Below are positions 1-64,000 of a DNA stretch of 64,000 nucleotides, piece after piece. Every line of letters begins with the position of its first letter. The first letter of the stretch is position 1. The stretch is from Mesorhizobium sp. LNHC252B00 (lineage in GTDB: Bacteria; Pseudomonadota; Alphaproteobacteria; Rhizobiales; Rhizobiaceae): NCBI RefSeq assembly GCF_000502955.1, contig NZ_AYWO01000025.1, positions 1 to 64,000 on the forward strand, written 5' to 3'. The position numbers and the translations under genes were made by a program. The notes beneath the pieces were generated by a model, which saw nothing but the letters and a program-made list of their open reading frames with translations, ran no database searches and was not told the origin of the DNA.

Positions 1-250
1 GCTTTCGGGCCATGAACTGGCGTCGGCCAACGCCGCCGATCGCGCCGGCCGAACGCACACTGCCGCCGACGCCCAGCGTTCCCAGACCCATATTCTTGCG
101 GCCGAGGCCGAGCACGCGGTGCGCCATGCGCAGCACCGCCATCAGGCGGCGGCGCGTCGAGCGAGAGCCATGACCGGCGCCCGCGATCCAGTGCCCGGCG
201 AAATTCACCGCCCGCGCAAACGAGCCATTGGAAATGTGATTGTCGGTCAT
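1..250 (-). CDS. hypothetical protein, N-terminal part (runs off the window edge)
   Basis: The reading frame opens at an ATG (248-250, minus strand) behind a GGAGAGGGACC ribosome-binding site and stays open to the window edge, giving about 83 residues. The visible protein starts MTDNHISNGSF. It is rich in Gly, Arg and Ala, with a basic middle part (RSTRRRL, then HRVLGLGRKN) and a Gly-rich stretch (LGVGGSVRSAG). I see no recognisable domain or signal peptide. The strong ribosome-binding site and the open frame support a real gene, but the product is unknown. Confidence 0.55.
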   Translation of the reverse strand, partial: MTDNHISNGSFARAVNFAGHWIAGAGHGSRSTRRRLMAVLRMAHRVLGLGRKNMGLGTLGVGGSVRSAGAIGGVGRRQFMARK

Positions 251-466
251 GGTCCCTCTCCGCCCGCCTGTCGGCGTGAAAATGTCTGACAATACGAACT
301 GATGCTAAGAAGCCATGATTCTGGCTTGCGGTATTTCACGAAATTGCTGTCTCGTGACAAAACATCGGCGCAGGACCGTAGAGGTTAACGGCTCGTTACT
401 TTAGTAATCGCTTTAATAAGAGATCATCCGCCAGCGTCAAAGTACTTGCGCAATCTACCGGTCCGC

Positions 467-883
467 CTAAGCTTCCCGCCTAAGCTTTCCGGACCGCGCT
501 TGCAATGGCGTGACACCGCGATACTTCTTCATCATCGTGGTAAAATGGCTCTGGCTTGAAAATCCGCAGAGATGAGCGATCTCCGCGATGGTCATGCGCC
601 TGTCGAGAAGCAGTCTTTCCGCGAAGTCCAGCCGCAGATCGAGAACATACTGGTGCGGCGGCGCCCCGAACGTCTTCGAGAAAGCCCGCATGAAGTGATA
701 GGGCGAAAGCCCGCAAACCGCGGCCATTTCGGAAAGTGCCAGCTTGCGCGAAAAGTTCTCGTTCAGGAATTCCTGCACGCGGCGCGCACCGCGCACCGAA
801 AGCCCGCCTTTCACGTTCAGCGTCGGCTGTCGCGTCGCATCGGTCCCGGAAGTCGGTTCCCGGGGATCATCATGGCGCCGCAT
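467..883 (-). CDS. AraC/XylS-family transcriptional regulator, DNA-binding domain only
   Basis: The 138-residue protein consists almost entirely of the double helix-turn-helix of the AraC family. The first helix pair lies around LALSEMAAVCGLSPYHFMRAFS and the second around MTIAEIAHLCGFSSQSHFTTMMKK, followed by the typical GVTPLQAR tail. The ATG at 883 is chosen because an AGGAGG site sits 7 nt upstream. The frame is open further upstream to 991, but that stretch is Arg-rich and has no ribosome-binding site. No ligand-binding domain is present, so the signal sensed cannot be read from the sequence. It is transcribed alone, towards the hypothetical gene at the left edge. Confidence 0.85.
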   Translation of the reverse strand: MRRHDDPREPTSGTDATRQPTLNVKGGLSVRGARRVQEFLNENFSRKLALSEMAAVCGLSPYHFMRAFSKTFGAPPHQYVLDLRLDFAERLLLDRRMTIAEIAHLCGFSSQSHFTTMMKKYRGVTPLQARSGKLRREA

Positions 884-1510
884 GGCTCGGCCTCCTGATC
901 TTTCCCGAATGGAACTCAACCTGATGCGGCATACGTCGTTCCCTCGAAAACAATTCGTGATTGATCGAACTGGACCTGTGCCGGCTCTCACGCATCATAT
1001 GCCGGAGGGACAAGCGTTGAACGGTCAATCGGTCCCGGCGCCGGCAATCCCGGTCGGCTCGGCAGCGGCGGACGGTATCGAGAGCCCACGGGCCGGCCTT
1101 GCCGAACACGGACAGTTATGCGAGCCGGCAAAATCCCTGAGGAATGCTGGTCGCCAGAAGCTTCCGCGATCCAGTCGCGCGGAGACATCGCGCTCCCGCG
1201 CTGGGCTGCCCTTCTCGGGCTTGCACTTTCCGCAATAACGCCGAACACAGGTCGGGATACTCGTCCCCGACCGCCGCCCCGGAAAGCGCCGCCTTCCCAG
1301 GTCTCCGCATGTTTCATGGGCCTCGCCTCAGCCGCCTCGCCGTTCGAAATCCCCTTTAGCCCACCAACCCGGGAATCAAACTAACGCACATGCTAAGGCT
1401 ATGGAAGAACTTCCATGCGCAAAGAAAGCGTTTTGTCCGGGAAAAACGAAAGGACTGGCGCCGATGGACTGGGCAGTCGAAGATCTTGCGGGCCGGCTGA
1501 ATATCGCCAG
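884..1510. other. long intergenic stretch, no convincing gene
   Basis: Several short open frames exist on both strands here (for example plus 1118-1384 and minus 1116-1310). Their translations are low-complexity Pro/Arg/Ser mixtures typical of shadow frames in GC-rich DNA, and none has a good ribosome-binding site or a family motif. The part next to 883 must hold the promoter of the AraC-type gene. I see no RNA gene or clear repeat. Confidence 0.5.
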
Positions 1511-1714
1511 CTATTGCGTATCCTCGCGACGCTCCTCGTATAGATTCCATGCAAGTTCGACAAGGCCGAGAAGAACATCCTCCTCGTTCCAACCGACCGC
1601 GACCGCCGCCTGAACGATTTCGCGCACGAGCGGCAACAACTGGCGCCGGCATTCGGCCGATAATTCGACGTCGTCGTCACCCATAGGCGGTCCGCCGAAG
1701 TTGAACTCCACCAT
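1511..1714 (-). CDS. small acidic hypothetical protein
   Basis: This encodes 67 residues and is acidic and mostly helical in appearance (AECRRQLLPLVREIVQAAV, then WNEEDVLLGLVELAWNLYEE). The composition is protein-like rather than shadow-like, with amphipathic Leu/Val spacing. A G-rich GAGGGGGG site lies about 8 nt before the ATG at 1714. An internal ATG at 1684 (MGDDDVEL) is an alternative start. I recognise no family. The W-N-x-E-D-V-L-x-G pattern resembles small conserved rhizobial hypotheticals, but that is an impression and not a match. Confidence 0.6.
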   Translation of the reverse strand: MVEFNFGGPPMGDDDVELSAECRRQLLPLVREIVQAAVAVGWNEEDVLLGLVELAWNLYEERREDTQ

Positions 1715-2028
1715 TCGCGGCCCCCCTCGCCCTCGACCGAAACGTTACATCATTGTTTTTTATTCCCGCTTGCATACAACAAGTCCGCCGCCAAGCATAG
1801 GAAGCCTTCGACAACCGGTGGCTGCAGAGAATGACGTTGCGTCAGCTCGTCTCTATGCTTCGCCGCTCTGCCCAAGGTTACAATTCTTCGGCCAGGCCGC
1901 CTGTCGCCGGCACTGAGTATCTCTTCGCAACATCGAACGCTTGCCATCGCACGATGCCTGGCAAGATCAGTTCCAGCACATGATCGGCCGCATTGCCTTC
2001 TGCAATCGCGCGCTGGATAGTCTCGGCC
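1715..2028. other. intergenic stretch upstream of cls
   Basis: This lies between the divergently read small acidic gene and the cardiolipin synthase gene. It includes a short A/T-rich run near 1750-1795 (ATCATTGTTTTTTATTCCC) that could hold promoter elements for either side. No gene, RNA or clear dyad was found. Confidence 0.4.
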
Positions 2029-3492
2029 ATGTTGGAGACCCTGGCGACTCATTGGCCCCAAATTCTCGCGGTCATCTCCGTGGTGATGGCGACCGTCGGC
2101 ATCGTTCACGCCGTCATGACCAAGGAGGATGTCCGCGCCGCCACCGGCTGGGTCGGCGTGATGGTGCTGTCGCCGATCCTCGGCGTGCTGATCTATGCCG
2201 TCGCCGGCATCAACCGCATCCGTCGTGCCACGATCACCGCACAGCGTCCGCTTGCCGGCAACGCGGTGTCCGCCAAGCTCGAGCGCGACGTCGCCGCCGA
2301 AGAGGCCCTTGTCGTCGAGCGATACGGGCAGCGGTTCACCGGCTTGAGAACACTGGGCGACAGGGTGGCGCGGCGCGCACTGACGCCTGGAAATGCAATA
2401 GAGCTGCTCGAGACCGGCGACCAGGCCTATGCGGCCATGTGTGCGGCGATCGACGGCGCCGAACGCAGCATCCTGCTCGAAACCTACATTTTCGACAATG
2501 ACGCCGTCGGCCGACTCTTCGTCGAAGCGCTGGCCGGCGCCGTCCGGCGCGGCGTCGCCGTGCGCGTGCTGATCGATGCCGTCGGCGCCCGCTACTCCGT
2601 GCCGAGCATCCTTGGTCATTTGCGCGAGGCCAACATCACCACCGATCTCTTCAACGGCAACATCGTCATGGGTCTGCGCCTGCCCTATGCCAATCTCAGG
2701 ACCCACCGGAAGATCCTCGTGGTCGACGGCATGGTCGCCTTCACCGGCGGCATGAACATCCGCAAGGGCTTCTCAGCCGAATTCGCCGGCTCCAACAGCG
2801 CCAGGGACACACATTTCCGGGTGACCGGTCCAGTCGTCGCCGACCTCTTTTCGGTCGCAGCCGAGGACTGGCGCTTCGCCACCAACGAAGCGCTGAAGAG
2901 TGATGCGTGGCGAATTGCCCCGCTGTCGCCGGCACCCGGCGTGCCAATGCTGGTCCGGGCCGTCGCTTCCGGCCCGGACGCCAGCAACGAAACCAACCAC
3001 AAGCTGCTGATCGGCGCATTCTCCGTCGCCCGCAAATCGATCCGCCTGATGTCGCCCTATTTTCTGCCGGATCGCGAACTAATCAGTGCGCTGATAACGG
3101 CGGGCAGGCGAGGTGTCGAAATCGACATCGTCGTACCGGCGGTGAACAACCTTTTCCTGGTCGACCGTGCGATGACGGCGCAATTCGACCAGGTGCTGAA
3201 ACATTATTGCCGCGTGTGGCGCACGGAAGGACCTTTCGACCATTCGAAACTGGTTTCGATCGACGGCGTGTGGGCTTATGTCGGCTCTTCCAATCTTGAC
3301 GCCCGGTCGCTGCGGCTGAATTTCGAGATCGACCTCGAAATCCTCGACGCCGGCTTTGCCAACGAGATCGAAGCGCGCATCCGGTCGGCGCTTGAGACGG
3401 CCGTACCGGTCACGCTGGAAGCGTTGAAGGCCAGGCCGTTCCTCATCAGACTGTTCGACCGGGCCCTCTGGCTCGGCTCGCCCTATCTCTAG
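2029..3492 (+). CDS. cls: cardiolipin synthase / phospholipase D family protein
   Basis: The 487-residue protein begins with two hydrophobic helices (roughly residues 8-30 and 40-60), as in bacterial cardiolipin synthases. It carries two HKD catalytic motifs, HRKILVVDG with His226/Lys228 and HSKLVSIDG with His405/Lys407, each followed by a GGMN- or GSSN-type segment (FTGGMNIRKG, YVGSSNLDARS). This layout condenses phosphatidylglycerol to cardiolipin at the inner membrane. The frame extends to a TTG at 1993, but the ATG at 2029 puts the membrane helix in the usual place. The next gene downstream encodes an EEP-fold phosphoesterase. A different transphosphatidylase substrate cannot be excluded. 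Confidence 0.88.
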   Translation: MLETLATHWPQILAVISVVMATVGIVHAVMTKEDVRAATGWVGVMVLSPILGVLIYAVAGINRIRRATITAQRPLAGNAVSAKLERDVAAEEALVVERYGQRFTGLRTLGDRVARRALTPGNAIELLETGDQAYAAMCAAIDGAERSILLETYIFDNDAVGRLFVEALAGAVRRGVAVRVLIDAVGARYSVPSILGHLREANITTDLFNGNIVMGLRLPYANLRTHRKILVVDGMVAFTGGMNIRKGFSAEFAGSNSARDTHFRVTGPVVADLFSVAAEDWRFATNEALKSDAWRIAPLSPAPGVPMLVRAVASGPDASNETNHKLLIGAFSVARKSIRLMSPYFLPDRELISALITAGRRGVEIDIVVPAVNNLFLVDRAMTAQFDQVLKHYCRVWRTEGPFDHSKLVSIDGVWAYVGSSNLDARSLRLNFEIDLEILDAGFANEIEARIRSALETAVPVTLEALKARPFLIRLFDRALWLGSPYL

Positions 3493-3521
3493 ATGGGTTT
3501 ATCCCTATCTCTAGATGGGTT
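3481..3521. repeat. 19-bp direct repeat across the cls stop codon
   Basis: The 19-mer CCCTATCTCTAGATGGGTT occurs at 3481-3499 and again at 3503-3521 (period 22). The first copy contains the TAG stop of cls. A degenerate third echo (CAGTCTCTGGATGAG) follows. It looks like a recent tandem duplication of the gene end. Confidence 0.85.
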
Positions 3522-3555
3522 CACCCAGTCTCTGGATGAGAGTGAACCCATCTTT
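3514..3555 (+). terminator. hairpin with short T-run after cls
   Basis: Perfect 11-bp arms GATGGGTTCAC (3514-3524) and GTGAACCCATC (3542-3552) enclose a 17-nt loop and are followed by TTT. The left arm is built from the second copy of the duplicated cls end. The T-run is short, so termination may be partial. Confidence 0.6.
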
Positions 3556-3661
3556 ACCAAAACGACGTGTTAGGCGGATAGTTTGATGCCGATCATGGAA
3601 TATGGACTGAAAGACTCTATCTGAAGTGCATGGTGAAAGCAGCGGCCATGGTAGGCACACG

Positions 3662-4516
3662 ATGCGCGTGACCGGACGCAGCCTCCCGGCAAGTATGCTG
3701 TTATCCATTCGTGACCGCCGGATGCGGAAGGCAAACGTTGCCGCACTCAAGACCACGGCCATCACCGGCACGCTGGTTGCCTCCTACAATGTCCACAAAT
3801 GCATCGGCGTCGACAGGAAGTTCGACCCGGAGCGGACCGTCCGCGTCATCCGCGAGATCGATCCGGATGTCATTGCGTTGCAGGAAGTCGACAACCGCTT
3901 CGGCGACCGTATCGGGCTTCTCGACCTGGCCCGGCTCGAGCGCGAAACCGGCCTTGTTCCGGTGCCGATTTCCGCGACCGGCAAGGGCCATGGCTGGCAT
4001 GGCAATGTCTTGCTGTTCAAGAAGGGCGTCGTTCGTGACGTGCACCAGATCAGACTTCCGGGACTGGAGCCGCGCGGCGCGTTGGTGGCGGAGATCGACC
4101 TCGATGGAAGCCAGACGCTGCGCATCATCGCCGCCCATCTCGGCCTGCTGCGCCGCTCGCGCTCCCAGCAGGCACGTGTCGTACTCGACCTGATGAACAG
4201 CCCGGACGAAAAGCCGACCTTGCTGCTCGGCGACCTCAACGAATGGCGCCTCGGCAACCGCTCCGCGCTCAATACGCTGCATGCGTCGTTCGGCCCGCAG
4301 CCGCCGGCGGTCCCCACCTTCCCCTCGAACCTGCCGCTGCTGGCGCTCGACCGCATCATGGCCAACAGGCATGGCATGATTGCCGCCGTCGACGCGCATG
4401 ACACGCCGCTTTCTCGGGTTGCATCGGACCATCTGCCGTTGACGGCCTTTGTCCAACTGGAGCGCATGGCTGATGCCGATAACGGTTTGATGTCCCAGGC
4501 GTCGCAAAGCGTGTAG
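3662..4516 (+). CDS. endonuclease/exonuclease/phosphatase (EEP) family protein
   Basis: This 284-residue protein has the EEP fold signatures in order: ASYNVHKC (metal-site Asn), LQEVDNRF (metal-binding Glu), HLGLLRRSR, GDLNEW (Asp/Asn) and the C-terminal ASDHLPL with the catalytic His. Members cleave phosphodiesters in nucleic acids, lipids or inositol phosphates. Its position 170 bp after a cardiolipin synthase suggests a phospholipid role, but this is context only. The frame is open from a GTG at 3626. ATG codons at 3662, 3695 and 3722 are all possible starts, and 3662 is a compromise. There is no clear signal peptide. Confidence 0.78.
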   Translation: MRVTGRSLPASMLLSIRDRRMRKANVAALKTTAITGTLVASYNVHKCIGVDRKFDPERTVRVIREIDPDVIALQEVDNRFGDRIGLLDLARLERETGLVPVPISATGKGHGWHGNVLLFKKGVVRDVHQIRLPGLEPRGALVAEIDLDGSQTLRIIAAHLGLLRRSRSQQARVVLDLMNSPDEKPTLLLGDLNEWRLGNRSALNTLHASFGPQPPAVPTFPSNLPLLALDRIMANRHGMIAAVDAHDTPLSRVASDHLPLTAFVQLERMADADNGLMSQASQSV

Positions 4517-4579
4517 ATGTCCTGTGGAACGCCCGGTTCGTCCACGAGTTGATAGGTCTTGAGTTCGCAGGAGGACCGA

Positions 4580-4927
4580 ATGAAGAAATTGATTTTAGCT
4601 TCCGTATTGGCATTCGCCGCAACGGCCGCGGTGGTGGCACCGACGCAAGCCGCAAGCGTGATTATCCAGTCCGACGACGACCAATATTCACCGGACGACC
4701 AATATTCACCGGATGATCAGTTCGACAATGGCGAAATCATCGTTCGCCGCCATCACGACCGGCGTATTTACGACAACCAGTATGATGACGACCAGAACGC
4801 GCAATATGGCGACTACAGCGACGGCGAATATCGCCGCCACTACCGGCATCACCGCTGCCACATCGAACTGATCAAGCACTGGCGCCACCACCACAGGGTG
4901 ATCGAGGAGGTCCGCGTCTGCAGCTGA
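4580..4927 (+). CDS. small exported His/Asp/Tyr-rich hypothetical protein
   Basis: This encodes 115 residues. A classical signal peptide (MKKLILASVLAFAATAAVVA, cleavage probably after TQAA) precedes an acidic Asp/Gln/Tyr segment. A perfect 18-bp tandem duplication (4676-4693 and 4694-4711) encodes DDQYSP twice. The C-terminal half is His/Arg-rich (RRHYRHHRCHIE, KHWRHHHR) and contains two Cys. The ATG at 4580 has a textbook GCAGGAGG site and is preferred over the upstream frame opening. The His clusters could bind metal, but no family is recognised. It is probably periplasmic. Confidence 0.75.
   Translation: MKKLILASVLAFAATAAVVAPTQAASVIIQSDDDQYSPDDQYSPDDQFDNGEIIVRRHHDRRIYDNQYDDDQNAQYGDYSDGEYRRHYRHHRCHIELIKHWRHHHRVIEEVRVCS
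4676..4711 (+). repeat. 18-bp perfect tandem duplication inside the exported protein gene
   Basis: The unit GACGACCAATATTCACCG occurs twice in direct succession, in frame, and adds one DDQYSP hexapeptide. A degenerate partial third unit (GATGATCAGTTC) follows. Confidence 0.9.
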
Positions 4928-5087
4928 TCTTTGGCCGTGCCAACCGGCTGGCGACAAAGCAGGCCAGCTTGGCGACCCTACCCGGACAGAGCCTGACCTC
5001 GCTATTTGATACCCTCTGGACACAGCTGCCGAAGGCTGAAAAATTTGGAGCGCAACCCGCTTTGGAGTCGAGCCGGAACACCAGGAG

Positions 5088-5951
5088 ATGGCGCTGAGAT
5101 TGGAAGACATTGCCGGCCATCCGGCGTTGCATCGTTGCGTTCAGGAGCAGTCGCTGGCGCTGATCCAGATTTATCAGGACAGTCCGCGGCTGGCTTCGAT
5201 TTTCGCCACGCAGCAGCGTTGGCTGATGGGCCATGTCGGCCTTGCCATGCATTTCAGGCGCGACCCGCACGACCGTCGCAAGGAACTGACGGTATCGCGT
5301 TTCATCGAGTTCGTGCACCAGCACGCGGTGGCCAGCCGCAACACAGCAGACGCTTTCATCAAGGAGATGCTGCACTACCACATTGCCGAATACGTGTCGG
5401 GTGGCGACGGCCGTACCCATCCCTTGCAGCCGACGGCGGCAACCGTGCAGACCTTTTCCGGCTGGGTCCTTGCCCATTTACGGACGCTGGATCGCCTCGA
5501 CGGCGCTGACCGCTTGGCCAGATTCCTGGAGCATCCCGAAATGGTTGCCAGGCTCCAGCCTCTGGTGGCGGACGGCCTGCTAGCCTCCGCGCCGGTGCGC
5601 GAACCCAACCAGACCTTTTCCCTGTTCATCTGGCTCAACAATGGCGGCATCGTCATGGACTGGCTGATGTCGGGCATCGACCCCGATCATGCCGGCCTGG
5701 AGCGGATTGCGACCAGCGTGGTTTCGATCGGCGATTTCGCCAAATGGCTCAAGCTGTCGCGTACCCACCTTGCCCGCAAACTGCGCGCCGCCGAGAACCT
5801 CGGCAGCATCGGCTGGCTCGGCCAGCGCGGCCATTCGGTGATGTGGGTGTCGAACACCTTCTACCAGGAATACATGACCGTCCAGGCCGCCAAGCTGGCC
5901 ATAGTCGATGCCGCTTTCGACGCGACTTTTGGCCAGCCGGCAGGCAGCTGA
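5088..5951 (+). CDS. hypothetical protein with a C-terminal helix-turn-helix-like segment
   Basis: This 287-residue cytoplasmic protein has no signal peptide or membrane segment. The N-terminal 200 residues are helical and unassigned. Residues about 210-255 (IGDFAKWLKLSRTHLARKL, then ENLGSIGWLGQRG) read like a helix-turn-helix followed by a beta wing, so a role in transcription control is plausible. AGGAG directly abuts the ATG at 5088, which is poor spacing, so initiation a few codons later (TTG at 5100) is possible. I recognise no family with confidence. It stands alone between the exported protein gene and a convergent dehydrogenase gene. Confidence 0.65.
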   Translation: MALRLEDIAGHPALHRCVQEQSLALIQIYQDSPRLASIFATQQRWLMGHVGLAMHFRRDPHDRRKELTVSRFIEFVHQHAVASRNTADAFIKEMLHYHIAEYVSGGDGRTHPLQPTAATVQTFSGWVLAHLRTLDRLDGADRLARFLEHPEMVARLQPLVADGLLASAPVREPNQTFSLFIWLNNGGIVMDWLMSGIDPDHAGLERIATSVVSIGDFAKWLKLSRTHLARKLRAAENLGSIGWLGQRGHSVMWVSNTFYQEYMTVQAAKLAIVDAAFDATFGQPAGS

Positions 5952-6042
5952 TCGGTTGGGCAACCCTGCGGGAGACGCCCATGGCAACGAACTCGGGTTA
6001 TCCTTCGCAGCCTTCGCCGGCGTTGGCTGACGAAGCATCAAA

Positions 6043-6067
6043 CGAAAAACCCGCCTGCACGGCGGGT
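6043..6067 (-). terminator. intrinsic terminator of the piperidine-6-carboxylate dehydrogenase gene
   Basis: Read on the minus strand, ACCCGCC (6067-6061), a 5-nt loop and GGCGGGT (6055-6049) form a 7-bp GC-rich stem followed by a run of Ts (complement of 6045-6049). It lies about 120 bp beyond the stop at 6190. Confidence 0.75.
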
Positions 6068-6189
6068 CACTGGCGCAAATCAGCACCATGGACGAATATG
6101 TACCATAGCTGAGGGCACGAGGTCAAGAAAAAATTCCTATCGTTAAAAGCTACCGGCACAAAAGCTGCCAATGCCCAACCCGGCCCTCG

Positions 6190-7704
6190 TCAGTCGATAT
6201 CGAACGAGACGCCCTGGGCGAGCGGCAGTGCCTTTGAGTAGTTCACCGTGTTGGTGGCGCGCCGCATATAGGCCTTCCACGCATCGGAGCCGCTCTCGCG
6301 GCCGCCGCCTGTTTCCTTTTCGCCGCCGAAGGCGCCACCGATCTCGGCGCCCGAGGTGCCGATGTTGACATTGGCGATGCCGCAGTCAGACCCATCGACA
6401 CCGAGGAAGCGCTCGGACTCCTGCAGGTCGCGGGTGAAGATCGACGACGACAGGCCGGCGCCCACCGCATTGTGCTCGTCGAGCACGGCGTCGAAATCTG
6501 AATATTTCATCACATAGAGGATCGGCGCGAAGGTCTCTTCCGTGACCGGGGCGACCTGCCTGGGCATTTCGACGAGCGCCGGATGCACGTAATAGGCATC
6601 CGGGTAACCGTTCTCGACCCGTGCGCCACCGGTCACCTTGCCACCCTGGGCGGCGGCTTCCTTCAGCGCCTTCTGCATGTTCTCGTAAGCTGCCTTGTCG
6701 ATCAGCGGCCCGACCAGCGAGGAGGTCTCCAGCGGATTGCCGACCGAGACGCTCTCGTAGGCCTTCTTGAGACGTGGAACCAGGGCATCGTAGACGCTGT
6801 CATGCACGAACAGGCGCCGCAGCGTGGTGCAGCGCTGGCCTGCCGTGCCCATCGCTCCAAAGGCAATCGCGCGCAACGCCATGTCGAGATCGGCTGTCGG
6901 GCAGACGATGCCGGCATTGTTGCCGCCAAGCTCCAGCACCGCGCGCGCAAAGCGCCTGGCCAGCCGCGGGCCGACGTCGCGGCCCATGCGGGTCGAGCCG
7001 GTGGCCGACACCAGCGGCACCTTGGGATGATCGACCAGGATCTCACCGACGGCACGATCGCCGATCAGCACCGGCGCCAGGCCCTCAGGTGCATCCGCGC
7101 CGAAGCGCTTGACCGCACGTTTGAAGATAGCTTCGCAGGCAAGCGCCGTCAGCGGCGTCTTCTCCGACGGCTTCCACACCACCGCATCGCCGCAGACCAG
7201 CGCCAGTGCCGCGTTCCACGACCACACCGCAACCGGGAAATTGAAGGCGGAGATGACACCGACGACGCCAAGCGGATGCCAGGTTTCCATCATGCGATGT
7301 CCCGGACGCTCGGTAGCGATGGTCAGGCCGTACAATTGCCGGGAGAGACCGACGGCGAAATCGCAGATGTCGATCATCTCCTGCACTTCGCCGAGGCCCT
7401 CGGACGGGATCTTGCCGACCTCGATCGAGACCAGCCGGCCAAGCTCGGCCTTGTGCGCGCGCAACTCCTCGCCGAGCAGCCGCACCAGTTCGCCACGCCT
7501 CGGGCCGGGCACCAGCCGCCACGCCTGGAAGGCCTTGTGCGCGGCATCGATGGTCTTGGCCGCATCGGCGGGCGAGATCGTCTTAAGCGCCGCGATCTGC
7601 TCGCCCGTCACCGGGCTGCGTACCATCAGGTCACCGCCGACAAGCGCATCCTTGGCCACACCCAGTTTCGCCAGAATCTCGGTCGTTTCCTTCGCTATCG
7701 TCAT
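6190..7704 (-). CDS. L-piperidine-6-carboxylate / 2-aminoadipate semialdehyde dehydrogenase (ALDH7 family)
   Basis: This 504-residue NAD(P)-dependent aldehyde dehydrogenase has the FNFPVAVWSWN segment (Asn155), general base Glu258 in LELGGNN, and nucleophile Cys292 in GTAGQRCTTLRR. The ELGGNN and GQRCTT variants are typical of the antiquitin/ALDH7 family, whose bacterial members oxidise 2-aminoadipate semialdehyde in lysine degradation (AmaB in Pseudomonas). The ATG at 7704 is followed by a full-length family protein. Glutaryl-CoA dehydrogenase, a later step of the same pathway, is 10 kb away on the same strand but not in the same operon. A different semialdehyde substrate is possible. Confidence 0.87.
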   Translation of the reverse strand: MTIAKETTEILAKLGVAKDALVGGDLMVRSPVTGEQIAALKTISPADAAKTIDAAHKAFQAWRLVPGPRRGELVRLLGEELRAHKAELGRLVSIEVGKIPSEGLGEVQEMIDICDFAVGLSRQLYGLTIATERPGHRMMETWHPLGVVGVISAFNFPVAVWSWNAALALVCGDAVVWKPSEKTPLTALACEAIFKRAVKRFGADAPEGLAPVLIGDRAVGEILVDHPKVPLVSATGSTRMGRDVGPRLARRFARAVLELGGNNAGIVCPTADLDMALRAIAFGAMGTAGQRCTTLRRLFVHDSVYDALVPRLKKAYESVSVGNPLETSSLVGPLIDKAAYENMQKALKEAAAQGGKVTGGARVENGYPDAYYVHPALVEMPRQVAPVTEETFAPILYVMKYSDFDAVLDEHNAVGAGLSSSIFTRDLQESERFLGVDGSDCGIANVNIGTSGAEIGGAFGGEKETGGGRESGSDAWKAYMRRATNTVNYSKALPLAQGVSFDID

Positions 7705-7888
7705 TTTGTCCCTTTCGGATCCATCGCCATCAGATGGCGTTGAACCAATGCTCGCGCAATGTCGCCCGCGTGCCGGTCAGCACTTCGGGCACAGTCATGG
7801 CGTGGCATTACTCGTTTCGGGGAAGAATCGCCACCCCGGCATGGTCCAAGCCCAGGCGACACGATTGAGCCAGACATGCGGACGGCGC

Positions 7889-9163
7889 TCAGTTTGCCTT
7901 TTGCGTCGGCGCGCGGGTGGCCCCGTCCTTCATCAGCCGGTCGATATGCATGCGGATATGAGCCGCTTCCGCCGCCGTGTTCGCCAGCGCAATCGCGCGG
8001 TCGAAGGCGACACGCGCCTCCTCGCCCCGGTCAAGCTGCATCAGAAGCCCACCCTTGAGCCCGAAGAAGTGGAAATAGCCGGACAGCCGTTCTTCCAGCG
8101 GCTCGATCATGGCGAGCGCCTCTGCCGGACCACGCACCTTCGAGACCGCGACGGCCCGGTTGAGCGTGATCACCGGCGACGGCTGCATCTGCTCGAGCAA
8201 ACGGTAGAGCAGATCGATCTCGTTCCAGTCGGTGTCCTCGGCCTTTTCGGCCCGAGCATGCAGGGCGGCAATGGCCGCCTGCACCTGATAGGGGCCGGGC
8301 TTGCGATGGCGCAGCGCCTTGTCGACCAGTGCCAGCCCCTCATCGATCATCTTGCGGCTCCACAGGCTGCGATCCTGATCCTCGAGCAGCACGATCTCGC
8401 CGTCTTCGTCGAAACGGGCCGGTGCGCGCGCATGCTGCAGAAGCAGCAGCGCCGTCAGCCCCATGATCTCCGGCTCGGTCTGGAACAGCCGCAGCAACAG
8501 CCGGGCCAGCCGGATCGCTTCTTCGCACAGCGGCGCACGGGCCGGCGCCTCGCCGCTGTTGGTCGAATAGCCTTCGTTGAAGATCAGGTAGACCATCGCG
8601 GCGACAGCGGCGAGCCGTTCGGACCGCTCGACTGCGCCTGGCGTCTCGAACGGCACGCCGGCGTCCGCAATACGCGCCTTGGCGCGGGTGATGCGCTGCT
8701 CCATGGCGCTTTCGCCAACCAGGAAGGCCCGCGCGATCTGCTTGACGGTGAGGCCCGAGACAATCCGCAGCGCCACCGCGATCTGCTGCGTTGCCGGCAG
8801 GTCGGGATGGCAGCAGATGAACAGCAGCCGCAATATGTCGTCGCGGTAATGCGCCCCGTCCAGCCGCTCGGCGATATCGCTTTCGGCGTCTTCCAGGTCC
8901 GAGATCTGGTCTTCCTCCGGCATCGGCGCCTGCTTGGCCCGCTTGCGCACCGCGTCGATGCCGCTGTTGCGGCCGACAAAGATCAGCCAGGCCGCCGGAT
9001 CACGCGGCGGGCCGTTCTGCGGCCAGTTCTTGATGGCCCTGAGACACGCGTCCTGGAAAGCTTCTTCCGCCGTATCGAGGTCGCGGAAATAACGCAGCAG
9101 CGCACCCATCGCCTGCGGACGGGCGGCGCTGATCGCGGAGCTGATCCAGGCAAGTTCGGTCAT
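7889..9163 (-). CDS. ECF-type RNA polymerase sigma factor, ECF42-like with C-terminal extension
   Basis: The 424-residue protein has an N-terminal sigma region 2 (ALLRYFRDLDTAEEAFQDAC, then NWPQNGPPRDPAAWL) and region 4 (VSGLTVKQIARAFLVGESA). A long helical C-terminal extension of about 230 residues follows, with the NEGYSTNSG and TLNRAVA signatures typical of the ECF42 group. There is no anti-sigma gene. In ECF42 the regulator is thought to be the C-terminal extension together with a DGPF/YCII partner. Here the partner gene lies directly upstream and overlaps by 4 nt. The start at 9163 is set by that ATGA overlap, although the frame is open to 9280. Confidence 0.88.
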   Translation of the reverse strand: MTELAWISSAISAARPQAMGALLRYFRDLDTAEEAFQDACLRAIKNWPQNGPPRDPAAWLIFVGRNSGIDAVRKRAKQAPMPEEDQISDLEDAESDIAERLDGAHYRDDILRLLFICCHPDLPATQQIAVALRIVSGLTVKQIARAFLVGESAMEQRITRAKARIADAGVPFETPGAVERSERLAAVAAMVYLIFNEGYSTNSGEAPARAPLCEEAIRLARLLLRLFQTEPEIMGLTALLLLQHARAPARFDEDGEIVLLEDQDRSLWSRKMIDEGLALVDKALRHRKPGPYQVQAAIAALHARAEKAEDTDWNEIDLLYRLLEQMQPSPVITLNRAVAVSKVRGPAEALAMIEPLEERLSGYFHFFGLKGGLLMQLDRGEEARVAFDRAIALANTAAEAAHIRMHIDRLMKDGATRAPTQKAN

Positions 9164-9534
9164 GCCGGGACCTTGTTGCGGTTGAAGACCGAGACCGGCC
9201 GGATCTCGTAAGAGCCGCCACTCGGATTGACCTCGGAAAGTTCGCGGGCGAATTCCACGGCCTCGTCGAGATCGGCGCATTCGAGCGTGTAGAAGCCGAG
9301 GAATTGTTCCTTGGTCTCGGCAAACGGACCGTCGATGACGACCACTTCGCCCTTGACCCTCCTCAGCGTAGTCGCGGCCGTGGTCGGCAAGAGCCTTGCG
9401 ACCGGCCCAAGCCTGCCAGCCTTGACATATTTGTCCTGGACGTCGCGGAGATTGGCCATGACCTCGTCGTCCTGTGCCTTGCTCCAGGAGCAGACGACAT
9501 CTTCGGAAGCATAGCAGAGGATTGCGTAGAGCAT
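9160..9534 (-). CDS. YCII/DGPF-domain protein, partner of the ECF sigma factor
   Basis: This 124-residue YCII-related (DGPF) protein has the defining VVIDGPFAETKEQFLGFY motif at about residues 65-82 and the C-terminal EIRPVSVFN strand. It starts MLYAILCYASED, as the family usually does. DGPF proteins are small ferredoxin-like-fold proteins found beside ECF41/ECF42 sigma genes, often as their targets. The stop overlaps the sigma-factor start (ATGA), so the two are probably translationally coupled and co-regulated. The signal is unknown. Confidence 0.88.
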   Translation of the reverse strand: MLYAILCYASEDVVCSWSKAQDDEVMANLRDVQDKYVKAGRLGPVARLLPTTAATTLRRVKGEVVVIDGPFAETKEQFLGFYTLECADLDEAVEFARELSEVNPSGGSYEIRPVSVFNRNKVPA

Positions 9535-9596
9535 GGTTGGTCCTTTTTCTCTGTCAAAGGACGAAACAGTAAGTCCGATCCCGACATGGCGTCGAT

Positions 9597-9621
9597 AAAA
9601 AAATCCCGAGGCGGCGGATTT
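9597..9621 (-). terminator. probable terminator after the topoisomerase IB gene
   Basis: On the minus strand AAATCC (9621-9616), a 9-nt loop and GGATTT (9606-9601) form a short 6-bp stem running into a tract of seven Ts (complement of 9597-9603). The stem is weak, but the T-tract and its position 23 bp after the stop fit. Confidence 0.55.
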
Positions 9622-9643
9622 GGCGACGCTCCGTCGCTGCCGG

Positions 9644-10750
9644 TCAGCTTTCGTGCAGCTTCAGCCATCGCAGCACGAGCGCTTCCTCATCGTCCAGACC
9701 ATCGATCGAGCGCTTATGCTTGTTGGCCTGTGCCATTTCGTCCAGCAATCGCCCCTTTGACCACGCCTCGAAGAGCTGCGGATGGATGTAGCATTTGCGG
9801 CAGACCGCGCGTGTGTTGCCCAGCCGCTCGGCGACCTTGTCGACGACGCTGTTCATCACCCGCTTTTGCTGTGCCTGGCTTTCCGGCATTTCCGTCTGTG
9901 CAAACAGCGACGCGGCGTGGATGGTGCCGCCCCAGGTGCGGAAATGCTTCGAGCTGAAGGCATCGCCAGCCGCCTCACGGATATAGCGGTTGACGTCCTC
10001 TGAATGGACCGGCCGCCTGTTGCCGTCGTCATCGAGGTACTGAAACAGCTTCTGGCCCGGCAGATCCTGCGCGCCGCGAACAATCCTGGCGATACGGCGG
10101 TCGACCAGCTTCAGCTTCCACTCCTTGCCTGACTTGCCCATGAAGGCAAAGCGCAGGCTTGAACCGACGATATCGACATGGCGGTCACGCAAAGTGGTCA
10201 GCCCGAAGCTCTTGTTGTCGCGGGCATAGGCGGCATTGCCGACCCGGATCATCGTGTTGTCGAGCAGCCAGACGACCGCGGCGACGACACGCTCGAACGG
10301 CAAGCCGGGACGGCGCAGATCGCTGTCGATCCTGCGCCGCAGAGTCGGCAGGCTTTCGGCAAAGGCGACAAGGCTTGAATATTTGGCGCCGTCGCGTTCT
10401 TCGGCCCATTGCGGATGGTAGCGGTATTGCTTGCGTCCGCGCAGGTCCCTGCCCGTTGCCTGGATATGGCCCTCGGCGTCGGGCGAAATCCACACATCCG
10501 TCCAGGCCGGCGGAATGACAATTGCCTCGATACGCGCCCTGGTAGCATCGGCAACGGGCCGCCCATCCGGCCCCTTGTAGGTAAATCCCTTGCCTGTCTT
10601 CAGCCGCCGGATACCCGGCTCGGCATCACTGACATAGGTAAGCGACGCATGATCGGCCGAGCTTTGCGACCCGTTCTTCGGCGTGCCATTTTTCGGCACA
10701 GCATCTCCTTCAGCCGATCGGCTGTGCGACAATCCGGATTTCTGCAGCAT
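9644..10750 (-). CDS. DNA topoisomerase IB (poxvirus-like)
   Basis: The 368-residue enzyme relaxes supercoils by transient cleavage of one strand. The catalytic domain shows the conserved Arg in MIRVGNAAYARDN, the RTWGGTIHA segment, and the nucleophile Tyr321 in CRKCYIHPQL near the C-terminus, all typical of bacterial type IB enzymes. The N-terminal domain begins around LTYVSDAEPGIRR. The frame is open upstream to 11083, but the ATG at 10750 has a GGAGCTGAC ribosome-binding site and gives the family length. It sits alone between the sigma-factor pair and the transglutaminase cassette. Confidence 0.93.
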   Translation of the reverse strand: MLQKSGLSHSRSAEGDAVPKNGTPKNGSQSSADHASLTYVSDAEPGIRRLKTGKGFTYKGPDGRPVADATRARIEAIVIPPAWTDVWISPDAEGHIQATGRDLRGRKQYRYHPQWAEERDGAKYSSLVAFAESLPTLRRRIDSDLRRPGLPFERVVAAVVWLLDNTMIRVGNAAYARDNKSFGLTTLRDRHVDIVGSSLRFAFMGKSGKEWKLKLVDRRIARIVRGAQDLPGQKLFQYLDDDGNRRPVHSEDVNRYIREAAGDAFSSKHFRTWGGTIHAASLFAQTEMPESQAQQKRVMNSVVDKVAERLGNTRAVCRKCYIHPQLFEAWSKGRLLDEMAQANKHKRSIDGLDDEEALVLRWLKLHES

Positions 10751-10850
10751 GTCAGCTCCGCGCAAATATCCGTAGATAAGCCACTGGCCGATTGCTGGTT
10801 CCACGTATGGTCGGAAAAGCCGGGGGCGGGCGAGAGCGCCGGCCCGAAGC

Positions 10851-11735
10851 TCAGGCCTTTTCGAGCACGACCGGAATGACGTCGACAGCTTGCTCGCCGA
10901 CCTGTCCCCCCGTGGTCTTGAGAACGCCCACGATCGGTGCCACGTCCGAGTAGTCGCGGCCGTAACCGACGGTGATGTGGTCGTTGCTGGCCCGCATGCC
11001 GTTGGTCGGATCGAATTCCTGCCAGCCGGCGTCGCGCCCGCACCAGACCTTGACCCAGGCATGCATGGCATCGGCGCCTTCAAGCCGGGGTTTGCCCTTC
11101 GGCGGGATGGTGCGCAGGAAGCCGCTGACGTAGCCGGCCGGAATACCGAGCCCGCGCAGGCCGGCGATCATGATATGCGAAAAATCCTGGCATACACCGC
11201 GCTTCAACTTGAAGGCGTCGCTGGCCCTGGTTCGCACCGTGGTCGCCTCGCCGTCATAGGTGAAATCGCGATGGATGCGATTGCACAGGTTCATCGCCGT
11301 GCCGGCGGCAGAGCCGGCGACACTATCCCGAGCGTAGCCGGTGATCGCACCATCGATGCCGGCATGAATGCTGGCCGCCAGGAAATGGTGGGGTGTATCA
11401 GGCGCCAGCGACCGCACGGCGGCAAGCTCCTGCCTGAGCCTGCCGATATCGGGCGACACGTCGAGGCCGGGCTCGGGCCGCGACACCGATACGCGTGCGC
11501 TCATCCTTATGTCGAGTGTGTCATGCGCGTCGCGAAAGGCGATCGACGTGACGTTGTTGCCGAAGAAATCGGGAAAATCCGAACGCTCATTGGGCGCCGG
11601 CGCAAAGGACAAGGATGCCGCGATGACGCGCTGAACGTCCGATATCGTCGACGGCAGCACGCGGATCTGATGGCGGCCGCCACCGGCCGCCGCGGCATAG
11701 TCGTAATGGAGATGAAGCCTGATGTCGTAAAGCAT
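10851..11735 (-). CDS. transglutaminase-like protein (third gene of cassette)
   Basis: This 294-residue transglutaminase/protease-fold protein has catalytic Cys182 in GVCQDFSH, His225 in AMHAWV and Asp242 in EFDPTNG. The N-terminal 120 residues form the beta-rich transglutaminase N domain. No signal peptide is seen, so it is probably cytoplasmic. It ends a three-gene minus-strand operon (DUF2126 transglutaminase, ATP-grasp/alpha-E fusion, this gene) with only 28 bp to the gene before it. Comparative work on such clusters proposes peptide synthesis or modification, with the transglutaminase acting as a peptidase or transferase. The substrate is unknown. Confidence 0.9.
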   Translation of the reverse strand: MLYDIRLHLHYDYAAAAGGGRHQIRVLPSTISDVQRVIAASLSFAPAPNERSDFPDFFGNNVTSIAFRDAHDTLDIRMSARVSVSRPEPGLDVSPDIGRLRQELAAVRSLAPDTPHHFLAASIHAGIDGAITGYARDSVAGSAAGTAMNLCNRIHRDFTYDGEATTVRTRASDAFKLKRGVCQDFSHIMIAGLRGLGIPAGYVSGFLRTIPPKGKPRLEGADAMHAWVKVWCGRDAGWQEFDPTNGMRASNDHITVGYGRDYSDVAPIVGVLKTTGGQVGEQAVDVIPVVLEKA

Positions 11736-11763
11736 GCTCTACTTTTCTCGTTTCGGAACCGGC

Positions 11764-14175
11764 TTAGCCGAAATAGGCTTTGGCGAGGCTGTTGTAGAGG
11801 CCGCCGATTTCGTGGGCGAGATCATCCAGCGCCTTCGCTGTCATGTCCGAAGGCTCCTTGATGGCGATGGCAGTGTTGAGCTGCAGGATTTCCTTCGCCG
11901 CCGGCGACATGTGCCCTTGCCCGCCGAGCGATGGCAACAGGCCGATCTCGGCCTTCAGCCTTTCGAGCTGGAACAGGATGGAGCGAGGATTGAGCGGGTC
12001 GAGCGCCAAGAGATCGATCACCGTGCGCCGGCCGGCCTGCACCGGATATTGCCGACGGTGGGTCATCACGCTGTCGCCGATCTCCAGCATCATGTCGAGC
12101 GCGCCGTCCGGCGCCTTGGCGCTGGTCAGCCGGGATAGCGTACGGGCGATCTGGATGCCGCGCTCCAGCCTCCGGCCGATCTCGAGGAAGCGCCAGCCGG
12201 CGAAGCGGTACATGTTCTCGTGCAGCAGGCCGGAAAAGCCGGCGAGCTTGCGCAGGATGACCGTCATCGCCCGGGTCGCGTCGTCGCCTGGCGCCACCGT
12301 CGTTGCGAACTGATGGATGGTCTTCGACAGGTCCTTCAGCGCCAGCCAGCCATCGGGCGAGAAGCGGTCGCGAATCTGACCGGCGCTGTAGACCGCGCTA
12401 TCCAGCGTACCGATCAGCCCTGACGGGATCGCCGTCTCGATGTCGATGCCGAAAGGTTGGAGATACTCCCTGATGTCGGCGAGCAGCGGCATATCCGGGT
12501 CGGAGGTTTCGGCCAGCCGCACATGATAGGCGCGCAGGATGCGCACCGTGTCTTCCGAGCGTTCGATGTAACGTCCGAGCCAGGTCAGGTTCTCCGCCGC
12601 GCGGCTGGGCAGGCTACCGGGCTTGGTGCGCGTGAAACTGTCGCCCTCTTGCGGCAGCAGCGTCTCGCGCTCCACCGGTCGCTCGCTGACCACCCAGACG
12701 TCCGCCGCCTGGCCTCCGCGCTGCATCGCGATCGCCGTCGGGTCGAGCGACAGGCCGACGCGGGCAAAGCCACCCGGCATCACCGTCCAGCCTGCGGGCG
12801 TTCGCGCCAGATAGACCCGCAGGCTCGCCGGCCGGGGCTCCAGCCAGCCCCCGACATAGACGGGCGTCGTCGAAAGCGTCACCGCTTCCTGGCCGACGAA
12901 GTTGCCGCCATCGCGCTCGATGCGCGACACCAGCTCCGCCCGCTCCCCGGCCGACAGCGCCGAGCCGAGCTTCGTCTGATCGTCATCCTCGAAGGCAAGT
13001 CTCGTCGACAGCGCCGGGCCAATGACCAGGCGATCGATATTGGCCAGCACATGCGCGCGTTCGGTTGCTTGCCCGCACCACCATGTCGCGACACTCGGCA
13101 GCAGCAATTCCTCGCCCCGCAACGCGCGTGAAATCTCGGGCAGGAAGGCAAGCAGCGCCCGTGTCTCCATCAGGCCGGAGCCCAGCGCATTGACCGTCGC
13201 AACCGCACCCTGGCGGATCGCCTCGACCAGGCCCGGCGTGCCGATCTGCGAGTCCGCGCGCAGTTCGAGCGGATCGGCGAAAGCCGCATCGAGCCGCCGC
13301 CACAACACGCTGATCGGCATCAGCCCGGAAACCGTGCGCACCATCAGCCTGCCGCCGGAAACGGTCAAGTCCTCGCCTTCGAGCAGCATGATGCCGAGAT
13401 AGCGGGCGATATAGGCGTGTTCGTAGTAGGTTTCGTTGAGCGGCCCAGGCGTCAGGATGGCGACGCGGCCGTCGGTCTCCTTGGCCATGCCGATCAGTGC
13501 ATCGCGAAAGCGGCGAAAGAAGCCGGCAAGGCGGTGCACATGCATCTCGCCATAGATGTCGGACAGCGCGCGCGTGGTGGCGACACGGTTCTCCAGCGCA
13601 AAGCCGGCGCCGGACGGCGCCTGGGTGCGGTCGCCGAGCACCCACCACTGGCCGTCAGGCCCACGGCCCAGTTCGAAGGCACAGAAATGCAGGAAATGAC
13701 CGCCGGCTGGCTTGGTGCCGACGACAGGCCGCAAATATTCGGGGCTGGCGGCGATCAATCCCGCCGGCAGGATGCCTTTCTCGACCAGCCGGTTCGGCCC
13801 GTAAATATCGGCGATTGTTTCCTCGAACAGTTCGGCGCGCTGCACGAGGCCGGCGCTGATCGCCGCCCACTCGCTCTCTTCGATAAGAACCGGGACGTGC
13901 GCCAGCGGCCATTCGCGCTCATTGGCGCCAGCCTTGTCGTAGACGCGGTAATAAACACCGGCATCGCGCAGATACTGGTCGGCGCGGGCAAAGCGCTGGC
14001 CAAGCTTTTCAGGCCCCAGCTCGTCGAGCGCCTCGATGAAGTGTTTCCAGGTCGGACGGGGGTTTCCTGACGCATCGACCATCTCGTCGACGACGCCGTC
14101 GATCGGCTGGTAGTGCTCCAGCAGGCTGTGGATCTGCGGCTTGCCGCGTACTCGTCTGTGATTCCCCTTCGCCAT
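11764..14175 (-). CDS. circularly permuted type-2 ATP-grasp protein fused to an alpha-E domain
   Basis: This 803-residue protein has a circularly permuted ATP-grasp domain in its first 480 or so residues (YRVYDKAG, then HVPVLIEESEWAAI, GILPAGLIAASPEYLRPV, LGDRTQAPSGAGFALENRVA, LTPGPLNETYYEHAYIARYLG). The last 310 residues are an all-helical alpha-E domain (LTWLGRYIERSEDTVRILRAY, then FLEIGRRLERGIQIA). ATP-grasp members of this type are predicted amide-bond (peptide) ligases. Many genomes carry the two domains as separate neighbouring genes, and here they are fused. It lies between two transglutaminase-like genes (6 bp and 28 bp gaps), which strongly suggests one pathway. Confidence 0.9.
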   Translation of the reverse strand: MAKGNHRRVRGKPQIHSLLEHYQPIDGVVDEMVDASGNPRPTWKHFIEALDELGPEKLGQRFARADQYLRDAGVYYRVYDKAGANEREWPLAHVPVLIEESEWAAISAGLVQRAELFEETIADIYGPNRLVEKGILPAGLIAASPEYLRPVVGTKPAGGHFLHFCAFELGRGPDGQWWVLGDRTQAPSGAGFALENRVATTRALSDIYGEMHVHRLAGFFRRFRDALIGMAKETDGRVAILTPGPLNETYYEHAYIARYLGIMLLEGEDLTVSGGRLMVRTVSGLMPISVLWRRLDAAFADPLELRADSQIGTPGLVEAIRQGAVATVNALGSGLMETRALLAFLPEISRALRGEELLLPSVATWWCGQATERAHVLANIDRLVIGPALSTRLAFEDDDQTKLGSALSAGERAELVSRIERDGGNFVGQEAVTLSTTPVYVGGWLEPRPASLRVYLARTPAGWTVMPGGFARVGLSLDPTAIAMQRGGQAADVWVVSERPVERETLLPQEGDSFTRTKPGSLPSRAAENLTWLGRYIERSEDTVRILRAYHVRLAETSDPDMPLLADIREYLQPFGIDIETAIPSGLIGTLDSAVYSAGQIRDRFSPDGWLALKDLSKTIHQFATTVAPGDDATRAMTVILRKLAGFSGLLHENMYRFAGWRFLEIGRRLERGIQIARTLSRLTSAKAPDGALDMMLEIGDSVMTHRRQYPVQAGRRTVIDLLALDPLNPRSILFQLERLKAEIGLLPSLGGQGHMSPAAKEILQLNTAIAIKEPSDMTAKALDDLAHEIGGLYNSLAKAYFG

Positions 14176-14181
14176 CGCTGA

Positions 14182-17100
14182 TCAGAGTCTTGCCGGCCGC
14201 CGAAGGTCAAGGGTCATCGGGAAATCTTCCGCCGGTTGTTCTTCACGCAGCACATAGGCGGACGGCGTATGCCCGCGCGGTTCGAAGCGGGCGAGGCGCC
14301 GTGCCTCCGCCTCATTGCCGTTGACCGGGAATGTATCGTAGTTGCGCCCGCCCGGATGCGCGACATGGTAGACGCAGCCGCCGACCGCCCGGCCCGACCA
14401 GCGGTCATAGATATCGAACACCAGCGGCGTGTTGACCGGCAGTGCCGGATGCAGACCGGAGGCCGGTTGCCAGGCCTTGAAACGGACGCCCGCCACGGCG
14501 ACTTCGCGATTGTCCGTGACCTTCATGGGCACGATGCGGCCGTTGCAAACGATCGCGTGCCGCTCCGGATTGAGACCTTCGGTCTTGACCTGCAGCCGCT
14601 CGACCGAGGAATCGACGAAGCGCACGGTACCACCGATCGCTCCTTGCTCGCCCATGACATGCCACGGCTCCAGCGCCTGGCGCAGTTCCAGCTTGACGCC
14701 CGCGTGCTGAACCTCGCCGCAGAACGGGAAGCGGAACTCGAGCTGGGCGTCGAACCATTCGGGCCTGAACTCGAAACCGTTGAGCTTGAGGTCGTCAAGC
14801 ACGTCGAGAAAATCGGCCCAGACATAGTGCGGCAGCATGAAGCGGTCATGCAGCGAGGTACCCCAGCGCACGAAGCGGCCGTCGAGCGGGCTCTTCCAAG
14901 CGCGGGCAATAATCGCCCTGACAAGCAGTTGCTGCGCCAGGCTCATGCGCGCATTGGGCGGCATCTCGAAACCGCGGAACTCGACAAGACCCAGCCGGCC
15001 GGTTGGACCGTCCGGCGAGAACAGCTTGTCGATGCAAATTTCCGAGCGATGCGTATTCCCGGTGACGTCGGTCAACAAATTGCGGAACAGCCGGTCGACC
15101 AGCCACGGCAAGGGTGCCGCGCCCTGATCTGGATGCGGCACCTGCGCCATCGCGATTTCGAGTTCGTAGAGCGAGTCGTGACGCGCCTCGTCGAAGCGCG
15201 GCGCCTGGCTGGTCGGGCCGATGAACAGGCCCGAGAAAAGATAGGACAGCGACGGACGCCGCTGCCATTGCAGCACCAGGCTCTTCAACAGGTCTGGCCG
15301 GCGCAGGAATGGGCTGTCGTTGGGCGTCGCGCCGCCGACGACGACATGGTTGCCGCCGCCGGTGCCGGTATGACGGCCGTCGATCATGAATTTATCGGCG
15401 CCAAGCCGTGTCTGCCGCGCTTCCTCGTAGATCGCCGTCGTCGTCGCCACGCAATCCTGCCAGTTCGAAGCCGGATGGATGTTGACCTCGATGACGCCGG
15501 GATCGGGCGCCACGCGGATGACGTTGAGGCGCGGATCATGCGGCGGGCCATAGCCCTCGATATGCACGGGAAGGCCGATCGCCTTTGCCGCGTTCTCGGC
15601 CGCTGCGACCAGCTCCAGATAATCTTCCAGCGCCTCGACCGGCGGCATGAACACGCAAAGCCGTCCGTCGCGCGGTTCGACCGAAAGTGCGGTACGCACC
15701 GCGCCGCCGATCTCGGTGATCTCCTGTTCGACCCGATCCTGCTGGCCGGTCGCCGCCGTGAAGGACGCCGCCTGCTGGCGGCGCGCCATCTCGTCGGCGC
15801 CTTCCTGTTCGGCCGGAGCCGTACCGGGCAATATGGCTTCGCGCGCGGGCAGCGGTCCGCGCGGCAGCGACGGATCGACCGGCACGATGTAAGGGAACTG
15901 CGCCGGCGGCACATAGGGCAACGTGCCGAGCGGCAAGCGGTAGCCGACGGGTGAATCGCCCGGCACCAGGAACAGCCGGCCGCGCCGCGTATGCCATCTT
16001 TCCGAGCGCCAGCGCGGCCCTGACGCCTGGCCGTTCCAGCGCTGCACGGGCAACACGTAACCCGACGGCTTGGTCAGCCCGCGTTCGAACACTTTCGCCA
16101 TGCGGCTGCGCTCTTCCGGGTCCTCAAGCTTGGAGTTGGACGGATCGACATTGTCCGGCAGCTTGCCCTCCTTGAGCAGCCACTCGGCCGGATCCTCATA
16201 GGCTTCGCTGACCATGCTTTTGTCGATGCCGAGTTCGCCGGCAATCGCGGTCAGTAGGCTTTCGGCCTGTTTCGGGCCGACATCGGCCTCGCTCTTTTCG
16301 CGCGCGATCAGCGACGGGTCGCTCCACACCGGCTCGCCATCGGCCCGCCAGTAGAGCGAAAAGGTCCAGCGCGGCAGGCTTTCGCCCGGATACCATTTGC
16401 CCTGGCCATAATGGAGGAAACCACCCGGCGCGAAACGCTCACGCAGTTTTCGGATCAGTTCATCGGCCCTTTCACGCTTGGTCGGGCCGACGGCCGCGGT
16501 GTTCCACTCGGCCGACTCGAAATCGTCGATCGACACGAAGGTCGGCTCGCCGCCCATCGTCAGCCGCACGTCCCCGGCCGACAGTGCAGCATCGACCTTG
16601 TTGCCGAGCGCATCGAGCGCCTGCCAGCTTTCATCCGAGAACGGTTTGGTGATGCGCGGATGCTCGGCGATGCGGTCTACCCGCATGTCGAAGCCGAATT
16701 CGACATTGGCGAAGCTCGCCATGCCGGAAATCGGGGCAGCGTTGTGGAAATGCGGCGTCGCCGCCAGCGGCACATGGCTCTCGCCGGTGAGCAGGCCGGA
16801 GGTCGGATCGAAGCCGATCCAGCCGGCGCCGGGAAGATAAACCTCGCACCAGGCATGCAGATCGGTGAAGTCGACGGCGGTTCCGGCTGGCCCGTCGAGC
16901 GCCACCAGATCCGGCTTCAACTGGATCAGGTAGCCGGAAACGAAGCGCGCGGCGATGCCGAGATTGCGCAGGATCTGCACCAGCAGCCAGCTCGAATCCC
17001 GGCACGAACCCTTTTTCGCCGCAAGCGTCTCCTCCGGCGAGAACACACCGGTCTCCATGCGAACGATATAGGCAATTTCGCGCTGCAGCCGCGCATTGAG

Positions 17101-17541
17101 ATCGACGAGGAAATTGACAGTATTCGGCGCGCTGCGGTCGATTGTCCCGAGCAAGGCCGAAAGCAACGGGCCGGCCGGCTCCGGCGTCCGGTAGATGGCG
17201 AGATCGTCGCGTATCTCTTCCGGGTACTCGAACGGGAAGGTCTCGGCCGATGGTTCGACGAAGAAGTCGAACGGATTGTAGACCGTCATGTCGGCGAGGA
17301 GGTCGACCTCGATCTTCAGTTCGGTGACCGGCTCCGGGAAGACGAAGCGGGCAAGGAAGTTGCCGTAGGGATCCTGCTGCAGATTGACGAAGTGGTTCGC
17401 CGGCTCGACTTTGAGCGAATGGCTGAGCACCTTGGTGCGGGAATGCGGCGCCGGCTGCAGTCTGATGATCTGGGGACCGAGAACCACCGGCCGGTCGTAT
17501 TTGTAATGGGTCAGGTGATAGACAGCTGCCAGAATTGCCAT
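14182..17541 (-). CDS. large transglutaminase / DUF2126 protein (first gene of cassette)
   Basis: The protein has 1119 residues. The N-terminal third is a transglutaminase module with beta-rich start, Cys180 in [10 protein letters not shown], His229 in DLHAWCE and Asp245 in GFDPTSGL. The rest is the large DUF2126 region ([14 protein letters not shown] around 325, [37 protein letters not shown]), ending in RRPARL. The [11 protein letters not shown]-type segment recalls nucleotide- or metal-binding loops of amidoligases. No secretion signal is present. It leads the operon with the ATP-grasp/alpha-E gene 6 bp downstream. It probably acts on peptides in the cytoplasm; the substrate is unknown. 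Confidence 0.92.
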
Positions 17542-17653
17542 GAAGCCCCGGAATTCAGCGTTTCAAACGATTTCGCTGAACCCTGACACATCAGGCGGCC
17601 ATTCTCCAAGCAGAGATGTTGCGGTGCACCTAATTTAAGCAGCTACCGAACGC

Positions 17654-18850
17654 TCAGAAGAACGCCTGTATCCCCGTCTGCGCCCGTCCCAGGATCAGCG
17701 CGTGCACGTCATGCGTGCCCTCATAGGTGTTGACCGTCTCCAGGTTCTGCGCATGGCGCATGACGTGGTAGCCGATCTGGATGCCGTTGCCGCCATGCAT
17801 GTCGCGGGCCTGGCGGGCGATGTCGAGCGCCTTGCCGCAATTGTTGCGCTTGACGATCGAGATCATTTCCGGCGCCATCTTGCCTTCATCGAGCAACCGT
17901 CCGACGCGCAACGATGCCTGCAGCCCAAGCGCTATCTCGGTCTGCATGTCGGCGAGCTTCTTCTGGTAAAGCTGCGTGCCGGCCAACGGCTTGCCGAACT
18001 GCTTGCGATCAAGACCGTATTGGCGGGCGCGGTGCCAGCAATCTTCCGCAGCCCCCATCGAGCCCCAGGAAATGCCGTAGCGGGCCCGGTTGAGGCAGCC
18101 GAATGGACCGCCAAGCCCCTTGGCGTTGGGCAACAGCGCGTCTTCGCCGACTTCGACGCCTTCCATCACCACTTCGCCGGTGATCGATGCCCGCAGCGAC
18201 AGCTTGCCGCCGATCGTCGGAGCCGAAAGCCCCTTCATGCCCTTTTCCAGCACAAAGCCGCGGATCTCATCCTTGCAGTTCTCGCCCTTCAACTTCGCCC
18301 AGACGACGAACACATCGGCGACCGGCGCGTTGGAAATCCACATCTTCGAGCCGGACAGCCTGTAGCCATTGGCGGTCTTCTCGGCGCGCGTCTTCATGCC
18401 GCCGGGGTCGGAGCCGGCATCCGGCTCGGTCAGGCCGAAACAGCCGATCCACTCGCCGCTGGCGAGCTTGGGCAGATATTTCTTGCGCTGCTCGTCTGAG
18501 CCGTAGGCATAGATCGGATACATCACCAGCGACGACTGCACTGACATCATCGAGCGATAGCCGGAGTCGACACGTTCGACTTCCCGCGCGACCAGCCCGT
18601 AGGTCACATAGTTGGCGCCGAGCCCGCCGAATTCCTCGGGGATATTGATGCCGAGCAGGCCGGCCTCGCCCATTTCGCGGAAGATCGCGGTGTCGAAGGT
18701 CTCGTTGAGATAGGCGTCCTCGATCCGAGGCGCCAGTCTGTCGGCGGCAAAGGCTGCCGCACCATCGCGCACCATGCGCTCGTCTTCCGAAAGCTGGTCC
18801 TCGATCAAGAACGGATCTTCCCAGACGAATGCATTCTTGTCGGCAGCCAT
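17654..18850 (-). CDS. gcdH: glutaryl-CoA dehydrogenase
   Basis: This 398-residue FAD acyl-CoA dehydrogenase has the flavin-binding segments [16 protein letters not shown] and [18 protein letters not shown], and the catalytic Glu377 in [17 protein letters not shown]. The [12 protein letters not shown] and [15 protein letters not shown] segments are characteristic of glutaryl-CoA dehydrogenases, which convert glutaryl-CoA to crotonyl-CoA in lysine and tryptophan degradation. The ATG at 18850 has a GGGAGAA ribosome-binding site, and the 22 upstream codons in the open frame are disregarded. It is divergent from a LysR gene, the usual arrangement for gcdH and its regulator. Confidence 0.92.
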
Positions 18851-18975
18851 AGCGTTCTCCCAAACCAACGCATGTCGCCCAAAAGTATTCAGCGGTTTTG
18901 GGATGACGACATGCATGAAGCAAAATCTTGGCCCGGCTTATCGGCCCGCGCCCCGGAAAAATCAAACGAAATTGC

Positions 18976-18997
18976 CTAATCGATCAATGAGCATTAG
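18976..18997. promoter_or_regulatory. candidate LysR-type operator between gcdH and its divergent regulator
   Basis: The dyad CTAAT (18976-18980), 12 nt, ATTAG (18993-18997) lies 10 bp before the LysR start in the 156-bp divergent region. It resembles LysR-type sites (a T-N11-A core with flanking dyad). Binding is inferred from position only. Confidence 0.45.
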
Positions 18998-19006
18998 TAA
19001 TGGATC

Positions 19007-19903
19007 ATGAGTGTCCAGCGCCGTCTTTTGCCCAACATCAGCGCCCTTGCCGCCTTCGAGGCTGTGGCTCGGCTCGGCAGCTTCACCGCTGCTGCCCAGG
19101 AGCTCGATCTGACCCAGGGCGCGGTCAGCCGGCAGATCAGGTTGCTGGAAGATCAATTCGGCCGCCGACTGTTCGAACGCGACAGCCGCAATGTCAGGCT
19201 GTCGACATCAGGCGAGATCTACGCCGACGCTGTGCGTTCAGCGCTTGGCCAGTTACGTGACGCGGCCCTTGGATTGATGAGCAATCGGCATATCGGCATC
19301 CTGAACCTTGCCATATTGCCGACCTTCGGTACGCGCTGGCTGATGCCGATGATCCCCGATTTCGTCGAAAACAACCCGGACATCACCATCAACTTCGTCA
19401 CCCGCATCGGCCGCTTCGACTTCGCTAGGGAGAGGCTGGATGCGGCAATCCACTACGGCCTGCCGGACTGGCCGGAGGCCGACTCGACACTTTTGGTTCG
19501 CGAAACTGTGGCGCCGGTCGTCTCGCCAGAATTCCTCGCCGGCCGCGCTATCGCCTCACCGGCCGATATCGGCCGCCTGCCGCTGCTGCATATGGCGACG
19601 CGGCCCGGCGCCTGGACCGAATGGTTCGAGCATCAGGGGCTGAGCGCGCCGAGCGGACCCGGCATGCAGTTCGAACAGTTCGGCACCGCTGCCCAGGCCT
19701 GCATGGCTGGCCTCGGCGTGGCGCTGTTGCCGCTGATCCTCATCGCAGGCGAATTGCATCGCGGCCAACTCGTGCTGGCGCCCGGTCAGCCCATGCAAAG
19801 CCGCAGCGCCTACTATCTCGTCGTCCCGCATGACAAGCGCGGCCATCCCCCCGTCGCCAGCTTTCGCGACTGGCTTCTTAAGCATGTAGGTCATCAGTTT
19901 TGA
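19007..19903 (+). CDS. LysR-family transcriptional regulator, probable gcdH regulator
   Basis: This 298-residue LysR regulator has the N-terminal winged helix-turn-helix (LAAFEAVARLGSFTAAAQEL, then TQGAVSRQIRLLEDQFG) and a substrate-binding domain from about residue 95 (RHIGILNLAILPTFGTRWL). The ATG at 19007 is the first in the frame and the sequence fits the family from the start. Its orientation, divergent to glutaryl-CoA dehydrogenase across 156 bp, suggests it controls gcdH, perhaps in response to glutarate or a CoA ester. Among LysR subtypes it looks GcvA-like (MSVQRRLLPNISALAAFE). Confidence 0.9.
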   Translation: MSVQRRLLPNISALAAFEAVARLGSFTAAAQELDLTQGAVSRQIRLLEDQFGRRLFERDSRNVRLSTSGEIYADAVRSALGQLRDAALGLMSNRHIGILNLAILPTFGTRWLMPMIPDFVENNPDITINFVTRIGRFDFARERLDAAIHYGLPDWPEADSTLLVRETVAPVVSPEFLAGRAIASPADIGRLPLLHMATRPGAWTEWFEHQGLSAPSGPGMQFEQFGTAAQACMAGLGVALLPLILIAGELHRGQLVLAPGQPMQSRSAYYLVVPHDKRGHPPVASFRDWLLKHVGHQF

Positions 19904-19913
19904 TTTGGCAGAT

Positions 19914-19930
19914 TTATCAAAAATTGATAA
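19914..19930. promoter_or_regulatory. 17-bp palindrome upstream of parD, candidate autoregulatory operator
   Basis: TTATCAA-AAA-TTGATAA is a perfect 7-bp-arm dyad that ends 25 bp before the parD start, in a short A/T-rich promoter region. ParD antitoxins repress their own operons through such sites, so the role is inferred from position. Confidence 0.6.
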
Positions 19931-19955
19931 TATTGGATAATAGGAAGGATGACTC

Positions 19956-20210
19956 ATGCCTGCAAGTTACAGCATCGGCCCCCGCTACGAGACATTGGTG
20001 CGCGAGTTGGTAGAGAGCGGCCGCTATGCCAGCGCCAGCGAAGTTGTGCGCGATGGCCTGCGCCTACTGGAAGAGCGCGAAGAACAGCGCGAGGCAAAGC
20101 TTGCGGCGCTACGAGAAGACATTCGAAAGGGCGTGGAGAGTGGGCCGGGCATCCCGGCCGAACAGGTGTTTAAGCGACTGGAAGCAAAATACAGCGGCGG
20201 AAAGCCGTGA
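19956..20210 (+). CDS. parD: ParD-family antitoxin
   Basis: This is an 84-residue ribbon-helix-helix antitoxin. The N-terminal strand and helices (SIGPRYETLVRELVESGRY, then ASASEVVRDGLRLLEER) form the DNA-binding dimer. The charged C-terminal tail (EQREAKLAALREDIRKG) would wrap around the ParE toxin. The ribosome-binding site is AGGAAGG, 7 nt upstream. The gene is intact and followed after 3 nt by a parE reading frame that is broken, so the antitoxin appears to be orphaned. It probably represses its own promoter through the palindrome just upstream. Confidence 0.9.
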   Translation: MPASYSIGPRYETLVRELVESGRYASASEVVRDGLRLLEEREEQREAKLAALREDIRKGVESGPGIPAEQVFKRLEAKYSGGKP

Positions 20211-20213
20211 ACA

Positions 20214-20515
20214 ATGGCGGTCATATTTGCGCCAGCCGCCGCGCATGACGTCGAAGAGATCGGCGATTACATCCTCGCTGAAAATCCCGCCGCGGCTCGA
20301 CGCTTCATAGCTGCGCTCAGGGAAGCTGTGGCCGCATTGCAGACGCACCACGCGGTGGCGTTCCCCAGTTGAGTCTATGGCCCGGCCTGCGCTCCATCGC
20401 ATTTCAGCGCTATGTGATCCTCTACACCGCCGATGGCGATGACGTGCGTATCGAGCGCATTTTGCATGGTGCCCGCGACATCCCGACCATTCTTGAGGGA
20501 CGCAATGATTCTTGA
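20214..20515 (+). pseudogene. parE: parE toxin gene, disrupted by a frameshift
   Basis: From the ATG at 20214 the frame encodes a normal ParE N-terminus (VIFAPAAAHDVEEIGDYILA, then ENPAAARRFIAALREA) and stops at a TGA at 20370-20372. The typical ParE C-terminus (LRSIAFQRYVILYTADG, then DDVRIERILHGARDIPTILEG) continues in another frame to a TGA at 20513-20515. The shift lies near 20341-20360 and is explained by two extra bases (CA) in ACGCACCACG. Restoring the frame gives T-P-R-G-G-V-P, as expected before the conserved core. The toxin is presumably inactive. A sequencing error is the alternative. Confidence 0.85.
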
Positions 20516-20575
20516 ACCCCGCGTCGCATGAATCTCATCAAACGCGGACGTGCCAAGGGGCCGGTCGCAGAATAG

Positions 20576-22900
20576 TCATTTCCGCTTCAGCGCATCGGCC
20601 AGCGCTGCGCCGAACGCGCCTTGCTGCGCCGGCCTTTCCGGCTGGCGCTGTGGCGCCGGCGAACGCGGCGCTGGCCTGCCGCCGCCATTGTCGCGCGGCC
20701 CACCGCGCGGTGCACCGCCTTCGCCCCCGTCCTTGCGCATCGAAAGCGCGATACGCTTACGCTTGATGTCGACGTCGACGACGCGCACCTTAACCACATC
20801 GCCAGCCTTGACCACCTCATGCGCGTCCTTGATGAACCGGTCGGCCAGTTGCGAGACGTGCACCAGACCGTCCTGATGGACGCCGATATCGACAAAGGCG
20901 CCGAAGGCGGCGACATTGGTGACGGTGCCTTCCAGCAGCATGCCGGGTTTCAGATCCTTGATGTCGTCGATGCCGTCGGCGAAGGTCGCGGTCTTGAAAC
21001 CGGGACGCGGATCGCGGCCGGGCTTTTCCAGCTCCGCCAGGATATCGCGCACCGTTGGCAAGCCGAAACGCTCATCGACGAAGACGCGCGGGTCGAGCGC
21101 CTTGAGTGCGGCACTGTCCCCCATCAGCGAACGGACATCGCGCCCACAGGCGGCGACGATCTTCTTCGCCACGCCATAGGCTTCCGGATGCACCGACGAG
21201 GCATCGAGCGGCTCGCTGCCGTTGGCGATGCGCAGGAAGCCGGCGGACTGTTCGAAGGCGCGCGGTCCGAGCCGCGGCACCTTGAGCAGGTCCTTCCGGC
21301 TGGCGAAGGGGCCGCTCGCATCGCGATGCGCGACGATGGCGTCGGCCAGTGACGCGCCGAGCCCCGAAACTCGGGCCAGCAGCGGGGCCGAAGCGGTGTT
21401 GAGATCGACGCCGACGGCGTTGACCGCGTCTTCCACCACGGCCTCCAGCGAGCGTCCCAGCCGGTACTGGTCGACGTCATGCTGATACTGACCGACACCG
21501 ATCGATTTTGGTTCGATCTTGACCAGTTCGGCCAGTGGATCCTGCAGCCGCCGCGCGATGGACACCGCGCCGCGCAACGACACGTCGAGGCCGGGAAATT
21601 CCGCCGCCGCCGTCGCCGACGCCGAATAGACCGAGGCGCCCGCCTCGCTGACGATCACCTTCAGCGGCTTCGGGCCACCGTCCGCCGGCATGTCGGACAG
21701 CATGTCCGCCACCAGCTTCTCCGTCTCGCGGCTGCCGGTGCCGTTGCCGATCGAGATCAGCTCGACCTTGTGCAGGCGGATGAGCTTGGCGAGTTCCGCC
21801 TGCGTGCCTCGCACATCGTTCCTCGGCGGAAACGGATAGACCGTCGTCGTGGTGAGCACCTTGCCGGTTCCGTCGACCACCGCCACCTTGACGCCGGTGC
21901 GGATGCCGGGGTCGAGCCCCATCGTGGCACGAGAACCGGCGGGGGCCGCGAGCAGCAAATCCTTCAGATTGCGGGCAAAGACGTGGATCGCTTCCTCTTC
22001 CGCTCGTTCGCGCAGATCGCGCATCAAATCGAGCGTCAGGTGCAGCGACAGTTTTATGCGCCAGGTCCAGCCCGCCACCTCCATCAGCCAGCGGTCGCCC
22101 GGCAGGCTGCCGCCGATGGCATAGGCATTGGCGATCATCCGCTCGACCGGCTTCACCGGCGACGTGTCGTCGGCATCGACCTCGATGTCGAGCGACAGCA
22201 CTTCCTCGTTGCGGCCGCGCAGCATCGCCAGCGCGCGATGGCTCGGCACATTCGCCCAGCGCTCGACATGGTCGAAATAATCGGAGAATTTCGCGCCGGC
22301 CTCTTGTTTGCCGTCGACCACCCTGGCCCGCATGAAAGCACGTTCCTTCATGTGGGTGCGCAACTTGCCGATCAGGTCGGCATTCTCGGCGAACTGTTCC
22401 GACAGGATGTCGCGCGCGCCATCGAGGGCGGCTTTGGCGTCGACCACCTCTTCGCTGACATAGGCCAGCGCCAGTTCGGCCGGGACGAGCGAACGGTCGG
22501 CAAGAATGGCTTCGGCCAGCGGCCCCAGCCCGCGCTCTCTTGCGATTTCGGCCTTCGTCCGTCGCTTGGGCTTGTACGGCAGGTAGATATCTTCCAGTTC
22601 CGCCTTGGTGGTGGCGGCGACGATCTTGCCCTCGAGCTCCTGCGTCAGCTTGCCCTGCTCGCGGATGGAGCCAAGGATGGTGTCGCGGCGGGCATCGAGC
22701 TCGCGCAGATAGGCAAGCCGTTCGGCAAGGTCGCGCAATTGCGTGTCGTCCAGCCCGCCGGTGACCTCCTTGCGGTAGCGCGCCACGAACGGCACCGTCG
22801 CGCCCTCGTCGAGCAATTCGATCGCCGCGACCGCCTGCTCGGGCCGGGCACTGATCTCGGCCGCGATGATGGCTGCGATGCGCTTGATGTCGGATGCCAT
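20576..22900 (-). CDS. tex: Tex-family RNA-binding transcription accessory protein
   Basis: This 774-residue protein has the complete Tex layout: helical N-terminal region ([41 protein letters not shown]), YqgF-like RNase-H-fold domain ([17 protein letters not shown] at about 325), helix-hairpin-helix pair ([20 protein letters not shown]) and a C-terminal S1 RNA-binding domain ([30 protein letters not shown]), followed by a Gly/Pro/Arg-rich tail. The length is normal. Tex binds nucleic acid and affects transcription and stress tolerance in several bacteria. The gene stands alone. Confidence 0.96.
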
Positions 22901-23027
22901 GTCGTTCCTGCTCTCGTCGAAAGAGCGGCGACCATAAGCGCAGACGTCCGGTCCGCCAACCGCCGCGCTTCGATCAGCCCGGCGGGTCCACAGGAAAGGG
23001 TGTGCTAACGTGGCGACTAGAGCCGGT

Positions 23028-24209
23028 CTAGACGAGGCGGCTCAGCGCCCCAAAAAAGGCGACGATCTCGATATCGAGCCGGTCGTCGACCGGCTCCGGC
23101 TGCGACGACATCTTGGCGATCACCACTTCGGCCTTGGGGTCGACATAGAGCCATTGGCCGTGGATGCCGATGCCGCAATAGGCGCCGTTTTCGTGTCCAG
23201 TCTGGTACCATTTGTTGCGGTAACGGCCGTTCGGGAACAGCGGCAGCATCGCGCCACGCTGCCAGGCGGCGGCACTGCCGCCGGTAGCAACCGTGTCTCG
23301 CACCCAGGCTTCCGGCATGATGCGGCGGCCATTGGCCACCCCGCCTTGCCGCATCATCTCGCCAACGCGCGCCAGGTCGCGCGGCGTCACCGAAATGCCG
23401 CCGGCGGTGCGGGCCGTGCCTTCCATGTCGACGCTGATCGAGGCGTCGCTGACGGCGCCAAGCGGCAGCCACAATTTCTCGCGCATCAGGTCGGCGAAGC
23501 GCTGGCCGGATGCGCGTTCGAGCAGCAGGCCGAGCAGGTCGGAATTGGGCGAGCGGTAGCGGAAGGTCTGGCCATGCGGCTCGGCAAGATGCTGCAAGGT
23601 CAGGATGAATTCCCGCAGGCTCTCCGTGCCGCCGCCAGGATTCCACAGCGTGGCGCGGCGATAGCGGGCGAAAGCGCTCTCCGGATCGAGATAGGCTTCC
23701 TCGAAATCGAGGCTGACGCTCATGTCGAGCACATGCCGCACGCTCGCATCGCCATAGGCAGAGCCGGCGGCTTCAGGGATGTAGGCCGTCACCGGCGCAT
23801 CCGGGTCGAACACCCCCTCGCCTTCCAGTATGCCGGCAATGATGGCCGTCAGCGACTTGCTGATCGAAAAGATGATATGATGGGCGCCGAAATCCATATG
23901 CGGTGCGAACCAGTCGCCGACGATCTTGCCGCCCTTCATCACCGTCAGTGCGTCGGTGCTCGAACGTACGAGAAATTCAGCCACCGTCTCCGGTGTGCTG
24001 GCGACCGTGACCTTCTCGTCGAGCAGGCCGCTCATGTCCCGGACGGGCATCTCGACACCAGTCGGCGCTGCCGCCACGCGGGCGGTAGGCACCAGTTCGC
24101 CAAGATTCTGGAACGACCATCGGTTGAACGGGTTCTCGCGCCAGTTGGCGAGCAGCACCTCGTTGCGGCGGAAGCCGTACCGGGTCTCGAACGCGGTCTT
24201 GCCGGTCAT
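23028..24209 (-). CDS. beta-lactamase-fold serine hydrolase (paralogue 1)
   Basis: This 393-residue class C beta-lactamase-like (SxxK) hydrolase has nucleophile Ser115 and general base Lys118 in FSISKS, then [15 protein letters not shown] and the C-terminal [23 protein letters not shown]. There is no signal peptide. Similar cytoplasmic enzymes include esterases and 6-aminohexanoate-dimer (amide) hydrolases. The ATG at 24209 has a GGGAAG site. It is a paralogue of the next gene (shared [20 protein letters not shown] start, same SxxK context and C-terminus), so the pair arose by tandem duplication. It is the last gene of the transporter cluster, suggesting the substrate is imported. Confidence 0.85.
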
Positions 24210-24375
24210 GGCGTTTCTTCCCATGTGTTTTTGGAGGCTGTTTCGAAAGTCGGTCCGGCGAGTCATATGGTGGTGGTTTCGAGAACCGGAGCGGAGCGGA
24301 CATTCAGGCCCGAGAGCACCGGAAGCGCAGAAAACGCCGTCAGATGGCCGCTGGAGCGAGTTTCCAAACAGGCTC

Positions 24376-25572
24376 TCAGCTCAGTGCAGCAGCGATGGCG
24401 TGCACCGCCTTCAGCGTCGCTATGGAATAGGCGACATTGCTGAAATCCGGATAGGTCGAAAGCTTCACCACGACCATTCCTGTGTTCCAGTCGATATGGA
24501 TCATCTGCCCGAACACGCCCCGGCACATCAGCGCGCGCGAGCGCGGGTCCTCGATCCAGAATTGGTTGCGATAGCTGCCCTCCGACAGGCTGGCATTGAA
24601 GTCCGGCCCGTGTCTGCCGTTGCGCGTTGCCTCGATCCAATCGGCCGGCACGATGCCGCCGCCATTGTCGAGGATCAACTGGCCGAAGCGACCGTAGTCG
24701 CGCAGCGTCGCGTTGAAGCCGCCATTGGCCAGCGCATAGCCGGCGCCGTCGACCGTGAAGCAGGCACTTTCATCGGCGCCGAGCTTTTGCCAGAGTTCTT
24801 CCGAAACCAGCTGCGGCAGCCGCTTGCCCGTCACGCGCTCCATGATGAAGGCAAGCACGTCGGTCTCAATCGAGCGGTATTCGAAGGCAGCCCCGTGCGG
24901 GCGGAGAGTTTCCTTCAAGCCCAGGATGAGTTCGAACATGTGCGAGGGCCAGCGGAAATCCGGGTCGCTGTCAGGCGGCACGGGCTTCCAGCCGGTGGCG
25001 ACATCGACCTGGCCAATGTCGGAATAGCGGTCGGTATATTCCTCGGAGAAGCGGACGCCGCTGGTCATGTCCAGCACATGCTGGACGCTGGCGCCGGCCC
25101 AGCCTGTCGCGCTGAGCTCCCGCAGGTAGTCGGTCACCGGCTTGGCCGGATCGATCAGGCCGCGCCCGACCAGTATGCCAAACACCGAACCGGTGACGGA
25201 CTTCGCCATCGACTGCGACAGGTGCAGCGTGCGTTCGCCCATGCCGTTGAAATAGCGCTCATAGGCAACCTTGCCGTCCTTGAGCACCAGGAAGCCGTCC
25301 GTATAGGTCTCGTCGAGCAGCCCGGCGAGTGTCGTCGGCGCGCCTGTGCTGTCCTCAACCGCCAACCCGTCGAGATCGACCTCGGCGCGCTCGAAACGGT
25401 GGCGATGGCCATTGCCGCGCCAGACTTCGGCGGTCGGCAGGAATTCACGGATGTGCTGGAACGCCCAGCGGTTCCACGGCGGCCGGTCCCAGTCAAGCTT
25501 GGGAACCACGATGGCGGGTGGCGAGCCCTGCATGATCGGCGGCCGCGGGTCGCTGTTGCGGTAGGATAACAT
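24376..25572 (-). CDS. beta-lactamase-fold serine hydrolase (paralogue 2)
   Basis: The 398-residue SxxK hydrolase has Ser121 and Lys124 in SQSMAKSV, a YRSIETDVLAFIMERVTGK segment in the position of the second catalytic motif, and a C-terminal FGQMIHIDWNTGMVVVKLS strand. No signal peptide is present. Its ribosome-binding site is GAGAGG, 6-7 nt before the ATG at 25572. It lies 66 bp after the substrate-binding-protein gene of the polyamine-type importer, so it may hydrolyse an imported amide or ester. The exact substrate is unknown. Confidence 0.85.
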   Translation of the reverse strand: MLSYRNSDPRPPIMQGSPPAIVVPKLDWDRPPWNRWAFQHIREFLPTAEVWRGNGHRHRFERAEVDLDGLAVEDSTGAPTTLAGLLDETYTDGFLVLKDGKVAYERYFNGMGERTLHLSQSMAKSVTGSVFGILVGRGLIDPAKPVTDYLRELSATGWAGASVQHVLDMTSGVRFSEEYTDRYSDIGQVDVATGWKPVPPDSDPDFRWPSHMFELILGLKETLRPHGAAFEYRSIETDVLAFIMERVTGKRLPQLVSEELWQKLGADESACFTVDGAGYALANGGFNATLRDYGRFGQLILDNGGGIVPADWIEATRNGRHGPDFNASLSEGSYRNQFWIEDPRSRALMCRGVFGQMIHIDWNTGMVVVKLSTYPDFSNVAYSIATLKAVHAIAAALS

Positions 25573-25638
25573 TGAGCCTCTCGTAAGCGCGAAGAAGGGA
25601 GGCCGATGCCCCCCTTCCGTAGGATTTTGAACCGAGCC

Positions 25639-26667
25639 TTATTTGCGCAGGTTGGTCCAGATCTTGTTGTAGATCTCGACCACCTCGGGCGGGCACGGCG
25701 GAACGAATTCCGCTGCCGGCGCACCTGCCGGGGGGTTGAGTTCCGGCGAATTGGCGAAATCCGCTTGCAGGAACTTGTGGCTGCCGGCAATGCCGTTGTC
25801 ATAGCCAGCGAATTCCGAGATCAGCGCCGCGTTTTCCGGTGCCATGACGAAATCCTGGAACAGCTTGGCATTATCGAGGTTCTTGGCGCCTTTAAGCACC
25901 GCCACATTGTCCATCCAGCCTTCGATGCCTTCCTTCGGATAGGCATACTTGATGGCGGGGATTTTCTGCCGCGAGCGGTAGGTCGCGCCGTTCCACTGTT
26001 CCGTCACGATTACGTCGCCGGAGGTGATCTTGGTGATGGTGTCGTAGCTGAAGGTCTTCCACGACGGCTTGGCGGCCATCAGGATGTCGTTGACCTTTTT
26101 CAGATTGGCCTTGTCGGCACCGCAGCGCGGCACGCCGGCATAACGCTCGGCCGCATGCATGACGGTGTTGACGTCGTCGAGCACGTTGATCTGGCCCTTG
26201 AGCTCTGCCGGCGGGTCGAAGAGGATGCTGAGCGTGTCGATGTCGCCCTTGAACTTGTCCATGTTGACCGCGAAAGTCGTGGTGCCGAACTGCCACGGCG
26301 CGGTGTAGTGGCGGCCCTTGTCCCAATAGATGTCGACAAAACGCGGATCGATATTCTTGCCGTTCGGCATCGCGTTGGGCTCGGTCTTTTCGAGCAGGCC
26401 CTCGTCCACCATGATCTTCACGGTGTAGTCGGAGGGCACCACGATGTCGTAACCGGAATTGCCGGCGCGCACCTTCGACAACATGGTTTCGTTGGAATCG
26501 TAGTCATCCAGCGTAACCTTCACATTGTACTGTTTCTCGAACTTTTCGATCAGCTTGGGATTGGTGTAGTCACCCCAATTGTAGATATGCAATTCGCCAT
26601 CGGCGAGCGCAGGCAGTGCCCACAAAAGCGCTGCCGTCGAAACGGCAGCCATCATCTTCCTAGACAT
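25639..26667 (-). CDS. periplasmic substrate-binding protein of a polyamine-type ABC importer (PotD/PotF family)
   Basis: The 342-residue protein has a signal peptide (cleavage near ALPALA-DG). The mature protein starts ELHIYNWGDYTNPKLIEKFE, the PotD/PotF signature, followed by GYDIVVPSDYTVKIMV. The C-terminal Trp (NKIWTNLRK) is also typical. The ATG at 26667 has an AAGGAGAAC ribosome-binding site and is preferred over an in-frame start 8 codons earlier. It would deliver spermidine, putrescine or acylated derivatives to the permease pair encoded just upstream. The ligand cannot be fixed from the sequence. Confidence 0.92.
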   Translation of the reverse strand: MSRKMMAAVSTAALLWALPALADGELHIYNWGDYTNPKLIEKFEKQYNVKVTLDDYDSNETMLSKVRAGNSGYDIVVPSDYTVKIMVDEGLLEKTEPNAMPNGKNIDPRFVDIYWDKGRHYTAPWQFGTTTFAVNMDKFKGDIDTLSILFDPPAELKGQINVLDDVNTVMHAAERYAGVPRCGADKANLKKVNDILMAAKPSWKTFSYDTITKITSGDVIVTEQWNGATYRSRQKIPAIKYAYPKEGIEGWMDNVAVLKGAKNLDNAKLFQDFVMAPENAALISEFAGYDNGIAGSHKFLQADFANSPELNPPAGAPAAEFVPPCPPEVVEIYNKIWTNLRK

Positions 26668-26695
26668 TTTTGTTCTCCTTTGCCTTCCCATTAAT

Positions 26696-27508
26696 TCAAT
26701 TGGCGCGTCGGCGCGCGATCAGGAACGATACCGAGACGAAGAGGATCGAGACCAGCAGCAGAATGGTGGAGATGGCGTTGATCTCCGGCGTCATCGGCCG
26801 CCTGATCTGGTTCCAGATATAGAGCGGCAGTGTCGTCTGCCCTGGCCCCGCGACGAGTTGTGTGATGGTGAAATCGTCGAAGGACACGATGAAGGCGAGT
26901 GCGGCACCCGACATTATGCCGGGAACAAGTAAGGGCAGCGTCACACGCTTGAATGCATTCCAAGGCGTCGCATAGAGATCCGCGGCCGCGTATTCGAGCG
27001 TCAGGTCCATATCCTCCAACCGCGCCCGAATCGGCATGTAGGCAAAAGGAATGCAGAAAACAGTGTGGGCAAGGATAAGATTGCCGATGCCGAAGTTCAG
27101 CCCGAACATTCCGGCAATCAGGGCAAAGAAAGACAGCGTCGCCACCGCTGTGATGATTTCCGGGACCATCAGCGGCAGGTTGATGATCATAAAGGCTGTA
27201 GACAAGCCCCGCCATGGCTTGACCCGGGTCATGCCGATCGCAGCCAGAGTGGCTGTGGTCGTCGAGATGATCGTTGCGGTCACCGAAATGATCATCGTGT
27301 TCTTGGCAGCGCTGTGGAATTCCTCGTTGAGCAGCGCACTGCCGTACCAGCCGAGCGTAAGACCTTCCCACTGCGTGACCAGCGAACCACTATTCAGCGA
27401 GAAGATCATCAGGATCAGGACAGGCACGTAGAGCACGCATAGGCAGATGATGGCGATAGAGCGGAAGCCCGGCTGGTCCTTGATGTCGATATTGCGGGGA
27501 TCAGCCAT
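26696..27508 (-). CDS. ABC transporter permease, PotI/PotC type
   Basis: This 270-residue inner-membrane permease has about six hydrophobic helices. The ATPase-contact (EAA) loop is TLEYAAADLYATPWNAFKRV followed by TLPLLVPGIMSG. It starts within the end of the partner permease gene (8-nt overlap), so the two are probably coupled and form a heterodimer. The C-terminus (LFVSVSFLIARRRAN) is basic, as is usual. Confidence 0.93.
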   Translation of the reverse strand: MADPRNIDIKDQPGFRSIAIICLCVLYVPVLILMIFSLNSGSLVTQWEGLTLGWYGSALLNEEFHSAAKNTMIISVTATIISTTTATLAAIGMTRVKPWRGLSTAFMIINLPLMVPEIITAVATLSFFALIAGMFGLNFGIGNLILAHTVFCIPFAYMPIRARLEDMDLTLEYAAADLYATPWNAFKRVTLPLLVPGIMSGAALAFIVSFDDFTITQLVAGPGQTTLPLYIWNQIRRPMTPEINAISTILLLVSILFVSVSFLIARRRAN

Positions 27509-28433
27509 GTTGTATCCTCCCCGACGTGTTGCGGACGTAGAAGAAGAGGGCCACCAGCACCGCAGCCATCAGGATCAACGCCTGGGCACAGCCCAACGGC
27601 CAGTTGCGCCCGGATCCGAATTGCTGGGCAATGAGATCGCCGATCATCAGATGTATGCCACCGCCGAGGATAAGTGGGGTCACATAGGCGCCAAGTGCGG
27701 GAATGAAGACCAGCAGGCAACCGGCAATGATGCCAGGCCGCGACAGCGGGATGATCACACGCCATAAGACTTGCCGGCGTGTCGCGTAGAGATCGTACGC
27801 GGCCTCTATCAGCCGGAAGTCCAGCTTCTCCAGGCTCGAATAGAGCGGCAGCACCATGAACGGCAGGAAGGCGTAGAGCAGTCCGAGTTGGATGGCGAAA
27901 TTGGTGTAAAGCATCGTGATCGGTTTATCGATCACACCCAATGCCATCAGCGCATTGTTGATCAGGCCTTCGTCGCGGATGATGAACATGATCGCCAACG
28001 TGCGGACCAAAAGGTTCGACCAGAACGGGATGGTGATCAAAAGCACCCACCAATTGCGCTGCGCTGGCGCCCGCGTCGCCATGAAGTAAGCGGTGGGAAA
28101 GCCGAGCAGCAGGCAGATGACCGTCGTCACCACCGCAAACAGAAACGAGCGCAAATAGATGATCAGGAAGTCCGGCGTGAACTGCAGCGTGTCGTCGAAA
28201 ATATCGCGCTGGAACAAGAAGTTCAGATAGGCGTCGGTCGAGAATTGCCATTGTACGCCGCCATAGGGTGCCGCGACGAGGAACGAATAGACGCATATGA
28301 TGATTAGCGGCAGCACTCCGAAAATGCCGATGATGACCAGCGCCGGAACGGAGAGCAGTCGGTTGCGCCGCGCGGTGGCTTTGGCAGCCCCTGTCTCGAA
28401 CAAAGCAGCTTTTGAGAGTGTGGTGGCTACCAT
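27501..28433 (-). CDS. ABC transporter permease, PotH/PotB type
   Basis: This 310-residue permease has a longer N-terminus and a large first periplasmic loop (FSTDAYLNFLFQRDIFDDTL), as in the PotB/PotH family. The EAA loop is LIEAAYDLYATRRQVLWRV followed by IPLSRPGIIAG. Its start codon shares one base with the stop of the upstream ATPase gene (TGATG) and its end overlaps the next permease gene, so all three are tightly linked in one operon. Confidence 0.93.
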   Translation of the reverse strand: MVATTLSKAALFETGAAKATARRNRLLSVPALVIIGIFGVLPLIIICVYSFLVAAPYGGVQWQFSTDAYLNFLFQRDIFDDTLQFTPDFLIIYLRSFLFAVVTTVICLLLGFPTAYFMATRAPAQRNWWVLLITIPFWSNLLVRTLAIMFIIRDEGLINNALMALGVIDKPITMLYTNFAIQLGLLYAFLPFMVLPLYSSLEKLDFRLIEAAYDLYATRRQVLWRVIIPLSRPGIIAGCLLVFIPALGAYVTPLILGGGIHLMIGDLIAQQFGSGRNWPLGCAQALILMAAVLVALFFYVRNTSGRIQHG

Positions 28434-29527
28434 CAGTCCCTCAACACCTGTGCGGCGTCGTTGCCGATGGCAATGCCGACCTTTTCACCCTGCTCGAAAC
28501 CGCAGCCTGCACTGCGGGTGTTCTGCTGGCGAACGGTGAAGGCCTCACCACTATCGAGACGGACCTGAATGTGTGTATCAGTGCCGAAATAGACGATGTT
28601 TTCCACCGTCCCAGAAAGGTCACCCTTGGCGGCGGTCAGCTTGGCGTGCTCAGGCCGCACCACTATGGTGGCTTTGTCTTTCGGCTGGAAGCCTTCCGCG
28701 ACCGTGGCATTGATCGTCGCGCCGGATTTGAGCGTCGCTTGAGCCTTTCCATCGCTGACGCCAGCAATTGCGGCAGTCAGGAAGTTGGTTTCGCCGATAA
28801 AGTCGGCCACGAAGCGTTCCGCCGGCTTGTCGTAAATATCCCAGGGCGAACCGACCTGCAGGATCTTGCCCGATGACATCACCGCGATGCGATCCGACAT
28901 GGTCAGTGCTTCCTCCTGGTCGTGGGTGACGAAGATGAAGGTGATGCCGGTCTCGTGCTGCAGCCGCTTCAATTCGATCTGCATCTCCTTGCGCAGCTTG
29001 TAGTCGAGTGCCGAGAGCGGCTCGTCGAGCAACAGCACCTTGGGTTGGGGCGCGAGCGCCCGGGCCAGCGCCACGCGCTGCTGTTGGCCGCCGGAGATCT
29101 GGCTGGTGCGACGACCGGCGAGTGCCTCCATCTTGACCAGCTTCAGCATCTCGGCCACGCGCACCTTGATCTGGGCCTTCGGCTTGCCCAGCATCTCGAG
29201 GCCAAAGCCGATATTGTCGGCGACCGTCATGTGCGGGAACAGCGCATAGGACTGGAAAACGGTGTTGACCGGCCGCTTGAAGGGCGGCAACGGCGCGATG
29301 TCCTGGCCATAGAGCAGGATTTCACCGGCCGTTGGAAAGTCGAAGCCGGCGATCAGCCTGAGCAACGTCGTCTTGCCGCAGCCGGATGGGCCAAGCAGCG
29401 TGAAGAACTCGTTCTCGCGGATCGATACCGAGACCGTGTCGAGGGCAGCGACCTGCCCCTCACCTGATCCGAAAATTTTGCTGACGTCTACTACTTCAAT
29501 CGCATTCCGACCCGGTTTGTCCGGCAC
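28433..29527 (-). CDS. ABC transporter ATP-binding protein, PotA/PotG type
   Basis: This 364-residue ATPase has Walker A GPSGCGKT (residues 46-53), Q-loop [15 protein letters not shown], signature [18 protein letters not shown], Walker [12 protein letters not shown] and switch His in [16 protein letters not shown]-terminal TOBE domain follows ([12 protein letters not shown]-like [15 protein letters not shown]). It is the first gene of the transporter operon and is followed by the two permeases and the binding protein. The set is a complete polyamine/opine/amine-type importer. Confidence 0.94.
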
Positions 29528-29683
29528 GATTACGCCTCACTGTTGACCCCGCTCTTGCTGGCGGAGCTCTTCCCCTGTTCGATGTGACCACATGGCCGGT
29601 AGGTTGGCAAGTCCGGCATTGAATCACAGTTCAGTTCATTATCTCGGCTAGCAAGCCATGCACCAGCAAGCCTCATGCCATTG

Positions 29684-31357
29684 TCAGGCCTGATAGGTTA
29701 CCTTTCCGCCGCAGATCGTCGTCACCGGTCGCACCTTGTCCAGATCGGCCGGAGCCGTCTTCTCGATATCCGCCGACAAAACCACCAAATCGGCCATGTA
29801 ACCGGGTTTCAGCGTGCCTTTGCGGTGCTCGGCGAATTCGGCATAGGCGCCCTCGACCGTATAGCCGGCAACCGCTTCACGCAGCGAGAAACTCTGGTCC
29901 GGCAGGCCTTCTGCCCAAGGTTTGCGCATCACCGCCGCTTGTATGCCCAGGATCGGATCGATCGGCGACACCGGCCAGTCGGAAGCGAACACAACGCGAG
30001 CGCCAGCATCCTTGAGCGTGCGCCAGGCATAGCTCAGCGGCCACCTCTCGCGGCCGATGCGCGAGAGTGTCGGTTCCAGCGGGAAGTTCAGCGCGCCGGG
30101 CGGATGTGGCGGCTGCATGGATGCAATGACGCCCAATTCGGCGAAGCGCGGCACGTCGGCTTCGGTAATGACCTCAATGTGCTCGACCCGATGCCGGCTG
30201 TCGCGCTTGCCATTGGCCTTTTGCGCCGCCTCGTAGCCGTCGAGAACCGCGCGTACCGCTCCGTCGCCGATGGAATGCACCGCGATCTGCAGGCCGCGCC
30301 GATCGGCCTCCACCGCGACTTGCGCGAAATGTTCTGGCGTAAACAGCGGCTCGCCGACCCAGTCCGGACGATCCGCATATGGCTCGACCATCACCGCCGT
30401 CCATGAATCGAGGACGCCGTCGTAAAAAACCTTGACCATGCCCGACGACAGCCATTCCGACTGGTAGGTCGAGGCCATCGTCGATGCCTTTTCAAGCATG
30501 TCTAGGTCCATGAAGTTCTTGAAGTGGAAAGGAATTTTCGTGCGGCATAGCAATCGCCCTTCCTTTTCCAAGCCGGCAAGCAGCTCAAGCTGGTAGAGGT
30601 TGCCGTCCATGTTCTGGATCGACGTGATGCCGTGCCTGGCGCACCATTCGAGGCCGCGATGCATCAGATCGCGGTCGGCAGCCAGTTCCTCGGCTGAGGG
30701 GTAAGGCTCTGGCTCGCCGCCGGTCAGGCCAAGCCGCGTGCGGTTCTGGCCGAAGAATTCCAGGATCGGGCCGAATGCCTCGCCTTCGCGCAATTCGCCT
30801 GCGGCGAGCCCGTCGGCGCCCATGACGATTTCGTTACCCGGTCCCAATTGGCGGCCGTGCAGAAGCCCTGCCTGCTCCAACGCCATGGTGTTCGCCCACA
30901 TCGTATGGTGGTCGGAAGCCGACATGGCAAAGGGGCGGTCGGGGATGATGCGGTCGAGATGATGCCGCGTAACCGGCTCGGAAAGGATCGCATAGTCGAC
31001 GCCGGCGCCGATCAGAAGCCTGGCGTTGGGCCGTGCCGCCGCAAAGGTCTGGATCGCATCGCGCAAGGCGTCGAAGCCGTGCACGCCAGCCAGATGCAGA
31101 TTATCGAGTTCGGCAGCGCCGCCGAACAGATGCATGTGGGCTTCGATGAAACCCGGGATCACCGAACCGCCCTTGGCGTCGATGACCTTGGTGGCCGGTC
31201 CCTTGAGCTGTTCGATGGAGGTGCGGCTGCCGATGGCGACGATGGCGCCGTCCTTGACGGCAACGGCCTCGGCGGCGGGATTGTCGTCGTCCATGGTCAG
31301 CACGCGACCGTTGATGACGATCAGATCCGCGTTTTGACCCGCACCCGTGACTGACAT
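29684..31357 (-). CDS. metal-dependent amidohydrolase, YtcJ-like
   Basis: This 557-residue amidohydrolase-superfamily protein has an N-terminal beta sandwich (DLIVINGRVLTMDDDNPAAE), a metal-binding HxH motif in GFIEAHMHLFGG, further conserved His (AVHSIGDGAV, HRVEHIEV) and the Asp in FASDWPVSPIDP, then a C-terminal KGTLKPGYMADLVVLS strand. This is the YtcJ/NfdA-type subgroup, which includes N-substituted formamide deformylases. It lies 156 bp upstream of the polyamine-type importer on the same strand and divergent from the TetR regulator. That suggests a catabolic role on an N-acyl amine. The start at 31357 gives the family length. Confidence 0.88.
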   Translation of the reverse strand: MSVTGAGQNADLIVINGRVLTMDDDNPAAEAVAVKDGAIVAIGSRTSIEQLKGPATKVIDAKGGSVIPGFIEAHMHLFGGAAELDNLHLAGVHGFDALRDAIQTFAAARPNARLLIGAGVDYAILSEPVTRHHLDRIIPDRPFAMSASDHHTMWANTMALEQAGLLHGRQLGPGNEIVMGADGLAAGELREGEAFGPILEFFGQNRTRLGLTGGEPEPYPSAEELAADRDLMHRGLEWCARHGITSIQNMDGNLYQLELLAGLEKEGRLLCRTKIPFHFKNFMDLDMLEKASTMASTYQSEWLSSGMVKVFYDGVLDSWTAVMVEPYADRPDWVGEPLFTPEHFAQVAVEADRRGLQIAVHSIGDGAVRAVLDGYEAAQKANGKRDSRHRVEHIEVITEADVPRFAELGVIASMQPPHPPGALNFPLEPTLSRIGRERWPLSYAWRTLKDAGARVVFASDWPVSPIDPILGIQAAVMRKPWAEGLPDQSFSLREAVAGYTVEGAYAEFAEHRKGTLKPGYMADLVVLSADIEKTAPADLDKVRPVTTICGGKVTYQA

Positions 31358-31531
31358 CGCGACTCCGCGTTTTTGACGACCGACTGAGACCGACAGCCCC
31401 GGTGTCCACAACCTGCCACTCCACTGGAGCGGCGCTATCGGACAGAAGTGATGTCAACTCGCCGTCTTCGAAATTTCCCTTGTTATGCCAAGAGACAGCG
31501 TGGATAAAGAATGCGACTGATCATTCGCGTT

Positions 31532-31566
31532 TGTCAACATGCGGAATATCGAATGTATTGTGGACA
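31532..31566. promoter_or_regulatory. imperfect dyad in the amidohydrolase/TetR divergent region
   Basis: TGTCAACA (31532-31539) and TGTGGACA (31559-31566) form 8-bp arms with one mismatch, spaced 19 nt apart, about 50 bp before the TetR gene. This could be the regulator's operator, though the long spacer makes it only a weak candidate. Confidence 0.3.
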
Positions 31567-31615
31567 GCACGCTCCGCCTGTGTTGAGACCCGGCGGGGAA
31601 CGAGGACAGCAGGCC

Positions 31616-32269
31616 ATGAAGCGCAGTCTCGACCGCAAAACCAGGATAGCGCTCGAGCCGCGCAAGCAGCCGCGCCAACAACGGTCGAGCAAGGTGGTCG
31701 ACAGGATCCTCGACGCGGCGCTGGTCTTGACGCGGGAGCAAGGAACCAGGACGCCGACGACGCTCGCCATTGCTCAGCGCGCGGGCCTGTCGGTCGGTTC
31801 GGTCTACCAGTACTTTCCCAACAAGGAAGCCATTCTTCTGGACCTCGCCCGGCGCTGGCTGTCATCCTTTCCCGAGGTGATCGCGAGGCGCATCAAGGTC
31901 GCCCCACCCACCAACCGCGAAGAGTTCCGGCGTGAAGTGCGCAAGCTCTTCAAAGACACGTCCAGGCTCTATCTCGATAATGCCACCTTGATGCCGGTGA
32001 TCGAGGCTATTTCAGGCAATGCCGATCTCCGGCCGATCCAAAACGAATATGACGACCAGATCATCGCGCTCTATGCCGCATGGCTGCAGCATGTGAACCC
32101 GGCTCTTGAAGACAAGGTTGCCAGCCGGCTTGGCGTGCTGATGATGGAGGTCGGCCATGCCTGCCGGCTTGTAGGGCTGAAAAAGGACCGCAGGACATAC
32201 GACCTCATCGAGGACGATGTTGAAACCATGTGGCTCGCTCTGGTGACCCCCTATCTCAACCTTGAATGA
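31616..32269 (+). CDS. TetR-family transcriptional regulator
   Basis: The 217-residue regulator has a basic N-terminal arm (RKQPRQQRSSKVVDRILDAA) and a helix-turn-helix around TLAIAQRAGLSVGSVYQYFPNKEAI, typical of TetR. The C-terminal ligand domain is unremarkable. The ATG at 31616 has a GAGGA site upstream, and the extra 35 codons in the open frame look non-coding. It lies 23 bp before the acetylpolyamine-amidohydrolase gene and divergent from the YtcJ amidohydrolase, so it probably regulates both sides of this catabolic region. Confidence 0.9.
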   Translation: MKRSLDRKTRIALEPRKQPRQQRSSKVVDRILDAALVLTREQGTRTPTTLAIAQRAGLSVGSVYQYFPNKEAILLDLARRWLSSFPEVIARRIKVAPPTNREEFRREVRKLFKDTSRLYLDNATLMPVIEAISGNADLRPIQNEYDDQIIALYAAWLQHVNPALEDKVASRLGVLMMEVGHACRLVGLKKDRRTYDLIEDDVETMWLALVTPYLNLE

Positions 32270-32292
32270 TTTCGCATTTCGAGAGGAATTTG

Positions 32293-33324
<1,032 letters not shown>

Positions 33325-33430
33325 AGGTGTATATTCCCTTCAGACAAGTGTAAGCGCGCCTTAACAAAAATCTGCGCAACTGTCGATTGGGCCGTGGATT
33401 TGTCCTATTGGTTGGGTAAGGATGCAACGT

Positions 33431-34615
33431 ATGGCCGGGGGAGCGCAGGAAAGGATTCCGTTTAACAGCGAAGTTTTTCGCTGGGCGCGCCACCGTGTCC
33501 ATGGCGATATCGAGGACATCGCGCGGCGGATCAACGTAAGCCCAGATAGGCTCGCGGAATGGGAAGCGGGCGATAGGTCGCCCACGGTTAAACAGGCAAG
33601 ACGGCTTGCCGATATCTATGATCGGCCGTTTCTGGAGTTCCTTTCCAAGGAAATCCCTCACGTACCAGCGACGGAGCTTGTACCTGATTTCCGCTTCCAT
33701 CGCGGAGGCACACCGGGGCAAGAACTGGCCGCTCTAGAGGAGGTTCAGCGCTGGGCGGAGGAGCAACGGCTAAACGCCCTAGACCTACTAGAAATCATTG
33801 GCGATGATCCGCCAAAGTTTCCGGCGCATCTGTTTTCGTCCGTAGACAATGACGTCGAACCGGTCGCCGATAAGGTTCGCGATGCCATTCAATTCAGCAT
33901 CGAAAAGCAACTTGCCATCCGATCAGACAAGCGCGACCAATTTCCAAATTTTCTCAGGCACAAATTTGAGGAAATGGGCGTTCTCGTTCTCCGTCAAAAT
34001 GGACTGACAAAGCTGCGGACAAGGGGAATTTGTCTGTTCGCGGAACCACTTCCAATTATTGTGTACGGAGGCGAGGCACCAAGTGCGCAAGCGTTTACGC
34101 TTTCGCACGAACTCGGCCACATCCTACTCAGGCAAAGCGCGATTAGTGGCCCACCCAGGTTTGGGAAGGCAAAGGGCCTCAAGCAAATCGAGGCATGGTG
34201 CAATCGATTTGCGGCGGCCTTCCTTATGCCGAAGAAGGCCATCGTGAGAGATATGGGCGGCGAGAAAGCGCCCAGGGATGAGATTGGAGAAAGAGAACTT
34301 CGGTCGCTGGCAAATCGCTATGCCGTAAGTCGGCACGCAATGCTGATCCGGCTGGTAGCGCTAGGGTTCGTGAAGCCAGCTTTTTATTGGTTCGTCAAAC
34401 GCCCAGAGTTCATCAAAGAGGAAGAAGAATACACTGGCGGGGGGCGATCCAAGTATTACGGCCAGCGCTATCGCTCCAGTCGTGGCGACTTCTATACTGG
34501 GCTAGTTATCGAGGCTTGGAATAGCGGACGAATTACAAATCACAATGCGGCAGAGTTTATGGGGATCAAGAGCCTGTCGCACCTATACGACATAAGGAAC
34601 CATTTCGGGGACTAG
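33431..34615 (+). CDS. XRE helix-turn-helix / ImmA-IrrE metallopeptidase fusion
   Basis: The 394-residue protein has an N-terminal XRE-type helix-turn-helix (residues about 25-60, IEDIARRINVSPDRLAEWE) and a zinc peptidase domain of the ImmA/IrrE class with HELGH at 226-230, followed by EAWCNRFAAAFLMP. Such fusions act as antitoxins or as derepressor proteases in mobile elements and toxin systems. The start at 33431 is chosen because AAGGA lies 8 nt upstream; an ATG at 33422 is in frame. The base and codon use is visibly A/T-richer than in the neighbours, which suggests transfer. It is followed after 1 nt by a DUF4411-like toxin frame. Confidence 0.9.
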   Translation: MAGGAQERIPFNSEVFRWARHRVHGDIEDIARRINVSPDRLAEWEAGDRSPTVKQARRLADIYDRPFLEFLSKEIPHVPATELVPDFRFHRGGTPGQELAALEEVQRWAEEQRLNALDLLEIIGDDPPKFPAHLFSSVDNDVEPVADKVRDAIQFSIEKQLAIRSDKRDQFPNFLRHKFEEMGVLVLRQNGLTKLRTRGICLFAEPLPIIVYGGEAPSAQAFTLSHELGHILLRQSAISGPPRFGKAKGLKQIEAWCNRFAAAFLMPKKAIVRDMGGEKAPRDEIGERELRSLANRYAVSRHAMLIRLVALGFVKPAFYWFVKRPEFIKEEEEYTGGGRSKYYGQRYRSSRGDFYTGLVIEAWNSGRITNHNAAEFMGIKSLSHLYDIRNHFGD

Positions 34616-34616
34616 A

Positions 34617-35123
34617 GTGGCGGCTTATTGCCTCGATACGTCTGGCTTCAGCAACCCTCTGGAAAACCTTCCGGAGGACATTTTCGCGTCCTTGTGGGCG
34701 CAAGTTATGAAGGTGGTCGAGGCGGGCAAGCTTTGCTGCAACACCGAGATCCTGACCGAACTTGGCTCGATTGAGGGGAAGCTCGGCGAGTGCCTAAAAT
34801 CATGCGCTGAATCAATGTGTTATGAGATCGGCGACGACAAATGGCCGTGGTCGGAGTACCTTGATTGCGTCGAGAAGCTATAGGCTAAATACGAGCCCGT
34901 GATTTCCGAGTACAACGGAAACCGCAAAGGCACGGTCGGCTTGAATGACATCTCGATCATTGCGCTGGCGATGACTTTGAAGCTTCCCATCATCAGCATG
35001 GAGAAGCCGAACACCTATCAGCCCAGTGTCAAGAAAATGCGCATTCCTGATGTGTGTAAGATCGAAGGCGTAAACCACCTGTCGTTTAACGAGTTCCTGA
35101 GAGCGGAAGGCATATCAATATGA
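34617..35123 (+). pseudogene. DUF4411-like (PIN-fold) toxin gene with an in-frame TAG
   Basis: A GTG at 34617, 1 nt after the ImmA stop, opens a frame of 88 codons (AAYCLDTSGFSNPLENLP, then WPWSEYLDCVEKL) that stops at TAG (34881-34883). The same frame then continues for 79 more codons (AKYEPVISEYNGNRKG, then VGLNDISIIALAMTLKLPIIS) to a TGA at 35121-35123. Together they match a DUF4411 protein of normal size (about 168 residues), the usual partner of XRE/ImmA proteins. The acidic residues of the PIN-like site (Asp in CLDTSGF and Asp in GLNDISI) fall on opposite sides of the stop, so neither half alone should be active. Confidence 0.78.
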
Positions 35124-35149
35124 CGCTGTCGCTTTCCCAAGCCATCCGC

Positions 35150-35191
35150 GAAGAAAAACGAGGAACCGGGCGACAGCGACGCCGCCCGGCT
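35150..35191 (-). terminator. intrinsic terminator of the TMEM43-like gene
   Basis: On the minus strand a 7-bp GC stem pairs CCGGGCG (from 35189) with CGCCCGG (to 35166) around a 10-nt loop, with one mismatch before the base. CCTCG and a run of five Ts follow near 35151-35157. It begins a few bases past the stop at 35197. Confidence 0.7.
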
Positions 35192-35196
35192 CGCGA

Positions 35197-36390
35197 TCAG
35201 CTCGTGGTGGCAGCACTTGGCACTGCAATCGGCGCGACTGCCCTGCGCGAGCGGCCGAGGTAGTAGACCGCCGTCGCCGCGATAACGCCGGCCGCAAGGA
35301 TGCCTGCCGCCAGAACCGGCCGATACCAGAACCAGGCAATGGCGATCGTCGTCGTGCCGACCAGGATCGCTAGGAAGAAGGCGATGATGCCGGTTCCCAT
35401 CCGCGCCATGCTGCCGAGGAACGGGATGACGTCGAGGATTACGCCGATCGGGCTGAGGAACAGGGCAAAGCCGATCGTCAGCAACAAAAGGCCGGCGGCG
35501 CGCAGCAGCCAGGTGATCAGCGTGTTTGCGCTGATCGCCTCGGCGAACATCTTGTCGGCCGGGACAGTGCCGGCGTCGACCATCAGCAACGCATCGCCCG
35601 CCTCTGTCTGGTAGGGCTCGAACCGGCTGCCGGCCTGGCGCGCGACGATGCTAATCAGGCCGAGCGGCGCCAGCTCATAGCCGATGCGGTAGTCGCCCAG
35701 CGTCGGCGTTGTCGTGTCGGCGCCGAGATAGATCTTGCCGTCAACGACGCTGAGCGGCCTGGCGCCTGTATAGGCGGCCTTGATCGCGGCTGACTGGTCG
35801 GCCGACAGCGAATAGTCCTTGTCGCCCTCGATGCGATCAAGCACCGGCTGATCGAGCGTGAAAGCGCCAAGCTTGCCCTCCGGAATCTGGAAGGTCCGGC
35901 TGTGGATCGCCATCGGCGGATTCTGGTGGCCGTCCGGCTTCTTGAAATCCGATGAGTCGATCTGGCTGTCGTCCCACACCTCCGAATAGCTGTAGGTGGT
36001 CACCGTCTCCTCGCCGCCGCCAAGCTTCTTCGTGGTCTCGGATTTGGACTCTTCTTTCCACTGGTACATCTCGACGCCGCGCAACAACCGCAGCCCTTGC
36101 GCCGCAATGCCGAAATCCGGATCCGCGAGACCACTGTCCGCCGTCACCAGGCCGCTGACATGCACCAATTTACCGTTATTGGCGGCATCGACGCTGTCGG
36201 CGCTGGCCGAAACCACGGCGTCGGCCCCTTCGGCCAGCGAGCGTGCCGTCTGCACCGCGCGGCCCTCGTTCCAGAACAGCCCGATCACCATCAGCACGAC
36301 CAGAAGCAGGCCGAAGATGACCCCGCCGACCGTGCGCTTGATCCGCCCGAACCACGAGACGGATGTTACTTCCCGAAATGAATCGCTCAT
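35197..36390 (-). CDS. TMEM43-family membrane protein
   Basis: The 397-residue protein has one N-terminal transmembrane helix (about residues 22-42), ending in the WNEGRAVQTARSLAEGA motif typical of bacterial TMEM43 homologues. A large extracytoplasmic domain follows (LVHVSGLVTADSGLADPDFGI; WDDSQIDSSDFKKP), then three or four C-terminal helices (TLITWLLRAAGLLLLTIGFAL onward). The topology copies the eukaryotic protein. The bacterial function is not established. The ATG at 36390 has a GGGGGAAAC site. It is monocistronic, next to the broken toxin locus. Confidence 0.88.
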   Translation of the reverse strand: MSDSFREVTSVSWFGRIKRTVGGVIFGLLLVVLMVIGLFWNEGRAVQTARSLAEGADAVVSASADSVDAANNGKLVHVSGLVTADSGLADPDFGIAAQGLRLLRGVEMYQWKEESKSETTKKLGGGEETVTTYSYSEVWDDSQIDSSDFKKPDGHQNPPMAIHSRTFQIPEGKLGAFTLDQPVLDRIEGDKDYSLSADQSAAIKAAYTGARPLSVVDGKIYLGADTTTPTLGDYRIGYELAPLGLISIVARQAGSRFEPYQTEAGDALLMVDAGTVPADKMFAEAISANTLITWLLRAAGLLLLTIGFALFLSPIGVILDVIPFLGSMARMGTGIIAFFLAILVGTTTIAIAWFWYRPVLAAGILAAGVIAATAVYYLGRSRRAVAPIAVPSAATTS

Positions 36391-36974
36391 TGTTTCCCCC
36401 GAAACCACTGGTGCTAAAATTTGAGCGTGGCCGGCGGCCGCGCATTGAACCTGTCAATCAGCGTGGATCTGCGTACCGCCCCATGCCGATGGCCGCCAAC
36501 AAGGGCTACCCATCTCGCCCGGTCGGATCGAAGGGACGCCCATCCCTGTCGATCAGCGAAAACCTATCGGAATCGATCAGTCTTCGATACGGCAGCTTTG
36601 CAACAAGGCCGGCTTTTTTGTGCCGACGTTTCAGGTGCGTCAGGGCGGCAAAACGGCTTGGAGTCCGCCTCTGAGTCGTACGTGAGTCCACCGGATTCGA
36701 TTTTGTCAAATCGCGTTTGATGTCGGATTCAACTGCGGGTAGATTAGACCCGAATCAGCCGGTCCTCGGGGGGCGCGGCGACCACCCAAAGTCTCTTGTT
36801 CCGGAGCTTTTCCGGCACCAGACGCGGAGGCTTCGCGTTCCCTGAATGGATTCGAATCTGGTTGGCGCAGCCCTGCGCCACGCGTGTGTCTTCGTCAAAG
36901 TAATGCGTATTCGGGTTCGGCGGCTGGCTCCAGCATCCGGACAGCAGAAACGATTCCGGCCAAAAGCAACAAGA
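36391..36974. other. long non-coding stretch upstream of visN
   Basis: No convincing gene is seen here; open frames on both strands give shadow-like translations. The left end must hold the promoter of the TMEM43-like gene, and the right part holds dyads upstream of visN. The visN frame is open from 36846, so the last 130 bases could encode an N-terminal extension. Confidence 0.5.
36692..36752. promoter_or_regulatory. cluster of repeats and dyads upstream of visN
   Basis: CGGATTC occurs at 36692-36698 and 36724-36730, flanking the dyad TCAAA-TCGCG-TTTGA (36706-36720). A second dyad CGGGT-N7-ACCCG (36736-36752) follows. GGATTC recurs at 36848-36853 inside the palindrome GATTCGAATC. This looks like a regulator-binding region for the master motility genes, but the protein is unknown. 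Confidence 0.4.
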
Positions 36975-37685
36975 ATGAGCAGTCCCGCCGCGCTACTTCA
37001 ATCCGACACATTGGGCTCGCGCCTGACGTCGCGCGGCGATCTCACCAGCTTTTTCATGCAACTGACCGCCGAGATCGGCGCCGACAGCTATATGCTGGTC
37101 GCCATCGTCCACGACCAGGACCGCAACGATGCGCGCATCGTCTCGTCCAACTGGATTTTCGACGCCATCGAGTTGATCGGCAAGCGGCTGATCGCCGGGC
37201 TTGCGCAAGGCGCGCTCACCGTCGCCCCCGGCATCCGTCCGATCGCTCTGGTGGCATCCCAGGCGCCCGAGACCGACGGATTGATCACCGGTGAGGAAGC
37301 GCGCCTTCTCGACGTGCTTGGCCATGCCGAGATCTATTCGCTGCGCCTCAATGTCGGCCGCCAGCGCCTGTTCGCCCTGTTCTCCGCGGCGACCGCAGGA
37401 AGCATCGACCAGCCGGCACTAATGAGGGCGCAGCTGAAATGCTGCTACGCGCTTTCGCATATCCCGCAATTGATTGCCGCCGCCGCCATGCAGGATCCGC
37501 TGTCGGATCGCGAGCGCGAATGCCTGTTCTGGGTCTCGGAAGGCAAGACCACCGACGAGGTGGCGGTGATCCTTGGCGTCTCGTCCAACACGGTCAACAG
37601 CTACATCACCCACGCCATCCAGAAATTCGCGGCCAGCAACCGCGCGATGGCCATCGCCACGGCGATCAGGAGCGGCATCATTTGA
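36975..37685 (+). CDS. visN: LuxR-type master motility regulator VisN
   Basis: This 236-residue protein has an N-terminal ligand-domain-like region and a C-terminal LuxR helix-turn-helix (LSDRERECLFWVSEGKTTDE, then VSSNTVNSYITHAIQKF). VisN and VisR form the top-level activator of rhizobial flagellar, motility and chemotaxis genes. The identification rests on the tandem LuxR pair next to flhB/fliG. The start is uncertain: the frame is open from 36846, and the ATG at 36975 gives the usual length but has only a weak ribosome-binding site. The stop overlaps the visR start, so the two are coupled. Confidence 0.85.
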   Translation: MSSPAALLQSDTLGSRLTSRGDLTSFFMQLTAEIGADSYMLVAIVHDQDRNDARIVSSNWIFDAIELIGKRLIAGLAQGALTVAPGIRPIALVASQAPETDGLITGEEARLLDVLGHAEIYSLRLNVGRQRLFALFSAATAGSIDQPALMRAQLKCCYALSHIPQLIAAAAMQDPLSDRERECLFWVSEGKTTDEVAVILGVSSNTVNSYITHAIQKFAASNRAMAIATAIRSGII

Positions 37686-38452
37686 AACACGCCGACATCA
37701 AGGAGGCTGCCGAAGCCCTTTTCAACGAGCAGCGCAATCCGTTCGGCGCCTTTTCGCTCGGCTCCGAAACCCATCACGCCGTCACCATTCCCGATGCCGT
37801 ACGGCGCTGCCGCTGGATCGCCGTCGACATCAACGCTTCCGCTTTTGGCCTGTTCTTCGTCAGCCCCTCGCCCGAACGCGCACGGCTCGTCCCTTGCCTT
37901 GATTCCGACTACCCCGGCATTGCGGTGGCGACGAAATTCATTTCAGGCGCCAATGGCGAGGAGGTCGTGCGCCACACCCGCATCTCGACCGAACCGCGCT
38001 GGTGGACAGACGATGGCCTCGCCGGCATGGCGGAGATGTTCGGCAATCTCGCCTGGACCGAGCAGATGGCGCCGCTGGCGCCCGGCACCAGCGGCATCGC
38101 GTTTCCCGTCCACGCCGACCGTGGGCAGTGCGGCCTTGTCGTGTTCCTCGGATCGGAGATCACCTTGCCGCAGGACGCGCTCTACGAGATCCACGCACGC
38201 TGCTTCTCGCTGTTCGCCGCCGTCGCCCGCATCCGCCCTGGCGATGCCGGCAGGACGCGCGCGATCTCCAAGCGCGAACTCGAATGCCTGAAACTGACCG
38301 CCAATGGCAACACCAGCGAGGAGATCGCCCGGCTCCTGAAACTGTCGGTGCACACTGCCAACCAGTATCTGACCCAGTCGACCCAAAAGCTCAACGCGGT
38401 CAACCGCAACCAGGCCGTGGCCAAGGCGCTGCGGCTGGGGCTTATCGAATAA
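37682..38452 (+). CDS. visR: LuxR-type master motility regulator VisR
   Basis: This 256-residue partner of VisN has a C-terminal LuxR helix-turn-helix (ISKRELECLKLTANGNTSEE, then LSVHTANQYLTQSTQKLNAV). No ATG fits. A TTG at 37682 overlaps the visN TGA (TTGA), which is the most natural start and implies coupled translation of equal amounts. The end lies 5 bp from the convergent hypothetical gene with no terminator visible between them. Either protein alone is probably inactive, as shown for the Sinorhizobium pair. Confidence 0.88.
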   Translation: MKHADIKEAAEALFNEQRNPFGAFSLGSETHHAVTIPDAVRRCRWIAVDINASAFGLFFVSPSPERARLVPCLDSDYPGIAVATKFISGANGEEVVRHTRISTEPRWWTDDGLAGMAEMFGNLAWTEQMAPLAPGTSGIAFPVHADRGQCGLVVFLGSEITLPQDALYEIHARCFSLFAAVARIRPGDAGRTRAISKRELECLKLTANGNTSEEIARLLKLSVHTANQYLTQSTQKLNAVNRNQAVAKALRLGLIE

Positions 38453-38457
38453 AGCAA

Positions 38458-38934
38458 TTAGAGGATTGGCCGGCGGCCGTCGGAAGCGATCGATGTTCCG
38501 CGAAAGGCCCGCGGCTCGACCTTGCGGATACGCGCCTGTTCGATGACCACCTCGAGCAGGGCCGTGTTGTGCTCCGGGTCTTCGCCCGGCTTCTCGAACG
38601 ACACGTAGTTGACCACCACCGACGCGCCGTTCTCGCTCAGCGTCAGCTGGAAATAGACGGTGACCCCAGGCGGCCTCAACTCCAGATCAAGCACGATGCG
38701 CGGGCTGCCGGTCCAGTCGACATGCGCCTCGCCGCCATGGCCGAGCCGCAGTGTGCCAGGCATGAAGAACAGCTCCACCGCTGAATCGACGAGATCCGAC
38801 AGGCATGCGAAATGTTCCAGCCGGATGAACGCTATATAGTCGGCGACATCGATCAGCCTCAGTTCACCCACCACCTGCTCGATGGCACTGGCGACGATGA
38901 TCTCGCGGGATTTTGCATGCGGTTGACGGTTCAT
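38458..38934 (-). CDS. hypothetical protein at the end of the flhB operon
   Basis: This 158-residue soluble protein has no signal or membrane segment. It is rich in beta strands (RIVLDLELRPPGVTVYFQLT; ASVVVNYVSFEKPGEDPEH) after a helical start. Its ATG overlaps the flhB stop by 4 nt (ATGA), so it is the last gene of the motA-fliM-fliN-fliG-flhB operon. A conserved unassigned gene at this place is known in rhizobial flagellar clusters, and a motility role is inferred from that only. Confidence 0.8.
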   Translation of the reverse strand: MNRQPHAKSREIIVASAIEQVVGELRLIDVADYIAFIRLEHFACLSDLVDSAVELFFMPGTLRLGHGGEAHVDWTGSPRIVLDLELRPPGVTVYFQLTLSENGASVVVNYVSFEKPGEDPEHNTALLEVVIEQARIRKVEPRAFRGTSIASDGRRPIL

Positions 38935-40013
38935 GAAATCTGTCTGCGCTCAGCCTTTTTCGAGTAGACGATCCGCACCAGTTCGGCGACGGCCTGGTAG
39001 AATTGCGATGGGATCACACTATCGACCGAAACTTGCTTGTACATGGAGCGGGCGAGCGCCACGTCCTCGAAGATCGGGATGTTGTTTTCGCGTGCGATCT
39101 CGCGGATTTTCAGCGCCACCAGATCCTGCCCCTTGGCCAACACCATTGGTGCCGAGTCCTCGTCGCGCACGTATCTTAGCGCGATCGAAAAGTGCGTCGG
39201 GTTGGCGATGATCAGCGTCGCGCGCGGCACCGCCGTCATCATCCGCTTGCGCGCCCGGTCGCGCGCCAGCGAGCGCAGTCGCGACTTGACGATCGGATCG
39301 CCCTCGGACTGCTTGAACTCGTCCTTGACCTCCTGCTTGCTCATGCGCAGATCCTGCTTCCAGTGGAAGCGCGACCAGACGATGTCGACTGCCGCGATCA
39401 ACCCCATGACGAAGACGATCGCCACCAGGATGTCGACGGCAATGCCGCGGATGACGAGTCCGAAAGCGACCGGATTGGTGATCATGCCGGCGAGCAGCTT
39501 GCGGTGGTCTTCCGACAGAGTGAAGCTCAGCACGACGATGGCAAAGCCGACCTTGCCGAGTGACTTCAGGAACTCGACCCAACCCTGAATGCCGAACAGC
39601 CTGTTCCACCCCTTGGGGATCGAGATGCGCGAGAATTGCGGCCGCACCCGCTCGCCGACGAACTGCGGCATGTTCTGGAACACCGAGGCGCCGACACCGG
39701 CGACAGTCAGCAGCACGAACAGGCTGATGACGGCCCGGCCCACCTCGAAAATGACAGTCCTGTAGAGCGCGATGACGTCCGTCTCGGTGTCCATCGGCCA
39801 CGCTTCCGGCTTCTCCAGGAACATCGACAGGAACATGCCGAGATCGATGACCGCGTCCTTGGCGTAGAAGACGGTGAACACCAGTATGGCAACGAACGAT
39901 GCAAGGAGCGCCGTTTCCCGCGAATGGGGCAGTTTGCCCTGTTCGACAGTGTCGCGGATCTTCTTTTCCGTCGCCTCTTCGGTTTTCGAGTCCTTGTCGA
40001 CCGCGTCAGCCAT
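38931..40013 (-). CDS. flhB: flagellar export switch protein FlhB
   Basis: This 360-residue component of the flagellar type III export gate has four hydrophobic helices in the first 220 residues and a cytoplasmic tail with the autocleavage site NPTH (Asn271 to His274). The sequence after it (FSIALRYVRDEDSAPMVLAKG) is also typical. FlhB switches export from rod/hook to filament subunits. It starts 9 bp after fliG and overlaps the next gene by 4 nt. Confidence 0.97.
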   Translation of the reverse strand: MADAVDKDSKTEEATEKKIRDTVEQGKLPHSRETALLASFVAILVFTVFYAKDAVIDLGMFLSMFLEKPEAWPMDTETDVIALYRTVIFEVGRAVISLFVLLTVAGVGASVFQNMPQFVGERVRPQFSRISIPKGWNRLFGIQGWVEFLKSLGKVGFAIVVLSFTLSEDHRKLLAGMITNPVAFGLVIRGIAVDILVAIVFVMGLIAAVDIVWSRFHWKQDLRMSKQEVKDEFKQSEGDPIVKSRLRSLARDRARKRMMTAVPRATLIIANPTHFSIALRYVRDEDSAPMVLAKGQDLVALKIREIARENNIPIFEDVALARSMYKQVSVDSVIPSQFYQAVAELVRIVYSKKAERRQIS

Positions 40014-40022
40014 GGCGCGATC

Positions 40023-41033
40023 TTAGGCGGCGTCTTGGGTCGACGGAAGTTCGAAGGCGCCTTCGCGCGACAGCCGGATCGTCGTCGTCACGATCGTCTT
40101 GCGTGCTGCTGTGATATCGGCAAGAGGAACTCCTTCCGAACCTTGTCCGAGTTCGGCTTCGATCATGCGCCGCGACCGCGCGCCGATCGCCGACAGCACG
40201 GATTCGGCAAGTCCCGCCTGCGCGCCGCGCAAGGCCAGTGTGACCAGTTCGGTCGATAGCCCGTCGAACAGCAGCACCCGCGCTTTCTGGGTGAGCAGCG
40301 GCAGGTCATCGAAGGCGAACAGGCGGGCCCGGACACCATCAAGGTCGGGCGTGCCGGCGGCCTCCAGATCCTGCATGACCTCCTCGAGCAGCGGCTTGTC
40401 CAGTTCGTTGAGAACGCTGGCGACACGCGCCTGCCCGGCAGAAGTGTCTTTGGTCGAGGTTTCCGCCAACACGCTGGTGCGCAGCCGGTTTTCGACGATC
40501 TTGCTGGCGGCGTCCGGAACATTGGCCATCGTCACCATGCGCTTGATGATTTCGCCACGCATCGGCTTGGTCAACGTCAGCAGCACGCTCGCCGCAACCT
40601 GCGGCGCCAGCTTCGACAGCACCATGGCCGCAGTCTGCGGGTGCTCGCCCGCCAGGAAGGCGCCAAGCCGCGCCGGCTCGAGCTTTTCGAGCTCGGGCCA
40701 GATGGGCGGCGGGCCTTCCGGGGCGACTTCGAATCTCTTGTCGCCCATGATCGCGCTCATCTCTTCGGGCGACAGCGACTCGTTGAGGATGGTGTCCATC
40801 CTGTCGGCGGAATCGAGCAATCCCGCCCCTTCGGTGAACTCGGCCTCGAACTCGGCGACGATGCGCTCGAGATCGCTTTGCGGAATCGTCCGCAGCAGTC
40901 GGGCGCCCTCGATCAGCGCCTTCAGTTCTTCCTGCTTGAAGAATTTCAACAGGCGGCTGGCCGACGGCTTGCCCATCGCCACCAGTATGGCGGCTGCTTT
41001 CTGCGCGCGGGTCAAGGTAGCCGGCGTCGTCAT
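40023..41033 (-). CDS. fliG: flagellar motor switch protein FliG
   Basis: The 336-residue protein has an N-terminal domain (RAQKAAAILVAMGKPSASRL), a middle EHPQTAAMVLSKLAPQVAA motif (the conserved EHPQ at about 137) and a C-terminal torque-generating domain (FAFDDLPLLTQKARVLLFDGL). It binds FliF at the membrane ring and couples to MotA. The ATG at 41033 is preferred; an upstream in-frame start adds 12 residues unlike the family. The gene order fliM-fliN-fliG keeps the switch complex together. Confidence 0.95.
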   Translation of the reverse strand: MTTPATLTRAQKAAAILVAMGKPSASRLLKFFKQEELKALIEGARLLRTIPQSDLERIVAEFEAEFTEGAGLLDSADRMDTILNESLSPEEMSAIMGDKRFEVAPEGPPPIWPELEKLEPARLGAFLAGEHPQTAAMVLSKLAPQVAASVLLTLTKPMRGEIIKRMVTMANVPDAASKIVENRLRTSVLAETSTKDTSAGQARVASVLNELDKPLLEEVMQDLEAAGTPDLDGVRARLFAFDDLPLLTQKARVLLFDGLSTELVTLALRGAQAGLAESVLSAIGARSRRMIEAELGQGSEGVPLADITAARKTIVTTTIRLSREGAFELPSTQDAA

Positions 41034-41076
41034 GCCACTCGCCTTCGCTGCCACCGGCAAGCTCCGCAACCCATGT

Positions 41077-41463
41077 CTAGGCGCCCTTCGTGCCAGCGAT
41101 GATTTCGGTCAGCCTGATGCCGAAGCGCGACGGATCGCTTTCCAGCACGGTGATCTCGCCGCGCGCGATCTTGCGGCCGTTGACCACAACGTCGACAGGT
41201 TCGCCGATACGACGATTGAGCGCCACCGTCGAGCCCTTCTGGAGCGCCATCAGGTCGGAGACCGGCATCTCGGTGCTGCCGAGGATGATCTGAACATCGA
41301 CGGGGATGTTCATGATGACGCTTGAATTGGCGCCGGAGGCCGCCCTGAACGCCGCATCCGGCCGTTGTTCCTCTTCGTGCAGGACCCCGCGCAATTCTTC
41401 AATGGCACGGTCGAGTTGCTCGTCCGGCTGGTCGAGGTCGGCTTCCACCTTGGTCTTGGCCAT
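41077..41463 (-). CDS. fliN: flagellar motor switch protein FliN
   Basis: This 128-residue protein has an acidic N-terminal tail of about 50 residues and the SpoA-type C-terminal domain ([20 protein letters not shown], then [29 protein letters not shown]). It forms the lower C-ring with FliM and gives an export-dock for FliH. It follows fliM by 15 bp on the same strand. Confidence 0.95.
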
Positions 41464-41478
41464 GATTGTCTCCAGTGC

Positions 41479-42426
41479 TCAGGCGCGTCCGGCGGCAGCC
41501 GGCATCAGCCCGTCGATAAAATCCTGCCCGGCATCGTAGGGATGCTTGATTCGGACGGTATAATTCTGTCCCAGTTTGCCGAATTCGCAGACGAACAGCG
41601 TCTGGCCGCGGGCACTGAGACGCGCCTGGGATTGCGCCGTTTCCTCGAATTCGATGACCTGGCCGATGTCGAAGTTGGCGAGGTCGCCGAGCGTCAGCCG
41701 GGCCAGTGGCATGGTGGCTTCGAGCGCTACCGTTGAGCGCATCACCTCTTCCGAGAAGCGCGCGCGCCAGCTGGCGTTTTGATCCTTCTCGCTGACCGCG
41801 GCAACGCCGTCCCGACCGGCCAGCACGATACGCTGCGGCATCGTCACGGTGATGCTGCCGCTGTCGGCCGGCGTCGAGACGCCGAGGACGATGCGCAGTG
41901 CGGCGCCGTCGCGCAGCACGTGTCGCTTGGCCTCTATGCCAGACATCGCCCGCGGCGCCGGAAGCCGGAGCTCAAGCGAGCGCCGACCGGATCCGTTCAG
42001 CGCCTGCGCGACCTGTTGAAACACCATCGTCGAAACGTCGGTCTCGATCGGCGACAGGTCACGCTCGATCGGCGACACCGGCATGTCCGGGTCACCCCCA
42101 AACAGCGTCGAGACCATGATGGCGATCGCGGCGCCATCGATGACGAGGGTCACTGCATCGGAAGACGCTGGCGAGGCAACGACGGTCATCGCGAAATTCT
42201 CACCGGCGCTGGAACGCGCCTCGGGAACGCGGCTGATCTCGACCGCTTTGAGATCGACAATGACCGGAACGCCAAGTTCGCCGGTCAGGCTTTTCTGCAG
42301 CAGCGGCACAGCGCGTTCAGCCATCGCCCGGCCGGCGTCGATGACCTGGGCTGCCTCGCCGCTGTCGCCGACGAGGCGCTCGATGATCAGCGAACGCGCT
42401 TCCGATGGGCTGCCTGGACTGGTCAT
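41479..42426 (-). CDS. fliM: flagellar motor switch protein FliM (divergent)
   Basis: The 315-residue protein has a middle CheC-like domain (SRVPEARSSAGENFAMTVV; STLFGGDPDMPVSPIERDLS) and a C-terminal SpoA-like domain (LARLTLGDLANFDIGQVIEF). Position between motA and fliN supports FliM. The canonical N-terminal CheY-binding peptide (LSQxEIDALL) is not present; the protein begins MTSPGSPSEARSLIIERLV instead. Rhizobial FliM proteins are known to be diverged. This matters for how CheY-P would slow the motor. Confidence 0.9.
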   Translation of the reverse strand: MTSPGSPSEARSLIIERLVGDSGEAAQVIDAGRAMAERAVPLLQKSLTGELGVPVIVDLKAVEISRVPEARSSAGENFAMTVVASPASSDAVTLVIDGAAIAIMVSTLFGGDPDMPVSPIERDLSPIETDVSTMVFQQVAQALNGSGRRSLELRLPAPRAMSGIEAKRHVLRDGAALRIVLGVSTPADSGSITVTMPQRIVLAGRDGVAAVSEKDQNASWRARFSEEVMRSTVALEATMPLARLTLGDLANFDIGQVIEFEETAQSQARLSARGQTLFVCEFGKLGQNYTVRIKHPYDAGQDFIDGLMPAAAGRA

Positions 42427-42458
42427 GACGGTGCAGGGACCGATCTGTCGCGCATCGC

Positions 42459-43334
42459 TCAGGCGGCCTTCTTTTCGACGGCGCCGGTGTTCATGGTGCT
42501 CTGCTCGACGGCGTCGATCGTCGGTCGTTCGTAGGATGAGATGGTCTTGCGGCCGAACTCGATCGCCACCTGCGGCAGCGCGCCGTTCATGTAGGCCAGA
42601 AGCGTCTGCTTGACGATGATATAGAGGCGATTCTTCTTCTCACGCACCGTCTTGATCTTGGTGGCGACAGGCCCGACCACCGCGTAGGACAGGAAGATGC
42701 CGAGGAAAGTGCCGACCAGGGCCGCGCCGATCAGTCCGCCTAGGATTTCCGGCGACTGGTCGAGCGCGCCCATCGCCTTGACCACGCCAAGAACTGCAGC
42801 GACGATGCCGAGCGCCGGCAAGCCATCGCCAACCGCGATCAGCGCGTGATAGGCCTTCATCTTGTCGGATTTGATGGTCTGGATTTCCTCGTCCATCAGC
42901 GCCTCGATCTCATGCGAGCGAGCATTGCCGATTATGATGATGCGGCAGTAGTCGCAGATGAAATGCGTCAGATCATGGTTCTTGAGCACGGTCGGGAATG
43001 CCTGGAAGATCGCCGACTCCTCGGCATTGTCGATATGGGCTTCGACCTCACTGCGCGACTTCGAGCGCAGCTCGCGCATCAGTGAGTGCAGCACGCCCAG
43101 CGTTTCGAGATAGTCCCGCTCCTTCGGCACAGCCTGCTTGAACGCTTCGAGGATGGCCTTGCCGGTGTCCTTGACCGTCTTCATCGGGTTGGCAACGAGG
43201 AAGGTGCCGAGCGCCGCACCGCAGATGACCACGGCTTCCCACGGCTGTACCAGCACATGAAGATGGCCGCCCATGGCCATGAAGCCGCCAAGGACGCAGC
43301 CGAGCGTCACCACAAGTCCAATCAGAATGCCCAC
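42459..43334 (-). CDS. motA: flagellar motor stator protein MotA
   Basis: This 291-residue inner-membrane protein has four hydrophobic helices (starting [20 protein letters not shown]) and the large cytoplasmic loop between helices 2 and 3 ([40 protein letters not shown]). The [17 protein letters not shown] segment with the conserved Pro forms the proton channel with MotB. It is the first gene of a five-to-six-gene minus-strand operon, divergent from the DUF1217 gene across 147 bp. Its partner motB is 16 kb away, as in other rhizobia. Confidence 0.97.
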
Positions 43335-43481
43335 GAAAGGTCCTTCCGCATTTCACATCAGGAGCAAGGAATAGCCCTCGTGCCTTGTGTGAGGCTTGAA
43401 TCGAAGCCGCCGGATCCGATTCAGTTTCGCGCAAGGAAGTAGGGATATTGTCCTGACATAGCTTCGGCCGGAGGCACGTTT

Positions 43482-44603
43482 TTGCTGAATACCTTTACCA
43501 GCTACCAGCTCATCACCAAGGACATCTCGAAGTCGATCGACAGGATCGAGCAGCAGCCGGTGGTTGATCGCGACACAAAATATTATCTCGCCAACATCAC
43601 CAAGGTGAAATCGATCGACGATTTCGTCAAAAATGACCGTCTGTTCAAATACGCCATGAAGGCCTACGGGCTCGAGGACATGGACTACGCCAAGGCCTTC
43701 ATGGTCAAGGCCCTGAAGGAAGGCGTCTCCAATCCCGACAGTTTCGCCAACAAGCTGACCGATAAGCGCTATGCCGAATTCGTCAGCGCCTTCAATTTCG
43801 CCGCCAACGGCGCCAATGCGACCATCTACAACAAGACGCAGCAGATGGTGACCAAGAACTACGCCACGCAGGCGGCAATCGCCGGCCTCGATCCGGCTTC
43901 GGCCTATGTGAAGGGCGAGACCACATACTATCTCGCCAACATCACCAAGGTGAAGTCGATCGACGATCTGATGTCGAACGACCGGCTCTACACATATGCC
44001 CTGGCTTCTTTCGGTCTCGATTCGGCGACGGAGGACAAGGACCTCATCAAGCGGGTTCTGCAAGGTGGCGTCCGCGATCCTGACAGCGTCGCCAACAAGA
44101 TGACGGACAAGACCTACGCCGCACTTGCCTCCGCCTTCAACTTCGAAGCCTATGGTGCGAACACCACCACCATCAATCCGGCACAGCAGCCCACCGTCGA
44201 CAAATACATGCGCCAGAGCCTCGAAGAGGATGCCGGCAACACCAACCAGGGCGTGCGGCTGGCGCTTTATTTCGACCGCAAGGCGCCTGATATCACCAGC
44301 TGGTTCGACGTGCTGGCCGACACCGCGCTTGCCAGCGTCGTGCGCACCGTGCTCGGGCTGCCCGACTCCTTCGCCACCGCCGATGTCGACAAGCAGGCGC
44401 AGCTGTTCGAGCAGAAACTCGACATCTCGGATTTCTCCGACCCCGAGAAGCTCGGTAAGTTTCTGACACGCTTCACCAGCATGTACGAGATCAACAACCC
44501 GACGTCATCGGCGGTCACCTCGGTCGGCGTGCTCTTTGCGCAGCCGATCACGGTCGGCATCTCCACCGACCTGATGATGGCCATGCAGAAGCTGAGGTTC
44601 TGA
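43482..44603 (+). CDS. DUF1217 flagellar-cluster protein with an internal tandem repeat
   Basis: The 373-residue protein begins at a TTG with a perfect GGAGG 7 nt upstream; no ATG fits. Two tandem copies of an 80-90 residue module are visible: TKYYLANITKVKSIDDFVKN onward (about residue 29) and TTYYLANITKVKSIDDLMSN onward (about residue 147), each ending NPDSFANKLTDKRYAEF or DPDSVANKMTDKTYAAL and then SAFNF. A more diverged third module follows (LYFDRKAPDITSWFDVLADT). DUF1217 genes sit in rhizobial flagellar clusters next to flgF, but their role is not established. No export signal is seen. Confidence 0.85.
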   Translation: MLNTFTSYQLITKDISKSIDRIEQQPVVDRDTKYYLANITKVKSIDDFVKNDRLFKYAMKAYGLEDMDYAKAFMVKALKEGVSNPDSFANKLTDKRYAEFVSAFNFAANGANATIYNKTQQMVTKNYATQAAIAGLDPASAYVKGETTYYLANITKVKSIDDLMSNDRLYTYALASFGLDSATEDKDLIKRVLQGGVRDPDSVANKMTDKTYAALASAFNFEAYGANTTTINPAQQPTVDKYMRQSLEEDAGNTNQGVRLALYFDRKAPDITSWFDVLADTALASVVRTVLGLPDSFATADVDKQAQLFEQKLDISDFSDPEKLGKFLTRFTSMYEINNPTSSAVTSVGVLFAQPITVGISTDLMMAMQKLRF

Positions 44604-44610
44604 GAGCATC

Positions 44611-45333
44611 ATGCGGGACAGTCTGTACGTCGCCCTTTCCTCGCAGATCGCGCTCGAGCGCCGCCTCGATACGATCGCCGACAATGTCGCCAACGCCTCG
44701 ACGATCGGTTTTCGCGCCACCGGCGTGAAGTTCGAGGACGTCGTCTCCGGCACCGGGTCGAAATCGGTGTCCTTCGCATCCTCTGGCAAGACCTATCTTT
44801 CCGGCGCTCACGGTGCCTTGAGCGAGACCGGAAATCCCTTCGATTTCGCCGTCCAGGGCGATGCCTGGTTCGCCATCGATACACCTGTCGGAACTGTCAT
44901 GACCCGCGACGGGCGCTTTTCGATGAACGAGAACGGCGAACTCATGTCGATGGAAGGCCACGCTGTGCTCGATGCCGGCGGCTCGCCGATCCAGCTCGAT
45001 CCGCGCAACGGTCCGCCCAAGGCCGGGGCCGACGGTTCGCTGCGCCAGAACGGTCAGCTTGTCGGCTCGATCGGTCTCTACAATTTCGATCCGGGCGAGA
45101 ATTTTGTCCGCTACGGCAATTCCGGCATCGTTCCGGCACGCACGCCTGAGCCTGTTGGCGATCGCTCCGATATAGGCATCGCCCAGGGGTTTCTCGAAGA
45201 ATCCAACGTCAATCCGGTGCTGGAGATCACCCGGCTGATCATGGTCCAGCGCGCCTTCGAGAACACCGCTGCCCTTATGCGGCAGACCGACTCCTCCACT
45301 GACGAGGCGATCAAGACGCTCGGCTCGAAATAG
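44611..45333 (+). CDS. flgF: flagellar basal-body rod protein FlgF
   Basis: The 240-residue protein has the N-terminal rod/hook motif (YVALSSQIALERRLDTIADN, then VANASTIGFR), the central flgEFG beta domain and the conserved C-terminus (LEESNVNPVLEITRLIMVQR). It forms part of the proximal rod. It starts 7 bp after the DUF1217 stop and is followed by fliI after 3 bp. Confidence 0.95.
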   Translation: MRDSLYVALSSQIALERRLDTIADNVANASTIGFRATGVKFEDVVSGTGSKSVSFASSGKTYLSGAHGALSETGNPFDFAVQGDAWFAIDTPVGTVMTRDGRFSMNENGELMSMEGHAVLDAGGSPIQLDPRNGPPKAGADGSLRQNGQLVGSIGLYNFDPGENFVRYGNSGIVPARTPEPVGDRSDIGIAQGFLEESNVNPVLEITRLIMVQRAFENTAALMRQTDSSTDEAIKTLGSK

Positions 45334-45336
45334 TCC

Positions 45337-46740
45337 ATGTCACTTGACCAGCCATCCCTGCGCGCATCCGAAAGGCAGCTCCAGCCAGCCCCGAAAGACC
45401 GGCTTGCCGCGCTGGAACGGGTATGGCAGCGTTTCGCCGACGCCGAGACGCTACTCAAGCGCGGAGGCCGCGTCACCGAAGTCACGCCCACGCATTACAA
45501 GGTGCACGGCCTATCCGATTTCGCCAGGCTCGGTGACATCGTCGAGCAGCGCGGCCATGGCGGCACGCGCCATGGCGAGATCGTCAAGATCAGCCGCGAC
45601 GAAGTCGTCGTGGCGCCCTTCGAACGCAGTGCAGATGCCGGCATCGGCGATGCCGTGTTCCGCCGCGGTCCGCTCGCGGTGGCGCCGCATGCCTCGTGGC
45701 GCGGCCGTACCATCGACGCGCTCACCAGGGCAATCGATGGCGGCGCGCCGCTCGTCAGGGGTGACGACGCGTCGAGCGGCGCCCAGACGACGCCCGGCGC
45801 AATGACGCGGCAGCGTGTCGGCACCGCCTTCATGACCGGGGTCAAGGTCATCGACATCTTCACGCCGCTCTGCTTCGGCCAGCGCCTCGGCATCTTCGCC
45901 GGCTCCGGCGTCGGCAAGTCGACGCTGCTCGCCATGCTTGCCGGCGCCGACGCGTTCGACACCGTCGTCGTGGCGCTCATCGGCGAACGCGGCCGCGAAG
46001 TCCGCGAATTCCTCGAGGACACGATCGGCGACAGCATGGCCAAGACCGTCGCCGTCGTCGCCACCAGCGATGAGAGCGCCATGATGCGCCGTCGCGCGCC
46101 GGACACTGCCATGCGCATTGCCGAACATTTTCGCGATCAGGGCCACCGCGTGCTCCTGGTGCTGGACTCGATCACCCGCTTCGCCCACGCGCTGCGCGAG
46201 GTGGCGACGGGAACCGGCGAGCCACCGGTCGCGCGCGGCTACCCGGCTTCGGTGTTCACCGAACTGCCCAAGCTGCTCGAACGTGCCGGGCCAGGCACGG
46301 AAGGCAAAGGATCGATCACCGCCATCATCTCCGTGCTGGTCGACGGCGACGACCACAACGATCCGGTCGCTGATTCCGTGCGCGGCATCCTCGACGGTCA
46401 CGTCGTGCTCGACCGCACGATCGCCGAACAGGGCCGCTACCCGCCGGTCAATCCGCTGTCGTCCATATCGCGGCTGGCCGACAAGGCCTGGAGCGCCGAA
46501 CAGCGCGCGCTGGTGACAAGACTGAAGTCGATGATCTCGCGGTTCGAGGATACGCGCGACATCCGCCTGCTGGGTGCCTACCAGGGCGGCGTCGATGCCG
46601 AGCTCGATATTGCCGTGCGCCAGGTGCCGCTGATCTACGAAGCGCTGACGCAAGCGCCGAAGGACCGCCCGTCAACCGATCCGTTCTCCGATCTCGCCCG
46701 CCACCTCAAGAGCAAGCTGAATGCCGATGCCGGAGACTGA
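45337..46740 (+). CDS. fliI: flagellum-specific ATPase FliI
   Basis: The 467-residue ATPase has Walker A GSGVGKS (about 189-195), the ERGREVREFLED loop, Walker B VLLVLDSITRFAHA and the downstream GYPASVFTELPKLLERAG segment. It powers early steps of flagellar protein export with FliH. The final 20 nt overlap the next gene. Confidence 0.97.
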   Translation: MSLDQPSLRASERQLQPAPKDRLAALERVWQRFADAETLLKRGGRVTEVTPTHYKVHGLSDFARLGDIVEQRGHGGTRHGEIVKISRDEVVVAPFERSADAGIGDAVFRRGPLAVAPHASWRGRTIDALTRAIDGGAPLVRGDDASSGAQTTPGAMTRQRVGTAFMTGVKVIDIFTPLCFGQRLGIFAGSGVGKSTLLAMLAGADAFDTVVVALIGERGREVREFLEDTIGDSMAKTVAVVATSDESAMMRRRAPDTAMRIAEHFRDQGHRVLLVLDSITRFAHALREVATGTGEPPVARGYPASVFTELPKLLERAGPGTEGKGSITAIISVLVDGDDHNDPVADSVRGILDGHVVLDRTIAEQGRYPPVNPLSSISRLADKAWSAEQRALVTRLKSMISRFEDTRDIRLLGAYQGGVDAELDIAVRQVPLIYEALTQAPKDRPSTDPFSDLARHLKSKLNADAGD

Positions 46741-47566
46741 ACGCGAATATACCGAGCGCATCCTGCGCGACATGATCGCCGAGGCCAACGCGGCGGAGAA
46801 AGCCCGAGCTGACGAAGCCAGAACAGCCAAGGCAAAGGTTGCCCGTGCGATCGCTGCCAAAGCCGAGGCCGTTCTGGCCAGAGCCGTAAAGCCAGCCCTG
46901 CCACGGGTTGCCAAAGCCGATTCCGTTCTGACCAAGGTCGCCGAGCCCGCCCTGCCCAGGGTTCCCCGGGCCGGGGCCGCCGAGATGACTCAAGCCAGCC
47001 GCGAATCGCTGATCGACGGGCTGTTCCCGCGCACCGAATGGCCGCAGCCGCCAAAGGCGCAGTTTCCCAGGCTGAAAAAGAAATCGGACCGGCGCAGCGA
47101 CTTCGTCATTGCCGCGCTCGGCATCACGCTCGGGCTGATTTGCGCCCTGTTTCCGTGGTACATATTCTTCAATCAGGACCAATTCGGCGTACAGGCGATC
47201 AAGTTCGGCGGCACCGGCACCAATTCGGGACGGGCGGGCGGCGGCGTGGTCGCCCAACGCAGCGCGCCGCTGACGGCCAAAGACGTTCCGGCCACCAATC
47301 TCGATCTGCTCGCCACGGGAACCGTGCAGGATGACGCCAATCCCTCACCGGCACCCGACGATCAGCCCTTTCCGGCCGACGCGGCGAAATTCCGCATGGT
47401 CCATGTCGCCAATGGCCGCGCCATGATTGAGGACGACGCCGGCCTCTGGATCGTCCAGCCTGGCTCGATACTGCCGGATACCAGCCAGGTGTCATCCATC
47501 GAGCAGCGCAACGGCAAATGGGTGATGGTCACCAGCACCAACCAGGTGATCCAACTCTCCCGATAG
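46721..47566 (+). CDS. hypothetical membrane protein between fliI and flgB
   Basis: This 281-residue protein has an acidic/helical N-terminus (ETEREYTERILRDMIAEANA), an Ala/Lys/Val-rich linker with a repeated V-K/A-x-PALPRV unit (two copies near 50-80), and one transmembrane helix (ITLGLICALFPWYIFF at about 130-146). The probably periplasmic C-terminal domain includes RMVHVANGRAMIEDDAGLWI and VQPGSILPDTSQVSSIEQ. The gene overlaps fliI by 20 nt; ATGs at 46721 and 46727 are both possible. Its place between export and rod genes suggests a flagellar role, but no family is recognised. Confidence 0.82.
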   Translation: MPMPETEREYTERILRDMIAEANAAEKARADEARTAKAKVARAIAAKAEAVLARAVKPALPRVAKADSVLTKVAEPALPRVPRAGAAEMTQASRESLIDGLFPRTEWPQPPKAQFPRLKKKSDRRSDFVIAALGITLGLICALFPWYIFFNQDQFGVQAIKFGGTGTNSGRAGGGVVAQRSAPLTAKDVPATNLDLLATGTVQDDANPSPAPDDQPFPADAAKFRMVHVANGRAMIEDDAGLWIVQPGSILPDTSQVSSIEQRNGKWVMVTSTNQVIQLSR

Positions 47567-47650
47567 GCGCCCCGTCTGAAGCCTGCTGCTATCCGCAAGG
47601 TCCGCGCAAGACTGGCGGCCTAGTCTTCGGGAACCCGCCCGGAGATTCCC

Positions 47651-48031
47651 ATGGAGCCCGTTTCCCTTTTCGACCTCGCCGCCAAGCAAGCCCAGTGGCT
47701 GGCCGTGCGCCAGTCGGCCGTCGCCGGCAACATCGCCAACGCCAACACGCCGGGCTACACGGCAAACGATGTCGAACCGTTCGAAAAGGTGCTCGACCGC
47801 ACAGCCGTGTCGCTTCAGGCCACACAGGCCGGTCATCTCGGTAACGCAGCGACCAATGCCGGCTTCACCATCAAGCCGCAGGAAGATGACGGCGTCATCA
47901 TGCCGTCCAAGAACTCGGTCGTGTTGGAAGACCAGTTGATGAAGGCCGGCGAGGTGCGCCGCTCCTTCGAGCTCAACACGGCGATCGTCAAGGCGTTCCA
48001 TTCCATGATGATGATGGCGGTGAAGAGCTGA
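47651..48031 (+). CDS. flgB: flagellar basal-body rod protein FlgB
   Basis: The 126-residue rod protein has the N-terminal [30 protein letters not shown] motif and a C-terminal helix ([20 protein letters not shown]). The ribosome-binding site is GGAGA, 6 nt upstream. It begins a tightly spaced run flgB-flgC-fliE (2 bp and 1-nt overlap). Confidence 0.96.
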
Positions 48032-48033
48032 CC

Positions 48034-48450
48034 ATGGACGCGCTGACCGCAGCCCTCAAAGTCGCAGCATCCGGCCTCGGCGCCCAATCGGAGCGGCTGC
48101 GCGTCGTTTCCGAAAACCTAGCCAACGCCCAGTCGACGGGAACTGCTCCCGGCTCCGATCCGTATCGCCGCAAGACCATCAGCTTCGTCTCCGAGCTCGA
48201 CCGGACCTCCGGCAGCTCGACGGTTGCAGTGAACTCGATCGATCGTGATCCCAGTGACTTTCCGGTCGAGTTCCAGCCCGGCAACGAGGCCGCCAATGAG
48301 AAGGGCTACGTCAAGATGCCCAACGTCAACGTGCTGATCGAGATGGCTGACATGACCGAGGCCAACCGCTCTTATGAAGCCAATCTTCAGGTCGTCAAGC
48401 AGGCCCGCGACCTTATTTCGATGACCATCGACCTGATGAGGAACCAGTAA
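48034..48450 (+). CDS. flgC: flagellar basal-body rod protein FlgC
   Basis: The 138-residue protein has the N-terminal [26 protein letters not shown] motif and the C-terminal [31 protein letters not shown] signature characteristic of FlgC. It follows flgB by 2 bp, and its last base is the first base of the fliE start. Confidence 0.97.
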
Positions 48451-48776
48451 TGATCAGCGGCCTCGCAGCCCTTCAGTTCAAGTCGCCGATCGGCGGCGAC
48501 GATGCGGTGACAAGCCTGCTCCAGGGCAGTGCGACGTCTTCGGCCGGTGGCAATGTCGGCACCTCCTTCGCCGAAGCGTTGAGCCAGGCCGCCTCCAAGA
48601 CGGTCAACACGATGCAGAACGCCGAACAGGTGTCGATACAGGCGCTCAAGGGCGACGCCGACACCCGGCAGGTGGTCGACGCCGTGATGAGCGCGCAGCA
48701 GGCGCTGCAGACCGCCGTCGCCATCCGCGACAAGGTGGTTTCCGCCTATCTCGAAGTCAGTCGAATGGGCATCTGA
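48450..48776 (+). CDS. fliE: flagellar hook-basal body adaptor FliE
   Basis: This 108-residue protein has a variable N-terminus and the FliE core ([59 protein letters not shown]). It connects the MS ring to the rod and is the first exported substrate. The start overlaps the flgC stop (TAATG). Confidence 0.96.
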
Positions 48777-48787
48777 GGAATTCCGCC

Positions 48788-49576
48788 ATGAAAGCACTCG
48801 CCATCGCCGCCACCGGCATGAATGCCCAGCAGACAAATCTGGAAGTCATCGCCAACAACATCGCCAACATCAACACCACCGGCTACAAGCGCGCCCGTGC
48901 CGAATTCTCCGACCTCCTCTACCAGGTCGATCGCACGCAGGGTGTGCCCAACCGCTCCAATGCCTCGCTGGTGCCGGAGGGCGTCTCGATCGGCCTCGGC
49001 GTCAAGACGACGGCCGTGCGCAACGTTCACACCCAGGGCGAACTGACCAGCACCGGCAACAGTTTCGACCTGGCGCTGACCGGCAGGGGCTGGTTCCAGA
49101 TCGAAGGCGCCGACGGCGGCACGCTCTACAGCCGCGCCGGCGCCCTCAACACCAACGCGACAGGCCAATTGGTGACAGTCGACGGCGCTGCCGTCATTCC
49201 GGCCATCAACGTCCCCGTCGATGCCGTCGAGGTTATCGTCAACAAGACGGGACAGGTCTTCGCTCGCATCGACGGCCAGACCGACCTCCAGAATCTCGGC
49301 CAGCTTCAGATCGCCAACTTCGCCAACGAGGCGGGCCTGGCGCCGCTCGGCGACAATTTGTTCCAGGAAACCACGGCCTCCGGTCCGGCGAATGTCGGTG
49401 TCCCGGGCGATCCAGGGTTTGCCACCATCCAGCAGGGCTATCTCGAAGCCTCGAACGTCGATCCGGTCAAGGAAATCACCGAGCTGATCTCGGCACAGCG
49501 CGCCTATGAGATGAACTCCAAGGTTATCCAGGCCGCCGACGACATGGCCTCCGTCGTCTCCAAGAACATCCGGTAA
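48788..49576 (+). CDS. flgG: flagellar distal rod protein FlgG
   Basis: The 262-residue protein begins [35 protein letters not shown] and ends [38 protein letters not shown], both diagnostic of FlgG. The length is standard. The ribosome-binding site AGGAATTCCGCC lies between fliE and this start. Confidence 0.98.
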
Positions 49577-49579
49577 CGC

Positions 49580-50119
49580 ATGATGTCGACGCCCGGCCTC
49601 CTGTCCGCATTCCGCCGCACCGCGCTCGTCCTTGCGCTGGTAGCGGGAGGCATGCCGGCTTTTGCCCAGGAATCGACAAACCAGTCGGCCGACCAGTCAG
49701 CCACCCAGATCGCCAGCAATCAACCTGTCGGCGACGTCGTGCTGATACCCAACCGGGTCATCTATCCCGGCCAGACCATCGAACTTACGGCCTTGAAACG
49801 GGTGACCCTCATCGCCGGCAAGCACAAGCCGGACGGAGTCGTCACAAGGGCCGAGGAACTCGACGGCAAGGTCGCCAAGCGCACGCTGCTGCCCGGCCGC
49901 TACATCCCTTCTACCGCCATCCGCGAAGCCTGGCTGGTCGAACAGGGTGCGTCCGTGCAGGTCTTCTTCATCGCCGGCGGACTGACGATCTCGGCAACCG
50001 CGGTGACACTGCAGCCAGGTGCCGCGGGCGACCTCGTCAAGGTCCGCAACGTCGACAGCGGCAAGATCCTGTCCGGCACGGTGATGACGGATGGAACCAT
50101 CCAGGTCAGCGCTTCATGA
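49580..50119 (+). CDS. flgA: flagellar P-ring assembly chaperone FlgA
   Basis: This 179-residue periplasmic protein has a signal peptide (RRTALVLALVAGGMPAFA-QE) and the SAF/FlgA domain (VLIPNRVIYPGQTIELTALK; LLPGRYIPSTAIREAWLVEQ; GAAGDLVKVRNVDSGKILSG). It assists FlgI assembly. Its stop overlaps the flgI start by 4 nt. Confidence 0.95.
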   Translation: MMSTPGLLSAFRRTALVLALVAGGMPAFAQESTNQSADQSATQIASNQPVGDVVLIPNRVIYPGQTIELTALKRVTLIAGKHKPDGVVTRAEELDGKVAKRTLLPGRYIPSTAIREAWLVEQGASVQVFFIAGGLTISATAVTLQPGAAGDLVKVRNVDSGKILSGTVMTDGTIQVSAS

Positions 50120-51357
50120 TGCGCGGACTTACCCTGATATTGGCAGCCGTACTTGGCCTGCAACCGGCTCTGGCCGACGGCCTGACACCGAAGGCCAAAC
50201 GCGATCTCGCCGCCAAGAATGGCGGCGTCTATAACGATCCCGAATATGATCCGGCCACCACCAGCCGCATGTTTCGGGTCTCGTCCGGGCCGAGTTCGCT
50301 GCCGCCGGGCCAGGTCGCCTCGCGCATCAAGGACATCGCCCAACTGCAGAGCTCGCGCGACAACCAGCTGGTCGGCTACGGTCTGGTCATCGGCCTTGCC
50401 GGATCGGGCGACAGCTTGCGCAACTCGCCGTTCACCGAACAGTCGATCCGCGCCATGCTCGAAAATCTCGGCATCGCCACCGAAGGCGGCAGCGCGCGCG
50501 CCAAGAACGTCGCCGCCGTCATCGTCACCGCTAACATGCCCCCCTACGTGCAGTCGGGCGCTCGCATCGACATCGACGTCTCCTCGATGGGCGACGCGAC
50601 TTCGCTCGCCGGCGGAACGCTGATCATGACGCCGCTTAAGGCGGCGGACGGCGAGATCTATGCCGTCGGCCAGGGCTCGGTGATCGTTTCCGGCTTTACC
50701 GCCAAGGGACAGGCCGAGCAGCTGACGCAAGGCGTGCCGACGTCCGGCCGCGTGCCCAACGGTGCCATCGTCGAGCGTGCCGTCCAGGCCGAGTTCGACG
50801 ATCAGTCAACACTGACGCTGCAACTGCGCAATCCCGACTTCTCGACCGCCATCCGTATCGCCGATGCCATCAACGACTACACCAGCCAGCGTTTCGGTGC
50901 GCGCGTAGCGGCCGAGCGCGATTCGCGCACCGTGCAGATCAGAAGGCCAAAGGGTGTTTCGGCGGCTCGCTTCTATGCCGAGATCGAGAACCTGGTTGTG
51001 GAATCGGACACGCCGGCCCGCGTCGTCATCGACGAGCGCACCGGCACCATCGTCATCGGCAACGACGTCAAGATCTCGCGGGTCGCCATCAGCCATGGCA
51101 CGCTCACCGTGCGCATCACCGAAGCACCGCGCATCGTGCAGCCCGAGCCCTTCTCCAAGGGCGAGACCGCCGTCGAACCGTTCACCGCCATCGAAGCCAG
51201 CCGGCCCGACGCCCGCGTTGCCGTGCTCGACGGTCCCGATCTTCAAACCCTCGTTTCCGGTCTCAACCGGCTCGGCGTAAAGCCGGACGGCATCATTGCC
51301 ATTCTGCAGGGCATTAAATCGGCCGGCGCCCTGCAGGCCGACCTGGTTCTGCAATAG
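50116..51357 (+). CDS. flgI: flagellar P-ring protein FlgI
   Basis: The 413-residue exported protein has a signal peptide (LTLILAAVLGLQPALA-DG) followed by SRIKDIAQLQ-type start (VASRIKDIAQLQSSRDNQLV), GYGLVIGLAGSGDSLRNSPF, VTANMPPYVQSGARIDIDVS and the C-terminal DLQTLVSGLNRLGVKPDGII. The mature N-terminus has an unusually long stretch before SRIKD (about 60 residues). It forms the periplasmic bushing of the rod. The gene starts inside the flgA stop. Confidence 0.96.
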   Translation: MMRGLTLILAAVLGLQPALADGLTPKAKRDLAAKNGGVYNDPEYDPATTSRMFRVSSGPSSLPPGQVASRIKDIAQLQSSRDNQLVGYGLVIGLAGSGDSLRNSPFTEQSIRAMLENLGIATEGGSARAKNVAAVIVTANMPPYVQSGARIDIDVSSMGDATSLAGGTLIMTPLKAADGEIYAVGQGSVIVSGFTAKGQAEQLTQGVPTSGRVPNGAIVERAVQAEFDDQSTLTLQLRNPDFSTAIRIADAINDYTSQRFGARVAAERDSRTVQIRRPKGVSAARFYAEIENLVVESDTPARVVIDERTGTIVIGNDVKISRVAISHGTLTVRITEAPRIVQPEPFSKGETAVEPFTAIEASRPDARVAVLDGPDLQTLVSGLNRLGVKPDGIIAILQGIKSAGALQADLVLQ

Positions 51358-51360
51358 GCT

Positions 51361-51948
51361 ATGCCGATGACACGCTCCTTCTCACGCCTTGAAAGATATC
51401 GCCCCGTCGCAATCCTGCTCGTGACCGCCGTTCTCGCGGCTCTGCCCTTTGCCGGCGATACCGCACGCGGTGAGGAGGCGGTCCGCCAGGTCCTGCCGGG
51501 AGCACCGGTCGCAGCGCCGCCGCAGCAATTGGCGCGAGAGAAGGCACCCGACCAAAGCGAGATCGAGCGTTTTTGCTCCAACATCGCAGACGCCGCCCGC
51601 GACCGCCGCTATGTCTTGCAGGCGGAGGAACTGAAACAGCTCCAGGCCGGCATCGACCAGCGCATGAAGGCGCTGGAGGAAAAAAAGGCCGAATACGAGA
51701 CCTGGCTCAAGCGACGCGAGGTTTTCCTGGCCCGGGCCGAGGATGGCGTGGTCCAGATCTATGCCGGCATGAAACCTGACGCCGCCGCCGAGCGGCTGGC
51801 CATCGTCAACGCCGATCTGGCGGCGGCCATATTGATGAAGCTCGATTCCCGCAAAGCGAGCGTCATCCTCAACGAAATGGACCAGAAGGCGGCGGCGACG
51901 CTCACCGGCATCATGGCCAGCGCAGCCCGAAGGGCAGACCCGTCATGA
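51361..51948 (+). CDS. motE: motility protein MotE, periplasmic chaperone for MotC
   Basis: This 195-residue protein has a signal peptide or anchor (YRPVAILLVTAVLAALPFAG), a coiled-coil stretch (LKQLQAGIDQRMKALEEKKA) and a MgtE-N-like domain (YAGMKPDAAAERLAIVNADL-AAAILMKLDSRKASVILNEM). In Sinorhizobium the protein at this position is MotE, which aids folding and stability of MotC. The identity rests on position and the MgtE-N domain. The stop overlaps flgH by 4 nt. Confidence 0.88.
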   Translation: MPMTRSFSRLERYRPVAILLVTAVLAALPFAGDTARGEEAVRQVLPGAPVAAPPQQLAREKAPDQSEIERFCSNIADAARDRRYVLQAEELKQLQAGIDQRMKALEEKKAEYETWLKRREVFLARAEDGVVQIYAGMKPDAAAERLAIVNADLAAAILMKLDSRKASVILNEMDQKAAATLTGIMASAARRADPS

Positions 51949-52658
51949 TCCGCAAAATGCTCGTCCTATGCGCGGTCGTCATGTTGTCCGGTTGTGGAAC
52001 CAACCTGAAGGAGGTCGGCAGGGAACCGGCTCTGTCACCAGTCGGCTCCGGCATCGACGGTGGCAGCACCGACTCCTCCCTCTATCGCTATCCGGAAACG
52101 CCGCCTGCGCCGCCCAGGAAATTCTCGCTGTGGGATGACCGCCAGAGCCGGTTGTTCACCGATCCGCGGGCGCTGTCCCAGGGCGACATCCTGACCGTCA
52201 AGATCAGGATCAATGACCGCGCCAACTTCAAGAACCAGAACGACAGGAGCCGCACTGCCAACCGCAAGCTCGGTTTCGATATCAGCGCGCAATGGGACAA
52301 GATCGGCAGCACCGCCGGCAAGGGTGCTGGCGCTCTGAACTCCACCACGGACACGACGGCTGATGGCGAGATCAAGCGATCGGAAACCCTGGATCTCAAT
52401 GTCGCTGCCATCGTCATCAATGTCCTGCCGAACGGCAATTTGATGATCAAGGGATCGCAGGAAGTGCGCGTCAACGCCGAACTCAGGGTGCTCACCATCG
52501 CCGGCATCGTGCGGCCGGCCGATATCGGCGCCGAAAACACCATCCCCTACGAACGCATCGCCGAAGCGCGCATCTCCTATGGCGGACGCGGCCGCATCAC
52601 CGAGATCCAGCAACCTGCCTACGGCCAGCAGGTGCTCGACCAGGTTCTTCCGTTCTAG
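51945..52658 (+). CDS. flgH: flagellar L-ring lipoprotein FlgH
   Basis: This 237-residue outer-membrane lipoprotein has a lipobox LSGC with Cys17, then the FlgH core (LFTDPRALSQGDILTVKIRI; NVLPNGNLMIKGSQEVRVNA; IVRPADIGAENTIPYERIAE). It forms the L ring in the outer membrane. It starts inside the motE stop (ATGA). Confidence 0.97.
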   Translation: MIRKMLVLCAVVMLSGCGTNLKEVGREPALSPVGSGIDGGSTDSSLYRYPETPPAPPRKFSLWDDRQSRLFTDPRALSQGDILTVKIRINDRANFKNQNDRSRTANRKLGFDISAQWDKIGSTAGKGAGALNSTTDTTADGEIKRSETLDLNVAAIVINVLPNGNLMIKGSQEVRVNAELRVLTIAGIVRPADIGAENTIPYERIAEARISYGGRGRITEIQQPAYGQQVLDQVLPF

Positions 52659-52677
52659 GATTGGGGAACACCGAGCC

Positions 52678-53172
52678 GTGGCAAATATCGAACAGGTTCA
52701 GCCCCGCAAGGGTCCTTCGCTCGCCGTCCAGGGCGGCATGCTGCTGGTTGTGACGGCGGCCGCCATCGGCATGGGCTGGATGTCCGGCGGCTACCTGAAG
52801 GGCGTCGGCGCACCTCCGACGGTACCGGCGGCGCCTGAGAACCAAGGCAAGACCGAGCAGCAGGCTGCGGCCGAGCAGCCAGGCGTGGGGCCAACGCTCG
52901 TCGTGCTGGCGCCGATCACCACCAACATCGCTTCGCCTGCCGATACCTGGATCAGGATGGAGGTCTCCGTCGTCTATGATGGGCCGCAGCCACAGGCAAT
53001 GTCGGACGACATCCACCAGGATCTTCTGGCCTTGGTGCGCACCTTGAAGATGCATCAGATCGAGGGCGCCAGCGGCTACCAGCACCTGAAGGCCGATCTC
53101 GAGGAACGCGCCTCGATCCGCAGCCAGGGTCACGCCAAACAGGTTCTCATCAGGACATTGCTGCTCGAATGA
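52678..53172 (+). CDS. fliL: flagellar basal-body-associated protein FliL
   Basis: The 164-residue single-pass membrane protein has a transmembrane helix (GGMLLVVTAAAIGMGWMSGG) after about 15 residues, a Pro/Ala/Glu-rich linker and the periplasmic FliL domain (LVVLAPITTNIASPADTWIR-MEVSVVYDG). It supports the stator around the motor. A GTG at 52678 with GGGGA upstream is the best start, since the in-frame ATG at 52579 lies inside flgH. The stop overlaps fliP by 4 nt. Confidence 0.92.
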   Translation: MANIEQVQPRKGPSLAVQGGMLLVVTAAAIGMGWMSGGYLKGVGAPPTVPAAPENQGKTEQQAAAEQPGVGPTLVVLAPITTNIASPADTWIRMEVSVVYDGPQPQAMSDDIHQDLLALVRTLKMHQIEGASGYQHLKADLEERASIRSQGHAKQVLIRTLLLE

Positions 53173-53900
53173 GAAAGTTCCTTCTCGCCATGGCGTTGAT
53201 CGCCGCCGCCACGTCCGTCGCGGCGGCCCAGCAGCTGGATCTCGGCGGCATCGGTAAGGCCGATGGCACCACCGTCGGCTACATCATCCAGATGTTCGGC
53301 CTGCTGACCGTGCTGTCGGTGGCGCCGGGCCTGATGATCATGGTGACCAGCTTCACCCGCTTCGTAATCGCCTTCTCGATTCTGCGCGCCGGCATCGGCC
53401 TGCAGTCGACGCCGGCAAACCTCATTCTCATCTCGCTGTCGCTGTTCATGACCTTCTATGTCATGGCGCCGACCTTCGATCAGGCCTGGAACACCGGCGT
53501 CAAGCCGCTGATGGACAACCAGATCACCCAGACCGAGGCGTTCGAGAGGATTTCGGATCCGTTCCGCACCTTCATGCTGCACAACGTGCGCGACAAGGAC
53601 TTCGACCTGTTCGCCGATCTCGCCCGCGAGCGCGGCCAGACAGTTTCGCGCGACACCGTCGACCTCCGCATTCTCGTGCCCGCCTTCATGATCTCGGAGA
53701 TCCGGCGCGGCTTCGAGATCGGCTTCCTGATCGTGCTGCCATTCCTGGTCATCGACATGATCGTCGCGACGATCACCATGGCGATGGGTATGATGATGCT
53801 GCCGCCGACAGTGGTGTCGCTGCCGTTCAAGATCTTGTTCTTCGTCCTGATCGACGGCTGGAATCTGCTCGTCGGCAGTCTGGTGCGCTCCTTCAACTGA
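53169..53900 (+). CDS. fliP: flagellar export gate protein FliP
   Basis: This 243-residue membrane protein has a cleavable signal peptide (FLLAMALIAAATSVAAA-QQ), four transmembrane helices and the signature LTVLSVAPGLMIMVTSFTRF, then SEIRRGFEIGFLIVLPFLVIDMI. FliP forms the core of the export channel with FliQ and FliR, whose genes are not in this window. It is the last gene before the flagellin region. Confidence 0.97.
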   Translation: MRKFLLAMALIAAATSVAAAQQLDLGGIGKADGTTVGYIIQMFGLLTVLSVAPGLMIMVTSFTRFVIAFSILRAGIGLQSTPANLILISLSLFMTFYVMAPTFDQAWNTGVKPLMDNQITQTEAFERISDPFRTFMLHNVRDKDFDLFADLARERGQTVSRDTVDLRILVPAFMISEIRRGFEIGFLIVLPFLVIDMIVATITMAMGMMMLPPTVVSLPFKILFFVLIDGWNLLVGSLVRSFN

Positions 53901-54076
53901 TCCCGGGCGACTGAATCCTCCAGCGCCGCTCTGGCGCGCTACTCCGGCGCAGAATTCACGCAATATATTTTCGATTAACCGTCCGGTTTAGCCCTTTGGT
54001 AGGGACTTGCCCGCATATTCGCTCGCAGATGGCGGGTGATCGATTTCCAGAGATCATTGGCATGATGCCGCACCGT

Positions 54077-54097
54077 CATACCGGTAGAGCCGGTATG
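54077..54097 (+). promoter_or_regulatory. 8-bp perfect hairpin in the first flagellin leader
   Basis: CATACCGG (54077-54084), loop TAGAG, CCGGTATG (54090-54097) forms a clean stem 37 bp upstream of the flagellin start, followed by an A-rich run (TCAAAAAAACACG). It could be a leader-RNA structure or an operator. No match was found before the second flagellin. Confidence 0.5.
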
Positions 54098-54134
54098 TCA
54101 AAAAAACACGTGTAAAATCAGGGTACGAGTAGCC

Positions 54135-55124
54135 ATGTCCAGCATCATGACGAACACTGCCGCGTTGACGGCACTGCAGAGCCTGAACTCCACCAACAAG
54201 AACCTCGAAGCCACCCAGTCCCGCATCTCGACCGGCTACAAGGTCTCGCAGGCCTCCGACAACGCCGCTTACTGGTCGATCGCCACCACGATGCGTTCCG
54301 ACAACCAGGCAATGTCCACCGTTTCGGACTCGCTCGGCCTCGGCGCTTCGAAGGTCGACACCGCTTACACCGGCATGAACAGCGCGATCAGCACGATCAA
54401 CCAGATCCAGCAGAAGCTGACCGCATCCTACGGTCAGACTGATGCGGCCAAGGAAAAAACCCAGGTCGAAATCGCCGCTCTTCAGAACCAGTTGAAAGCC
54501 TACGCTGACGGCGCCACCTTCTCCGGCACCAACATGCTGTCGGTGTCCACGGCTTCGGGCACGGCGGCAGACGTCAAGATCGTTTCGGCCTTCAATCGCA
54601 GCTCCACCGGTGCGGTTTCGATCTCGACCATCGACGTCAAAGTGGAAAGCATCAAGCTCTATGACGCCGGCGCCGCGCCGACCGCCAAGGGCATCCTCGA
54701 CACGGCCCGCCTCGGCACCACCGGCGCTGCGGCCGCAGCCTCGGGCTCGCAGTCAGCCCTGGGCGCGGCTGCACTGGTCACCGATACCTATTCGGTCGCC
54801 TCGCTGACCATCTTCTCGGGTGGCGTTGCTGCCAGCGATAGTCAGATCGCGCAGCAGATGACCGTCGTCGACGCGGCGCTCAAGGACATGACCAACGCCG
54901 CCACCAAGCTCGGCGCCGCCAAGAGCTCTATCGACCTGCAGAAGACCTTCACCTCGAACCTGATGGACTCCATCGATCGCGGTATTGGCCAGCTCGTTGA
55001 CGCCGACATGAACAAGGAATCGACCCGTCTGCAGGCCCTGCAGGTCCAGCAGCAGCTTGGCATCCAGGCGCTGTCGATCGCCAACGGTTCCTCGCAGTCG
55101 ATCCTGTCGCTCTTCCGCGGCTAA
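54135..55124 (+). CDS. fla: flagellin (filament subunit), copy 1
   Basis: The 329-residue protein has the conserved D0/D1 N-terminus (MSSIMTNTAALTALQSLNST, then QSRISTGYKVSQASDNAAYW) and C-terminus (SLRG-type: QQQLGIQALSIANGSSQSIL-SLFRG). The variable central part is short and Ala/Ser/Thr-rich. There is no signal peptide, as expected for export through the flagellar channel. The ribosome-binding site is weak (GTACGAG). The gene has its own 234-bp upstream region and a strong terminator, so it is transcribed separately at high level. Confidence 0.98.
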   Translation: MSSIMTNTAALTALQSLNSTNKNLEATQSRISTGYKVSQASDNAAYWSIATTMRSDNQAMSTVSDSLGLGASKVDTAYTGMNSAISTINQIQQKLTASYGQTDAAKEKTQVEIAALQNQLKAYADGATFSGTNMLSVSTASGTAADVKIVSAFNRSSTGAVSISTIDVKVESIKLYDAGAAPTAKGILDTARLGTTGAAAAASGSQSALGAAALVTDTYSVASLTIFSGGVAASDSQIAQQMTVVDAALKDMTNAATKLGAAKSSIDLQKTFTSNLMDSIDRGIGQLVDADMNKESTRLQALQVQQQLGIQALSIANGSSQSILSLFRG

Positions 55125-55155
55125 TCGCCTCCGCTCCACCACATTTCGCACCAAG

Positions 55156-55195
55156 AAATCGGGCCGCGCCAAAAGCGCGGCCCGATTTGCGTTTT
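55156..55195 (+). terminator. strong intrinsic terminator of flagellin 1
   Basis: A perfect 14-bp stem pairs 55156-55169 with 55175-55188 around the loop CAAAA and is followed by GCGTTTTT. The core GGGCCGCG/CGCGGCCC is shared with the terminator of flagellin 2. Confidence 0.92.
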
Positions 55196-55252
55196 TCTCC
55201 AGCCCCGCGCAACCGTCGCTCCTTAACTCTGGAAGCCAGCGTTTAACAGGCT

Positions 55253-55282
55253 GTTAACCATGTCGCGCTAATTATGGTTAAC
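55253..55282. promoter_or_regulatory. long dyad upstream of flagellin 2
   Basis: GTTAACCAT (55253-55261), 12 nt, ATGGTTAAC (55274-55282) is a perfect 9-bp-arm dyad about 110 bp before the start of flagellin 2. It is a good candidate site for a dimeric activator such as Rem or a VisNR-controlled factor. No protein is known to bind it. Confidence 0.5.
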
Positions 55283-55390
55283 CAATAGCTTACAACAGTT
55301 GGCGAATCGGCCCTACCGGCACGATAGCAGCGTTGAACAGTCCTATCCGGCGTGTCTGAGCATGTCGGCTTTTGAGAAGGAGCGACTTTC

Positions 55391-56458
55391 TTGGCGAGCA
55401 TCATGACAAACGCTTCGGCGTTAACCGCACTCCAAAGCCTCAGCGCCACAAGCAAGTCGCTCGAACAGACGCAGGCTCGTATATCGACGGGCTATCGGGT
55501 CTCGCAGGCCTCCGACAACGCCGCCTATTGGTCGATCGCCACCACGATGCGTTCGGACAATCAGGCCCTGTCGACGGTCCAGGACGCACTCGGCCTCGGC
55601 GCCTCGAAAGTCGATACCGCCTACACCGGCTTGAACAATGTGCTGACGACGATCGGTCAGATCAAGACAAAGGTGCTCTCGACCGTCGGCCAGACGGATG
55701 CCGCCAAGGCGAAGACCCAGACCGAGATCAAGGCCCTTCAGGCGCAGATGAAGTCCTTTGCAGATGCAGCCACCTTCTCGGGATCTAATTTCCTTGCGGT
55801 GACCTCCAAGCAGGTCGCGGCCGCCAATGACGGCGTCCAGCCCGACTCCCAGATTGTTTCTTCATTCAATCGCTCCTCATCCGGCGCCATCTCGATCGGA
55901 ACGATCGACATCGATGTCGAGAGCACTAAGCTCTTTGACTACGGCCTTGCCAGCGACGTGAAGAACTATGGCACCCTCGATCGCCAGACTTCCATCTATT
56001 CCACAGGAGCCGCCCAGACGGAGTATGACACAGCCTATGCTGCCGCGATCGCCGGCGGAGGGACTGATATCGCCGCGAACACCGCGGGCCAGGCCGCTGT
56101 TACCGGCACCCCCGCCAAGATTGACAACATCTCGGCCTACAACCTCGATATCACGGCGGCCGGGGTGACCGACGATATCATCACGCAGATGGTGAATAGG
56201 ATCGACAAGGTCATGGCTCAGCTGACCGACTCCGCCACCATCCTCGGCGCCGCCAAGAGCAGCATCGACCTACAGAAGACCTTCACCCAGAGCTTGATGG
56301 ACTCCATCGACCGCGGCGTCGGCCAGCTCGTCGATGCCGACATGAACAAGGAATCGACCCGCTTGCAGGCATTGCAGGTGCAGCAGCAGCTCGGCATCCA
56401 GGCGCTGTCGATCGCCAACAGCGCCTCGCAGTCGATCCTGTCGCTGTTCAAGAACTGA
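55391..56458 (+). CDS. flagellin (filament subunit), copy 2
   Basis: This 355-residue paralogue of the preceding flagellin has a near-identical N-terminus (MTNASALTALQSLSATSKSL; SQASDNAAYWSIATTMRSDN) and C-terminus (DADMNKESTRLQALQVQQQL). The central region is about 26 residues longer, with a Tyr/Asp-rich insert (YSTGAAQTEYDTAYAAAIAG). A TTG at 55391 with AAGGAG 9 nt upstream is taken as the start; the ATG at 55403 is an alternative. Rhizobial filaments are usually built from several flagellins, so both are probably used. Confidence 0.96.
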   Translation: MASIMTNASALTALQSLSATSKSLEQTQARISTGYRVSQASDNAAYWSIATTMRSDNQALSTVQDALGLGASKVDTAYTGLNNVLTTIGQIKTKVLSTVGQTDAAKAKTQTEIKALQAQMKSFADAATFSGSNFLAVTSKQVAAANDGVQPDSQIVSSFNRSSSGAISIGTIDIDVESTKLFDYGLASDVKNYGTLDRQTSIYSTGAAQTEYDTAYAAAIAGGGTDIAANTAGQAAVTGTPAKIDNISAYNLDITAAGVTDDIITQMVNRIDKVMAQLTDSATILGAAKSSIDLQKTFTQSLMDSIDRGVGQLVDADMNKESTRLQALQVQQQLGIQALSIANSASQSILSLFKN

Positions 56459-56500
56459 TCACAGGCGCCACCAGCGCGATCCCCACTCATCCCGATTGAC

Positions 56501-56533
56501 GGGCCGCGTCGCAAGCGCGGCCCGATTTCATTT
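56501..56533 (+). terminator. intrinsic terminator of flagellin 2
   Basis: GGGCCGCG (56501-56508) pairs with CGCGGCCC (56516-56523) around a 7-nt loop and is followed by GATTTCATTTT. The stem core is the same as that after flagellin 1. Confidence 0.82.
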
Positions 56534-56592
56534 TCGCACAAGCTTCGAAGACTACTGTTCCGGCGGACAATCATGCTGGGAGTCGTTGAACC

Positions 56593-58239
56593 GTGCCGGA
56601 ACAGATCCAGAGCATCATCTCGAATCTCCGCGGGTTTGGCGTGAAGCGCCTCGCCATGCTGGCGGGCATCGCGGTTCTGGTGATGGGTGTCATCGGCATC
56701 GCCTCGGTCTATCTCAACCGCCCCGCCTACGACACGCTCTATGTCGGCCTCGACCGCGCCGACGTGAACCAGATCGGCCTGGTGCTGGGCGAAGCCGGCA
56801 TCGGCTTCGACGTCGGTGCCGACGGAACCTCGGTGCTGGTGCCGGCCGGCACCACCGCGCAGGCGCGCATGCTGCTGGCCGAAAAGGGGCTGCCGACAAG
56901 CGCCAATGCCGGCTACGAACTGTTCGACAATGTCGGCTCGCTCGGCCTCACCTCCTTCATGCAGCAGATCACCCGCGCGCGTGCGCTGGAAGGCGAGATC
57001 GCCCGCACCATCCAGTCGATATCGGGCATCAAGGCGGCGCGCGTCCATATCGTCATGTCCGAACGCGCCAATTTCCGCCGCGACGATCAGCAGCCTTCCG
57101 CCTCGGTGGTCATCCGCTACGCCGGCATCGACGCCGAGAAGAGCGCCATGTCGATCCGCCATCTCGTTGCCGCCGCCGTCCCCGGCCTGTCGGCCGACAA
57201 GGTGACGGTGCTCGATTCCAGCGGCAATCTGCTGGCCGCGGGCGATGACCCTTCCAACACCAGCGCCGCCCGCACGCTCGGCGTCGAGCAGACCGTCGAG
57301 GCTCAGATCGGCGACAACATCCGCCGTGCGCTGACTGCCTATCTCGGCCCCGATAATTTCCGCGCCAGCGTCAAGGCCGAGGTCAACACCGACACCCGCC
57401 AGACCGAAGAAACCATCTTCGATCCGAACTCCCGCGTCGAACGCTCGGTGCAATCGGTGCGCGCCAACGAGAACAACAATCAGAAGCAGGCCTCGACCCC
57501 GGCCAGCGTCGAACAGAACCTGCCCGAGACCCAGGCAACCGCCACCGATGGTCCGCAGTCCTCTTCGCAGAACGATCGCAGAGAAGAGATCACCAACTAC
57601 GAGATCAATTCAAAGAAGATCGCCACCGTCTCCAACGGCTACAGCGTCACCAAGATGTCCATTGCCGTCGTCGTCAACCAGCAGCGGCTGATGACCATAC
57701 TCGGCAAGGACGCCACGCCGGAGCAGATTGCCAAGCGCGTCGCCGACATCCAGAAGATGGTGACCTCGGCCACCGGCCTGGACGAAAAGCGCGGCGACGT
57801 CATCGATGTCTCGGCTGTCGAGTTCATCGACGGGCTGGAGGGCGAGGCGATCCCGCAGGCCGGAATGCTCGATTCCATCGGCCAGCATGCCGGCACGCTG
57901 ATCAACGCCGGCGCCTTCATCGTCGTGGTGTTCCTGGTCGCCTTCTTCGGCCTGAGGCCAATGGCATCGGCGCTGACGGCTAAGGCAACACCGGCCCTGT
58001 CGGGCCCCAGCTTCGATGACGTCCAGCGCTCGCTGCCAATGCCGGAAGCCACGGCGGTCGCCGACAATGTCGCGGTTGGCGCCTTGCCCGGTTCGCGACC
58101 AGGTCCGACACCGCTCGATGATCTTCGCCAGAAGATCAGGCCGGCGCCGCAGGATCGGCTTGCCCGAATGGTCGACCTCAACGAGGAGCGTACCGCGCAG
58201 ATCCTGCGCAAATGGGCAGCCCAGGAAGTTGCGGTGTAG
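56593..58239 (+). CDS. fliF: flagellar MS-ring protein FliF
   Basis: This 548-residue protein has an N-terminal transmembrane helix (LAMLAGIAVLVMGVIGIASV), the YscJ/FliF ring domains (LGLTSFMQQITRARALEGEI-ARTIQSISGIKAARVHIVMS), a Gln/Asn-rich loop, a second transmembrane helix (LINAGAFIVVVFLVAFFGLR) and the FliG-binding C-terminus (VDLNEERTAQILRKWAAQE). A GTG at 56593 with GGGAG upstream is the start. fliF lies next to the flagellins rather than upstream of visN as in Sinorhizobium. Confidence 0.97.
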   Translation: MPEQIQSIISNLRGFGVKRLAMLAGIAVLVMGVIGIASVYLNRPAYDTLYVGLDRADVNQIGLVLGEAGIGFDVGADGTSVLVPAGTTAQARMLLAEKGLPTSANAGYELFDNVGSLGLTSFMQQITRARALEGEIARTIQSISGIKAARVHIVMSERANFRRDDQQPSASVVIRYAGIDAEKSAMSIRHLVAAAVPGLSADKVTVLDSSGNLLAAGDDPSNTSAARTLGVEQTVEAQIGDNIRRALTAYLGPDNFRASVKAEVNTDTRQTEETIFDPNSRVERSVQSVRANENNNQKQASTPASVEQNLPETQATATDGPQSSSQNDRREEITNYEINSKKIATVSNGYSVTKMSIAVVVNQQRLMTILGKDATPEQIAKRVADIQKMVTSATGLDEKRGDVIDVSAVEFIDGLEGEAIPQAGMLDSIGQHAGTLINAGAFIVVVFLVAFFGLRPMASALTAKATPALSGPSFDDVQRSLPMPEATAVADNVAVGALPGSRPGPTPLDDLRQKIRPAPQDRLARMVDLNEERTAQILRKWAAQEVAV

Positions 58240-58242
58240 ACC

Positions 58243-58863
58243 ATGCCCTCCGCAGCCCTCTTCGACCTTCTGCCTGATTTCGGCACACGCACGCAACGTG
58301 CCAGCCGGGCCACGGTCGATCCCCAACACAATCAGGAGACGCCTGCCCCGCAAGCCGATATCGGCACGCTGATCGCGGAAGCGGTTGTCCAGGCCGAGGT
58401 TGCGCTTGAGGCGCGCCTTTCGGTTGCGCATGAAGCAGCGCTCGAAGCCGAACGCCAGGCCAATGCAGAAGAAGCAAGGGTATTTCTCGAAAGCCTTGGC
58501 GACGATATCGGCAAGGCGGTCTCGCAGCGTATCGATGCCATGGAGGCGCGTGTGACCGGACTTGTCGCCGCCACGGTCGCTCGCATCATTGGCGGCATCA
58601 TTAGCGACGATCTGCAGAAACGCTCGATCGAGGTGCTCGCCAGTGCGATACGCGAGGCGGTCGGCGATGCTGAAGCGGTGCGCATCGCCGTCCGCGGGCC
58701 GCTCTCACTATTCGAAACGCTGAAGGCATCGCTCGGGCCACGCGCCGCCAATCTCGACTTCGTCGAGACACCGGGCTTCGACCTCACTGTCGCCATCGAC
58801 GAGGCGGTGTTCGAAACGCGCATGGCCGAATGGTCGACGACCCTCTCAGAGGTTCTTGCATGA
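58243..58863 (+). CDS. fliH: FliH-like flagellar export protein
   Basis: The 206-residue protein has a helical, charged N-terminal half (VQAEVALEARLSVAHEAALE-AERQANAEEARVFLESLG) and a C-terminal domain with the IIGGIISDDLQKRSIEVLAS and DLTVAIDEAVFETRMAEWST segments, the general layout of FliH, the negative regulator of FliI. It lies 3 bp after fliF and its stop overlaps motB by 4 nt. The match is by layout and position, so this is a fair but not certain assignment. Confidence 0.72.
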   Translation: MPSAALFDLLPDFGTRTQRASRATVDPQHNQETPAPQADIGTLIAEAVVQAEVALEARLSVAHEAALEAERQANAEEARVFLESLGDDIGKAVSQRIDAMEARVTGLVAATVARIIGGIISDDLQKRSIEVLASAIREAVGDAEAVRIAVRGPLSLFETLKASLGPRAANLDFVETPGFDLTVAIDEAVFETRMAEWSTTLSEVLA

Positions 58864-60224
58864 GCGTCGCAGAGGCCGGACACGCCCCCCACGAAATCAT
58901 CATCGTGCGGCATGCGCATGGCGATCACGACGACGCCCACCATGGCGGCGTCTGGAAGATCGCCTTCGCCGACTTCATGACGGCCATGATGTGTTTCTTC
59001 CTGGTCATGTGGCTGATCAACGCCGCCAACGAGCAGACCAAGGCGGCCGTCGCCAGCTACTTCAACCCAGTCAAGCTGGTCGACCGCAATTCGAGCCGCA
59101 AGGGCCTGGAGGATCTCGGCGACGGTCCGCGCGCGATCGGCACGACGGCCGACAATCCGCAGAAGGCGACCAACAAGGCCGGCCAGGACGGCGACGGCTC
59201 GGCGGACCGCAAGCAGGAAAAGCAGGAACTGCCGCAGGCGGAGCACTCCGACGAGCATCTGTTCGCCGATCCTTATGCGGTGCTTTCGGAAATCGCCACC
59301 GACACCGGCGTCATGCAGAACGTCAGTCAGAAGGGCGACGGCGGCGCGCAGGCTGCCGGCCCGGCGACAGGCGCCTCTGGCGGCGCCTCCTACCGCGATC
59401 CCTTCGAGCCGGATTTCTGGTCGCAACAAATGGCGGCGCCCGCCGCGGAGGCCAGTGCCGAGCGCACCAGGATCGAGGGCGATCCGGTCAAGCCCGGCGA
59501 CAAGGCCGCCGAAACGCAAGTGCCGAAAGTCAAAGCCGTACCGCCCGTCGCTGCCGCACCGCACGAACCGCTGGCCAAGGACGCGATCGGCAAGCAGGCC
59601 ACGAATCCGGAAATGGCCAAGGTCGGCGACACGAAATCAAGCGAAACCAAACCGGGCGAGACCAAACCGAACGACATCAAGGCCGCGGACCCAGCCAAAG
59701 CCGACGCCGAGCCGCAAAAGGCTGCCAAGCCCGACACCAGCGAGAAGGCGCCGACCGCCGCCGCTGTCAAGGCCGCGGCCGACGTCAAGCGGCAGTTGGC
59801 CGATGCCTTCAAATCCGGCGACAAGCTGCACGACGGCGTCTCGGTCGAAGCCACCGACAAGGGCGTCGTCATCTCTATCACCGACCAGTTCGACTTCGGC
59901 ATGTTCGAGGTTGGCTCGGCGCTGCCGAGACGCGAACTTGTGCTGGCGATGGAGAAGATCGGCCGCATCGTCAACAGCCAAAAGGGCACCATCAGCATCA
60001 ACGGCCACACCGACGCGCGACCTTTCCGCAGCGACAGCTACGACAATTGGCGACTGTCGACGGCGCGCGCGCATTCCGCCTACTACATGCTCGTGCGCGG
60101 TGGCGTCGACGAACGCCGCATCACCGAGGTCGCAGGCTTCGCCGACCGCCAGCCGAAGGACCCCGCGAATCCATTGGCGGCCGTGAACCGCCGCATCGAA
60201 ATCCTGATGGCGACCGACGGATGA
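58860..60224 (+). CDS. motB: flagellar motor stator protein MotB
   Basis: This 454-residue protein has one transmembrane helix (VWKIAFADFMTAMMCFFLVM at about 31-50) with the proton-carrying Asp38. A long Lys/Ala/Pro/Asp-rich linker follows (about 230 residues), then the OmpA-like peptidoglycan-binding domain (ISINGHTDARPFRSDSYDNW; VDERRITEVAGFADRQP). The linker is much longer than in E. coli and is typical of rhizobial MotB, which binds MotC. The N-terminus has a His cluster (HAHGDHDDAHH). It starts in the fliH stop and overlaps motC by 4 nt. Confidence 0.95.
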   Translation: MSVAEAGHAPHEIIIVRHAHGDHDDAHHGGVWKIAFADFMTAMMCFFLVMWLINAANEQTKAAVASYFNPVKLVDRNSSRKGLEDLGDGPRAIGTTADNPQKATNKAGQDGDGSADRKQEKQELPQAEHSDEHLFADPYAVLSEIATDTGVMQNVSQKGDGGAQAAGPATGASGGASYRDPFEPDFWSQQMAAPAAEASAERTRIEGDPVKPGDKAAETQVPKVKAVPPVAAAPHEPLAKDAIGKQATNPEMAKVGDTKSSETKPGETKPNDIKAADPAKADAEPQKAAKPDTSEKAPTAAAVKAAADVKRQLADAFKSGDKLHDGVSVEATDKGVVISITDQFDFGMFEVGSALPRRELVLAMEKIGRIVNSQKGTISINGHTDARPFRSDSYDNWRLSTARAHSAYYMLVRGGVDERRITEVAGFADRQPKDPANPLAAVNRRIEILMATDG

Positions 60225-61603
60225 GGCGAACCGCCGCCATCAGCCAATTGATTGGCCTGTTGCTGCTGGCAGTCGGACACCCGTCGGCCGGCTTCGCTCA
60301 GGAAGCGCTGCAGCCATATCAGTTGGTGCGCTCGCTGCAGCTGGTGCAGGATCGCATAGCCACCGGCGATCATGCCGCGCTCCCGATGCAGGCCAAGCTG
60401 CTGGAGATGGCGGATGCGCGCCTGCGCACGGCGGATGCCGAGGACTACAAGGATCCCAAGAACTTTCGCGCCCTGCTTGTCTACGGCATGAGCGGCGGCA
60501 ACCCGGTGACGGTGGAGGCCGCCGCGTCGCGCGCCACGACGGACCCGCAAAACCTTGCCATAGCCAAAGGCGTAATCGACTACCTGACCGGCCGGCCCGG
60601 CGAGGCGATCGAAGCCTTGAAGCCGATCGAGCCCATGGCGCTGCCTCCGGATCTCGGCGCTTTCCTTGCGCTGGTCAAAGGCTCGTTGCTTGCCGGCGAC
60701 CAGCCAGCGGCCGCACTTGGTCTGCTCGACAAGGCAAGATTGCTCAGCCCCGGCACGCTGGTCGAGGAAGCTGCACTTCGCCGTTCGGTCGGCATTGCAG
60801 TCGCGCAAGGTGACGCGGCACGCTTCGCGCTTGCCTCCACCCAATATGTGGAGCGCTATCTTTATTCACCCTATGCCAGCCAGTTCGCCGACTCTTTCGT
60901 CTCCGGCGTCATCGCGCTGCATATGTCGATCAGCCAAGACAAGCTGGCCGACATTACCTCAATGATGGATTCCGAGCGCGAGAAGGTGATCTATCTACGC
61001 ATCGCCCGCCGCGCCGCGATCGACGGTCTGAACGACCTGTCGGCCTTCGCCTCGGTACGGGCCGAGCAGGGCCGCGACGGCAACACCAACCAGGATGATC
61101 CCCGCGCCTTGCTCTATGCCAGCCTTTCCACCGTCACCTCGGGCACCATCGAGGATGTTCGCGGCAAGCTTGGCAGGATCGACCGCAGCCGGTTGTCGGA
61201 TGGCGACCGCGCTTTGCTGGACGCCGCGCAGGCCATTGCTGGCGAAGTCGTGGCGCCGCCCACCGCCCTTCCCGAGGAAAAGCCTGCCCCTGTTGCGGTC
61301 GGGCAACCACCGGTGCCCGAGACCGCCACACCGCAAGGCGCCGATGTCAGCGGACTGCCACCGGTCGAAGGCGCGATCTCGGAGCAACCTGCCGCCGCCG
61401 CAGCCTCCGGCCGACCAGCTGCCAGTGCGCCGGACACGCACGCGGTTCCGTCCGCGCCTGCCGATGCGGCGGCTGTCATGCCGGCGTCGGCGCCGTCGCC
61501 TGCTGCCAGTCCCCAGCCCACCGATCCGACCGATGCCGCCATGACCAGAACACGTCGACAGCTCGACGTGATCGACCAGATGCTTGGAGCCGCCCCCAAA
61601 TGA
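60221..61603 (+). CDS. motC: periplasmic motility protein MotC
   Basis: This 460-residue exported protein has a signal peptide (SQLIGLLLLAVGHPSAGFA-QE), a helical main domain (YQLVRSLQLVQDRIATGDHA; PGEAIEALKPIEPMALPPDL; RARLLSPGTLVEE-type repeats) and a long Pro/Ala/Glu C-terminal tail. In Sinorhizobium MotC is a periplasmic protein essential for motor rotation; it binds MotB. The start is the ATG that overlaps the motB stop. The open frame further upstream is a shadow of motB. Confidence 0.92.
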   Translation: MRRTAAISQLIGLLLLAVGHPSAGFAQEALQPYQLVRSLQLVQDRIATGDHAALPMQAKLLEMADARLRTADAEDYKDPKNFRALLVYGMSGGNPVTVEAAASRATTDPQNLAIAKGVIDYLTGRPGEAIEALKPIEPMALPPDLGAFLALVKGSLLAGDQPAAALGLLDKARLLSPGTLVEEAALRRSVGIAVAQGDAARFALASTQYVERYLYSPYASQFADSFVSGVIALHMSISQDKLADITSMMDSEREKVIYLRIARRAAIDGLNDLSAFASVRAEQGRDGNTNQDDPRALLYASLSTVTSGTIEDVRGKLGRIDRSRLSDGDRALLDAAQAIAGEVVAPPTALPEEKPAPVAVGQPPVPETATPQGADVSGLPPVEGAISEQPAAAAASGRPAASAPDTHAVPSAPADAAAVMPASAPSPAASPQPTDPTDAAMTRTRRQLDVIDQMLGAAPK

Positions 61604-63006
61604 CCGCCAGACTCGGCCCGGCCCTGCCAGGATCTGCCTCCACGCGCGCGACGTCGGAGCGACCGGCCGCGAATGGCAGGAACGATGACGATGGCTTCGG
61701 CAAGGTGCTGCGCGGCGACACCGATCCTGCCCGCCCGCAACGGCAGCCGACGACCGAAGCGGGAACACGAAACCCGCGCTGGAGCAAGCTCACTGCCGGC
61801 CTCGCCGGCCATGTCGGCAAGGCCGAGCCGTCGTCGGCCGATCCAGGACCGATCGCCCCCGCCAAAGGGCCGGCCGTGAAGGCCGGCAAGGACGACCTGG
61901 GACCAAAGTCACACAGGAACGATGCCGACGCCGAAAAGGCGGCTCCGGAAGCCGATGCCGCGCCGCTTCAAGACGACCTGCCGCTGCTGATCGCGTTTCA
62001 TGACCTGCGCCATTTCTCCACATCGTCCAAAGCAGCCGGGCGCGAGGCATCAACTGGCGAGAGCCCGCCGGCCCCGGCGCTCGACGGGCAAGCTCCACTG
62101 CCGAAGACCTACCGCTCGAAATTGACCGCCGGACGCGAAGCCCTCGAAACTGTATCGAAGCCGGAGCAGGTCTCGATCGTCGAGGGGTCTCTGACGGAGC
62201 TTGATGCCAAGCCGCCGAGTGCTGCCGGTGCTGCCTCGAGCACGTCGAAACGCGACAACACGGTGGCGCCCCAGAAGCTGCCGGAGGCGCCGGCTGCCGA
62301 GGCGCCCGGCGCACGGTCGAAGCACGACGCGCCGGCGATGAAGAGCATCGAGGACGTCCAGTCCGCGATGCGGCCCGAAGCGGGAAAACAGTCTCCGTCC
62401 GCGACACGCATCGACGTGGTGTCCGAACGGAGCTACCCAGCACCGCCGCAAAGTCCCATCAGCCAGGCAGCTCTCAATGTGATCAACGCCATAGCCGCCG
62501 ATAGCGGCCCGCAAAAGGCAGTTTCAGCCTCATCCACGACCGCCCGGCTGGCCAGCTCTGTTGCCGTTCCGACACATGTGTTGAAGATCGAGCTGCACCC
62601 AGCCGAACTCGGGATGGTTACGGCCCATCTTCGCCTCTCCGGAGAACAACTTTCGATTGAGCTGAAGCCTGAAACACATGACGCCTATCGTCGTCTGTCA
62701 GCCGACAGCGAGGCCATCGTCAAATCGCTGCGCGGGCTTGGCTTCGAGGTCGACAAGGTCACAATCATGCAACCTTCGGTAGCAGGTCCCGCCACAACCC
62801 GCTCCGATGCAACCGCACCCCTGCCGGCGGCAACGGGCCGCGATCCGTCGTCCTTTCAATCCGGGAATTCGGGCGGCGGCAATGGTGGAGCCGGCGGCCA
62901 GAAATCGGGTCAGCAACCCTCGGGAAAACGCAACGATGATGCGCAGGATTACGGCCGCGGCACTTCGCCTTCTCGCGAGCGCTCTGGCGGCGATATCATT
63001 ATCTAG
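61600..63006 (+). CDS. fliK: flagellar hook-length control protein FliK (formerly MotD)
   Basis: The 468-residue protein has a long disordered Ala/Lys/Pro/Ser-rich N-terminal half and a folded Flg-hook domain near 320-390 (THVLKIELHPAELGMVTAHL; LSIELKPETHDAYRRLSADS). A Gly-rich tail ends RSGGDIII. In Sinorhizobium the gene at this position was first called motD and later shown to be the hook-length regulator FliK. It starts in the motC stop, and its last 71 nt are shared with the next gene. Confidence 0.92.
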   Translation: MTARLGPALPGSASTRATSERPAANGRNDDDGFGKVLRGDTDPARPQRQPTTEAGTRNPRWSKLTAGLAGHVGKAEPSSADPGPIAPAKGPAVKAGKDDLGPKSHRNDADAEKAAPEADAAPLQDDLPLLIAFHDLRHFSTSSKAAGREASTGESPPAPALDGQAPLPKTYRSKLTAGREALETVSKPEQVSIVEGSLTELDAKPPSAAGAASSTSKRDNTVAPQKLPEAPAAEAPGARSKHDAPAMKSIEDVQSAMRPEAGKQSPSATRIDVVSERSYPAPPQSPISQAALNVINAIAADSGPQKAVSASSTTARLASSVAVPTHVLKIELHPAELGMVTAHLRLSGEQLSIELKPETHDAYRRLSADSEAIVKSLRGLGFEVDKVTIMQPSVAGPATTRSDATAPLPAATGRDPSSFQSGNSGGGNGGAGGQKSGQQPSGKRNDDAQDYGRGTSPSRERSGGDIII

Positions 63007-63523
63007 CGCGGCAAGCGCTGCCGCTGCTGTGGCCAACCCTTGCGAGCCGGAGATCCTGCGCGCCGCCGATCGCTATGGCGTACCCGCCGGCATCCTCTAT
63101 GCCGTTGGCCTGACGGAGACCGGAAACAAGGGCAGCCTTCAACCCAACGCCTTGAATATAGAGGGAAAAGCGGTCTTTCCGCGAAGCCGGGCCGAAGCCC
63201 TTGCCGCCTTTGCCAATGCCCGCCGCGAGGGCAAGACGCTGATCGATCTGGGCTGCATGCAGATCAACCATCACTACCACGCCTCGCATTTTCGCAGCGT
63301 CGAGGACATGCTCGACCCACGCCAGAACGTCGATTACGCGGCGCGCTTCCTGGCCGGCCTCCATGCCCGTCACGAGACCTGGTCGATGGCTGTCGCCCGC
63401 TATCATGCCGGTTCCGACAACGATCCGGCACAGAAGATCTATGTCTGCCGCGTCATTGCCAACATGGTCGCCACAGGCTTTGGAAAATGGACCGCGAACG
63501 CTCGCGGCTTTTGCAACCCATAA
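62936..63523 (+). CDS. flagellar-cluster lytic transglycosylase
   Basis: This 195-residue exported protein has a signal peptide (MMRRITAAALRLLASALAAI, cleavage about residue 29) and an SLT-type transglycosylase domain with catalytic Glu61 in AVGLTETGN, then LGCMQINHHYH and MAVARYHAGSDND. It would cut peptidoglycan to let the rod pass. The ATG at 62936 (or 62939) lies inside fliK, and the two frames overlap by 71 nt; GGGAAAA lies upstream. The frame is open further upstream, but only as a shadow of fliK. Confidence 0.9.
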   Translation: MMRRITAAALRLLASALAAISLSSAASAAAAVANPCEPEILRAADRYGVPAGILYAVGLTETGNKGSLQPNALNIEGKAVFPRSRAEALAAFANARREGKTLIDLGCMQINHHYHASHFRSVEDMLDPRQNVDYAARFLAGLHARHETWSMAVARYHAGSDNDPAQKIYVCRVIANMVATGFGKWTANARGFCNP

Positions 63524-63608
63524 GCGTATTTCCCGGTTCAGCGAGTCGATCCCGCAACCCTGACTCGTCGCTTGGACCAAGTCGGCTCTTACCCTCGAGA
63601 GCATATTT

Positions 63609-63628
63609 GGCTGCATGCTAATGCAACC
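63609..63628. promoter_or_regulatory. dyad upstream of rem, candidate LuxR-type (VisNR) site
   Basis: GGCTGCAT (63609-63616), GCTA, ATGCAACC (63621-63628) forms an 8-bp-arm dyad with one mismatch, 116 bp before the rem start. It is the only clear dyad in the 220-bp region. VisNR is known to activate rem in Sinorhizobium, so it is a reasonable candidate site, but this is inference. Confidence 0.4.
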
Positions 63629-63743
63629 GATACGATTCCGGACTCCCAAGAAACTAGCTACAAGAAATGACGGTTGTTCAGGATTCTCGCCAGCGGATAC
63701 GCCTTTCTTCACGGGGCAAATGATTTGATTCGGAGGCGGGCCG

Positions 63744-64000
63744 ATGATTGTTATCGTTGACGAGCGCGAGCTCGTAACAGAGGGATACAATTCACTTTTC
63801 GATCGTGAGGGCATCGCCTGTGCAGGCTTTGCATCCGGCGAGTTTGGTGAGTGGGTGAACTCGGCTGCCGATACCGATCTTCGCTCGGTCAGGGCCTTCC
63901 TCATCGGCGACTGCCGCGATGGCTCCATCTCTCCCCGCCAGATCCGCGATCGCACCGGCGCTCCGGTCATCGCGCTCAGCGAACAGCACTCCCTGGAGAA
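63744..64000 (+). CDS. rem: OmpR-like motility regulator Rem/FtcR, N-terminal part
   Basis: The frame starts at an ATG with GGAGG 8 nt upstream and runs off the window after about 85 residues. The visible part (MIVIVDERELVTEGYNSLFD, then REGIACAGFASGEFGEWVNS, GDCRDGSISPRQIRDRTGAP-VIALSEQHS) is the receiver-like domain of the Rem/FtcR family. The N-terminal DER motif and the lack of a typical DDxxx phospho-Asp pair are family features. Rem (Sinorhizobium) and FtcR (Brucella) activate structural flagellar genes; Rem lies under VisNR control. Confidence 0.87.
   Translation, partial: MIVIVDERELVTEGYNSLFDREGIACAGFASGEFGEWVNSAADTDLRSVRAFLIGDCRDGSISPRQIRDRTGAPVIALSEQHSLE

Follow-up and report, generated by a model that had tools for sequence, protein, structure and literature searches.

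A transglutaminase-DUF2126 cassette with a degenerate ATP-grasp/alpha-E fusion in Mesorhizobium as part of a larger, probably amide-forming and amide-cleaving system

The window analyzed here is a stretch of 64,000 nucleotides from Mesorhizobium sp. LNHC252B00 (contig NZ_AYWO01000025.1, positions 1 to 64,000). Three of its open reading frames, all on the minus strand, form a cassette (Table 1) that is transcribed in the order P0003, P0002 and P0001 with intergenic gaps of 6 nucleotides (14176-14181) and 28 nucleotides (11736-11763). A preliminary description of this DNA had placed an ATP-grasp/alpha-E fusion between two transglutaminase-like proteins with just these gaps, and open reading frames and Pfam matches bear this out exactly. 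By Pfam there is no Anbu gene among the three cassette genes. A scan for promoters and terminators gave no more matches than chance, and searches of Rfam and NCBIfam returned no match.

Table 1. Features of the cassette, in positions of the window
Feature	Position	Strand	Basis
TG-DUF2126 protein P0003, 1119 aa, cassette gene 1	14182..17541	-	ORF + Pfam
Transglutaminase-like part of P0003, ~residues 1-290, Cys180/His229/Asp245	16672..17541	-	Pfam + alignment
DUF2126 part of P0003, ~residues 300-1115, putative glutamine-synthetase-fold amidoligase	14197..16644	-	Pfam + structure comparison
CP-ATP-grasp/alpha-E fusion P0002, 803 aa	11764..14175	-	ORF, Pfam, structure model
Degenerate ATP-grasp part of P0002, ~residues 20-497	12685..14118	-	
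P0002 residues 181-183 = G-D-R, vs E-D-N in stand-alone relatives	13627..13635	-	
P0002 residues 384-392, position 386 = G; lid lysine and Gly-rich loop there in stand-alone relatives	13000..13026	-	
Alpha-E part of P0002, ~residues 520-803, ER motifs retained	11767..12618	-	
Transglutaminase-like protein P0001, 294 aa, Cys182/His225/Asp242	10851..11735	-	ORF, Pfam, alignment

The cassette is a known, widespread kind of gene set. Its order is not a chance arrangement and is kept in 72 of the 80 loci fetched with P0003 as query, in agreement with the wide clustering of such genes claimed beforehand. In four of the eight deviating loci (L047, L053, L071, L078) the contig breaks off within the ATP-grasp gene or directly behind it, in L076 and L085 the sequence stops 0.2 and 0.5 kb beyond the DUF2126 gene, and the flanks of L045 and L048 are truly devoid of cassette neighbours.

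Both outer proteins contain the Pfam domains Bact_transglu_N and Transglut_core, located in P0003 in the N-terminal part, and both possess the Cys-His-Asp triad of transglutaminase-like thiol enzymes. The triads are those given in the preliminary description and are nearly invariant: Cys180/His229/Asp245 of P0003 is found in 77/77 aligned sequences, Cys182 and His225 of P0001 in 104/104 and Asp242 in 103/104, the remaining sequence having a gap. The alpha-E part of P0002 (Pfam score 187 bits) shows the ER motifs typical of its relatives, with R539, E671 and R672 in 42/42 and E538 in 40/42 of them, and its structure matches (Foldseek, VIA) comprise only unrelated helical bundles with Z < 10.

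By family profile (CP_ATPgrasp_2, 461 bits) and by fold the N-terminal part of P0002 is a circularly permuted ATP-grasp (CP-ATP-grasp) domain. The solved structure nearest to its model is 3n6x (Mfla_0391, a putative glutathionylspermidine synthase) with a Z of 39.5 and 30% identity over 443 residues, but this protein carries LEDN, the motif of the intact class, as is seen in its alignment with P0002. The residues for Mg and ATP phosphates that an active ligase of this type needs are missing from P0002 at sequence level, where the five catalytic positions D, E, N, K and K are occupied by E168, G181, R183, R339 and G386, and the Gly-rich loop is absent as well. All five positions are intact in 71/71 stand-alone relatives (24/24 and 47/47) vs none of the fused proteins (0/100 and 0/13, with G024 belonging to both sets, and the surveyed genomes may repeat species already among the fetched loci); the short rows L053 and L078 represent truncated fusion proteins and were left out of the intact-class count. 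The E of the E-x-N motif is retained in 1/100 fused proteins, the N in 0/100 and the two lysines in 1/100 and 5/100. Retained throughout the fused class are R453 (100/100), R293 (99/100), R472 (98/100) and D182 (98/100), and dN/dS values of 0.090-0.151 in four comparisons show purifying selection on the degenerate domain.

In an hhalign register (probability < 1%) the GspS residues E330, N332, K498 and K533 are equivalent to G181, R183, R339 and G386 of P0002, and when 23 GSP_synth sequences are used, D318, E330, N332, K498 and K533 of GspS align with D, E, N and the two K of the intact class, again at a probability < 1%; no mapping of the intact class on GspS was obtained via a single sequence. 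Independent support for this register comes from the 3n6x alignment and from E-x-N mutants of the ATP-grasp enzyme Cp1B (Z 20.2 between its structure and the P0002 model), in which, according to PMC12568646, replacing R139, D141, E163 or N165 by alanine eliminated activity or lowered it significantly. In the R-x-D motif, G stands in place of the first Arg in 24/24 intact-class proteins, and thus the active site of this class departs in detail from that of GspS. Since the fused ATP-grasp lacks key residues, DUF2126 and a second ligase, intact and encoded elsewhere in the genome, would probably account for bond-making.

DUF2126 reaches a Pfam score of 1342 bits in P0003 under the label “Putative amidoligase enzyme”, and Rv2566 has been placed in the carboxylate-amine ligase superfamily (PMC2588565). 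Comparison of P0003 with glutamine synthetases gave a best VIA Z of 9.2, and with YbdK 8.3, for a model of mean pLDDT only 67 and within a range (8-9) often reached by models that match nothing clearly. With Foldseek the best glutamine synthetase has an E-value of 0.036, and hhalign profile comparison of DUF2126 with GCS2 and GlnA revealed no significant similarity. Residues E332, E662, E685, H732, E854 and R856 are invariant in 77/77 sequences, their assignment as metal ligands being by motif alone, and where glutamine synthetases have paired glutamates, one of the two appears as T334. From sequence and model, DUF2126 appears as the likelier ligase inside the cassette if compared to the fused ATP-grasp, i.e. 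as a putative amidoligase, and its fold is probably of the glutamine synthetase type.

The cassette belongs to a larger system that includes an intact ATP-grasp elsewhere in the genome, where contig C8 carries an operon for intact ATP-grasp, alpha-E, transglutaminase and Anbu. In a survey of 200 Pseudomonadota genomes, 63 carry DUF2126, and CP-ATP-grasp proteins occur in 63/63 of these vs 53/137 others; an intact ATP-grasp was confirmed in all 63. At L076 short ATP-grasp, alpha-E, Anbu and TG-DUF2126 genes are consecutive in one row, and at L134 and L138 every component lies within 20 kb. Two genomes of the same genus (G194, G197) have kept fusion, transglutaminase and intact ATP-grasp and miss DUF2126, and in G036, G064 and G076 DUF2126 is present without a fused ATP-grasp among the matches listed, so neither DUF2126 nor the fusion requires the other. 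That DUF2126 always needs Anbu as a partner was considered and rejected: Anbu is found in 35/63 DUF2126 genomes vs 33/137 others (raw p 1.6e-5), but this association vanishes within CP-ATP-grasp genomes (35/63 with vs 32/53 without DUF2126, p 0.71), and 28/63 DUF2126 genomes have no Anbu match.

Iyer and colleagues reportedly described amidoligase systems in 2009 and proposed an amidoligase/transglutaminase peptide system, and they may already have noted the degeneracy of the ATP-grasp. The cassette is probably such an amide-forming and amide-cleaving set, putatively cytoplasmic. This part of the ligate-then-transfer or ligate-then-trim pathway of the preliminary description stands, whereas the ATP-grasp of the cassette as its ligating enzyme finds no support: loss of the catalytic residues had been named beforehand as the finding to speak against it, and at G181, R183, R339 and G386 they are lost at sequence level. 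The amidoligase label of DUF2126, the missing ATP-grasp residues and the related operon elsewhere in the genome were no part of that description. The literature searched contains no product or substrate for the DUF2126 module, as the earlier claim of no established substrate implies. With the Anbu operon the cassette shares an ATP-grasp (30% identity between the window and C8 copies), a transglutaminase-like protein (30%), alpha-E and the compact order; it differs by TG-DUF2126, by the fused and degenerate ATP-grasp/alpha-E and by having no Anbu. GspS, a glutathionylspermidine synthetase/amidase, and the peptide-spermidine ligases YgiC and YjfC have the CP-ATP-grasp fold in common with P0002 (Z 18-22), and the fusion of papain-like amidase and ligase in GspS parallels that of transglutaminase and DUF2126 in P0003. 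In contrast with them, the ATP-grasp of the window has lost catalytic residues and its transglutaminase-fused ligase probably has a glutamine synthetase fold. Rv2566-type proteins of transglutaminase plus carboxylate-amine ligase have the domain content of the first cassette gene, but a degenerate ATP-grasp partner goes unmentioned in the available part of PMC2588565.

We suggest, giving it an even chance, a two-part system for forming and cleaving amides in which the cassette represents the DUF2126 module, the fusion is non-catalytic and it is the intact paralogue, encoded with alpha-E, TG and Anbu in the C8 operon, that performs ATP-grasp ligation. TG-DUF2126 would be a make-and-break enzyme on a plan like that of bifunctional GspS but with another ligase fold: its DUF2126 domain may join a carboxylate to an amine at the expense of ATP, and its papain-like transglutaminase domain may hydrolyze or transfer the same type of amide. 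The fusion would be paralogous to the intact ligase, conserved and non-catalytic, with fold and several arginines kept and the residues for Mg and ATP phosphates given up, possibly acting as substrate-binding or regulatory subunit, and the small P0001 could be a second thiol hydrolase or transferase. Gene content, degeneracy, purifying selection, the constant co-occurrence of an intact ATP-grasp and a weak fold resemblance of DUF2126 are observed here; what each part does, that the parts bind one another and which substrate they act on (peptides or small amines) we infer. A relay of two ligases, with intact ATP-grasp making or priming a conjugate, the pseudo-ligase/alpha-E adaptor holding it, DUF2126 extending it and the TG domain with its partner thiol hydrolase dismantling it, can be proposed only tentatively.

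The module is found in 63/200 sampled Pseudomonadota genomes, roughly one in three. With one ligase degenerate, DUF2126 the likelier catalyst and an intact ATP-grasp always elsewhere, the choice of proteins to purify and of mutants to make changes. Should the fusion indeed be a dead-ligase adaptor, this very widespread system would contain a pseudoenzyme of the ATP-grasp superfamily that has been conserved. Overall the analysis corrects, in a testable way, the picture of a system already known and does not describe a new kind of system.

That ligation in the cassette is nevertheless carried out by the fused ATP-grasp, through rearranged Mg and ATP ligands and with a product processed by alpha-E and the TG proteins, agrees with its clear fold and family profile, its low dN/dS and the four residues retained in 98-100 of 100 fused proteins; we consider it improbable, as the canonical E, N and lysines are each kept in at most 5/100 fused proteins and never all together, P0002 is without the Gly-rich loop, and an intact ATP-grasp accompanies DUF2126 in all genomes that have it. 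Glutathione synthetases, which are related to the ATP-grasp proteins described here, are dimers. This, together with the intact ATP-grasp of 63/63 DUF2126 genomes and its persistence beside the fusion in G194 and G197 where DUF2126 is missing, would suit a pseudo-ligase that pairs with the intact C8 ATP-grasp in a heteromer and regulates it, with DUF2126 serving another substrate. Such a heteromer is rather unlikely, because in the lineage of the window the fusion adjoins TG always and DUF2126 usually but not the intact ATP-grasp, and the co-expressed proteins of the Yersinia bercovieri Anbu operon, the ATP-grasp of which releases phosphate from ATP, formed no specific complexes according to PMC6376114.

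Regulation bears on a further reading, namely nitrogen scavenging by peptide catabolism, with TG-like proteins and Anbu as peptidases or amidases and ligase-like proteins that only tag or present substrates under nitrogen limitation. Sigma54-like sites occur upstream of the core operon in 16/40 regions vs 1.07 expected, and these promoters of relatives fit the published induction on nitrogen starvation, i.e. the nitrogen-limitation or NtrC-dependent expression described for Pseudomonas putida and Burkholderia cenocepacia in PMC7801951, PMC8050072 and PMC5491218. The signal is absent in the lineage of the window, PMC6376114 reports that peptidase activity of Y. bercovieri Anbu was not found, and the DUF2126 genomes without Anbu match (28/63) also argue against this reading, which we regard as having little probability. 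For the cassette itself sigma54/NtrC control was rejected in this lineage: the best -24/-12 score upstream of 17541 is 12/15 and lies inside the upstream gene, and in a strict scan 2/80 related loci reach a score of 13 vs 2.67 expected, which is no excess. With looser settings (score >=12, within 300 nt) sites turn up in 22.5% of 80 loci vs 10.0% of 1737 control upstreams, with the Mesorhizobium matches at about -262 to -281, in the window within the upstream gene. A site of 12/15 located upstream of the C8 ATP-grasp is not shared by the other seven genomes of this genus.

Concerning the wider neighbourhood, the only widely recurring genes among the matches listed for 30 diverse loci are those of the system itself, in a clustering that loosely merges both kinds of ATP-grasp and of TG. 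Genes named by eye as glgP and glgB are close to the cassette in 22/80 and 21/80 loci, which looks like clade synteny.

The three-gene cassette has the gene boundaries and intergenic gaps that the preliminary description had reported, and the domain content proposed there was borne out by Pfam, in which DUF2126 is described as putative amidoligase enzyme. The catalytic triads assigned to both outer proteins also hold, since that of the transglutaminase-like (TG) DUF2126 protein P0003 is kept in 77 of 77 aligned sequences and that of the second TG protein P0001 in 104, 104 and 103 of 104 (with a single gap). The closest relatives of P0003 are Mesorhizobium proteins with identities up to 97%, and by gene content the cassette is a typical representative of a known type. 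The three-gene order is complete in 72 of 80 loci (the best 80 of 594 confirmed P0003 relatives); in four of the eight exceptional loci a contig end cuts the cassette, in L076 and L085 the contig ends at most 0.5 kb from the DUF2126 gene, and in L045 and L048 the partner genes are absent from the flanks. Compared with four other loci of the same genus, dN/dS is 0.046-0.092 for P0003, 0.090-0.151 and 0.067-0.115 for the ATP-grasp and alpha-E parts of P0002, and 0.084-0.120 for P0001.

Cassette genes and further features discussed in the text
Feature	Location	Strand	Length	Content (source)
P0003	window:14182..17541	minus	1119 aa	transglutaminase-like fused to DUF2126 (Pfam)
P0002	window:11764..14175	minus	803 aa	CP_ATPgrasp_2 + Alpha-E (Pfam)
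P0001	window:10851..11735	minus	294 aa	transglutaminase-like (Pfam)
Sigma factor/YCII pair	window:7889-9534			DUF6596 ECF-type sigma factor, YCII-domain protein
Contig C8 insert	L086:10142-10640			23S_rRNA_IVP-type (PF05635, 124.6 bits)
Pseudochelatococcus row	L076:6529-13363			short ATP-grasp, alpha-E, Anbu, TG-DUF2126
Caballeronia peptidase	L254:6814-7875			Peptidase_Mx zinc metallopeptidase with zinc ribbon

The peculiarity of the cassette lies in its ATP-grasp. Here, 100 ATP-grasps fused to alpha-E (P0002 and 99 others) were compared with 24 that stand alone, two truncated fusions having been removed from an initial 26. Characteristic of the stand-alone class are the LEDN motif, the lysine of DDK and a lid lysine that precedes a Gly-rich loop, and in an hhalign register built with 23 GSP_synth sequences (probability below 1%) its D, E, N, K and K are found opposite D318, E330, N332, K498 and K533 of glutathionylspermidine synthetase/amidase (GspS). 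E. coli GspS carries these letters at these numbers, and we take them to be its catalytic residues. The match is imperfect, since intact ATP-grasps too have Gly instead of the Arg that lies two residues ahead of D in GspS. All five positions are present in 24/24 stand-alone ATP-grasps but together in 0/100 fused ones, where E and the first K each survive in 1 of 100, the lid K in 5 and N in none. Among 60 further fetched regions 47 of 47 stand-alone but 0 of 13 fused representatives are intact; in Caballeronia this split is repeated inside one cluster, and the fused ATP-grasp of Azospirillum is also not intact. In the tree the fused sequences form one clade (support 0.80) on a long branch.

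In excerpts of the work on Cp1B, alanine mutants of R139, D141, E163 or N165 wholly or largely lost activity (PMC12568646). E-x-N thus matters in this fold, and the P0002 model resembles the Cp1B structure with Z 20.2. For the Yersinia bercovieri ATP-grasp from an Anbu operon, liberation of phosphate from ATP is described in a passage of PMC6376114. Since the fused class retains other conserved residues (R453 in 100/100, R293 in 99/100, R472 and D182 in 98/100), it may reasonably be read as binding a ligand but not catalysing a reaction. The cassette ATP-grasp is a conserved degenerate paralogue. None of the phrases for an inactive ATP-grasp that were looked for occurred in the literature searched, and as far as could be seen this degeneracy is an undescribed feature, its novelty being unproven because the principal comparative study, by Iyer and colleagues (2009), lies outside that literature.

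A second operon on contig C8 of the same genome comprises genes for an ATP-grasp (512 aa), alpha-E, a TG-like protein and a Proteasome-family protein (Pfam, 34.8 bits), which from its operon context we take to be Anbu. P0002 and the C8 ATP-grasp share 30% identity across 473 columns and P0001 and the C8 TG-like protein also 30%; the two sets are paralogous modules. In C8 the ATP-grasp gene is separated from that for alpha-E by a 23S_rRNA_IVP-type gene flanked by inverted repeats of AGCGAATAG units. Five further genomes of the genus have an ATP-grasp-to-Anbu spacing that is 320-475 bases shorter, which suggests that a small element was inserted recently.

Among 200 Pseudomonadota genomes, including that of the window, DUF2126 is carried by 63, CP_ATPgrasp_2 by 116 and Anbu (E 1e-10 or better) by 68. 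A CP-ATP-grasp occurs in 63/63 DUF2126 genomes versus 53/137 others (Fisher p 5e-20, overstated as genomes are related), and two or more in 59/63 versus 5/137 (p overstated for the same reason). Each of the 63 was shown by sequence to encode an intact stand-alone ATP-grasp (43 from further fetched regions, 19 from diverse loci and that of C8). It is the single CP-ATP-grasp in G036, G049, G064 and G097 (G049 and G097 being assemblies of many contigs), and among the matches listed for G076 both CP-ATP-grasps are short open frames. Two genomes of the window's genus (G194, G197; loci L129, L130) contain the degenerate fusion and TG, with DUF2126 and Anbu unmatched. Because ATP-grasp is present in all DUF2126 genomes and Anbu is independent of DUF2126 among ATP-grasp-bearing genomes, the intact ATP-grasp is the hub, with Anbu and DUF2126 as separate additions, and the cassette accompanies an intact ATP-grasp encoded elsewhere in the genome. 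In 27 chosen loci from the 63 genomes (stretches of up to 20 kb) DUF2126 shares its stretch with a stand-alone ATP-grasp in 20, a fused one in 23 and Anbu in 8.

The ligase of the cassette is likely DUF2126. In the P0003 model (mean pLDDT 67) this part resembles glutamine synthetases with Z 8.2-9.2 over 205-286 residues, best values of 7-8 being common without clear match, and YbdK with Z 8.3 over 244 residues; Foldseek is weak alone (best glutamine synthetase E 0.036), and profile comparison with GCS2 and GlnA gave no significant match. Residues E332, E662, E685, H732, R832, E834, E854, R856 and E859 are invariant in 77/77 sequences, and together with the modelled similarity they give moderate support to a ligase. 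No mention of DUF2126 was found in the literature searched. Beyond the degenerate ATP-grasp, the likely DUF2126 ligase and the intact ATP-grasp elsewhere, any mechanism for the cassette is inference.

Regarding regulation, two transcriptome papers describe induction of the Pseudomonas putida operon PP_2685-2688 under nitrogen limitation (PMC7801951, PMC8050072), and PMC5491218 an NtrC-dependent cluster of Burkholderia cenocepacia with DUF404/407, DUF403 and two transglutaminase-like genes, the large one of which we infer to be TG-DUF2126. In a strict scan (13 or more of 15) sigma54-like sites precede the core operon in 16/40 regions versus 1.07 expected (5/20 in the window's order, 11/20 in others, 0/7 in the window's genus) and DUF2126 in 5/27 diverse loci versus 0.40 expected. 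The window's wider lineage showed no excess (2/80 loci versus 2.67 expected), and no such site was detected at the window cassette. Nitrogen control is thus a property of relatives that cannot be assumed for the window cassette.

Rv2569c presumably belongs to the P0001-like family. It was reported (PMC11081392) as a serine protease on which E-64 and N-ethylmaleimide had no effect, at odds with the invariant cysteine of P0001 and its aligned relatives.

In the Pseudochelatococcus locus L076 the usual TG gene beside Anbu is replaced by TG-DUF2126, which is preceded by a 14-of-15 sigma54-like site, and the contig stops 0.2 kb beyond. The Caballeronia peptidase gene lies between alpha-E and TG-DUF2126; by eye, a similar Peptidase_Mx-like protein adjoins the cassette in L080, and the cluster spans two diverse and two other loci. 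Genes resembling glgP and glgB occur near the cassette in 22/80 and 21/80 loci (flanks of L006-L085), probably as clade synteny. In the window, adjoining genes for a sigma factor and a YCII-domain protein are located downstream of the cassette, past a topoisomerase IB gene.
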